Source: Bacteroidota bacterium (GTDB taxonomy: Bacteria; Bacteroidota; Ignavibacteria; Kapaibacteriales; UBA961). From it: a DNA stretch of 35,797 nt. Shown in pieces: positions 1 through 35,797 of the stretch. The translations under genes and the position numbers were made by a program. The stretch is taken from the NCBI GenBank assembly GCA_020852855.1, contig JADZAA010000029.1, forward strand, positions 1 through 35,797, in the 5' to 3' direction. Below the pieces are notes generated by a model. It was not told the DNA's origin and did no database searches. It worked only from the letters and a program-made list of their open reading frames with translations. Position 1 is the stretch's first letter; each line of letters starts with the position of its first letter.

Positions 1-156
1 TAGGATATTATCCGACCGATTAAGATTGCGCAATATAAATTTTTACAATGAAGTATTAGAAGTTTGTGCAGGTTTATGGAATTATTGTCTAACTAATTGA
101 TTTACAATGTAACAACTACTCTAATACTTTGCTCGCCAATAAAAAAGGAGTGTGCC

Positions 157-2193
157 ATGACAAAATTCCGTAGATTTACAGCATTGCTTAATTCAATCGC
201 TCTGACTACAGCGATATTGGCACAATTCTCCATAGCCCAAACTCCTGCTTGGAAAGTCTTGGGAAACTTATCTGTTGCACGCACAAGAGCAGAAGCTGTT
301 TATATCGGCAACAATAAAATATTCGTAACAGGCGGCTCTACGTCAAGTGGAATAACGGCTACATCTGAAATCATTGATGTTCAAGCGAATACAATAATAC
401 AAGCTGCAAGCATGGCCACCCCGCGTTCCGAATTTGCCTCATTACTAATAGGCGATTCTATTGTTCTTGCCATAGGCGGCGTTAAATATGGTAATGATGT
501 TGTTTCATCCATCGAAGCGTATAATATCAAAACAAATACTTGGTCGGATTTCGGCTCATTGCTTTTCCCAAGAAGGCAGTTTACTGCTATTTGGATTTCA
601 CCCCAAGAATTTATCGTCGTGGGTGGGCGTGAGTTCAATGCCGCAACAATAAAAACCGCTGAGATTTTCAATATAGAAACACATAAATCCAGACAAATAG
701 CCGATTATCCGGTTTTAACAAATAATCCTCGTTCGGGTTATACTTCGACGGCTATACTCGTCATATTTGGCGGGCGCGAAGGCGGTACAGGCAGCAATCA
801 ATCAAATTTAGTATATCATTACGATTTAAAAAGCAACTCTTGGCAGGTTGTTGGAAGTATGCCAAATGCATCTGAGCATCCGCCTTCAATTCGACTATGG
901 AGCGGAAATTTAGCATTTTGCGGCGGGAACAACGAAAAATACAGAAAGACTGACTGGCTTAAAGATATTGCAATTGAGAGTAATAATACTTTTAAAATGA
1001 TTGGAGCAATGTCAATAGGCCGTCATACCCATTTCTTAGCGCAATGGGATACGAATACATTGCTAATAGGCGGTGGACATAATGGCGAGCCTTTTGAATA
1101 TCGTGCGTTATCAACAACGGAATGGATTGATTTAGCAAACGGACAACGAAATATAGGCCCGTCAATGAATTATCCGCACGGGCAAGGAATGTATGTTTCG
1201 ATTCCGATAGAGTATAATAATAAGCCTATTGCTTCCAAAATAATAGTAATTTCAGGCTTTTCCGATAATTCAAACCTTACTCCGGCGGTTGAAATACTTG
1301 AACCGAAAATATCTTTTGAACCTCCTAAACTTAGTGAAGGGAGTGGTGATTGTTTTACGCTTTCATTTGATGCAACCGACAAAGACGGCATTGTTTCTGT
1401 TATGACGGACGACACACAAAGCAATAATATAGTAATGAGCTTTACGCCGTCGCTTCCTACAAATGCCGTTAAAATAACTGTTAAATTGAGCGATATATCT
1501 CAGCCCGGCAGTTTCAGGCTGATTGTAAAAAATAAACTCAGTTTAACGTCGGTAAAGTCGGGTACGATTTCGGGTAGCACTTCCACATTGCAAATATTAT
1601 CTGCAAACAGAAGTGTTATTCGTGATACGCTTATTATTGGTCAAATTAAATGCTCAGAGGTCACTTTATTTAATTCCGGTACAGATTCAATTGATATATT
1701 TAAGATTCATTTAGAACGAAATATTGAGATTTCTTTACCGGGCGGCGGTTTTTCATATATTCTTCCGCTAAAATCAACCGTTTTAGTTAAAGTTTGCTAT
1801 ACACCGTCTTATTCGGGCTATTTCTCGGATACTTTATTTGCCGAAACTCCTTGCTCTACATTGCGACAGCCTTTTGCAATTATCGGATTATCCGATATAA
1901 TCAGCGGTAAGGGGCGTTGCAACATTGGGGTTGTCGGCACTATTCATTCCTTATTCACAACGCCTACGCATCCAAGCCCGACAGATAAAAAGTTAACGTT
2001 TGTCGTTTCTCCCGATGTTTATTCCATTGATTTCTACGATTCCTTCGGCAATAAAAAAACAAGCATTATTCGCACGGCCGGAGATTCCGAAGAAATTATT
2101 ATGCTAACAGACGATATGCAAACCGGATTTTACATTTTGGAGGCACATTCGCCAATGTTAAGCGAGAGATTTCCCGTCTTTATTTTACATTGA
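157..2193 (+). CDS. Secreted Kelch-repeat protein with C-terminal sorting domain
   Basis: Likely an exported surface protein. I chose the ATG at 157 because an AAAGGAG ribosome binding site lies just upstream and it begins a clean signal peptide (MTKFRR, a hydrophobic stretch, then an A-Q cleavage region). An upstream in-frame ATG at 97 gives an unlikely N-terminus. Roughly residues 30-380 contain repeated Kelch-type blades with the pattern hydrophobics-GG followed by a spaced W or Y (for example IFVTGGS, VLAIGGV, FIVVGGR, LLIGGGH), which predicts a beta-propeller. A middle beta-sandwich region follows. The last ~75 residues (SIDFYDSFGNKK, GFYILE) resemble a type IX secretion C-terminal sorting domain, so secretion across the outer membrane is inferred. 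Ligand and exact role are unknown. The next gene starts 18 bases after the stop, so they may be co-transcribed. Confidence 0.8.
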   Translation: MTKFRRFTALLNSIALTTAILAQFSIAQTPAWKVLGNLSVARTRAEAVYIGNNKIFVTGGSTSSGITATSEIIDVQANTIIQAASMATPRSEFASLLIGDSIVLAIGGVKYGNDVVSSIEAYNIKTNTWSDFGSLLFPRRQFTAIWISPQEFIVVGGREFNAATIKTAEIFNIETHKSRQIADYPVLTNNPRSGYTSTAILVIFGGREGGTGSNQSNLVYHYDLKSNSWQVVGSMPNASEHPPSIRLWSGNLAFCGGNNEKYRKTDWLKDIAIESNNTFKMIGAMSIGRHTHFLAQWDTNTLLIGGGHNGEPFEYRALSTTEWIDLANGQRNIGPSMNYPHGQGMYVSIPIEYNNKPIASKIIVISGFSDNSNLTPAVEILEPKISFEPPKLSEGSGDCFTLSFDATDKDGIVSVMTDDTQSNNIVMSFTPSLPTNAVKITVKLSDISQPGSFRLIVKNKLSLTSVKSGTISGSTSTLQILSANRSVIRDTLIIGQIKCSEVTLFNSGTDSIDIFKIHLERNIEISLPGGGFSYILPLKSTVLVKVCYTPSYSGYFSDTLFAETPCSTLRQPFAIIGLSDIISGKGRCNIGVVGTIHSLFTTPTHPSPTDKKLTFVVSPDVYSIDFYDSFGNKKTSIIRTAGDSEEIIMLTDDMQTGFYILEAHSPMLSERFPVFILH

Positions 2194-2211
2194 CAGCACT
2201 ATATTCCCTCT

Positions 2212-2814
2212 ATGCATTTTATCCGCTTCATGTTGTGTTACGTTGCGCTTCTTCTATATTGTGCATTCGCACAAGCGCAAACTATTCGGACTATAGGTAC
2301 AATAAATATACAATCGTCTGTTATCGAGCGCGACGCTTCGGCACGCACAGTAGAGTTTCTTTCCGGCAAGAACCAAAGTGCCGGCAAGTTTCGCGGTGCT
2401 AATGTTGCGTCTTGTTTGAAAGAAATTATTGATAAAATTGAGCCGGAAAATCGCTCGAAAGCAATTATTATAGCAAAAAATAATTTTGGGCAAAAATTAA
2501 TATTTTCGCTACCAGAATTATTACCGGAAATATCAAAAATTCCGCCTATATTAGTTTATCGCAGAGTGATAGGAGACCTTGGCGATACGGCTCATATCAG
2601 CGACATTCGCGGGCAAACCGGACGAGTAAATGTGCAGGAAATAGACAAATATCTTGAGCGTGCCACACAAGAGAGAATCAAACTGCAAGTTCCTGATGTT
2701 CAACGTGTAACATCATTTTTACGGCAGCCGGTGTCGTTAATATTTCCGACCGACGCATCGCCCGGACGTTGGCTCGCCGACGTAGACAGTCTGACGGTTG
2801 CGATTATCGAATAA
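2212..2814 (+). CDS. Exported protein resembling a molybdopterin-binding (Oxidored_molyb-like) fold
   Basis: The 200-residue product begins with a clear signal peptide (MHFIRFMLCYVALLLYCAFA, cleavage near AQA). After that, the segments FRGANVASCLKEI, FGQKLIFSLPELLP, ILVYRRV and FPTDASPGRW fall in the same order as in small sulfite-oxidase-fold molybdopterin-binding proteins. There the pattern is 'F-G-V-L-LL', 'V-SL-EL-P', 'LLAYR' and 'VPGD-GRWV'. I recognise this from memory and it is weak similarity. The catalytic Cys of true sulfite oxidases is not evident, and about 40 extra residues sit between the third and fourth segments. It could therefore be a non-enzymatic relative. It is 18 bp downstream of the Kelch gene and ends at a strong bidirectional terminator, so it is the last gene of that transcript. 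Confidence 0.55.
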   Translation: MHFIRFMLCYVALLLYCAFAQAQTIRTIGTINIQSSVIERDASARTVEFLSGKNQSAGKFRGANVASCLKEIIDKIEPENRSKAIIIAKNNFGQKLIFSLPELLPEISKIPPILVYRRVIGDLGDTAHISDIRGQTGRVNVQEIDKYLERATQERIKLQVPDVQRVTSFLRQPVSLIFPTDASPGRWLADVDSLTVAIIE

Positions 2815-2851
2815 AAAAAAACGCCTCGCAAGAAATATGCGAAGCGTTTTT
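2813..2851. terminator. Bidirectional intrinsic terminator
   Basis: A 10-bp stem with one G-T type mismatch (acgcctcgca at 2821-2830 pairing tgcgaagcgt at 2838-2847) is flanked by an A-tract on the left and a T-tract on the right. It would end the + strand transcript of the exported-protein gene and, read on the - strand with about ten U residues, the rpsD transcript. The two genes converge here. Confidence 0.85.
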
Positions 2852-2871
2852 CATATCGAAACCAGAAAGAA

Positions 2872-3474
2872 TTATCGCGAATAGTACTCTACAACGAGCG
2901 GTACTTCGCATACGATAGGAACTTCTTCTCTTGGCGGCAAATACAGTAATTTTACCGAAAAATCCGCTTTTGAAAGCTCAATATACGGCAATGCCACCGA
3001 ATTGCGAATCGCCTCTTGGAAACATTCCAATTTACGGCTTTTCGGCTTTATGGACACTACGTCGTTAGGCTGTACGGAATATGATGGAATATCAACCGGA
3101 TTGCCGTTCACGAATATATGTCCGTGCGACACATATTGACGTGCCGCCTGCATCGAGCGGGCTAGTCCCGAACGAAAAATGATCGCATCGAGTCTAGACT
3201 CAAGCATTTGCACGAGAATATCGCCGGTATTCCCGGGTATGCGCGTCGCTTTCACAAAATAATTGCTCATCTGACGCTCGTGAATATTGTACTGCAAACG
3301 CAGGCGTTGCTTTTCGAGCAATTGCTGGCCGTACACGGATAGCTTTCCGCGCTTTTTTGCTCCGCCGTGCTGCCCCGGCGGATGAGGCTTTTTGTCCATA
3401 TACTTACGCGCTTTAGGCGTAAGCGCAAACCCTAATTTTCTGGAGAGTTTGACTTTGGGTCCTGTGTAGTTCAT
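2872..3474 (-). CDS. rpsD: 30S ribosomal protein S4
   Basis: This 200-residue protein is ribosomal S4. It has the N-terminal YTGPKVKLSRKLG and PPGQHGG segments, and a C-terminal S4 RNA-binding domain around residues 90-150 (SRLDAIIFRSGLA, ARQYVSHGHIFVNG). It binds 16S rRNA early in small-subunit assembly. The N-terminus has no four-cysteine zinc knuckle, so it is the zinc-free type. The gene stands alone: rpsM, rpsK, rpoA and rplQ, its usual alpha-operon partners, are absent here. It is followed by an intrinsic terminator and preceded by its own candidate -7 element. It may be the only copy moved elsewhere, or a second S4 copy; the window cannot tell. Slightly short for S4 (usually 200-210). 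Confidence 0.93.
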   Translation of the reverse strand: MNYTGPKVKLSRKLGFALTPKARKYMDKKPHPPGQHGGAKKRGKLSVYGQQLLEKQRLRLQYNIHERQMSNYFVKATRIPGNTGDILVQMLESRLDAIIFRSGLARSMQAARQYVSHGHIFVNGNPVDIPSYSVQPNDVVSIKPKSRKLECFQEAIRNSVALPYIELSKADFSVKLLYLPPREEVPIVCEVPLVVEYYSR

Positions 3475-3542
3475 GTACTACGCTACTAAAATTAAGTGCA
3501 ACATTTCGGCAAGATATTACAAAACATGCCGGTACAAGAGTG

Positions 3543-3550
3543 CAAAAATA
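3543..3550 (-). promoter_or_regulatory. Candidate Bacteroidota -7 element for rpsD
   Basis: TATTTTTG on the - strand matches TAnnTTTG, the -7 element used by the Bacteroidota primary sigma factor. It lies about 70 bases upstream of the rpsD start. No TTG is seen at the expected 19-21 nt spacing, so support is partial. The same octamer plus C precedes the RRM gene and asnS. Confidence 0.35.
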
Positions 3551-3593
3551 AGCAAATTCGACGAATATCTTATGTTTCTTCGATTTTACACAT

Positions 3594-3625
3594 AAAAAAA
3601 CCTTGTTTTTATTCAAAACAAGGTT
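3594..3625 (-). terminator. Intrinsic terminator of the RRM protein gene
   Basis: An 11-bp perfect stem (aaccttgtttt at 3599-3609 and aaaacaaggtt at 3615-3625, 5-nt loop) is followed on the - strand by a U-tract (A-run at 3594-3600 on the + strand). It lies about 70 bases after the stop of the RNA-binding protein gene and separates it from rpsD. Confidence 0.85.
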
Positions 3626-3693
3626 GATTATTAAAATATCAATTGGCGATTATCTCTATTTGAGGGATAGCGCGCCTACCGGTACTTTGAGGA

Positions 3694-3999
3694 TTAACGT
3701 CTGCCGCCATTGTATGATTGACGGAAGCCGCCGCCACCGCCGTTGCGAGGACGCTCCTCGCGCGGACGCGCTTCATTAACAACCAATGTGCGTCCTTTGT
3801 AGTCTGCACCGTTAGTTTCTTCGATTGCCTTGCGCGCTTCGCCGTCGTCGGACATTTCAATAAATCCGAATCCGCGCGACCTGTTAGTAACGCGATCAAT
3901 AATAACGGAACTATCTGTAACCGTTCCATAAGCTTCGAAAATTGCACGAAGCTCATCGCCATTCATTGTGTAGGGCAGATTGCCTACATAGATATTCAT
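3694..3999 (-). CDS. RRM-type RNA-binding protein
   Basis: The 101-residue product is a single RNA-recognition motif with both hallmark sequences, RNP2 (IYVGNL, residues 3-8) and RNP1 (RGFGFIEM, around 43-50). A short tail rich in Gly, Arg and Asn follows (RPRNGGGGGFRQ). Such small glycine-rich RRM proteins bind single-stranded RNA in the cytoplasm and are often linked to cold or stress responses in Bacteroidota and cyanobacteria; the role here is inferred from the family. I start at 3999 rather than 4044: the product then opens at MNIYVGNLPY like the family, and GAAAGG lies upstream at a suitable distance. It has its own terminator and a well-formed promoter, so it is monocistronic. Confidence 0.88.
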   Translation of the reverse strand: MNIYVGNLPYTMNGDELRAIFEAYGTVTDSSVIIDRVTNRSRGFGFIEMSDDGEARKAIEETNGADYKGRTLVVNEARPREERPRNGGGGGFRQSYNGGRR

Positions 4000-4096
4000 A
4001 TAAAACCTTTCAAGGCGCATAATAACCGCCACCGTCAAAAACACTTAATTACATGAAAACGACAGCGTTTCAACATTCGCACCCAATGTTGCGCGG

Positions 4097-4126
4097 CAAA
4101 AATACGATAACTTTTCGGTTTTGCAA
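4097..4126 (-). promoter_or_regulatory. Bacteroidota-type promoter of the RRM gene
   Basis: On the - strand, TTG (complement of 4124-4126) is followed after exactly 19 bases by TATTTTTG (complement of 4097-4104). This fits the Bacteroidota primary promoter TTG-N19-21-TAnnTTTG. It lies about 100 bases upstream of the start codon, leaving room for a 5' leader of roughly 90 nt. Confidence 0.55.
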
Positions 4127-4283
4127 GAAAATTTTTTTTTTACTACTCTTTTGTTAACAATGAATTACTGCGCATTATGCTTAGTTGCGAAAAACCGATT
4201 GATAATATTGCGCTTTCTTATTCGTTTCCACTTTCTCATCTACTGATTATTCTGCCGTTTAATTTGTCCAAAAAAAATACTTT

Positions 4284-5012
4284 ATGATTTCATCTGCCGA
4301 CGTTATTGCCATCGGAGCACATCCCGACGATGTAGAGATTTCGTGCGGAGGAAGCGTAGCATCGCTTGTTTCGCTTGGTTACAGCGTGGTGATAGCAGAC
4401 CTTACGCGGGGCGAACTCGGCTCGCGGGGAACACCCGAAACCCGACGGCAGGAAGCCGAAAAAGCAGCGAATATTCTGGGCGTACCGCGGAGAATCAATC
4501 TGGGACTTCCCGACGGTAATATTACAAGTTCCATAGAGCAAATTACGGCAGTAGTTCGCCTTTTGCGAAAATTTCGCCCGAAGATCCTGCTGATACCTTC
4601 CGAATTTGACCGTCATATAGACCATGAAGACGCTTATAAATTAATCCGCAAGTCTGTATTTCAAAGCGGTTTGGCAAAATTTATATCTTTTGAAAACGAC
4701 GTGCCGCAACAGCCGTTCAGACCGACTCATGTGTTCTCGTATATGCAAACCTATGAAACACCAAGCGATTTTTTTGTAGACATATCCAACTCTTATACTA
4801 CAAAACTTGCAGCAATTCAAGCGTTCGGCTCGCAGATATTTGTTCCCGGCGCACAAGACGAAGAGCCGCAAACATTTATATCAAAGCCGGAATTCATAGA
4901 AATGCTAGAGGCGCGTGCCCGATATTTCGGTGCGAGAATAGGCGTTCGATATGCCGAGGGATTCCGCTGTATAGAACCTTTGGGCATACCGTCATTATCA
5001 ATTTGGCTGTAA
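4284..5012 (+). CDS. bshB1: Bacillithiol biosynthesis deacetylase BshB1
   Basis: This is a PIG-L/LmbE family zinc-dependent N-deacetylase, 242 residues. It has the metal-binding AHPDD motif at residues 12-16, a second metal-site region around HIDHEDAYKL and a FGARIGVRYAEGF C-terminal signature that I associate with BshB1. BshB1 removes the acetyl group from GlcNAc-malate to give GlcN-malate, the second step of bacillithiol synthesis in the cytoplasm. Related deacetylases act on other N-acetyl sugars, but the length and C-terminus favour BshB1. bshA and bshC are not in the window. The next gene starts 23 bases downstream, so co-transcription is possible. Confidence 0.85.
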   Translation: MISSADVIAIGAHPDDVEISCGGSVASLVSLGYSVVIADLTRGELGSRGTPETRRQEAEKAANILGVPRRINLGLPDGNITSSIEQITAVVRLLRKFRPKILLIPSEFDRHIDHEDAYKLIRKSVFQSGLAKFISFENDVPQQPFRPTHVFSYMQTYETPSDFFVDISNSYTTKLAAIQAFGSQIFVPGAQDEEPQTFISKPEFIEMLEARARYFGARIGVRYAEGFRCIEPLGIPSLSIWL

Positions 5013-5035
5013 TTTTAATTGCTGACCGGTGCATT

Positions 5036-6343
5036 ATGAAATGCTCACTTATTCTTTTTATTCTCGTCTCGGTATTCGGCAGCAATCAATTTAAAGGCAT
5101 TGCCGACGACGCGGTTTCTGCGCAATGCAAAGTTCGCCTGCCCGAAAGCATTAATCGTATAACGCCCGTCATAATGCCGATTCTTACGCAAGACGGAACG
5201 AGGCTTTATTTCGACCGTAAAAATTATGCCGGCAACTTAGGCGGACTGCAAGACCCGGACGATATTTGGGAAAGCATCAGACAGCCAAACGGCGGCTGGA
5301 GTGAACCCGAAAATGTACGCGAACTTAATTCCGCGGGCTCGGACGTTATGTTCTCACTTTCACGCAACGAAGATTTCGCACTGGTGTACAACAGTATTTT
5401 GGCGAAATCGGGTTGCGGTTTCGGCATTTCATATAAAACCTCCGACGGCTGGTCGCCGCCCAAAGCTTTGTCCGTGCGCAACTACTATAATAACAGCGGA
5501 TTTTTTTTCGGCAATCTGAGTGCCGATAATCGCATATTGCTATTTGCTTTGGAACGTGACGACACGCGAGGCGGCTTGGACTTGTATGTTTCATTCCGTA
5601 ATGAAACAGATTCATCATGGTCGCCTCCTATGTCGTTAGGTGCAACCATCAATACCTCGCAAGATGAGTATTCGCCTTTTCTTGCTCCCGACGGAAAATC
5701 TCTGTATTTTTCAAGTCGCGGTCATGGCGGGCTGGGCGGCTTCGATATTTTTCTTTCGCGACGTTTAGACGAAACTTGGCAATACTGGAGCAAGCCCGTC
5801 AATCTCGGCACCTCCATTAATACAGTCGGTAATGACCATTCTTTTACGCTTAACGCTGCCGGTGATACTGTGGTTATGATTTCAACTGACGCAGAACACC
5901 CGCGCGAAGGAATATTTTTCGTTTGTCTTCCGACTGCATTACGCCCGGATAAACCTACTGTTATTTCACGGAACGAAATTCCGCACAAAAGCGATACGTT
6001 GCTCGTATTCCCGATATATTTTTCACTTGGCAAAAGTTCAATAACTGCCCAAAGTGCGGATTCATTGCTCACGGCTCTGCGCACACTCGATACCGATGTT
6101 GATATTACGCTTAACGGATATGCCTGCGATATCGGCACCGATTCATCAAATCTTTCATTGGCCTCACATCGGATTGCAGCCGTAGAAAAATTGTTGGTAA
6201 CCAATAAATTATCATTTAAAATATATTCTAAATCTTATGGCGAAAATCTGCTGCACAACACTCCGCTGACAAACGATGAACGAAATACACAACGCCGCGT
6301 AGATGTAATTATTATGCACAATGCGAAAAAACCGCTTCGATAA
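5036..6343 (+). CDS. PD40 beta-propeller / OmpA-domain envelope protein
   Basis: The 435-residue product starts at the ATG at 5036 (MKCSLILFILVSVFG), which gives a signal peptide; an in-frame start 33 bases earlier adds an implausible N-terminus. Residues ~40-300 hold PD40/WD40-like propeller blades with the recurring DG-LYF and GGLGGFDIFLS pattern. Residues ~320-435 form an OmpA-like peptidoglycan-binding domain (VFPIYFSLGKSSI, then SLASHRIAAVEKLL and NTQRRVDVIIM). Proteins with this architecture tether the outer membrane to peptidoglycan; the OmpA tail suggests a periplasmic location. The cysteine at position 3 is probably not a lipobox. It is the last host gene before accessory block 1. 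Confidence 0.82.
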   Translation: MKCSLILFILVSVFGSNQFKGIADDAVSAQCKVRLPESINRITPVIMPILTQDGTRLYFDRKNYAGNLGGLQDPDDIWESIRQPNGGWSEPENVRELNSAGSDVMFSLSRNEDFALVYNSILAKSGCGFGISYKTSDGWSPPKALSVRNYYNNSGFFFGNLSADNRILLFALERDDTRGGLDLYVSFRNETDSSWSPPMSLGATINTSQDEYSPFLAPDGKSLYFSSRGHGGLGGFDIFLSRRLDETWQYWSKPVNLGTSINTVGNDHSFTLNAAGDTVVMISTDAEHPREGIFFVCLPTALRPDKPTVISRNEIPHKSDTLLVFPIYFSLGKSSITAQSADSLLTALRTLDTDVDITLNGYACDIGTDSSNLSLASHRIAAVEKLLVTNKLSFKIYSKSYGENLLHNTPLTNDERNTQRRVDVIIMHNAKKPLR

Positions 6344-6400
6344 AATTTACGCTAAATAATTTAGTATTTGCAATAATGACAAGAACAGAAGAAAAAGGAA

Positions 6401-7693
6401 ATGGTAAATAAAACAAAACATACAATTATAAACGGTGATAGTCGACAAATGAGTGTTCTCAAAAATGAGAGCATTCATTTGATTACGACTTCGCCACCCT
6501 ATTGGCAATTAAAAGATTACGGAACTGAAAACCAAATCGGATTTCACGATGATTATGAAACGTACATCAATCATCTAAATTTAACGTGGCAAGAATGTTT
6601 CCGTGTTTTACACAAAGGCTGTCGTCTTTGTATCAATATCGGAGACCAATTTGCACGTTCTACATACTACGGTCGTTATAAAATCATTCCTATTCATTCG
6701 GAAATTATTAAATTCTGCGAAATGATTGGCTTTGATTTTATGGGACAAATTATTTGGCAAAAAGCAACCACGATGAACACTTCAGGAGGAGCAAGTATTA
6801 TGGGTAGTTATCCAAACCCAAGAAATGGAATTGTAAAGTTGGATTTTGAATACATTTTGTTGTTCAAAAAACAAGGCAACGCACCTAAACCAACTAAAGA
6901 GCAAAAAGAAAATTCCACAATGACTAATGAAGAATGGAATAGTTACTTTAACGGACATTGGTATTTTTCAGGCGCAAAACAAGATAAACATTTAGCAATG
7001 TTTCCCGAAGAACTGCCACATCGTTTAATCAAAATGTTTTCATTCCCGGGTGAAACAGTTTTAGACCCGTTTATGGGAAGCGGTACAACAGCTTTAGCTG
7101 CAAGGAACTTGAATAGAAATTCTGTTGGTTATGAGATAAACCCAGACTTTATCCCGATTATAAAAGAAAAAATTGGGACAGATGATGCTTTTATGAAAGT
7201 TGAAACTGAAACCATTAAACAGACAGAACTTAAAACCAATTTTGAAAAACGAATAAAAGAATTGCCTTATCAATTTGTGGACACGCATAAATTAGACAAG
7301 AAGATTGATGTAAAGAAAATTCAATACGGGTCTAAAATTGATGCAAACAGCACAGGAAAACGAGAAGAGTTTTTCTCTGTAAAAGAAATTATAAGCCCTG
7401 AGCTCATCCGTTTAAATAATGATTTAATTATTCGTCTTATTGGTATTAAACAAAATCCTGAAATCAATGGGGAGGCAACTGAATATTTAATCAATAAAGT
7501 TCGTGGGAAAAAAGTATTCTTAAAATATGATGAAGTAAAACACGACAACGAAAATAACTTAATGGCTTATCTCTATCTTGAAAATAAGACTTTCATAAAT
7601 GCTCATTTAATAAAAGAAAATTTAGCATTGGTAGATAACTCAATAAACTTTAAATACAAATCGAAATTCAATACACTATTAACCAATGGCTAA
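6401..7693 (+). CDS. Type II DNA methyltransferase (N4-cytosine type) with SNase-like C-terminal domain
   Basis: The 430-residue protein is an amino-DNA methyltransferase with class beta motif order. The catalytic motif TSPPYWQLKDY comes first (residues ~29-39), and the SAM-binding region DPFMGSGTTALAA comes later (~222-234). TSPPY suggests N4-methylcytosine, as in M.MthZI and M.MjaI. Residues ~333-425 look like a staphylococcal-nuclease fold (IIRLIGIKQNPE, RGKKVFLKYDEV, LMAYLYLENKTFINAHLI). The second catalytic arginine of active nucleases (YGRLLAY) reads NNLMAY here, so this domain is probably inactive and may bind DNA. The start has a good AAAGGAAATG ribosome binding site. The cognate nuclease gene overlaps its 3' end by 8 bases. 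Codon use is AT-rich compared with the host genes. Confidence 0.85.
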   Translation: MVNKTKHTIINGDSRQMSVLKNESIHLITTSPPYWQLKDYGTENQIGFHDDYETYINHLNLTWQECFRVLHKGCRLCINIGDQFARSTYYGRYKIIPIHSEIIKFCEMIGFDFMGQIIWQKATTMNTSGGASIMGSYPNPRNGIVKLDFEYILLFKKQGNAPKPTKEQKENSTMTNEEWNSYFNGHWYFSGAKQDKHLAMFPEELPHRLIKMFSFPGETVLDPFMGSGTTALAARNLNRNSVGYEINPDFIPIIKEKIGTDDAFMKVETETIKQTELKTNFEKRIKELPYQFVDTHKLDKKIDVKKIQYGSKIDANSTGKREEFFSVKEIISPELIRLNNDLIIRLIGIKQNPEINGEATEYLINKVRGKKVFLKYDEVKHDNENNLMAYLYLENKTFINAHLIKENLALVDNSINFKYKSKFNTLLTNG

Positions 7694-8384
7694 AAAAGAG
7701 ATAAAAAGATACTCGTTGGAGTTTGGTAAGAAAGAGAAGGTACTCAATTATGCCACACAAACTTATCAACTCTCAAGACCAAATAAAGTAGGTGCTGTTA
7801 TGGCTTTAATCAGAGAATGCCAGCCAAACACAATTGAAGAATGGGAACAATGGTATTTTGAGAATGCAACCACAGCAGGAAAAAACACCTTCAAGATAAC
7901 GAGAGAAAGTCTGCAAGAACTTGGCGAAAGATTGTACGAAAAAATCACGGAAGTTGTTATTCCTGAATGGAAAGAGGCTTTTAATGCCTTGACGAAAGAG
8001 GATTGTTACGATTATATTTATAATCTGACAATTAGCCGAACTTTTGACGTGTTTTTGAGAGAAAAGTCCGTAGTAAATGACGGCTTGGCAAAGGAGTTTC
8101 CTGAAGTGCGATTTGAAGAAAGTCCGCCAGAGTTAGACCACGCTGGAGACATTGATTATCTTGGTTATGTAACATCCGAAAAAGCATTTGGAATACAAAT
8201 CAAGCCCGTTACAGCTCAATCTAATTTTGGCAACTATTCCGTTTCCGAACGAATGAAAGCAAGTTTTGAAAATTTCAAAAACGACTTCGGAGGAAACGTA
8301 TTTATTGTTTTTAGCTTGGACGGAGAAATAGCCAACAAACAAGTAATTGACCAAATAAAAATTGAAATAGAGCATCTGAAATAG
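7686..8384 (+). CDS. MjaI-like type II restriction endonuclease
   Basis: The 232-residue product resembles the MjaI restriction endonuclease family (CTAG cutters), recognised mainly by the segment ELDHAGDIDYLGYV followed by KAFGIQIKPVT near residues 149-178. These residues form a PD-(D/E)xK-type core (D-I-D ... Q-I-K). It would cleave unmethylated DNA at the site protected by the overlapping methyltransferase. The reading frames overlap by 8 bases, which implies translational coupling with the methylase made first. The sequence specificity CTAG is inferred from family resemblance only. The first copy of the palindromic repeat family begins about 14 bases after the stop. Confidence 0.7.
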   Translation: MAKKEIKRYSLEFGKKEKVLNYATQTYQLSRPNKVGAVMALIRECQPNTIEEWEQWYFENATTAGKNTFKITRESLQELGERLYEKITEVVIPEWKEAFNALTKEDCYDYIYNLTISRTFDVFLREKSVVNDGLAKEFPEVRFEESPPELDHAGDIDYLGYVTSEKAFGIQIKPVTAQSNFGNYSVSERMKASFENFKNDFGGNVFIVFSLDGEIANKQVIDQIKIEIEHLK

Positions 8385-8397
8385 ACCGCACTATGCA

Positions 8398-8548
8398 TAA
8401 CAAGGTATTGCCGAAAGCGGGACTAAACGGCTTCCCCGCCTGCCGGACGGGCAGGGATTAGACTCTTGTGCAAGGTTAACATTCGTTCTTCGATTGAACT
8501 TTCGCGCTAAAAATCCCCGCCTTCGGCAATACCCGAACCGATAGTGGT
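8398..8548. repeat. Cassette-spacer repeat, copy A (attC-like)
   Basis: An 18-base arm at 8404-8421 (ggtattgccgaaagcggg) pairs with 8516-8533 at 17 of 18 positions, closing a ~95-base interior. The right half (8481-8521: ttcgttcttcgattgaac, then gctaaaaatccccgcc) is shared with copies C, D and F. It begins with TAACAAGG just after the nuclease gene. The long imperfect palindrome, its place after the gene and its conserved ends resemble an integron attC site. An extra GC-rich hairpin sits inside. Confidence 0.7.
8439..8455. repeat. GC-rich mini-palindrome inside copy A
   Basis: cctgcc-ggacg-ggcagg is a 6-bp stem with a 5-nt loop. It lies where copies C, D and F carry the (c/t)ttcgattgaa segment, so copy A seems to have a replacement or insertion here. 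Short GC-rich REP-like palindromes of this kind are common in Bacteroidota genomes. Confidence 0.5.
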
Positions 8549-8584
8549 CAGTTTAAAAAGACAACCCAAAACAAAGGCCGTAAT

Positions 8585-9208
8585 ATGAAATGGTATGACA
8601 TTTTTTCAAGTTTTTATGACAACTCTTTAGAGAAACTATATTTCAGCAGCCGAAAAAGAGCGATTGAATTATTAGACCTAAAAGATAATCAAACCGTTAT
8701 TGATATAGCATGTGGAACCGGAGCTAATTTCAAACATATAAAAGCAAGTAACGACAAGGTTATACTATACGGAACGGACTATTCAGAAGGTATGCTTAAA
8801 AAAGGACAGGGCTCGATTAGAAGAAATTCTTGGGCAAACATCTTCCTATTTCAAGCAGACGCCCGAGAATTAAACTTGACTTCTATTGAAAAATATACTA
8901 ACAAAAAATTAAGATTTGACAGAGTAATTTGCGTCCTTGGATTGTCAGTTATTCCGGAATGGGAAATGGTATTAGACAATTTGGTGGGGCTACTTAATGA
9001 AAACGGAAAAATAGTAATCGTTGACGTTTTTACCGAAAAAAGAACTTTGAATACTTGGATAGTTGAAAAAGTTGCAAAGGCTGACCTTAGCCGTAAAATA
9101 TGGCAGACACTTGAAACAAAGACAGAAAATTTTCATCAAGAATATTTACCGGTAAAGGAAAGTAAGGTTGGTGGAAAACTATTTGTAGCAGTTGGAACCA
9201 GGCGCTAA
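8585..9208 (+). CDS. Class I SAM-dependent methyltransferase (UbiE-like)
   Basis: The 207-residue product has SAM-binding motif I TVIDIACGTGANF (around residues 37-49), an acidic strand-2 end (LYGTDYSEGM) and motif II/III regions (FDRVICVLGLSVIP, NENGKIVIVDVF). This fits the small-molecule methyltransferase type related to UbiE and Methyltransf_11/25 families. The substrate cannot be told. It is alone in its unit, between repeat copies A and B, on the same strand as the upstream restriction-modification genes. AT-rich codon use and this placement mark it as cargo of accessory block 1. Confidence 0.8.
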   Translation: MKWYDIFSSFYDNSLEKLYFSSRKRAIELLDLKDNQTVIDIACGTGANFKHIKASNDKVILYGTDYSEGMLKKGQGSIRRNSWANIFLFQADARELNLTSIEKYTNKKLRFDRVICVLGLSVIPEWEMVLDNLVGLLNENGKIVIVDVFTEKRTLNTWIVEKVAKADLSRKIWQTLETKTENFHQEYLPVKESKVGGKLFVAVGTRR

Positions 9209-9217
9209 AAATAAAGC

Positions 9218-9240
9218 CTATCGCTAACAAGGTATTGCGA
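9218..9240. repeat. Truncated cassette-spacer repeat, copy B
   Basis: The 14 bases taacaaggtattgc at 9225-9238 exactly repeat 8398-8411, the left end of copy A, and both lie shortly after a stop codon. The rest of the element is missing; the sequence changes to unrelated DNA beside the convergent ATPase gene. The pair of direct repeats defines an 827-base unit containing the methyltransferase gene. Confidence 0.65.
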
Positions 9241-9356
9241 AAATAAAATTATCTATGTTTGCACTTAACGGCATAATTATTTACCCGATAATTATTTTTC
9301 TGCCGATATGTTGCGCCTGCGGCATTGTTATTTTTCAGGAATTTCGTTGCAATAAA

Positions 9357-11441
9357 TTACAGAAGATATTCTTCCATAAATACGCGGAAATTAAGCGAGC
9401 GGCACATACGCTTTGCGAGTGCCAGATATGGAATGGATTTTTTCGGATTAAGTTTTCTGAGTAAATTGCCTATATTGCTCACGGTAAGAAGTTGATATTC
9501 TTGCCCTATTGATGATGCTATTTTTGCTGCACGGCGCAACTCGTTCCATGCCGCGTCTGTTTCGTTACGTTGCAACCGTATAAGTGCCAGCGCGTTATAC
9601 GCCAAACATTCGGCCGGGGCATCGGGGAAACTCCGCAAAATATCAAGTGCTTTACGACAAAGTTTCTCGGCCTCGTCATTCTCTCCGAGTTCTGTGTGAG
9701 CGCGAGTACCCAAAACAAATAGTACGGCACGCTCCTCCGATAGTAATCTTTGCTTGTAAATATCTGCGTAATGCCTTGATTTATCGGCAGCCTCGCTATA
9801 TGTGCCACTTGTTATATACCCGATTATTTCACGTTGTATTGCGGGAAAATCCATAGGAATATCGTCGCCTGTTATAGCATCGTCAGGGGCATTTGAGCTA
9901 TTGTCGAGTATTCTTTCTGTAGCAATTTCGCTATCGCCTTTCTCTGTTTCCTCACTTTTGATTTTAGCAATTGCCGACTCTCCGAAAATAGTAGCATAAC
10001 GGGCAAATACCTCTTGTGCCAACGCATCATCGCCGGCCGCTTCTGCGCTTTTAGCAGCTTCAATCAATATTTCTTTTGTAGCAGATGCATCGTCTGCTTC
10101 GGAATTATGGGCAACCAAATAAGGCATAATATTCAAACGCTCTGCCGGATTTTCAATGTCTTGCAAGGTCTTGTCCAATAGCGAGGCGACCTGCCTATGC
10201 AAGGCTACGCTTTCTTCATATTCGAGCGAATTTCGGAAAAATTGATAGTAAAATTCCTGTGTAAATTCATACACGGTAGTTTTTACACCATAGCGACGCT
10301 TCGAGCCCAAACTGCGAATAATCCCTGTTCGACGTTGCAATGAGCGGAGTTTACGAACAGTAGTCAAAGCATCAACATTCATCAAAGCCGACATAATGTT
10401 TACCGTTGGCTCCATTCCCTCTACGCTGCACAATGCCAATATTGTGCGGTCATCGTCGGAAAGCTTTTCCACAAGTTTCGAAAAGGCGGCGTGTATGGAT
10501 GGCGGCAGAATATCGGATGCGGCCGCATCTTCGCGCATGGAGCCGTCGCCGGCAAAAGGCGGGTACTGCTGAAAATATCGCAAGTATTCTACGACAAGCG
10601 ACGGTATTCCGCTGGTGCGTTCGGCAAGCCAACGCTCAAACTGCGGATTTCGGCCGTAATCCGGCAAATACATTGCACAGCAATCACCCAACTCGGCAGG
10701 TGAAAAAACTGTAAGTTCCGTATGAAAGTAACGCTTGTCGTCGGCTTTAAAGCGTTTTAAAATCTGCAATAGCGGCGATACAGCCGTTTCTACACCGGTA
10801 GGAGAATATCCTACAACAACCATAAGCGGAAGCGTTTGAACGGCATCGTAGAGTTTGCTTAACAATTCAACCGATTGCGCATCGGCGAAGTGCGTTGAAT
10901 CCAACAGAAGAATAAGCGGGCGATTTTGTGCGTATTGTATAATAAAATCAAACATTTCCGAAATTACACCGCCTTGCGGCCCGGCCATTTGGTCGGCATC
11001 TTTTTTCTCGCGTTTATAGTCGCGCACATCGCGGGCAATTTCCTTCGCGGCAAAGAAAACATCGCCTACCCATGGCATTGCTGAAAGCAATGAGACACCG
11101 ATATTGAGAACAAGTCGCTTTTCGGCCGATTTTTTCTCACGGTCGGCCAATGTTTCGGCAACTCGCAAGAACGGATACAGCGATTGCAACGAACCTATGT
11201 GAAAGCCTCCAACAGGTGCCTGACACTCCGCATAAGCAATAACGGGCGACGATATAGCCGAGGCGTTTTCCTGCTCGAAAAATCTAAGGAAAGACGAAAC
11301 TCCGTAGCCGGATTCGGCCGAAATAGTTATCATGGAGCCGGCCTTTTTATCGCGTAATTTATCGCGGCATTCTTTCAGCAATGCCAATTGCTTACCGCGC
11401 CCCACCAATCGTATTGGCTTAGATTCGTTTCCGTTAGCCAT
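9357..11441 (-). CDS. STAND/AAA_16-like protein with degenerate ATPase motifs and TPR region
   Basis: This 694-residue protein has the layout of AAA_16/STAND regulators: an N-terminal RLVGRGKQLALL lead-in, a P-loop region at ~41-50, a Walker B region at ~176-187, a helical middle and C-terminal TPR-like helices (~540-694). The P-loop reads AESGYGVSS where active relatives have G-x-x-G-x-G-K-S/T, so the ATP-binding lysine is valine. Walker B reads LILLLDSTHFAD where relatives have LDDLHWAD, so the second aspartate is serine. It is thus likely a pseudo-ATPase or scaffold. The upstream membrane-protein gene ends 49 bases before its start on the same strand, which suggests an operon. It converges with accessory block 1. 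Confidence 0.75.
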   Translation of the reverse strand: MANGNESKPIRLVGRGKQLALLKECRDKLRDKKAGSMITISAESGYGVSSFLRFFEQENASAISSPVIAYAECQAPVGGFHIGSLQSLYPFLRVAETLADREKKSAEKRLVLNIGVSLLSAMPWVGDVFFAAKEIARDVRDYKREKKDADQMAGPQGGVISEMFDFIIQYAQNRPLILLLDSTHFADAQSVELLSKLYDAVQTLPLMVVVGYSPTGVETAVSPLLQILKRFKADDKRYFHTELTVFSPAELGDCCAMYLPDYGRNPQFERWLAERTSGIPSLVVEYLRYFQQYPPFAGDGSMREDAAASDILPPSIHAAFSKLVEKLSDDDRTILALCSVEGMEPTVNIMSALMNVDALTTVRKLRSLQRRTGIIRSLGSKRRYGVKTTVYEFTQEFYYQFFRNSLEYEESVALHRQVASLLDKTLQDIENPAERLNIMPYLVAHNSEADDASATKEILIEAAKSAEAAGDDALAQEVFARYATIFGESAIAKIKSEETEKGDSEIATERILDNSSNAPDDAITGDDIPMDFPAIQREIIGYITSGTYSEAADKSRHYADIYKQRLLSEERAVLFVLGTRAHTELGENDEAEKLCRKALDILRSFPDAPAECLAYNALALIRLQRNETDAAWNELRRAAKIASSIGQEYQLLTVSNIGNLLRKLNPKKSIPYLALAKRMCRSLNFRVFMEEYLL

Positions 11442-11490
11442 GCCGTAATCTCAATTATTCCGTTCTGCGAATGATATTCCGATAAAAATC

Positions 11491-12489
11491 CTAACGCGGC
11501 CGCGAAGCAAAAGCCCGCAGCAGGTTTTCCGCATCTTCTCCGCCCTGCACGCCGCCCGTGCTGCCAAACATATCGCCGGATCCCGCACTCGTCAGTTCAT
11601 CGCCGCTATTATCCTCTTGTTTGGAATACAACAGCATTACGGCATAAGTTACCAACAAAATAAATTCCAAACCGAGTGCGAATAAAATAACCGACGGCTC
11701 GGATGGCGGAATAAATTTAAGCCCGCGAATGCCGATAATAATAATCAACAATGCGGCACCGATATACACAAGCCCAAGCACCGCATTGCTATATTGCACC
11801 GTAAAATACTGCCGCATATAGAATTTAATTCCGTCGTGCGCGTGTATTATTTGGCCGAACAGACCGTATTCACGCCATAATGCTGCCCGGCGCAATGTTT
11901 CCACGTCATTGTAAGGCATACCAATTCCGTCTGCATAATCATGCAATTCACGTGCATCGGCCGTTTTCAGCGCGTCGACTATTTCGCGCAATTCCGCATC
12001 TGTATGCTCGCCGTAAAGCGCACGAGCAATTTTATCGAGAGAATTAACTACCTCACGTTCGATTTTTTGCCTTAGAAGCCCCATTTTCTGCGGCAATAAA
12101 GTAGTAAAAAATGCAGCAAAGCCGAACGAAAATGCAATTACTACAGGCGCGAGCGAAATTATGGGGCTGAAAATATACTCGGCTTCGAGTGTTTCGCCCG
12201 GACGGCCGGTAGGCGCATCGTCAATCAGTATTGCCCATCGGTAGTATGCGTCCGTCGCTGTCAATTCCAAGCGATTCGCACCGGAAACCTTGTATTTAAC
12301 CGATGAACCGTCGCGCACCACATGAGCATGAAGGAATTTCTCGAAAAATACTTCCACCGTAGGCGTAACTATAAACATCTGAATAATATAGCCGGTTAAT
12401 GCGACTAATATCCCGAACACGATAAATTGTACGGTAGAGTGTTTGCTGAGTTCAAAATACGATGTTGTGCCGGTAGTTTCGGAAGACAT
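11491..12489 (-). CDS. Four-helix membrane protein of unknown function
   Basis: The 332-residue product is not recognised. Hydrophobic segments predict transmembrane helices at about 19-41, 108-132, 233-255 and 265-288. A soluble loop at ~42-107 lies between helices 1 and 2, and a larger one at ~133-232 between helices 2 and 3; the latter is charged and helical. The C-terminal 40 residues are Gly/Ser/Asp-rich and probably cytoplasmic. It is the first gene of a two-gene operon with the degenerate STAND-like protein, so the two may form a membrane-attached complex; that is inference. It is divergently oriented to the SDR gene, with about 200 bases between them. Confidence 0.7.
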   Translation of the reverse strand: MSSETTGTTSYFELSKHSTVQFIVFGILVALTGYIIQMFIVTPTVEVFFEKFLHAHVVRDGSSVKYKVSGANRLELTATDAYYRWAILIDDAPTGRPGETLEAEYIFSPIISLAPVVIAFSFGFAAFFTTLLPQKMGLLRQKIEREVVNSLDKIARALYGEHTDAELREIVDALKTADARELHDYADGIGMPYNDVETLRRAALWREYGLFGQIIHAHDGIKFYMRQYFTVQYSNAVLGLVYIGAALLIIIIGIRGLKFIPPSEPSVILFALGLEFILLVTYAVMLLYSKQEDNSGDELTSAGSGDMFGSTGGVQGGEDAENLLRAFASRPR

Positions 12490-12692
12490 AGATATATAAT
12501 GATTTTCGTAGTTTGACCAAGGCTCCTATGGGCAACTTGCGCCCGAAACTGCGTTTTTTTTTGTAGTTTTCGCAGAATCTCGCTGTTTGTCGGCAAATAA
12601 TTATTACGCTTTAATCGTAGCAATAATTAAGCCGAATTATCGTGAAAGTGCAAAACAATGCACGGCGAGCCGACAGTCCAACACAAAAAAAT

Positions 12693-13457
12693 ATGAAAAT
12701 AGAAGAATTTGAACGCGGATTATCCGACCGCGTCGCCATTGTTACCGGTGCCGCCATCGGTAACGGACGTGCTTTCTGCGAACGACTTGCAGAAGCAGGA
12801 GCAAAAATAGTTATAGCCGACATAGCCGATGCAACTCACGTGGTTGATGCCATTCGTTCTGCCGGCGGCGAGGCCGTCGCTATTCGCGCAGATTGCTCCA
12901 ATCCCGATGATGCAGCAACACTTGCAAAAACTGCAACAGACCATTTCGGACGCATTGACATACTCGTGCATAATGTCGGTATGTACGACGAAGAGCCGTT
13001 TGAGCTTATTACTTTCGCACAGTGGAAAAAAGTAATGGAAGTAAATCTCGACACGCTTTTTCTGACTGTCCAGGCAGTATTGCCCGCAATGAAAGAAAAC
13101 GGTTTTGGAAGAATCATAACTTTATCGTCGAACACGGTTTGGCTCGGCACTCCGTACTTGGCGCATTATGCCGCCGCAAAAATGGGTGTTATCGGCTTCA
13201 CGCGCTCTCTCGCTGCAGAGGTCGGCCGCTACGGCATTACGGTCAATGCAATTTCGGTAGGATTGACCGCCACGCAAAAACCTGATGATTCGGGGCGTTC
13301 ATCAACAATACTGCCGCATATTTTGCCGCAGCAAGCGGTTCACCGCGCTGACGAACCGCATGATATTGCCAATGTTGTGGCATTTCTCGCACTTCCCGCA
13401 TCGGGAATTATCACGGGGCAAACCATTAACGTAGACGGCGGCGCGGCACGGCATTAA
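12693..13457 (+). CDS. Short-chain dehydrogenase/reductase
   Basis: The 254-residue product is a classical SDR. It has the cofactor-binding TGxxxGxG motif (TGAAIGNG, about residues 17-24), the structural HNVG motif in place of NNAG, a serine in the SSNTVW segment and the catalytic YxxxK (YAAAK). It ends with INVDGGAARH, typical of FabG-like enzymes of this length. It would oxidise or reduce an alcohol/ketone substrate using NAD(P)H; the substrate is unknown. I prefer the ATG at 12693; an in-frame GTG at 12642 would add 17 residues that do not look like family sequence. An AtuA-C-like gene follows after 62 bases, so the pair may act in one catabolic pathway. Confidence 0.85.
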   Translation: MKIEEFERGLSDRVAIVTGAAIGNGRAFCERLAEAGAKIVIADIADATHVVDAIRSAGGEAVAIRADCSNPDDAATLAKTATDHFGRIDILVHNVGMYDEEPFELITFAQWKKVMEVNLDTLFLTVQAVLPAMKENGFGRIITLSSNTVWLGTPYLAHYAAAKMGVIGFTRSLAAEVGRYGITVNAISVGLTATQKPDDSGRSSTILPHILPQQAVHRADEPHDIANVVAFLALPASGIITGQTINVDGGAARH

Positions 13458-13519
13458 TCCGGATTTATTTAATTTTAAATCAAGTTCAGAAAAGTATTTT
13501 CATAACTTTCAAAAAATCA

Positions 13520-13852
13520 ATGAAAACAATACCTTTATCGAAAATCGCACATGCTCGCAGCGGCGACAAAGGAGATGCGGCAAATTGCGGCGTCATAGCT
13601 TATCGCGAAGATTTGTATCCGATTTTGCGCGACACACTAACAACCGAACGTGTAAAGCGTCATTTTGCCGGGCTGACTCTCGGCGAAGTAGAACGTTACG
13701 AATTGCCTAATCTGTGGGCAGTAAATTTTGTATTGCACAATACGCTCGGCGGCGGCGGCACAGTTTCGCTTAAACTCGACGCACAAGGCAAAACTATCGC
13801 TTCGGCTATACTTATGATGGAAATTGAAATCCCCGACAATATTGTCGTCTGA
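13520..13852 (+). CDS. Stand-alone AtuA C-terminal-like domain protein
   Basis: This 110-residue protein resembles the C-terminal domain of AtuA/DUF1446 proteins of acyclic terpene utilisation. The opening ARSGDKGDAANCGVIAY and the later segment LPNLWAVNFVLHNTLGGGG are characteristic. In many genomes this domain is a separate small gene beside an SDR, acyl-CoA enzymes and the large DUF1446 subunit. Here the SDR is adjacent but the large subunit is not visible. Biochemical activity is not established for the isolated domain. It lies 62 bases after the SDR gene and 44 before the large vWA protein gene. Confidence 0.75.
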   Translation: MKTIPLSKIAHARSGDKGDAANCGVIAYREDLYPILRDTLTTERVKRHFAGLTLGEVERYELPNLWAVNFVLHNTLGGGGTVSLKLDAQGKTIASAILMMEIEIPDNIVV

Positions 13853-13896
13853 CGCTATCGCGCCCGCCCGACAATTTTCACCAAAAAGGGCAAATA

Positions 13897-16800
13897 ATGC
13901 GCAGTTTTATATTTATTGCAGCTGTTGTTGTGTCATTCGCCAATGCAACGGCACAACAACTTTACACGAATGCGCCCGATTATCGGGCGTTTCCGACGAT
14001 TGAAGCAAAAATATACGTTTTCGATTCGCTTGGCAGACTAATTCGTCCACTTTCCGCGTCGGACTTTATTGTGCATGAGGATAATATCCAGCGTAATGCA
14101 ACTCTCGTATACTGCCCTCCCGCCACTCCCGAACCTATTTCGGCCGTTTTAATGCTCGACGTGTCGAGTTCTATGAACGAGCCGACCGGTGCTACTCGGC
14201 TTGATATGGCAAAATCGTCGGCCGTTGCATTTATAGAAGCCTTATCGGACGGCGTTAATGAATGTGCGATAGGCAGTTTCGATGATGTAAGTTATATCAA
14301 TCAAGACTTCACTTCCGATAAATCGGCTCTGCTTTCCGCAGTTGCCGATCTGAAACCTTTGCTCGGCACAAATTACGACGAGGCATTGCTGAATCCCCCA
14401 AGCGGCGCACTTGAAATTGCAAAAACAGGCAAGTACAAAAAAATCGTCGTTTTCTTGACCGACGGACTTGGAGAAGGAAACGAGCAAGCAATTGTCGCTC
14501 GTGCAAAATCTATAGGCGCAACGATTTACTGCATAACTGCAGGGCTGCCTATGCCGGATATTTTGCGAAATATATCCTCGAAAAGCGGCGGCGAATGCTT
14601 CGAAAATATTACCTCAAAAACAGAAGCGATTGCAATTTTTCGTGCGATTTTACAACAGTCTATTGGCGTTCAACCATGCATTTTGCGCTGGCAGAGCGAT
14701 TTTGGTTGCAATGATTCATTGAGAATTTGCGACATATCCGTTCCGGCACTCGCCTTATCCGCTCGTACTTATTACACACCACCGCCGAATTATGTTGCCC
14801 GACTAATTGCAAACCCTGACGAAATATCTTTTGGCGAAGTCGTGCCAAATACAATCATTACTAAGGAATTTACCCTTACGGCTCAAGGCAAAGCCATAAC
14901 CATACGCAATATTTCATCGTCATTTCCATCATTTTCATTGCAACCGCCGCCTTCTTTTCCATTTACGATTACAGCCGGCAACTCGCGCAAATTTACAGTT
15001 CAATTCGCTCCGGCAGATTCTTTTTTTCGTTCGGCTGATTTGAAAATAGAAACAGACCTTTGCCCCGCAGAAGTTTTTCTGACCGGCGGCTTCACAGGGA
15101 AATTTCCTATTCCGCCCGATATAAATCTGATACGTCCGAACGGCAGCGAAAAATTCATAGTCGGCAATATAGAACAGCTTTCATGGAAAGGCGTAACTCC
15201 ACAAGACAGCGTAAGGTTGGACTATTCTCTTGACAACGGGGAAACGTGGAATTTTATTGCCGATGCCGCCGGATTACGTCATAATTGGCGAATACCGAAC
15301 ACGCCGAGCGATTCTTGTATAGCCCGCGTTACTCATTCGGCAGGCAATATTAAATCGAATAAAGCCGTAAAAGTTTTAACGCTTGCAGCGCATACGAACA
15401 CGGTGCAATGCGCCTCTTTGGTGCCGGACGGCTCTATGCGGGCGGCAACCGCCTCGAGCGATGGTACTGCCATTATTTGGAACATACGTAACGGCACTCA
15501 GATTGCTGTTTGCACGGGGCATACGGGTACAATTCGCCATGTTGAATTTTCGGCAGACGGCACACGGCTAATCACCGGCGGCACCGACGGCACGGCACGA
15601 ATTTGGAATACAGCCGATGCAACGCAAACACAAATTTTGCTTGGTCATACAGCACCGGTTTGGGCCGCAACGCTTTCACCGGACGGACGATTCGCGCTTA
15701 CAGGTTGCGACGACGGCACAATACGCTTGTGGAACACGGCAATGGAATCCACAACTAAGATTCTCACCGGACACACTAATCGAGCCTATAGCGTAAAATT
15801 CAGCCCTAACGGAACTTCGGCAATATCCGCCGGAGGCGACAGATCTGTGCGAATATGGAATTTGACCAATGGCAACGAAATTCCGCCTGCTTTCAATTTG
15901 CACGAAAATTCTGTTCGCACTTGCTCCTTTTCACCGGACGGACGCAAAGCAGCCAGCGGTGGAAGTGATAATGTCGTTTATATTTGGGATACGTCTAATA
16001 GATTGCCGATTTACAATTTGACGGGACATACTGCGGCAGTTCTATCGCTTGCATGGAGTTCGGACGGAACTCGCTTGCTAACCGGCGGCGAAGACGGGCG
16101 CGTTATAGTTTGGGACGCTTTGACGGGAACACAATCTCTCACGCTTCCCCCCTACCCGGACGCAGTTACTTCTGTCGGTTGGAATAAAACAGGCGATACA
16201 ATTATAGTTGCCGGCGGAAACACAGCCGATATTTGGGCAATTCGTACAACATCTTCACAACAAGATGAATCGAACGCGACTTGGTCTATTGTACGACCGA
16301 CATTAAACGCAGGTAATGCAGATTTCGGAAATGCAGTAATAGGAGCAATCAAAGATTCTATTTTACACCAAGTGCTTATAAATCCGGGCAATTATACTGC
16401 CGAAATTACGGGAATGGCGATAATCGGCACCGACAAATCGGATTTTTCCGTTATTTCCGGCGGTACGCCATTTTCTCTCGAAGCCGGCAGAAGTCATTCG
16501 GCAGAAATTCGTTTCTGTCCGCAAGCAGCCGGTTTGCGCAATGCTTCACTAATGTTTTTCACATCTTACGGCGACACTTTGCAATGTCCGCTTTCCGGTA
16601 TAGGCGTTCAGCCTGCTATTGTTCTCGAAACTCCGCTAATTGATTTCGGCGTGGTTGAAATTGGTCAAACTAAGGACACCGCCGTTACTGTTATAGTTCG
16701 CAATCTTGGCGCAACGGCTGTTATACTTACTCCCACGAAGCAACTTGGCCCGGACACATCTCATTTTTCAATAGTTAATCCGTTGCCCTTTCTATTACAA

Positions 16801-17625
16801 CCCAACGGAATTCATCCGCTGATACTACGTTTCAAACCGACGGAAATAGGGCGCGTATCCGGACGATTCGGTCTTGAATACAAAGATATTGGTTCGCCTG
16901 CGCTTGTGCGTCTGTTCGGACAGGGCTTGGGCGGAATAGTTTCATTGCCGCAAGATTCGGCATTCGCCGGCGAGCGGCGCAGTTTCGCCCTTATGCTTTC
17001 CGGCATAAAGCCGGCTACCGTCCAAGGCGGTGCAGTTCCCGCAAGGTTTGCAGCTGAAATAGAGTATGACGGCTCTTTACTTTTTTGTGAAAAATCGGCA
17101 TATTCTCCCAAAAGATTTATGAAAAACGGGGCGTTGCGCGAACATTTGTTTATCAACGAATCATGGGACGGTACTTCACCGGAATTGGCAAAAATCCCAA
17201 TAATTGCAACACTTGGCAGCGCAGAGACAACTCCCCTTGCGATTACGTCTTTTGTATGGCTTTCGGCAAGCGGCGACACATTGCCGGTATATTCCGAAAA
17301 ACGCTCAGGTAAATTTAAATTGCTTGGTTTATGCGAAACAAATGACGGTAAAAGATTTTATCGTCCCGAAGGTATGACCGCCCTTTCGGCAGCATTTTTC
17401 AATGGGCAAAATGCCACAATTGACTTTACTGCCGGAGAAACAGGCACTTACAGTATTGAAATTTTCGATGCTATCGGCCGATTGGCAATACAAGAAACAT
17501 TTTTCATCGAAAATATTGGAGAGATACACAGAGAATTATCTTGTTCCATCAATACGGCGACAGTGAATTTTATCGTACTTCGTTCACCAACTACTTCACT
17601 TTTTGCGCCATTTTTTTTAAGATAA
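13897..17625 (+). CDS. Large secreted vWA / WD40 / ASH-domain protein with C-terminal sorting domain
   Basis: The 1242-residue protein starts with a signal peptide (MRSFIFIAAVVVSFANATAQ). A von Willebrand A domain at ~80-255 keeps the metal site (LDVSSSM at 86-92, FLTDG near 186). Next come a choice-of-anchor/ASH beta domain (~300-395), an Ig-like segment (~410-490) and a seven-bladed WD40 propeller (~496-780, with repeated GHT and DGT-RIWN motifs). Two more ASH-type domains follow (~805-1020). The C-terminal ~90 residues (GTYSIEIFDAIGRLAI) look like a type IX secretion signal domain. Expected location is the cell surface or outside; an adhesive or protein-binding role is inferred. The combination of vWA and a canonical WD40 propeller in one exported chain is uncommon. 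A T-run follows directly at the stop. Confidence 0.85.
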   Translation: MRSFIFIAAVVVSFANATAQQLYTNAPDYRAFPTIEAKIYVFDSLGRLIRPLSASDFIVHEDNIQRNATLVYCPPATPEPISAVLMLDVSSSMNEPTGATRLDMAKSSAVAFIEALSDGVNECAIGSFDDVSYINQDFTSDKSALLSAVADLKPLLGTNYDEALLNPPSGALEIAKTGKYKKIVVFLTDGLGEGNEQAIVARAKSIGATIYCITAGLPMPDILRNISSKSGGECFENITSKTEAIAIFRAILQQSIGVQPCILRWQSDFGCNDSLRICDISVPALALSARTYYTPPPNYVARLIANPDEISFGEVVPNTIITKEFTLTAQGKAITIRNISSSFPSFSLQPPPSFPFTITAGNSRKFTVQFAPADSFFRSADLKIETDLCPAEVFLTGGFTGKFPIPPDINLIRPNGSEKFIVGNIEQLSWKGVTPQDSVRLDYSLDNGETWNFIADAAGLRHNWRIPNTPSDSCIARVTHSAGNIKSNKAVKVLTLAAHTNTVQCASLVPDGSMRAATASSDGTAIIWNIRNGTQIAVCTGHTGTIRHVEFSADGTRLITGGTDGTARIWNTADATQTQILLGHTAPVWAATLSPDGRFALTGCDDGTIRLWNTAMESTTKILTGHTNRAYSVKFSPNGTSAISAGGDRSVRIWNLTNGNEIPPAFNLHENSVRTCSFSPDGRKAASGGSDNVVYIWDTSNRLPIYNLTGHTAAVLSLAWSSDGTRLLTGGEDGRVIVWDALTGTQSLTLPPYPDAVTSVGWNKTGDTIIVAGGNTADIWAIRTTSSQQDESNATWSIVRPTLNAGNADFGNAVIGAIKDSILHQVLINPGNYTAEITGMAIIGTDKSDFSVISGGTPFSLEAGRSHSAEIRFCPQAAGLRNASLMFFTSYGDTLQCPLSGIGVQPAIVLETPLIDFGVVEIGQTKDTAVTVIVRNLGATAVILTPTKQLGPDTSHFSIVNPLPFLLQPNGIHPLILRFKPTEIGRVSGRFGLEYKDIGSPALVRLFGQGLGGIVSLPQDSAFAGERRSFALMLSGIKPATVQGGAVPARFAAEIEYDGSLLFCEKSAYSPKRFMKNGALREHLFINESWDGTSPELAKIPIIATLGSAETTPLAITSFVWLSASGDTLPVYSEKRSGKFKLLGLCETNDGKRFYRPEGMTALSAAFFNGQNATIDFTAGETGTYSIEIFDAIGRLAIQETFFIENIGEIHRELSCSINTATVNFIVLRSPTTSLFAPFFLR

Positions 17626-17653
17626 TTTCGCATTAAAAACAGAAGCAAATAAG

Positions 17654-17661
17654 TATCTTTG
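17654..17661 (+). promoter_or_regulatory. Candidate -7 element upstream of the 43-codon ORF
   Basis: TATCTTTG matches TAnnTTTG and is followed by GC, as at other candidate promoters here. It lies 56 bases before the ATG of a short ORF. No TTG at -33 is seen, so support is partial. Confidence 0.35.
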
Positions 17662-17716
17662 CGAGTAATTATCCAAACTATTACACTTAACTGTTTAATT
17701 CAAGGTTCTCAATAAA

Positions 17717-17848
17717 ATGCCAATTCCGAAAATACTTGTCGACATAGCAGAACATTTACAGGAACAGAACATCCGGCTCTCCGAACAATTTATCGTTCTT
17801 TTTCACAAGCATCAAAATTTATCTTATCAACTTTCGGAGAGGCGATAA
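17717..17848 (+). CDS. 43-residue ORF, possible 5' remnant of a host gene
   Basis: Translation gives MPIPKILVDIAEHLQEQNIR followed by 23 more residues ending SERR. The amphipathic, protein-like beginning and the -7 element 56 bases upstream suggest a real start. Nothing is recognised. It ends just before the first gene of accessory block 2, so it may be the start of a host gene cut by insertion, or a genuine small protein. In the -1 relative frame a stop-free stretch continues to about 17902, so a frameshifted longer gene is another possibility. Confidence 0.35.
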   Translation: MPIPKILVDIAEHLQEQNIRLSEQFIVLFHKHQNLSYQLSERR

Positions 17849-17896
17849 AATTACGTTCGGAAATTTACTTCAACTTCAAAAAATATTTCCCGGAAT

Positions 17897-19045
17897 ATGT
17901 ATAACGTAGAACAATATGGTCAGGTTTTTACTCCTCAATTTATTGTAGCAGAAATGTTACAATTAAGAAGAAATTATGGAAGTATTTTAGAGCCATCAAG
18001 CGGAGATGATGCATTTGTAAAAAACATCCCTAATTGTATTGGAATTGAATTAGATACAAAACATTGCGGAGCACATTCACTTAATATTGATTTCTTTGAT
18101 TATTCAATTACCAATAAATTTGATACGATTATCGGCAATCCTCCTTATGTTCGATATCAAGATATAATTCCGGAAACAAAGAAAAAACTGAAATTAAATT
18201 TATTCGATGAACGGACAAATTTATATATGTTTTTCATTGAAAAATGCATCAGTCATTTAAATCATAAAGGTGAATTGATTTTTATTACTCCAAGAGATTT
18301 TCTTAAAGCAACTTCAAGCATTAAACTGAACGAATTTATTTATAAAAGCGGTACTGTTACAGACTTTATTGATTTAGGTGATAAAAAAATTTTCAACGGG
18401 TTTAACCCTAACTGTATTATTTGGCGTTTTGAAAAAGATAATTTTTCGCGTAAAACAAATATTACAAAAGAATTTGTTTTTTGCAATGGACAGCTGTTAT
18501 TCACAGATAATTATTATCCGTTAGTTTTTAAAGACGTTTTCTCTGTAAAAGTTGGTGCGGTAAGTGGAAACGATAAAATTTTTTCAAATGAAAAATACGC
18601 TGATACTGAATTTGTTTGTTCTTCAACTTGCAAAACAGGAAAAACAAAAAAAATGATTTTTAATGTAAGAAACAACTATTTAGAAAAGCACAAAGAAATT
18701 TTATTGGCGAGAAGAATTAGAAATTTCGACGAAACAAATTGGTGGCAATGGGGGCGATTACATTATATTACCGATAAAAAAAGAATTTACGTAAATTCAA
18801 AAACACGAAATAAATATCCGTTTTTTACTCATGAATGTAAAAATTACGATGGCTCTGTTTTGGCGATATTTCCAAATAATCCGGAAGCAGATGAAAAGAA
18901 ATTATGCGAAAAACTTAATTCGGTGAATTGGTATGAATTAGGTTTTGTTTGTGATGGACGATATTTATTTTCACAGAAGAGTTTAGAAAACTCGTTATTA
19001 CCCGATTATTTCAGAGAAGATGTTTACAAAACGCAATTATTTTGA
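17897..19045 (+). CDS. Adenine-specific DNA methyltransferase (NPPY type), no nuclease partner
   Basis: The 382-residue product is a type II N6-adenine DNA methyltransferase of the gamma arrangement. SAM-binding motif I comes first (ILEPSSGDDAFV, residues ~30-41), followed by the catalytic motif NPPYVRY (~81-87) and then a C-terminal target-recognition region resembling the Eco57I/TaqI group. Motif I carries D-D where many have D-G, but the catalytic tetrad is intact. No restriction endonuclease accompanies it: the next element is repeat copy C. It is therefore an orphan methyltransferase that could protect against a resident nuclease or act epigenetically. AT-rich, first gene of accessory block 2. 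Confidence 0.85.
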   Translation: MYNVEQYGQVFTPQFIVAEMLQLRRNYGSILEPSSGDDAFVKNIPNCIGIELDTKHCGAHSLNIDFFDYSITNKFDTIIGNPPYVRYQDIIPETKKKLKLNLFDERTNLYMFFIEKCISHLNHKGELIFITPRDFLKATSSIKLNEFIYKSGTVTDFIDLGDKKIFNGFNPNCIIWRFEKDNFSRKTNITKEFVFCNGQLLFTDNYYPLVFKDVFSVKVGAVSGNDKIFSNEKYADTEFVCSSTCKTGKTKKMIFNVRNNYLEKHKEILLARRIRNFDETNWWQWGRLHYITDKKRIYVNSKTRNKYPFFTHECKNYDGSVLAIFPNNPEADEKKLCEKLNSVNWYELGFVCDGRYLFSQKSLENSLLPDYFREDVYKTQLF

Positions 19046-19060
19046 CTAAGAAAAATTTGT

Positions 19061-19195
19061 GTATTTCCAAAAGCGGCTGGAAACGGCTCCGATTGAATGT
19101 TTTTTGTTAAATTTATGGTTTCGTTTCCGATTGAAAGCCGGTGCCGAACCTCCCCGCCAACGCCGACACATAAACCGTTAGTGGCGGTAACGGTA
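19061..19195. repeat. Cassette-spacer repeat, copy C (attC-like)
   Basis: Shared family features are gcgg...aaacggct(c/t)cgattgaa at 19073-19097 and tttccgattgaaag...ccccgcc at 19123-19158. The outer gcgg/ccgc ends can pair, and the element closes with aaaccgttagtggcgg, an R'-like GTTAG boundary. It lies between the orphan methyltransferase gene and the pentapeptide-repeat gene. Confidence 0.6.
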
Positions 19196-19222
19196 CACTG
19201 CGCAAAATGACAGAACAAGCAA

Positions 19223-19786
19223 ATGCAGGAAAATTTTACACAAGACATAACCTTTGACAAAAATAATTTGCCGACAAAAGGCGAATACGAAAGCTGCATT
19301 TTCAATAGTTACAACTTTGCCGACAGCGACCTTTCTGAATTTAAGTTTATAGACTGCACATTCAACGGTTGCAATTTCAGTTTGGCAAAAATAAACAACA
19401 CAGCGTTTCGGAACGTGAAATTCAAAGGTTGCAAAATGCTGGGACTTAGGTTTGACTCTTGTAACGAGTTTGGACTTTCTTTTTCGTTTGACGGTTGCCA
19501 ACTCAATAATTCTTCGTTTTACAAAACAAAAATTAAAAAAACGATTTTTAGAAATTCACAATTACAAGAAACTTTCTTTGCAGAAGCCGACTTGACAAGT
19601 GCTGTGTTTGACAACTGTAATTTAGAACAAGCCATATTTGACCACTCAACACTTGAAAAAGCCGACTTTCGGACTTCTTACAATTATTCCATTGACCCCG
19701 AAACTAACCGTATCAAGAAAGCGAAATTTTCATTATCGGGCATTTCAGGACTCTTAGACAAATACGACATTGACATAGAAAAATGA
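19223..19786 (+). CDS. Pentapeptide-repeat protein, McbG/Qnr-like
   Basis: The 187-residue protein is built from pentapeptide repeats, with F or L at every fifth position (CIFNSYNFADSDLSEFKF, CTFNGCNFSLAK, TSAVFDNCNLEQAIFDHSTL). It folds as a right-handed beta-helix that can mimic duplex DNA. Length and the C-terminal segment IDPETNRIKKAKF followed by a short amphipathic tail recall McbG and the Qnr group, which shield DNA gyrase from microcin B17 or quinolones. This is resemblance from memory. The gene overlaps the next by 4 bases (ATGA), and that gene encodes a GyrI-like domain, which strengthens a gyrase link. Part of accessory block 2, with copy C upstream and copy D downstream of the pair. 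Confidence 0.8.
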   Translation: MQENFTQDITFDKNNLPTKGEYESCIFNSYNFADSDLSEFKFIDCTFNGCNFSLAKINNTAFRNVKFKGCKMLGLRFDSCNEFGLSFSFDGCQLNNSSFYKTKIKKTIFRNSQLQETFFAEADLTSAVFDNCNLEQAIFDHSTLEKADFRTSYNYSIDPETNRIKKAKFSLSGISGLLDKYDIDIEK

Positions 19787-20262
19787 TGCCAAGAATTGAA
19801 ACAATAAACGAAAAGAAATTAGTCGGAAAGCGACTGACAATGAGTTTTGCAAACTACAAAACAGGCGAATTATGGAAAAGTTTTATGCCAAGACGAAATG
19901 AAATCACCAACAACTTGACAGGCGATTTAATTTCAATAGTTGTTTACAAACCAAAATATTTTGCAGACTTCAAACCGACAAACGAATTTGAAAAGTGGGC
20001 AACGGTTGAAGTTGCGGACTTTGACAATGTGCCGAATGAAATGGACACTTTTGTTTTGCCAAGCGGACTTTATGCAGTTTTTGACTACAAAGGTTCAAGT
20101 GCCGACAACTCGATTTTTAAACATATTTTAGGAATGTGGTTACCAAGTTCGGACTACGTTTTGGACGACAGACCACATTTTGAAGTGTTGGGTAACAAAT
20201 ACAAAAATAATGACCCGACATCTGAAGAGGAAATTTGGATACCAATAAAAGAAAGAAAATAG
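19783..20262 (+). CDS. GyrI-like effector-binding domain protein
   Basis: The 159-residue product is a stand-alone GyrI-like/AraC effector-binding domain. Recognisable features are the central LPSGLYAVFDYKGS strand, the WLPSSDYVLDDRPHFE segment and the closing EEEIWIPIKER, in family order. There is no DNA-binding domain attached. Family members bind small hydrophobic molecules, and E. coli GyrI/SbmC binds gyrase and lowers sensitivity to microcin B17 and quinolones. It overlaps the pentapeptide-repeat gene by 4 bases, so both should be made together. A second ATG three bases later could equally be used. Function as a gyrase modulator is inferred from the pairing. Confidence 0.8.
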   Translation: MMPRIETINEKKLVGKRLTMSFANYKTGELWKSFMPRRNEITNNLTGDLISIVVYKPKYFADFKPTNEFEKWATVEVADFDNVPNEMDTFVLPSGLYAVFDYKGSSADNSIFKHILGMWLPSSDYVLDDRPHFEVLGNKYKNNDPTSEEEIWIPIKERK

Positions 20263-20283
20263 AAACGCCGGACACTAAAGCTC

Positions 20284-20385
20284 GTTTAACAAAAGTGGCG
20301 GGAAACATCTTCGATTGAAAGTTTTTTTGCTGAATTTGAAGTGTCGTCTTCGGTTGAAAGTCAGTGCTGAAATAACGCCTTCGAC
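20284..20385. repeat. Cassette-spacer repeat, copy D (attC-like)
   Basis: It begins GTTTAACAAAAGTGGCGGG, which fits the R'' consensus RYYYAAC exactly. It then has cttcgattgaaag, a ttgctgaatttgaagt middle and cttcggttgaaagtcagtgctgaaataacgcc, all shared with copies C and F. The aagtggcg end can pair imperfectly with cgcctt at 20376-20381. Confidence 0.6.
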
Positions 20386-20427
20386 AAGCTAAGTAAACGA
20401 TATAACACATTAAAATAAAGGAACAAT

Positions 20428-21060
20428 ATGTTACCGGGACCTATTTACATTTACGAATGTCCTAATTGTGGCAATCTTTTGCAAAAATTTAGTTTTATAA
20501 GTGGCAACACATTTGGAGCAAAAATGTATTCCGATGGTAAATGTATTGCACCGATGCTGCCTAAGCGTCTAATTCTTACAAAATGTAAAAAATGCAATAA
20601 TATATTTTGGTTAAATAAATTAAAAGAAATCGGAACTGTTGAATTTGATGATTATAAAAATCCAATGCGTAAAAATGCTGACCTTATAGAATCCTTGAAA
20701 ATAGATGGTTGTTTCAAAGCAATTGATACTGGAATTGCCGAAAACGAGCAAGAGGAATTTTTTATTCGTCAACTGATTTGGCGTTTATATAATGATAGAG
20801 TCAGGAAAGGTGAGAATCAGTTTATTGGTGTAGATGACGAAATCATGTGGAGAGAAAATTGTTACAAATTAATCTCACTTTTAGACTCAGCAGATTTAGA
20901 CCAAAGAATTATGATTGCTGAATTAAAAAGGAATTCAGGTGACTTTGATGGTTGTCTTGAAATTCTTAAGACGATTGATGATAATAGACTTAATTGGATA
21001 AAAGAAGAACTTATTCATGAATGTAAAATAAAAAACAAAAATGTAATAAAATTGGATTAA
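20428..21060 (+). CDS. Zinc-ribbon protein of unknown function
   Basis: The 210-residue protein begins with two CxxC pairs, ECPNCGN at ~10-16 and KCKKCNN at ~53-59, spaced as a zinc ribbon. A charged, mostly helical C-terminal region with TPR-like character (LKRNSGDFDGCLEILKTIDD) follows. No enzyme family is recognised. It has a fair ribosome binding site (AAAGGA) and is the only gene between repeat copies D and E. AT-rich codon use agrees with its accessory neighbours. It may be a protein- or nucleic-acid-binding cargo gene; this is not shown by sequence. Confidence 0.7.
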   Translation: MLPGPIYIYECPNCGNLLQKFSFISGNTFGAKMYSDGKCIAPMLPKRLILTKCKKCNNIFWLNKLKEIGTVEFDDYKNPMRKNADLIESLKIDGCFKAIDTGIAENEQEEFFIRQLIWRLYNDRVRKGENQFIGVDDEIMWRENCYKLISLLDSADLDQRIMIAELKRNSGDFDGCLEILKTIDDNRLNWIKEELIHECKIKNKNVIKLD

Positions 21061-21205
21061 CGATTTTCAACAACTCATTACCCAAAAACAACAAGCAAAC
21101 AGCTTCAATCAAGCATTCTACATAAGTAAAAAGTTGAGTTTTTGTTGGTAAAGACCAGCCCTGCGTCGAGCCGTCACAAGCAAGACGTTAGCGATAATGC
21201 TTAAA
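21053..21205. repeat. Cassette spacer, divergent copy E
   Basis: This 187-base gap between genes holds a spacer that begins at GATTAACGA, overlapping the stop codon, and ends near GACGTTAGCGATAA. The boundary motifs resemble R''/R' ends of attC sites. The interior (caaaaacaac at ~21084-21093, gtttttgttgg at ~21137-21147) can pair imperfectly. It does not share the cttcgattgaa core of the other copies, so assignment rests on position and ends only. Confidence 0.4.
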
Positions 21206-21247
21206 ATACGGACAACCAAAGTTCATAACAATTCCAGCATTTGAACT

Positions 21248-22876
21248 ATGCCGACAAACATATTCGGTGAAATAGAGATATACGAAGTTACAATAGAACA
21301 AGCGGCAAAAACCGTCAATGTATCAACCGCAACAATTAGGAATTGGATTAAGACAGGTTACTTGATTCAATCGGGCAAGGGATTAATTTCTCAAGAGTCT
21401 TTAGAGAAATTTATTAGTGAAGTAGCCGGGAAAGAGAAATTGAATGCAAGGGCTAATAAGTTATTAAAAGACGGACACGACCATAAAAAGGCTTCTGACA
21501 AAGTTGATGTACTGATAAAAAAATACAAAGGGGAAAAAATAGGTATTGAATACGAAAATTCACTCTCGGATTCTCATAGAAACAAAGAGGGCGTTTATTA
21601 CACACCTTCTTGGATTGCGAAAGATTTATTCAAAAACATAAAAATTACATCTGATTTAAAATTCTTAGATCCTTGTTGCGGTTCTGGAAATTTTCTTATT
21701 GAGGCAATTCAGCTGGGAGTTGCACCTGAAAATGTGTATGGATTTGACATAGATGAAAATGCTGTTTTAATTACCCGGCAGAGAATAAAAGACGAATTCG
21801 GCTATGATACAGAAAATGTAAAAGTTGGCGACTTTCTGCAAGAAGCAGCCAAATTAAGTAGAGAAGGCAAATCTTTCGACCTGATTTTCACTAATCCGCC
21901 TTGGGGCAAGAAAATTGAAAAATCTGCCAAAGAAATGTATTCTTCATTATATGGATGCGGAAATAGTTTAGATACGACATCTTTATTTTTTGGAGCCAGT
22001 CTATCTATTCTTAAGCCTGATGGATTCTTAGGTTTTTTGATTCAAGAAGCATTTTTCAACATTACTACTTTTGAAGACATCCGTAGGAAGGTAATGTCAA
22101 AACGAATATTGCGATTTGTAGATTACGGTAAAGCTTTCAAAGGTTTAGTAACCAAAGCACAGGCTATTGTGATAAAGAATCAAACATCAAATTCACTTGA
22201 CCTCATAGAATGTTGTTTAGAAGATAAAGTATTCAATAGGACCTTAGAATCATTTACCGAGAATCCCAAAAACATATTCAACTTTTGGACTAATGAAACA
22301 GAAGCACAGGTTATCAAGCAGCTTTATTCAATGCCACACGTTACGCTTAAAGGTAGAGCGAATTGGGCATTAGGAATTGTAACCGGGAATAACGATAGAT
22401 TTTGCATTGACGAACCCAAAGAGGGTTATGTTCCAATCTACAAAGGCTCTGATATTACAAAATCCGAATTGAAAGAACCAAGCACATTCATACTTAATGA
22501 TTTTTCCAATTTTCAACAAGTTGCGCCTCTAAAAATGTATCAAGCAGACGAAAAATTGATTTATAAATTTATTTCTTCTGATCTTTGTTTCTTTTATGAC
22601 AACCAACAACGATATGTTTTAAATAGTGCGAATATTCTTGTTCCAATAAATCTTGGAATAACCGCCGAGCAATTAACAATGCTGTTAAATAGTGAAATAA
22701 TTAATTGGCTTTTCAAAAAACTATTTTCAACTCATAAAGTACTTAGGGGCGACCTTGAATTACTTCCTATTCACACGGACTACTTTTCAAGTAACCGAGA
22801 ATTTACTGAAGCAGATTACTTAAACTATTTACAAATAATCAAAACAAGCGATGGAACTTACAGAGCTAAAGACTAA
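21248..22876 (+). CDS. N6-adenine DNA methyltransferase with N-terminal helix-turn-helix
   Basis: The 542-residue protein starts with a MerR/excisionase-like helix-turn-helix (TIEQAAKTVNVSTATIRNWI, ~16-35). A methyltransferase core of gamma order follows, with SAM motif I LDPCCGSGNFL (~140-150) and catalytic NPPWGKK (~217-223). The C-terminal half resembles a TaqI-type target-recognition domain. It would methylate adenine at the site cut by the nuclease encoded just downstream. The added helix-turn-helix could let it control its own transcription, as some methylases do; this is inferred. The 5' end of the nuclease frame, starting at 22851, overlaps its last 26 bases. AT-rich; part of accessory block 2. 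Confidence 0.87.
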   Translation: MPTNIFGEIEIYEVTIEQAAKTVNVSTATIRNWIKTGYLIQSGKGLISQESLEKFISEVAGKEKLNARANKLLKDGHDHKKASDKVDVLIKKYKGEKIGIEYENSLSDSHRNKEGVYYTPSWIAKDLFKNIKITSDLKFLDPCCGSGNFLIEAIQLGVAPENVYGFDIDENAVLITRQRIKDEFGYDTENVKVGDFLQEAAKLSREGKSFDLIFTNPPWGKKIEKSAKEMYSSLYGCGNSLDTTSLFFGASLSILKPDGFLGFLIQEAFFNITTFEDIRRKVMSKRILRFVDYGKAFKGLVTKAQAIVIKNQTSNSLDLIECCLEDKVFNRTLESFTENPKNIFNFWTNETEAQVIKQLYSMPHVTLKGRANWALGIVTGNNDRFCIDEPKEGYVPIYKGSDITKSELKEPSTFILNDFSNFQQVAPLKMYQADEKLIYKFISSDLCFFYDNQQRYVLNSANILVPINLGITAEQLTMLLNSEIINWLFKKLFSTHKVLRGDLELLPIHTDYFSSNREFTEADYLNYLQIIKTSDGTYRAKD

Positions 22877-23570
22877 AATTATTGAATCATTTTCCGGTTC
22901 GGCAAGCGACCTTGAATAAGATCTTCAAATGATTGATGATGACCGATCCATTTTCCCATTTAATGAATATGAACATTTGATTTGTAATCTAATAGAAAGA
23001 GGCGGGTTAACCTATGAACAATACATAGATATTAGAACCGAGTACATAAGTGCAAATCCAAATCTCTGGGTCTTTGAAATATCGGCTCTGAGAGGATTCG
23101 GAGAAAAATTTGCACAAACTTATATTCAAGGAAAATGTTCCAAACTTAAAAGCCCTAACAAAAAACTTGACCCAAATTATTCAGGTGACTATGATTTATG
23201 GTTAGACGGAATAAGAATTGAAGTTAAGGCATCAAGAGCGGTTGATAGCGAGAGTGAAGAACCATTGTATATGAAAGCACTTTCAAGAAATACGAATAAA
23301 AATTTCTTGATGAATTTCCAACAATTAAAGCCACAATGTTGTGACGTATTTATTTGGGTTGCTGTTTACAGAGACCAAATAGTCCTTTGGGTTATGAGCA
23401 GTAATGAGGTTTTGGAGAATCCTCATGATTCAAAAGGGCGGCATAGAGGAAATAAAGGTAACGAAGGACAACTTCACATCCGAAAGGATAATGTAGAACA
23501 GTTGAAACAATACGATTTTATTGGAGACAATTTGGAACAAGCGATAAGAGATGCAGCAGAGCGAAACTAA
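22851..23570 (+). pseudogene. Type II restriction endonuclease frame interrupted by an in-frame TAA
   Basis: One reading frame runs from ATG 22851 to 23570. It encodes 22 residues (MELTELKTKIIESFSGSASD then LE), a TAA at 22917-22919, then DLQ and a second ATG at 22929 that opens 213 residues. The downstream part has a PD-(D/E)xK-like core (SGDYDLWLDGIRIEVKASRA, D...E-V-K around residues 87-106 of the short form), so it is a nuclease, family and site unknown. The 22-residue lead has coding character and overlaps the methylase 3' end as in coupled restriction-modification pairs. Either a nonsense mutation truncated the enzyme, or the short leader allows re-initiation at 22929 ten bases later. 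The short form may still be active. Confidence 0.7.
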
Positions 23571-23577
23571 AGCACTG

Positions 23578-23712
23578 CCTACAACAGCGGTTTGAACGTA
23601 ACGGCGGGTAAACGGCTTCAATTGAACGTTTTCGGTAAATTGGAAGTTCGTTCATTGATTGAAGTCCAATGCTAAAAATCCCCCGCATTTGCCAATATCT
23701 GAAAACCTTAGC
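23578..23712. repeat. Cassette-spacer repeat, copy F (attC-like)
   Basis: It begins CTACAACAGCGG after the nuclease gene. The family core follows: ggcgggtaaacggcttcaattgaa (in two runs across 23602-23626), then gttcgttcattgattgaag and gctaaaaatcccccgc at 23645-23686. It closes near ACCTTAGCCGG. gcggg and cccgc ends can pair. It marks the right end of accessory block 2; the host FAH-family gene starts 30 bases on. Confidence 0.65.
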
Positions 23713-23741
23713 CGGATTTTTTCAAAGAAAAATTATATTTT

Positions 23742-24413
23742 ATGTCAGAACTTGATTTGCGAACTCTCAGTTTTACCGACGGACGCACTTTGCCGGTAGG
23801 AACTTTTTACTGCATAGGCAGAAATTACACCGAACATATACGCGAAATGGGTGCAACTATGCCCGAAAATCCTATTGTTTTTATCAAGCCGCCGGCGGCA
23901 TATCTTCCGTCGGGCAGTAAAGTAGAATTGCCGGCTTTTTCGCAGGAAATACATCACGAGGCGGAAATTATAGCCGTAATCGGGCGCGATTGCGCTCGAC
24001 TTTCGCCGGAGGAAGCCGCCGGTGTAATTGCAGGATATGCAGTTGGTCTCGACCTTACTGCCCGCGACGTACAAAAACGTGCCAAAGAACGCGGCGAGCC
24101 TTGGGCTACATCGAAAAGTTTTCGCGGCTCTGCTCCAATGTCGCCAATAGTTCCTACGGATTTTTTCGGCACAAAAGAGCCGCATTTGACTTTTACTCTG
24201 TACATTAACGGCGAACAGCGGCAATTTGGTGATTCGCGCAAGATGGAACGTGGCTTTGCCGAGTTAATTTCCTATCTTTCCGATATTTTCGACTTGCGGG
24301 CAGGCGACTGCATTTTTACCGGAACGCCGTCCGGAGTAGCCCGCGTAACTTCGGGCGATACTGCACGCTTAATATTGCATGACTGCACGGAATTAAACGT
24401 AATTTTTTACTAA
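23742..24413 (+). CDS. Fumarylacetoacetate hydrolase family protein
   Basis: The 223-residue product is a compact FAH-domain protein. It shows the opening FYCIGRNYTEHIREMG, the metal-ligand segment HHEAEIIAVIG with its paired glutamates, GLDLTARDVQ with the third acidic ligand and the closing FTGTPSGVARV. FAH proteins of this size are acylpyruvate hydrolases or oxaloacetate decarboxylase-type enzymes in the cytoplasm and need Mg or Mn. The substrate cannot be settled. The subtilase gene starts 16 bases later on the same strand, which suggests one transcript, although the two products act in different compartments. Confidence 0.88.
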   Translation: MSELDLRTLSFTDGRTLPVGTFYCIGRNYTEHIREMGATMPENPIVFIKPPAAYLPSGSKVELPAFSQEIHHEAEIIAVIGRDCARLSPEEAAGVIAGYAVGLDLTARDVQKRAKERGEPWATSKSFRGSAPMSPIVPTDFFGTKEPHLTFTLYINGEQRQFGDSRKMERGFAELISYLSDIFDLRAGDCIFTGTPSGVARVTSGDTARLILHDCTELNVIFY

Positions 24414-24429
24414 GGCAAAAACCTACGCA

Positions 24430-27309
24430 ATGAAAAGTACAAAACCAGCCGCAATATTTTCGGGAATTATTGCCTTGTTTTTATTTGCATTTCCAACGCT
24501 CGCTCAAAATACAATAGCCGTGAAATTGCGCGAAAACTCCGACGCATATATTAAGTGGGTTTCCGACGGACGAACGGGAGGAATAGACGCAATACGACGA
24601 TTATTCGGCACCCACAAAACAAAACCTTTGGTCAGCGACGCGACGCTGAAAGCAATACGCAAACACGAGCAAGCACAAAATTTACGCAAATCAAACCAAT
24701 CGGTTGCCGATAATGTTGAGAGATTATGCGCAATTGATTTTCCGTCAGGTACGGATATTACTTTAATTTCAAGTAAGTTACGTGATGCTAAATTTATTGA
24801 ATACGCGGAGATTCTTCCTGAACGCCGTTTTTTTGCAGAAATTCCTAATGACACGTATATTGACAAATTATATCAATTGCCTTTAGTTCATGCTTTTGAA
24901 GCATGGGAATTGGTTGATACGTCGGCAGCACCTTTGCTTTTGGCTATAGTTGATACGGGAGTAGATTATTTGCACGAAGATTTATCGCCCGTAATGTATG
25001 TAAATGCGGGCGAAGACGGTATTGACACGCAAGGACGCAATAAACGCAGTAACGGAATTGACGATGATAATAACAGCTATATTGACGATTGGAAAGGTTG
25101 GGATTTTGTAAGCTCTGCTTCGCCAGAAACCGGCGATAATGACCCTATGCCGGGCAATCCGCACGGGACTCATGTTGCCGGAATTGCAGGTGCGGCTGTT
25201 AATAACGGAATAGGCGTAGCAGGTGCGGCAATTAACGTAAGACTACTGCCCGTAAAAATTGGCAATGATGCAGGAAGTAATTCGGTTTCAAACAGTTACA
25301 ATGGATTACTATATGCGGCGGCAGTTGGTGCAAAAGTGATAAATTGCAGTTGGGGCGGCTCGGCCGGCTCGGAATCCGAAGCCGAGATAGTATTTGCGGT
25401 GCAAAAACTCGGCGCGGTTATAGTGGCCGCCGCGGGCAATGACGGTTCTAATACGGCGTTTTACCCTGCTGCTTATCCGGGCGTAATATCTGTTGCCGCA
25501 ACCGATGAAAACGACAACAAAGCCAATTTTTCCAATTTTCATGGTACTGTGGATATTTGCGCGCCGGGAAAAAGCATTTATTCCACGCTTCCGTCTAACG
25601 AATACGGCTATAACAGCGGCACTTCAATGGCCTCGCCCGTATGCGCCGGACTTGCCGCTCTTGTTCGGATGCAATTTCCCGATTACACGCCCGAACAAGT
25701 AGGCGCACACATCAAAGCATCGGCTGATAATATTGATTCGCTTAACTATGGCTTTAACGGAAAACTCGGTGCGGGGCGCGTTAATTTTTTGCAAGCATTG
25801 ACCAAGACAAATCTCAAATGGGCAGAAATGACAGCGGCACATATTACGGAAGAAAAACCCGATGGTATATTTTCTCCGAATGAGCGTATAACCGTTTCGA
25901 TTACAATTAGAAATTTGCTGGCACCGCTTCAAAATGCTCGTATTTCTATTTCATCGTCTTCTTCACTCGGAATTAAAGCAATACCGGAAGAAATTATATT
26001 GGGTAATGTGGTATCGGGCGCAGAAATCACACCTGAAAAAACGTTCTCTTTTGTAATTCCAGCCGATATTCCGCCTAATTATCCGCTCGAATGGACTGTG
26101 AATATCAGCGATTCGGGAATGACTTCACAAGGATATTTTTCGCTGACGGCAAATCCGACATATCGAACTATGAATGCCAATAATATTTCCGTAACTTTTA
26201 ATAGTCGCGGAAATATTGCGTACAATGATTATCCTGCAAATCAACAAGGCAATGGATTTCGCTTCAAAAACGGAGCTAATTTGCTTTATGAAGGTTCGTT
26301 AATCATAGGAACTTCAGCAGAAAAACTCTCCAATGTGGCGCGCTCGTCAAATCAAAGTATTCAAGATTTTTCATTTAATACATCGGAAATTTTCAATACA
26401 CAGAAACCGGGAAATATATCACAAATGGACGGCTTTACTGAATATGCAGATTCCGGCAATATTGATGAAGCGGGAGTAAAAGTCGAACAGAGTTGCTATC
26501 AATTTACGGGTGATGGGCGCGATAATTTCGTTATAACTGCTTATGATATAACGAATACCACAAATTTACCAATGGATTTTCTGCACGTCGGATTATATTT
26601 CGACTGGGATATTGGTGCAGGCGGAAGCGATAATATTGCAATGTTCGATGGTAAAGAAGGCTTTGGTTATGCTTTCAATGCAACCGATTCAACCACGCCT
26701 TATACGGCAGTCGCATTACTGACCGAACAACCTATTAATTTCTTTGCCATTGATAATGACGGAACAACAGCAGATAATCCAGGTGTATATGACGGCTTTA
26801 CTCGCTCAGAAAAATGGAAAATGATTTCAAGCGGACTTGCGCGACTTGCTTCTTCTCAAACTGATATTTCTATGGTTGTTGCCGCTGGCCCAATTTCTCT
26901 CGATGCCGGTAGAACCACACGAATTGCTTTTGCAATAGGTGCGGCCCCGAATCTTAGCGAATTAAAGAACGGAGTTCGCAAAATACGCAAAGTAGCAAAA
27001 GAATTTAATATTGGCTCCGGATTTCATTTTAACCCTTTACCCGATGTGCCAACACTAATGAGTTTATATCCAACTATTTCAAAAAATAATTGTCAAGTAG
27101 AATTTTATTTGCCCAAGACAATAGATAATGTTGAATTAACTGTTTATGATGCTATTGGTAAAGAGATTGGAAGTCAATATTCGGGTAAATTCAATATGGG
27201 AAATCATCGAGTATCTTTCGATGTATCGAAGTTCTCACAAGGTTCTTATTTTTTACGTCTTTATGCTGACGGTGCGCGTAATGCACTTCCCTTTGTAATT
27301 ATTCGTTAA
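24430..27309 (+). CDS. Secreted subtilisin-like serine protease (S8) with C-terminal sorting domain
   Basis: The 959-residue protein has a signal peptide (MKSTKPAAIFSGIIALFLFA, then FPTLAQ) and a prodomain to ~150. The S8 catalytic domain carries Asp in VDTGVDYLHEDL (~174), His in PHGTHVAG (~245), the oxyanion Asn in AAAGNDGSN (~337) and Ser in SGTSMASPV (~399). All active-site residues are present. A beta-sandwich region follows at ~460-860. The last ~85 residues (LYPTISKNNCQVEFYL, VYDAIGKEIG, GSYFLRLYADG) are a typical type IX secretion A-type sorting domain. Predicted role is extracellular or surface proteolysis. A Ca-binding-like Asp/Asn-rich insert (RSNGIDDDNNSYIDDW) follows the catalytic Asp. 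Confidence 0.92.
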   Translation: MKSTKPAAIFSGIIALFLFAFPTLAQNTIAVKLRENSDAYIKWVSDGRTGGIDAIRRLFGTHKTKPLVSDATLKAIRKHEQAQNLRKSNQSVADNVERLCAIDFPSGTDITLISSKLRDAKFIEYAEILPERRFFAEIPNDTYIDKLYQLPLVHAFEAWELVDTSAAPLLLAIVDTGVDYLHEDLSPVMYVNAGEDGIDTQGRNKRSNGIDDDNNSYIDDWKGWDFVSSASPETGDNDPMPGNPHGTHVAGIAGAAVNNGIGVAGAAINVRLLPVKIGNDAGSNSVSNSYNGLLYAAAVGAKVINCSWGGSAGSESEAEIVFAVQKLGAVIVAAAGNDGSNTAFYPAAYPGVISVAATDENDNKANFSNFHGTVDICAPGKSIYSTLPSNEYGYNSGTSMASPVCAGLAALVRMQFPDYTPEQVGAHIKASADNIDSLNYGFNGKLGAGRVNFLQALTKTNLKWAEMTAAHITEEKPDGIFSPNERITVSITIRNLLAPLQNARISISSSSSLGIKAIPEEIILGNVVSGAEITPEKTFSFVIPADIPPNYPLEWTVNISDSGMTSQGYFSLTANPTYRTMNANNISVTFNSRGNIAYNDYPANQQGNGFRFKNGANLLYEGSLIIGTSAEKLSNVARSSNQSIQDFSFNTSEIFNTQKPGNISQMDGFTEYADSGNIDEAGVKVEQSCYQFTGDGRDNFVITAYDITNTTNLPMDFLHVGLYFDWDIGAGGSDNIAMFDGKEGFGYAFNATDSTTPYTAVALLTEQPINFFAIDNDGTTADNPGVYDGFTRSEKWKMISSGLARLASSQTDISMVVAAGPISLDAGRTTRIAFAIGAAPNLSELKNGVRKIRKVAKEFNIGSGFHFNPLPDVPTLMSLYPTISKNNCQVEFYLPKTIDNVELTVYDAIGKEIGSQYSGKFNMGNHRVSFDVSKFSQGSYFLRLYADGARNALPFVIIR

Positions 27310-27339
27310 AATAATTTGAAAAATTAGAATTTAACATTT

Positions 27340-27558
27340 ATGACTGACCGATATAATGAATTGCTGGATTTAGTTATATCTTGCGAAGATGATTATCGTA
27401 AATTTCACGAAAAAGAGAATCGTGAAGCAGGTATACGTCTTAGGCGTACTTTGCAACAAATTCGCCACCTTGCAAGCGAGATACGTAAAGAAACGCAAGA
27501 AACGAGAGTAAAATTCAAGCCCAAAATCCCGCGTCCGAAAAAAAAGCCGCAGTCGTAA
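27340..27558 (+). CDS. Histone H1-like protein (Hc1 family)
   Basis: The 72-residue protein matches the short Hc1-like histone type of Bacteroidota: an N-terminal helical part (RYNELLDLVISCEDDYRKFH) with a RLRRTLQQIRHLASEIRKE segment, then a basic, proline-rich tail (KFKPKIPRPKKKPQS). Such proteins bind DNA in the nucleoid and may also act as chaperones of nucleic acids. It starts 30 bases after the subtilase gene. Its stop codon lies in the loop of the intrinsic terminator shared with asnS. Confidence 0.8.
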   Translation: MTDRYNELLDLVISCEDDYRKFHEKENREAGIRLRRTLQQIRHLASEIRKETQETRVKFKPKIPRPKKKPQS

Positions 27559-27573
27559 CGGACTGCGGCTTTT
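27539..27573. terminator. Bidirectional terminator overlapping the histone stop codon
   Basis: A perfect 10-bp stem (agccgcagtc at 27545-27554, gactgcggct at 27561-27570) has a 6-nt loop that holds the TAA stop (27556-27558). A-runs to the left and T-runs to the right suit termination in both directions, ending the histone transcript and the convergent asnS transcript. Confidence 0.85.
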
Positions 27574-27597
27574 ATATGCCAAGTCAATATTTCAGAT

Positions 27598-28947
27598 TTA
27601 GGGCACAATGCGGTAGATCATTCTTGGGAAAGGAATTACCTCGCGTATATGCTCTGCGCCGGAAATCCATTTTACTGTTCGCTCAAGCCCAAGTCCGAAA
27701 CCCGAATGTGGCACGCTTCCATATTTTCTTAGGTCTAAATACCATTGGAATGCTTCTTCCGACAAATTTTCATGGCGGATACGTTCCAACAATAAATCGT
27801 AATTATCTTCGCGCTGGCTGCCGCCGATAATTTCTCCGGCTCCTTCGGGTGCGAGCATATCCATTGCAAGAGCAACTTTTGGATTCTCGGGGTCACGTTT
27901 CATATAAAATGCTTTGACTTCCGACGGATAGCGATGAATTATGCACGGTTTATCGAATTGGCTCATAATAGCCTCTTCCTGCGGTGCGCCGAAGTCCTCA
28001 CCCCAAGGAAAATCGTATTGACTTTCAGTACCGTCCTGATTCTTTTTATTCAGTTTTACATTATTTTTATTCAACCATTCCACTGCTTCGGTATAGCTCA
28101 TGCGATGGAACGGGCGGCGCACAGCCTCTAACTTACTGACATCGCGCCCCATGATTTTCAGTTCCGGTTGGCAGGTTTTCAATGCGTATTGCACGATATA
28201 TTCCACCATATCTTCGGCCAAATCCATATCGTCGTTCAAATCGAAAAATGCCATTTCCGGCTCCACCATCCAAAATTCCGTTAAATGCCGTCTGGTTTTT
28301 GATTTTTCGGCGCGGAAAGTAGGCCCAAACGTATAAACGCGGCCAAGCGCCATGGCGGTTGCTTCGGCATAGAGTTGTCCTGATTGCGATAAATAAGCGT
28401 TTCCTAGGTCGAAATATTCGGTTGAGAACAGCGTGGAGGTTCCCTCGCAAGCATTGGGCGTAAGAATAGGTGAATCCTGCAAGCGGAAGCCGTTTCCGTC
28501 GAAGAAATCGCGGATGGCTTTTGCTACGGCCGCACGAATACGCATAATGGCGCGTTGTCGCGAAGAGCGCAACCACAGATGCCTGTGTTCCATAAGGAAC
28601 TCTATGCCATGCTCTTTGGGAGTTATAGGATAGTCTTTGGCTAATTGCCATAATTTAAGGCCTGTTACATCAATTTCAACGCCATTTTCGGCACGTTCAT
28701 CGGCTTTTACCGTACCCGTTATGGAAACCGAACTTTCCTGCGTAAGCGAGCGTGCCGTTTCAAATGTTTCCTCCGAGATATTCTGCTTGAACGCTACGCA
28801 TTGCACAATTCCGCTGCCATCACGTAGTTTGATAAACTGTAACTTACCCTTGCTTGTTGTGTCATACACCCAACCATTTAACGTTACTTCTTGACCGATT
28901 AAATTCGGCAGATTTTCAATTGTATGATAAGATTTGTAGCGCGACAT
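27598..28947 (-). CDS. asnS: Asparaginyl-tRNA synthetase
   Basis: The 449-residue product is a class IIb aminoacyl-tRNA synthetase charging tRNA-Asn in the cytoplasm. An N-terminal OB-fold anticodon-binding domain (VTLNGWVYDT, QFIKLRDGSG) is followed by the catalytic core, with motif 2 FRAEKSKTRRHLTEF and motif 3 GFGLGLERTV, ending FPRMIYRI. The segment WMVEPEMAF and the length favour asparaginyl over aspartyl synthetase. I use the ATG at 28947, which lies five bases after GGAG; an in-frame GTG two codons earlier is less likely. A -7-like element lies upstream and a shared terminator downstream, so it is probably monocistronic. Confidence 0.95.
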   Translation of the reverse strand: MSRYKSYHTIENLPNLIGQEVTLNGWVYDTTSKGKLQFIKLRDGSGIVQCVAFKQNISEETFETARSLTQESSVSITGTVKADERAENGVEIDVTGLKLWQLAKDYPITPKEHGIEFLMEHRHLWLRSSRQRAIMRIRAAVAKAIRDFFDGNGFRLQDSPILTPNACEGTSTLFSTEYFDLGNAYLSQSGQLYAEATAMALGRVYTFGPTFRAEKSKTRRHLTEFWMVEPEMAFFDLNDDMDLAEDMVEYIVQYALKTCQPELKIMGRDVSKLEAVRRPFHRMSYTEAVEWLNKNNVKLNKKNQDGTESQYDFPWGEDFGAPQEEAIMSQFDKPCIIHRYPSEVKAFYMKRDPENPKVALAMDMLAPEGAGEIIGGSQREDNYDLLLERIRHENLSEEAFQWYLDLRKYGSVPHSGFGLGLERTVKWISGAEHIREVIPFPRMIYRIVP

Positions 28948-28976
28948 TTTCACTCCGTTTCTTTAAGAATTTTATG

Positions 28977-28984
28977 CAAAAATA
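28977..28984 (-). promoter_or_regulatory. Candidate Bacteroidota -7 element for asnS
   Basis: TATTTTTG (- strand), followed by C, matches TAnnTTTG about 30 bases upstream of the asnS start. No -33 TTG at the expected distance. It is identical to the octamer before rpsD and the RRM gene. Confidence 0.35.
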
Positions 28985-29006
28985 AGCAGTTGCTGCATTT
29001 AGACGG

Positions 29007-31148
29007 CTATCTCTCGTAATCTACGATTATTCTTACGCGACGACTGTAAAATCTTCCTTCGGGCGTTTTATTGTCGAACGAAGCGACATCTTCTCCCATT
29101 CCGATTATCGAGGCATTGCTGCTCAACAGCCCCAACTGTCGGGCAACCGCACGTGCGCGCCGCATAGAAAGTCCTTTGTTGTATTGTTCCTCGCCTAATG
29201 TATCGGTAGAGCCGATTACCGTAAAATTTGCCTTTTTAGGTAAAAAATCTCGAATAAAGTCTATTTGTGCAGCACTTGCAGCCGCCAAATCGGTTTCGTC
29301 GTAATTAAAGCACATTACGGTAATTTCTTCGCGGCGGAAATGTATTTCGCGCTGTGTAATACGTTGCCGAAATTCCAGAGTTTGAGGTGGCGTAGCGATT
29401 ATTTGCCCTTCGTTATCCGCAACCGAAAATGTATAGGAAACGGGCGCAATTATCAATCTCTCTTTGTTTCCGCCGTCGTTTACGTTCCAATCCAAGCGTT
29501 CGGGCGGTTCGCCCTCGCCCTCTATTTCGCGCAATAAACGCCCGCTTTGCCTCAATTCTATGCGCCAAGATTTAATTCCCGCGGCCGAAGCCGTAATAGG
29601 ATAAAATCGTAAGGTTGGAGGGTCGGCTGCGGCTACCGTATCGGTCATTATTTCGGGGTTCAGAATTACCGAATGCGATGACCAAAATTCCACACGACGA
29701 TTCTCGTCCTCTTGTTCGGAATTTTTCGAAGGCTCGGCCGGCTTAGTTTCCGTTACCAGTCTTATCGAATCTATTCCGTTTGCCGTCAAAGCATTACGCA
29801 CATTAGCCGCACGCCGTAACGCTAAGGCCCTTTCTTCGCCTTCGCCTCCGCCTTGCTGTTTAGACGGGAAAACTCCGGTTATTATCAGTTTTGCCGATGG
29901 ATTTTCTTTCATTCTTCGTGCTATTATTGCAAGAATAGAGCGGTAAACGGGCAAAATAGAAACATCGCCGGAATAGCTGTCATTTACATTGCCTACCTTG
30001 TATGAACTTTCAAAAGCGGTGTAACGTCGGGGAATGTAAATGTCGTTTTTATCAAAGAAAATATATGGCAATAAAGGCACTAAAGTACGCCTGAGCGTTT
30101 GTTCTACATTGACCTTTGCAGTAAGCGATTCTTTGCCGTCCGTTTCCGCGAATTTCACATTAATATCAGCCGTCAGCAGAGGTTTCGGCTTGGGAATATT
30201 TCGCACGTATATTTGCTTTACTCGATAAGAGTATACATCGGCTTCCGCAGTATGAGTAATCGCCGAATCAACAATAAAGTATTCCGACGGCTCAATAATT
30301 ATCGAATCCGCTCCTTGCACCAAGCGCGACACGGTATCGCGTTCCACAATCGTATCGCGTAGTACGGGGATATTTCCTATCGGTCGCCATTGAACTCCTA
30401 TTTCCGCACCAAACGAAAAAATACTCCAATTGCCGTTTGCTGTCGGCAATGTAAACCGAGCCGTAGCAGCGGGAACTAATCGTAAATCTCTTTTGCTTGA
30501 AAGTGGCAACGTCATCCCGACAGATGCTTCGGCGACAGGCAGTATTTTTTTTATTTCACCTATGTTTCCGGATGTTTCTTTGGGAGCAGGGCGCGGCATA
30601 TTCGCAGGAAAATTCCAAATCTCCGCAACACGATATTCAGTAGAAAACGGGGCTGCCGCACCTACGGCAACTCTGGCGAATATTCCGCCGATCAATTCAT
30701 ATTTTGCGCCCAATAGAGCGGACGCATAATAATAGTTCGGTTGCGCGACGTATTCCGAAACGATTTCCACGGCTTTTCCGGTTGTCGGATTTACTATTGT
30801 TGTAGTGCCCGACGTTTGAAATTCGGCGGCGACGCGCCCTATTTGCAGGCTTGCGGTCAAGGCAAATGCCGAGTCTATGCGCCAACCGACGGTCGGAGAC
30901 GGAAAACGAGTTTCACTTCCCGTGCCGCCGGTAAAATTTGCAGCTCTGAACGGTAATGTGAAATTCCCGATACCGCGAAAATTCCCGGTTGCTTGCGCAA
31001 AGAGAAGCCCGCTCGAAACGGAAACTTCAAAATCCGACGTTTTTACAAGCGATTGGGCAGGATTGGTCTGCGCAAATGCCGCCGCCGCAAAAAGCGGCGG
31101 CATAAGAAAAATAAGCGAGCAAATTATCGGTAAATTATCGGTAATCAT
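29007..31148 (-). CDS. Outer-membrane protein with two OmpA-like domains
   Basis: The 713-residue protein has a signal peptide ending AAAAFAQ. An N-terminal ~260-residue part looks like an outer-membrane beta-barrel, with alternating aromatic strands (VGWRIDSAFALTASLQIG, YYYASALLGAKYELIGG). Two OmpA-type domains follow. The first, at ~355-490, contains PYIFFDKNDIYI, ALALRRAANVRNAL and NRRVEFW. The second, at ~610-713, contains CFNYDETDL, GSTDTLGEEQYNKGLSMRRA and SRRVRIIVDYE. It would anchor the outer membrane to peptidoglycan. Two OmpA domains in one chain is unusual outside this bacterial group. It lies between asnS and hslU on the same strand but has its own candidate promoter. Confidence 0.85.
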   Translation of the reverse strand: MITDNLPIICSLIFLMPPLFAAAAFAQTNPAQSLVKTSDFEVSVSSGLLFAQATGNFRGIGNFTLPFRAANFTGGTGSETRFPSPTVGWRIDSAFALTASLQIGRVAAEFQTSGTTTIVNPTTGKAVEIVSEYVAQPNYYYASALLGAKYELIGGIFARVAVGAAAPFSTEYRVAEIWNFPANMPRPAPKETSGNIGEIKKILPVAEASVGMTLPLSSKRDLRLVPAATARFTLPTANGNWSIFSFGAEIGVQWRPIGNIPVLRDTIVERDTVSRLVQGADSIIIEPSEYFIVDSAITHTAEADVYSYRVKQIYVRNIPKPKPLLTADINVKFAETDGKESLTAKVNVEQTLRRTLVPLLPYIFFDKNDIYIPRRYTAFESSYKVGNVNDSYSGDVSILPVYRSILAIIARRMKENPSAKLIITGVFPSKQQGGGEGEERALALRRAANVRNALTANGIDSIRLVTETKPAEPSKNSEQEDENRRVEFWSSHSVILNPEIMTDTVAAADPPTLRFYPITASAAGIKSWRIELRQSGRLLREIEGEGEPPERLDWNVNDGGNKERLIIAPVSYTFSVADNEGQIIATPPQTLEFRQRITQREIHFRREEITVMCFNYDETDLAAASAAQIDFIRDFLPKKANFTVIGSTDTLGEEQYNKGLSMRRARAVARQLGLLSSNASIIGMGEDVASFDNKTPEGRFYSRRVRIIVDYER

Positions 31149-31186
31149 TCGGTTTTACGTCGGACGCAAGCAAATTCTGCACGATG

Positions 31187-31194
31187 CAAAAGTA
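31187..31194 (-). promoter_or_regulatory. Candidate -7 element for the double-OmpA gene
   Basis: TACTTTTG (- strand), followed by C, matches TAnnTTTG about 40 bases upstream of the start codon. No clear TTG at -33. The remaining part of this 208-base gap shows nothing else recognisable. Confidence 0.35.
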
Positions 31195-31356
31195 CAACGG
31201 CGAAGCATAACGAATATACCGAAAATATGCGAAAAAAAGAGAACTCGTGTGAGGCTGCCGTCTGCTTAACGGCAAAAGCTGCACTATTTTCGGCCGAACT
31301 GTTATCTAAACGACAAATAGCCGGAAATTACCTTGAAACAATATGTTGCCGATACA

Positions 31357-32754
31357 TTACAGCACAAATCGGCTCAGGTCCGTATTACGCGATAAATCTT
31401 CCAGCCGCGCCCTGACATCAGCGACGGTTATTTTCACTTCGGTTACTTTTTCGGCTTTATATGGAGCATCGAACAGCAAATCGTCGAGCAAAGTAGTCAT
31501 TATTGCATGAAGTCGCCGCGCGCCTATATTTGCCACTTCTTCGTTAACTCGGGCCGCAATGGCGGCAATTTCTCCTATTGCTTCTGCGGTAAAACTTAAC
31601 TTTACACCGTCAGCAGCCATAATTGCTTCATACTGCCGAACGAGGGCATTGCGCGGCGCAGTAAGTATCTGCCGCAAATCGGCTTCGGTTAATGAGTCGA
31701 GGTCGGCGCGAATCGGAAATCGCCCTTGTAATTCGGGGATAAGGTCGCTCGGCTTGGACACATGGAATGCGCCGGACGCAATAAACAGCACATGGTCTGT
31801 ACGCAATACGCCGTATTTGGTATTTACTGCGCTTCCCTCGACGACCGGCAACAAATCACGCTGAACGCCTTCTCGCGATACGTCGGGGCCGGCACCGCCT
31901 GTCTTTGCAGCAATTTTGTCAATTTCGTCAATAAATACAATGCCGGATTGCTCGGCGCGGTGCAATGCTTCGGCAGTAACCGATTCCATATCAATTAATT
32001 TATCGGTTTCCTCTTCCTCAAAATAGCGGCGCGCTTCGGCAATCGTCATTTTACGCTTCTTACTGCGCTTCGGTAAAATTCCGCCAAGCATATCCTGTAT
32101 ATTTATGCCCATATCATCAAGGCCGATAGGCCCAAGCACGTGCATTTGCGGCAAAGTTTCGACTTCGGCATCAAGTTCTATCAGCGTTTCGTCGAGAGTT
32201 CCGCTTAATAATTCTTTGCTGATGCGCTCGCGGACTTCTGCATAAGTTTCTTGGTCATCGCCGTCATCGAATGAACCCATAGAGGCGCGGCGTTGCGGAG
32301 TAAGCATATCTGTAAGGCGTTCATGAGCCGCAGCAATCGAGGCTTCGCGCACAGCAGCTTCACGCTCTGAACGAGTTATAACAACGGAGGCTTCTGCAAG
32401 ATCACGTATCATAGATTCTACATCGCGTCCTACGTAGCCGACCTCGGTAAATTTAGTAGCCTCGACCTTGACAAACGGCGCACCGGCAAGTTTTGCCAAA
32501 CGACGTGCAATTTCCGTTTTGCCCACGCCGGTCGGACCGATAAGTATGATATTGTTCGGCATAATTTCATCGCGCAGCGATTCATCTATTTGCTGCCGAC
32601 GCCACCTGTTGCGCAGTGCAATGGCTACGGCGCGTTTGGCTTTGTGCTGACCTATGATATATGCGTCGAGTTCGATTACGATTTGTTTAGGAGTGAGATA
32701 TTGTTCGGCGGAAACGACCGGTTTCACAGAGGATTTTCTTGATTTTTTGGCCAT
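31357..32754 (-). CDS. hslU: ATP-dependent protease ATPase subunit HslU
   Basis: The 465-residue protein is the AAA+ unfoldase of the HslUV (ClpYQ) protease. It has the N-terminal LTPKQIVIELDAYIIGQHKA, Walker A GPTGVGKT at residues 73-80, and VGYVGRDVESMIRDL. An acidic intermediate domain with the GSFDDGDDQETYAEV insertion follows, then Walker B IVFIDEIDKIA (~273-283). It ends DLSRFVL, close to the conserved C-terminus that activates HslV. The peptidase gene hslV, usually next to hslU, is not visible on either side. A possible -7 element lies about 40 bases upstream; the ribosome binding site is weak, as is common in this group. Confidence 0.95.
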   Translation of the reverse strand: MAKKSRKSSVKPVVSAEQYLTPKQIVIELDAYIIGQHKAKRAVAIALRNRWRRQQIDESLRDEIMPNNIILIGPTGVGKTEIARRLAKLAGAPFVKVEATKFTEVGYVGRDVESMIRDLAEASVVITRSEREAAVREASIAAAHERLTDMLTPQRRASMGSFDDGDDQETYAEVRERISKELLSGTLDETLIELDAEVETLPQMHVLGPIGLDDMGINIQDMLGGILPKRSKKRKMTIAEARRYFEEEETDKLIDMESVTAEALHRAEQSGIVFIDEIDKIAAKTGGAGPDVSREGVQRDLLPVVEGSAVNTKYGVLRTDHVLFIASGAFHVSKPSDLIPELQGRFPIRADLDSLTEADLRQILTAPRNALVRQYEAIMAADGVKLSFTAEAIGEIAAIAARVNEEVANIGARRLHAIMTTLLDDLLFDAPYKAEKVTEVKITVADVRARLEDLSRNTDLSRFVL

Positions 32755-32792
32755 TTGGATTTTATGTATGCTATAAGTAAAAGATTCTACGG

Positions 32793-32800
32793 CAAAATTA
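32793..32800 (-). promoter_or_regulatory. Candidate -7 element for hslU
   Basis: TAATTTTG (- strand), followed by C, matches TAnnTTTG 38 bases upstream of hslU. A TTG is present upstream but only 12 bases away, short of the usual 19-21. Confidence 0.3.
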
Positions 32801-32853
32801 CGGGTGAATTTTCAAAGTGATGGAATAACTTTAGGCTAATAGTTGAAATATTT

Positions 32854-33333
32854 CTATAGCAAATCGGCAAAACTTGCGGTTACTGCCTCGGCCAAATCGT
32901 TTGGAGCAATAAGAATCTGCTGTCCACGCCGCCCGGCACTTACGCTTATACGCTCGAATAGAAGAGCCGTTTCCTCAATAAACGTAGGAAATTGTTTTTT
33001 CATACCAATAGGCGAGCAACCGCCGCGAATATAGCCCGTAAGTGGTTCTAACTCTTTCAGAGGCAGTAAATTGCAAGATTTGTTTCCGGTAGATGTAGCA
33101 ACTTTTTTAAGAGACACTTCACAATTTCCCGGCACTACAATTACAAAATATCGCAGAACATCGCCGCAAAGTATCAATGTTTTGAAAACTTCCTCCGGCG
33201 GCAAACCGATTTTACGAGCCACAGACACCGCATCAAGCTCTTCATCATTCGATTCATAGTCAATAATATCGTAGGCTGTATTGCGTGCGTCAAGTATGCG
33301 GCATGCATTGGTTTTTGAAATATTGCGCGACAT
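32854..33333 (-). CDS. ybaK: YbaK-type Cys-tRNA(Pro) deacylase
   Basis: The 159-residue protein is a YbaK/EbsC-family editing enzyme. It has the N-terminal TNACRILDARNTAYDIIDYE, the VARKIGLPPEEVFKTLIL segment, the lysine-containing VSLKKVA motif of the active site and the glycine-rich GYIRGGCSPIGMKK loop. It hydrolyses mischarged Cys-tRNA(Pro) in the cytoplasm. The length is normal for YbaK. It lies 99 bases upstream of hslU on the same strand; a candidate promoter between them suggests separate transcription. Confidence 0.9.
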   Translation of the reverse strand: MSRNISKTNACRILDARNTAYDIIDYESNDEELDAVSVARKIGLPPEEVFKTLILCGDVLRYFVIVVPGNCEVSLKKVATSTGNKSCNLLPLKELEPLTGYIRGGCSPIGMKKQFPTFIEETALLFERISVSAGRRGQQILIAPNDLAEAVTASFADLL

Positions 33334-33592
33334 AAATCCGACAAAAAAAATAATAGAGATTTAACTGACCTTATGCAGTAGAGGTTAAAAGTATTACATT
33401 AGCACCAAACTCGAAATGATGCGTGTTCCGGGCAAACTCACACATATACTGCCTTGAAAACGAAACTCTATATCTCTGCTATCCAAACAGATTTCAAACA
33501 ATTACGATGTCTAAATGTTGTCAAATCATTTCCTACCTCGTAAGGTCAATTAAATATAATGCTTAGCGAGAAAATGCATGGACAATAGTAAT
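33334..33592. other. Intergenic region without recognised features
   Basis: These 259 bases separate ybaK and the SWIM protein gene. I find no long ORF, stem-loop terminator, repeat-family copy or promoter with both elements. It marks the change from host-like to AT-rich codon use on the right. Confidence 0.5.
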
Positions 33593-35293
33593 TTAAACTT
33601 TATTTAGTTCTTCCATTAATGCTTTCCGTTTAGGATATTCAGCTCTTAAAAAAGAAATGATTTCATTTGCTTTATCTCTCGCTCCAAGTTTCATAATCTT
33701 GCGAATATATCTGCATGCATTTTGGTAATGGTTTCTTCCCATGTTTTTTTCCATGTATTCCAGAATACAATTTGTATATAACTCAACTATTTCACCGGCA
33801 AAGTGTTTTGAAAGATATTTCTCGTAATATTCAATTGTATTTAAATCGGGTGATTTTTTAACCAATTCTAAAAGTCTGTCCCACCATTCTTCTTTTATGA
33901 AAATACTTGCAATTAAATCTGTATCAAGCCATCCGTTTTTAGTCGTAATATCCTTTATAATAGATTCAACAAATGCAACCCATTCTTCAGGTTTTACATG
34001 CTGTTTCAATATTTTGTAATAATCCTGCTCTTTCTTGAAATTGTCAATAAATAGCAATCGGGCGTATTCAATAATTCTTTCTGAATCGTTTTGTGCTTGT
34101 GCTATTTTTAATAACCAGTCGTACCATTCCATTGCTACCCCCGGCCTGTCTTTCATATCATACTTTACACCGTCTTTGGCTAATGAAACGGCTTTCTCAT
34201 AATTTTTCTTCTCCAATGCCTTTTGAATGGCTTCACGTCTTAGGTTTGAATTTGTGATATTTTGCTCCAGATATTTTTCTGCGGCAGATTCACCTTTGGT
34301 TTTTAATATAATATCATACTTAATACATTGTGCTTCTTCTCTTACGAAATATGACCCTTGTACTTTTTCAATTTGTTTAAAAATACGCTCTGTTTCTTCT
34401 TCAGTTTTTAAAAGTAAAGAAGCAAGGCGTAAAACGCCTATATTCCATTCCCAACCCGAATAAATTTGTTTGTCGAAAGAAGTGAAACAATATTCTATGA
34501 TTAGTTTTCTGATTTCTTCAGATAATTGTTCCTTTGCTATGGTATAAAGCATTTCATAAGCAGTACTGATGCCTTCGCTAATATCGCTATTGCTGTCATC
34601 GGAATACTCCAAGGCTTCTGTCATTTGTTCCATCACGGCAGTACAAATAAAAACAGCACTTTTATAATTGCGGTTACTTATCTGTTTTTGGGCTACTTCC
34701 AGCAGGTTATCAACGGCATCACCCACAAGCCTCGCAGCCGACCAGTCGATAAACCCATACCTATCTGAAGCCGTTTTAAGTATTGATTTTAACTGCTTTA
34801 CATACAGCTCTTTCGACTCATCGGAGTTGTGTTGGGCAAACGATGACAAGAATAAATTTCTGAACTGTGCATTTTGAGTTGCCATTTCACGTATAAACTG
34901 TTTAAGTTCATCGTGGGTTGCTTTATCTAATAGTTCCTCAATCCGTTGGGCAACGGTTTTTCGTTCTGCCGGTTTAGCGGTTTGACCTATTTTTGCTCTT
35001 TTTGCCTTTTTATTTAGCTCTAATTCATCTTGTTGTAGGTAATAAATTACAGCAACCACATGTTTGCAAACTGGTCCCATATCGTAGGGACAATCGCAAA
35101 CATGCTCGGTTATTTTACCGTTTTTAACGGTAAGTTGCACGGTATAATTTTCGGTACCTTCAACAATGGCTTCGTACTCGCCCGGGCCTATTTCTTCAGA
35201 TTCGTGTACGTGCCCTTTTTTAAAATATTGCAAACCACGTTTCAGAATGGTTTCGTCAATATATTGCTCAAATTGGTTCAGTGGTATTTGCAT
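33593..35293 (-). CDS. SWIM zinc-finger protein with long helical region
   Basis: The 566-residue protein has a SWIM zinc finger near the N-terminus: C66-x-C68 and C76-x-H78 in VCDCPYDMGPVCKHVVAVIY, in the family's CxC...CxH form. The rest (~90-566) is mostly charged helix with TPR-like repeats. SWIM domains bind DNA or proteins; the helical part probably mediates protein contacts. The ATG lies 3 bases after the stop of the type I specificity-subunit gene, so the two are almost certainly one transcript. This suggests an accessory role in a type I restriction locus, but no known subunit type matches. Codon use is AT-rich like the specificity subunit. Confidence 0.78.
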   Translation of the reverse strand: MQIPLNQFEQYIDETILKRGLQYFKKGHVHESEEIGPGEYEAIVEGTENYTVQLTVKNGKITEHVCDCPYDMGPVCKHVVAVIYYLQQDELELNKKAKRAKIGQTAKPAERKTVAQRIEELLDKATHDELKQFIREMATQNAQFRNLFLSSFAQHNSDESKELYVKQLKSILKTASDRYGFIDWSAARLVGDAVDNLLEVAQKQISNRNYKSAVFICTAVMEQMTEALEYSDDSNSDISEGISTAYEMLYTIAKEQLSEEIRKLIIEYCFTSFDKQIYSGWEWNIGVLRLASLLLKTEEETERIFKQIEKVQGSYFVREEAQCIKYDIILKTKGESAAEKYLEQNITNSNLRREAIQKALEKKNYEKAVSLAKDGVKYDMKDRPGVAMEWYDWLLKIAQAQNDSERIIEYARLLFIDNFKKEQDYYKILKQHVKPEEWVAFVESIIKDITTKNGWLDTDLIASIFIKEEWWDRLLELVKKSPDLNTIEYYEKYLSKHFAGEIVELYTNCILEYMEKNMGRNHYQNACRYIRKIMKLGARDKANEIISFLRAEYPKRKALMEELNKV

Positions 35294-35296
35294 CGT

Positions 35297-35797
35297 TTAT
35301 CCTAATAGTATTTTTTCTATTTTTTCACTTGCTTTTTTCAAAAGTTCGTTTGTCTTGTCTTTGAGTTGCTGGGCTTGTTGTCTGATGCCTGTAATGTGTT
35401 TCGCTATTTCTTTTTGCTTGTCAAGTGGTGGAACTGGTAATGGTAATAATTTCAAGTTGTCATTGTTCAAATAAAATATTGTCGCAACTGAACAAGCCCT
35501 TTTTGTAAGTTCAAGAAAGATGTTTGTATTAAACCAATATGAAGCAAAATCAGGGTTTATCTTAGTCTCATCAAATTTCAATGCCGAAACATTCTGATTT
35601 ATTGAAATTGGATTTTCTACATCATTTAATGCAGATAAACCAACTGTTCCTGCAATACACATAATTACTTCGCCCTTTACAGAATAAGTTAATTCTTTAG
35701 CAAATTCTGTCTTTACATATTTTGTGTCTGACAAGTCTATATGATATTTTTTCAAGTTTGTATTTCTCAAAAAAACAACACCTTCACTATCTGTGAA
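35297..35797 (-). CDS. hsdS: Type I restriction specificity subunit HsdS, partial (5' end outside window)
   Basis: The frame is open through the right edge, so only the C-terminal ~166 residues are seen. The segment GVVFLRNTNLKKYHI and the segments GEVIMCIAGTVGLSAL and SINQNVSALKF belong to a target-recognition domain. LKLLPLPVPPLDKQKEIAKH leads into a C-terminal coiled coil (ITGIRQQAQQLKDKTNELLK). This is the pattern of an HsdS half and its conserved spacer helix. It selects the DNA site for a type I restriction-modification complex. hsdM and hsdR would lie to the right or elsewhere. A TTG at 35770 is inside the gene and not a start. Confidence 0.85.
   Translation of the reverse strand, partial: FTDSEGVVFLRNTNLKKYHIDLSDTKYVKTEFAKELTYSVKGEVIMCIAGTVGLSALNDVENPISINQNVSALKFDETKINPDFASYWFNTNIFLELTKRACSVATIFYLNNDNLKLLPLPVPPLDKQKEIAKHITGIRQQAQQLKDKTNELLKKASEKIEKILLG

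Follow-up and report, generated by a model that had tools for sequence, protein, structure and literature searches.

A Type II restriction-modification pair with an intact adenine methylase and an early in-frame stop codon in its nuclease gene

The restriction-modification pair and its surroundings

The window, that is, the whole 35,797-nt stretch of a Bacteroidota genome that was analysed (contig JADZAA010000029.1), carries an adenine-specific methylase gene followed by the frame of a restriction nuclease (Table 1). The methylase matches the PADLOC model MTase_II PDLC03356 with an E value of 5e-179, as well as the Pfam models N6_Mtase, Eco57I and TaqI_C; its frame is open and holds the SAM-binding and NPPW motifs expected of a Type II restriction-modification methylase. 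The nuclease is assigned by PADLOC REase_II PDLC03414 to the Type II restriction nucleases, while the Pfam and NCBIfam models gave no match to it. This nuclease of the matching family, with 385.8 bits over profile positions 33-243 for its 213-aa frame, adjoins the methylase in the expected operon order and with the overlap common to the family. Both proteins match the PDLC03356 and PDLC03414 pair over nearly the full length, and their order and overlap are those of the intact relatives. Unlike in an intact pair, the nuclease frame of the window is interrupted by TAA at residue 23, and several of its conserved positions have changed.

The overlap of the two genes measures 26 nt in most of the 33 loci (window included) and 20-35 nt in the remaining four. 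A similar overlap occurs in the PvuII system, between the nuclease start and a regulator gene before it, and translation, when tested directly there, proved not to depend on that upstream gene (PMC2997769). The overlap alone is therefore no proof of translational coupling.

Table 1. Features of the locus, in window coordinates
Feature	Position	Strand	Details
Apparent mobile unit with the restriction-modification pair	21180..23722	+	Similarity to relatives sets in about 70 nt ahead of the methylase; roughly 140-nt palindrome-like element after the nuclease
Adenine-specific DNA methyltransferase, intact, 542 aa	21248..22876	+	N6_Mtase/Eco57I, TaqI_C; PADLOC MTase_II PDLC03356; motifs DPCCGSGNF and TNPPWGKK; no stops against homologues
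Overlap of methylase end and nuclease start, 26 nt	22851..22876	+	Methylase stop 22874-22876; equal overlap in 29/33 loci
Lead forming the true N-terminus of the nuclease, residues 1-22: MELTELKTKIIESFSGSASDLE	22851..22916	+	Same residues in L006 and L037; conserved throughout the aligned homologues
In-frame TAA at nuclease residue 23	22917..22919	+	Glu codon in L006, L007, L036 and L037
GAT CTT CAA, three codons separating the TAA from ATG 22929	22920..22928	+	Codon 24 is GAT (Asp); V/I/L/A in homologues
Rest of the nuclease frame, 213 aa from internal Met (residue 27)	22929..23570	+	Keeps D115, E124 and K126 of the predicted PD-(D/E)XK site; PADLOC REase_II 385.8 bits; invariant columns; fold matches to NhoI and I-Ssp6803I
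P80L	23088..23090	+	Column Pro in 30/31 others; the sole other Leu is in the broken L023
Y193D and Q197R within the conserved NPxYSxGQHRGN motif	23427..23441	+	Y193 column Y or F in 28/29; Q197 Gln in 29/29 others

The AlphaFold2 model of the protein read through the TAA is confident, with a mean pLDDT of 86.7 and a pTM of 0.80. It places helices at residues 3-13 and 18-30, and the predicted strands 116-118 and 121-129 carry the D...ExK of a PD-(D/E)XK fold. D115, E124, V125 and K126 are invariant across the 32 aligned sequences, as such a site would be. D115, E124 and K126 are the predicted catalytic residues. The closest solved folds are the restriction enzyme NhoI (PDB 8rpx, E about 2e-4) and the homing nuclease I-Ssp6803I (PDB 2ost, E about 1e-3), although the overall likeness to both is low (TMq 0.32-0.39, 11-15% identity). 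At the sequence level, no relative of the nuclease was found in the PDB.

The pair lies in a low-GC block at 17600-23740 (28-40%, against roughly 41-50% in the flanks), in which all genes are on the plus strand: an adenine methylase at 17897-19045 (PDLC03282), a pentapeptide protein, a GyrI/Cass2-like protein, a zinc-ribbon protein and the restriction-modification pair. Another ('first') restriction nuclease was not found among the neighbouring open reading frames scanned, and none was recognised near the methylase at 17897-19045. Adjoining the block, 13897-17625 encodes a 1242-aa protein with WD40 repeats, a VWA-like region and choice-of-anchor D domains. Similarity to L037 and L036 sets in some 50-70 nt ahead of the methylase start (21180-21248), near ACGTT(A/G), as if the pair had moved as a single cassette. 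The low-GC genes of the window are separated in several places by a palindrome-like element of roughly 100-150 nt (19050-19175, 20270-20372 and 23578-23722), which also stands beside the pair in other genomes (L006:4645-4805, L037:915-1036, L033:4516-4640). Its core reads ...CTTCGATTGAA.GTTTTTTG.TAAATT...GTTCTTCGATTGAAG..AGTGCTAAAAATCCC... and it resembles an attC-like cassette boundary, but its ends do not fit GTTRRRY. No integron integrase above its cut-off was found in this genome.

The stop codon and the N-terminal lead among homologues

The earlier note on this DNA had read the nuclease from ATG 22851 through the TAA to ATG 22929 without a shift, and rereading the frame confirmed it. The two ATG codons, the TAA and the final TAA at 23568-23570 share one frame, and the 213-aa remnant contains neither a second stop nor a frameshift. 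With its stop at residue 23, the gene is not full-length. The locus is present once in the genome.

Relatives were sought by a scan of one genome per species, which yielded 34 (given by L numbers here). Every alignable relative (32 of 32) starts at the position matching ATG 22851, with MELxELK or a similar sequence, and none starts at the position of ATG 22929, so the pattern that, by the earlier note, would have refuted its reading did not appear. The start codons, window included, are ATG in 29 cases, GTG in three and TTG in one. M1, L3, L6, I10 and G16 of the lead are near-invariant, and the distant members L004, L044 and L045 (about 39% identity) also bear a related lead. The earlier note had further taken the 22 residues before the stop for real protein overlapping the methylase end. 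This was borne out by the profile score, which rises to 411.5 bits over positions 8-243 of PDLC03414 when the frame is read through the TAA, by the recurring overlap, and by L006 and L037, which share all 22 residues of the lead and differ from it at the DNA level by synonymous changes only. Judged from these alignments, the likeness of the lead is beyond chance and marks the real start of the nuclease; the lead belongs to the enzyme itself, as its conserved N-terminus, and is not a leader peptide.

All alignable homologues have a sense codon at the position of the TAA. DLE-stop-DLQM of the window corresponds to DLE-E-VLQM in the nearest relatives, and most of the other homologues have D, E, R, A, K or H in place of the stop. 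Met27, encoded by ATG 22929, is shared with the nearest relatives, whereas most of the remaining homologues have I, L, V or F there; it is therefore an ordinary internal residue.

Could the stop be read through, yielding a little full-length enzyme? The frame is open on either side of the TAA, but the residue directly after it is changed by V24D, where all other homologues have V, I, L or A, and TAA followed by G is not known to be a leaky context. We consider readthrough extremely unlikely. A regulatory stop common to the family was also considered and rejected: the only other stop nearby, at residue 26 of L023, comes with a second at residue 158 in what is plainly a broken gene.

Close to the host, relatives of the locus are sparse. 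A methylase of this kind was not found in 60 near relatives of the host, nuclease homologues are few in its phylum and class, and a search of plasmid and viral-contig collections returned no relative. Among 398 genomes from the phylum to which G696, the source of L010, belongs, matches occurred in two, both open.

Changes on the branch leading to the window

We counted, on each branch, the nucleotide changes unique to one tip among the window, L037, L036 and L006, with the stop of the window taken as nonsynonymous. Over nuclease codons 1-113, the nonsynonymous to synonymous counts are 6:8 for the window and 0:26 for L006, the sole close relative known whole (Fisher p = 0.0008; the comparison with L006 was picked after seeing the data). 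Over codons 27-113, from the internal ATG onward, they are 4:5 and 0:24 (p = 0.003, with L006 likewise picked after seeing the data). The methylase shows no such contrast, with 34:42 for the window and 70:104 for L006 (p = 0.58). When L037, L036 and L006 are pooled against the window, the nuclease contrast is borderline (p = 0.07 and 0.05). The ratio is likewise raised in L036 (8:6), whose nuclease frame departs from the family sequence after residue 146, near the contig end.

A maximum-likelihood two-ratio branch test on the nuclease gave a branch omega of 0.079 against 0.038 with 2dlnL of 2.0, which is not significant; the test is under-powered because the two nearest relatives are truncated, one at residue 113 and one at 146. 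Within codons 27-239, the likelihood hardly changes up to omega of about 1 and barely separates 0.1 from 1, so the remnant is neither demonstrably neutral nor demonstrably constrained. Scaled by branch length, the changes in conserved columns show no excess either (3 seen, 1.7 expected, P = 0.23). In the lead, the window branch carries three synonymous changes and no nonsynonymous one. The lead was therefore probably selected as protein for most of this branch, and the stop is probably recent.

Four amino-acid-level differences cluster within codons 23-32. This clustering, together with an assembly in 138 contigs, would fit an error of sequencing or assembly at the TAA, or a consensus of mixed strains there, with a gene that is really intact. 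The change is a substitution, however, and not a homopolymer indel; the other unusual changes are far off, at residues 80, 193 and 197; and the genome is 99.22% complete with a contamination value of 0.1. An error at this site is quite unlikely.

Loss of the nuclease and comparison with known cases

The explanation that we favour, at a probability of about three in four, is that the nuclease was recently inactivated by a point mutation from a Glu codon to TAA at codon 23 and changed further at conserved sites, while the adenine methylase stayed intact. Several lines point that way, none of them decisive alone: the loss of the N-terminus, the raised nonsynonymous share against L006, and the changes V24D, P80L, Y193D and Q197R. 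Counting against it are the open remnant with its predicted catalytic residues, the branch test and conserved-column count that lack significance, and the well-placed ATG 22929. Ribosomes starting at 22851 would halt after 22 residues. A product starting at 22929 would miss residues 1-26, and with them not only the start Met but also the near-invariant L3, L6, I10 and G16, all of the first predicted helix and most of the second; it would probably be poorly made or inactive. The methylase would then act as an orphan, and the cell would tolerate the loss of the nuclease because a methylase by itself should do no harm.

The main rival is that ribosomes terminate at TAA 22919 and re-initiate at ATG 22929, so that a little nuclease is still produced, as an active 213-aa enzyme kept at a level below that of the methylase. 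The ATG is well placed for this, in frame and 9 nt after the stop, and the remnant is fully open, with D115, E124 and K126 kept and no other stop or frameshift. The shortened product would, however, lack the conserved residues and the two predicted helices of the N-terminus; Met27 is unconserved, no homologue starts there and the arrangement is not conserved among the relatives; P80L, Y193D and Q197R fall inside the 213-aa product; and the nonsynonymous share is raised also 3' of ATG 22929. The earlier note had left the choice between a truncated nuclease beside a harmless methylase and a nuclease held low by re-initiation after a short leader. The former is supported; for the latter nothing positive emerged, given a lead that is the conserved N-terminus, the starts of the homologues, the changed conserved sites and the raised nonsynonymous share. 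Continued low-level synthesis of an active enzyme is thus unlikely. That the stop and ATG 22929 form a re-initiation switch, in which the conserved N-terminal segment has been made into a control device giving a shortened active nuclease at a very low level, we regard as very unlikely. If the shortened protein were active, it would be a simple natural example of expression control through a nonsense mutation.

A recent nuclease loss that spared the methylase is better supported than re-initiation, and on the former explanation the locus is an ordinary step toward an orphan methylase, along a familiar route and with no new control device. Loss of the nuclease is a described route to orphan methylases (PMC10073500), and in Mycoplasma agalactiae a nuclease subunit is broken by a premature stop with methylation retained (PMC9465063). 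Like orphan methyltransferases derived from restriction-modification systems, the window has an intact methylase and a broken partner nuclease; unlike solitary methyltransferases (PMC10073500), it still has the nuclease remnant, nearly whole, adjoining the methylase, which places it at an early stage of orphan formation. The locus offers a clear snapshot of a pair becoming an orphan methylase, with a whole methylase, a nuclease bearing one early stop and a handful of other changes, and intact relatives for comparison. It also carries a warning: where a 213-aa nuclease is annotated from 22929, it should not be taken for a functional restriction system.

Among the other full loci, an in-frame nuclease stop occurs only in L023, from a Treponema MAG (PDOP01000037.1). 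Like the window, it combines an open methylase with an early TAA in the nuclease, at residue 26; unlike the window, it carries a further TAA at residue 158, which makes its nuclease more clearly dead. Its state arose independently of that of the window, which indicates that nuclease loss beside a kept methylase is recurrent in this family. Both genes are damaged in L033.

In L031 (2315-3945), the methylase is apparently split by a frameshift around residue 310-322 beside an open nuclease, an arrangement that, if real and active, should harm the host and therefore may be an assembly error. In L033 (1987-4513), the methylase has four stops, and a different 249-aa open reading frame separates the methylase remnant from the C-terminal part of the nuclease.
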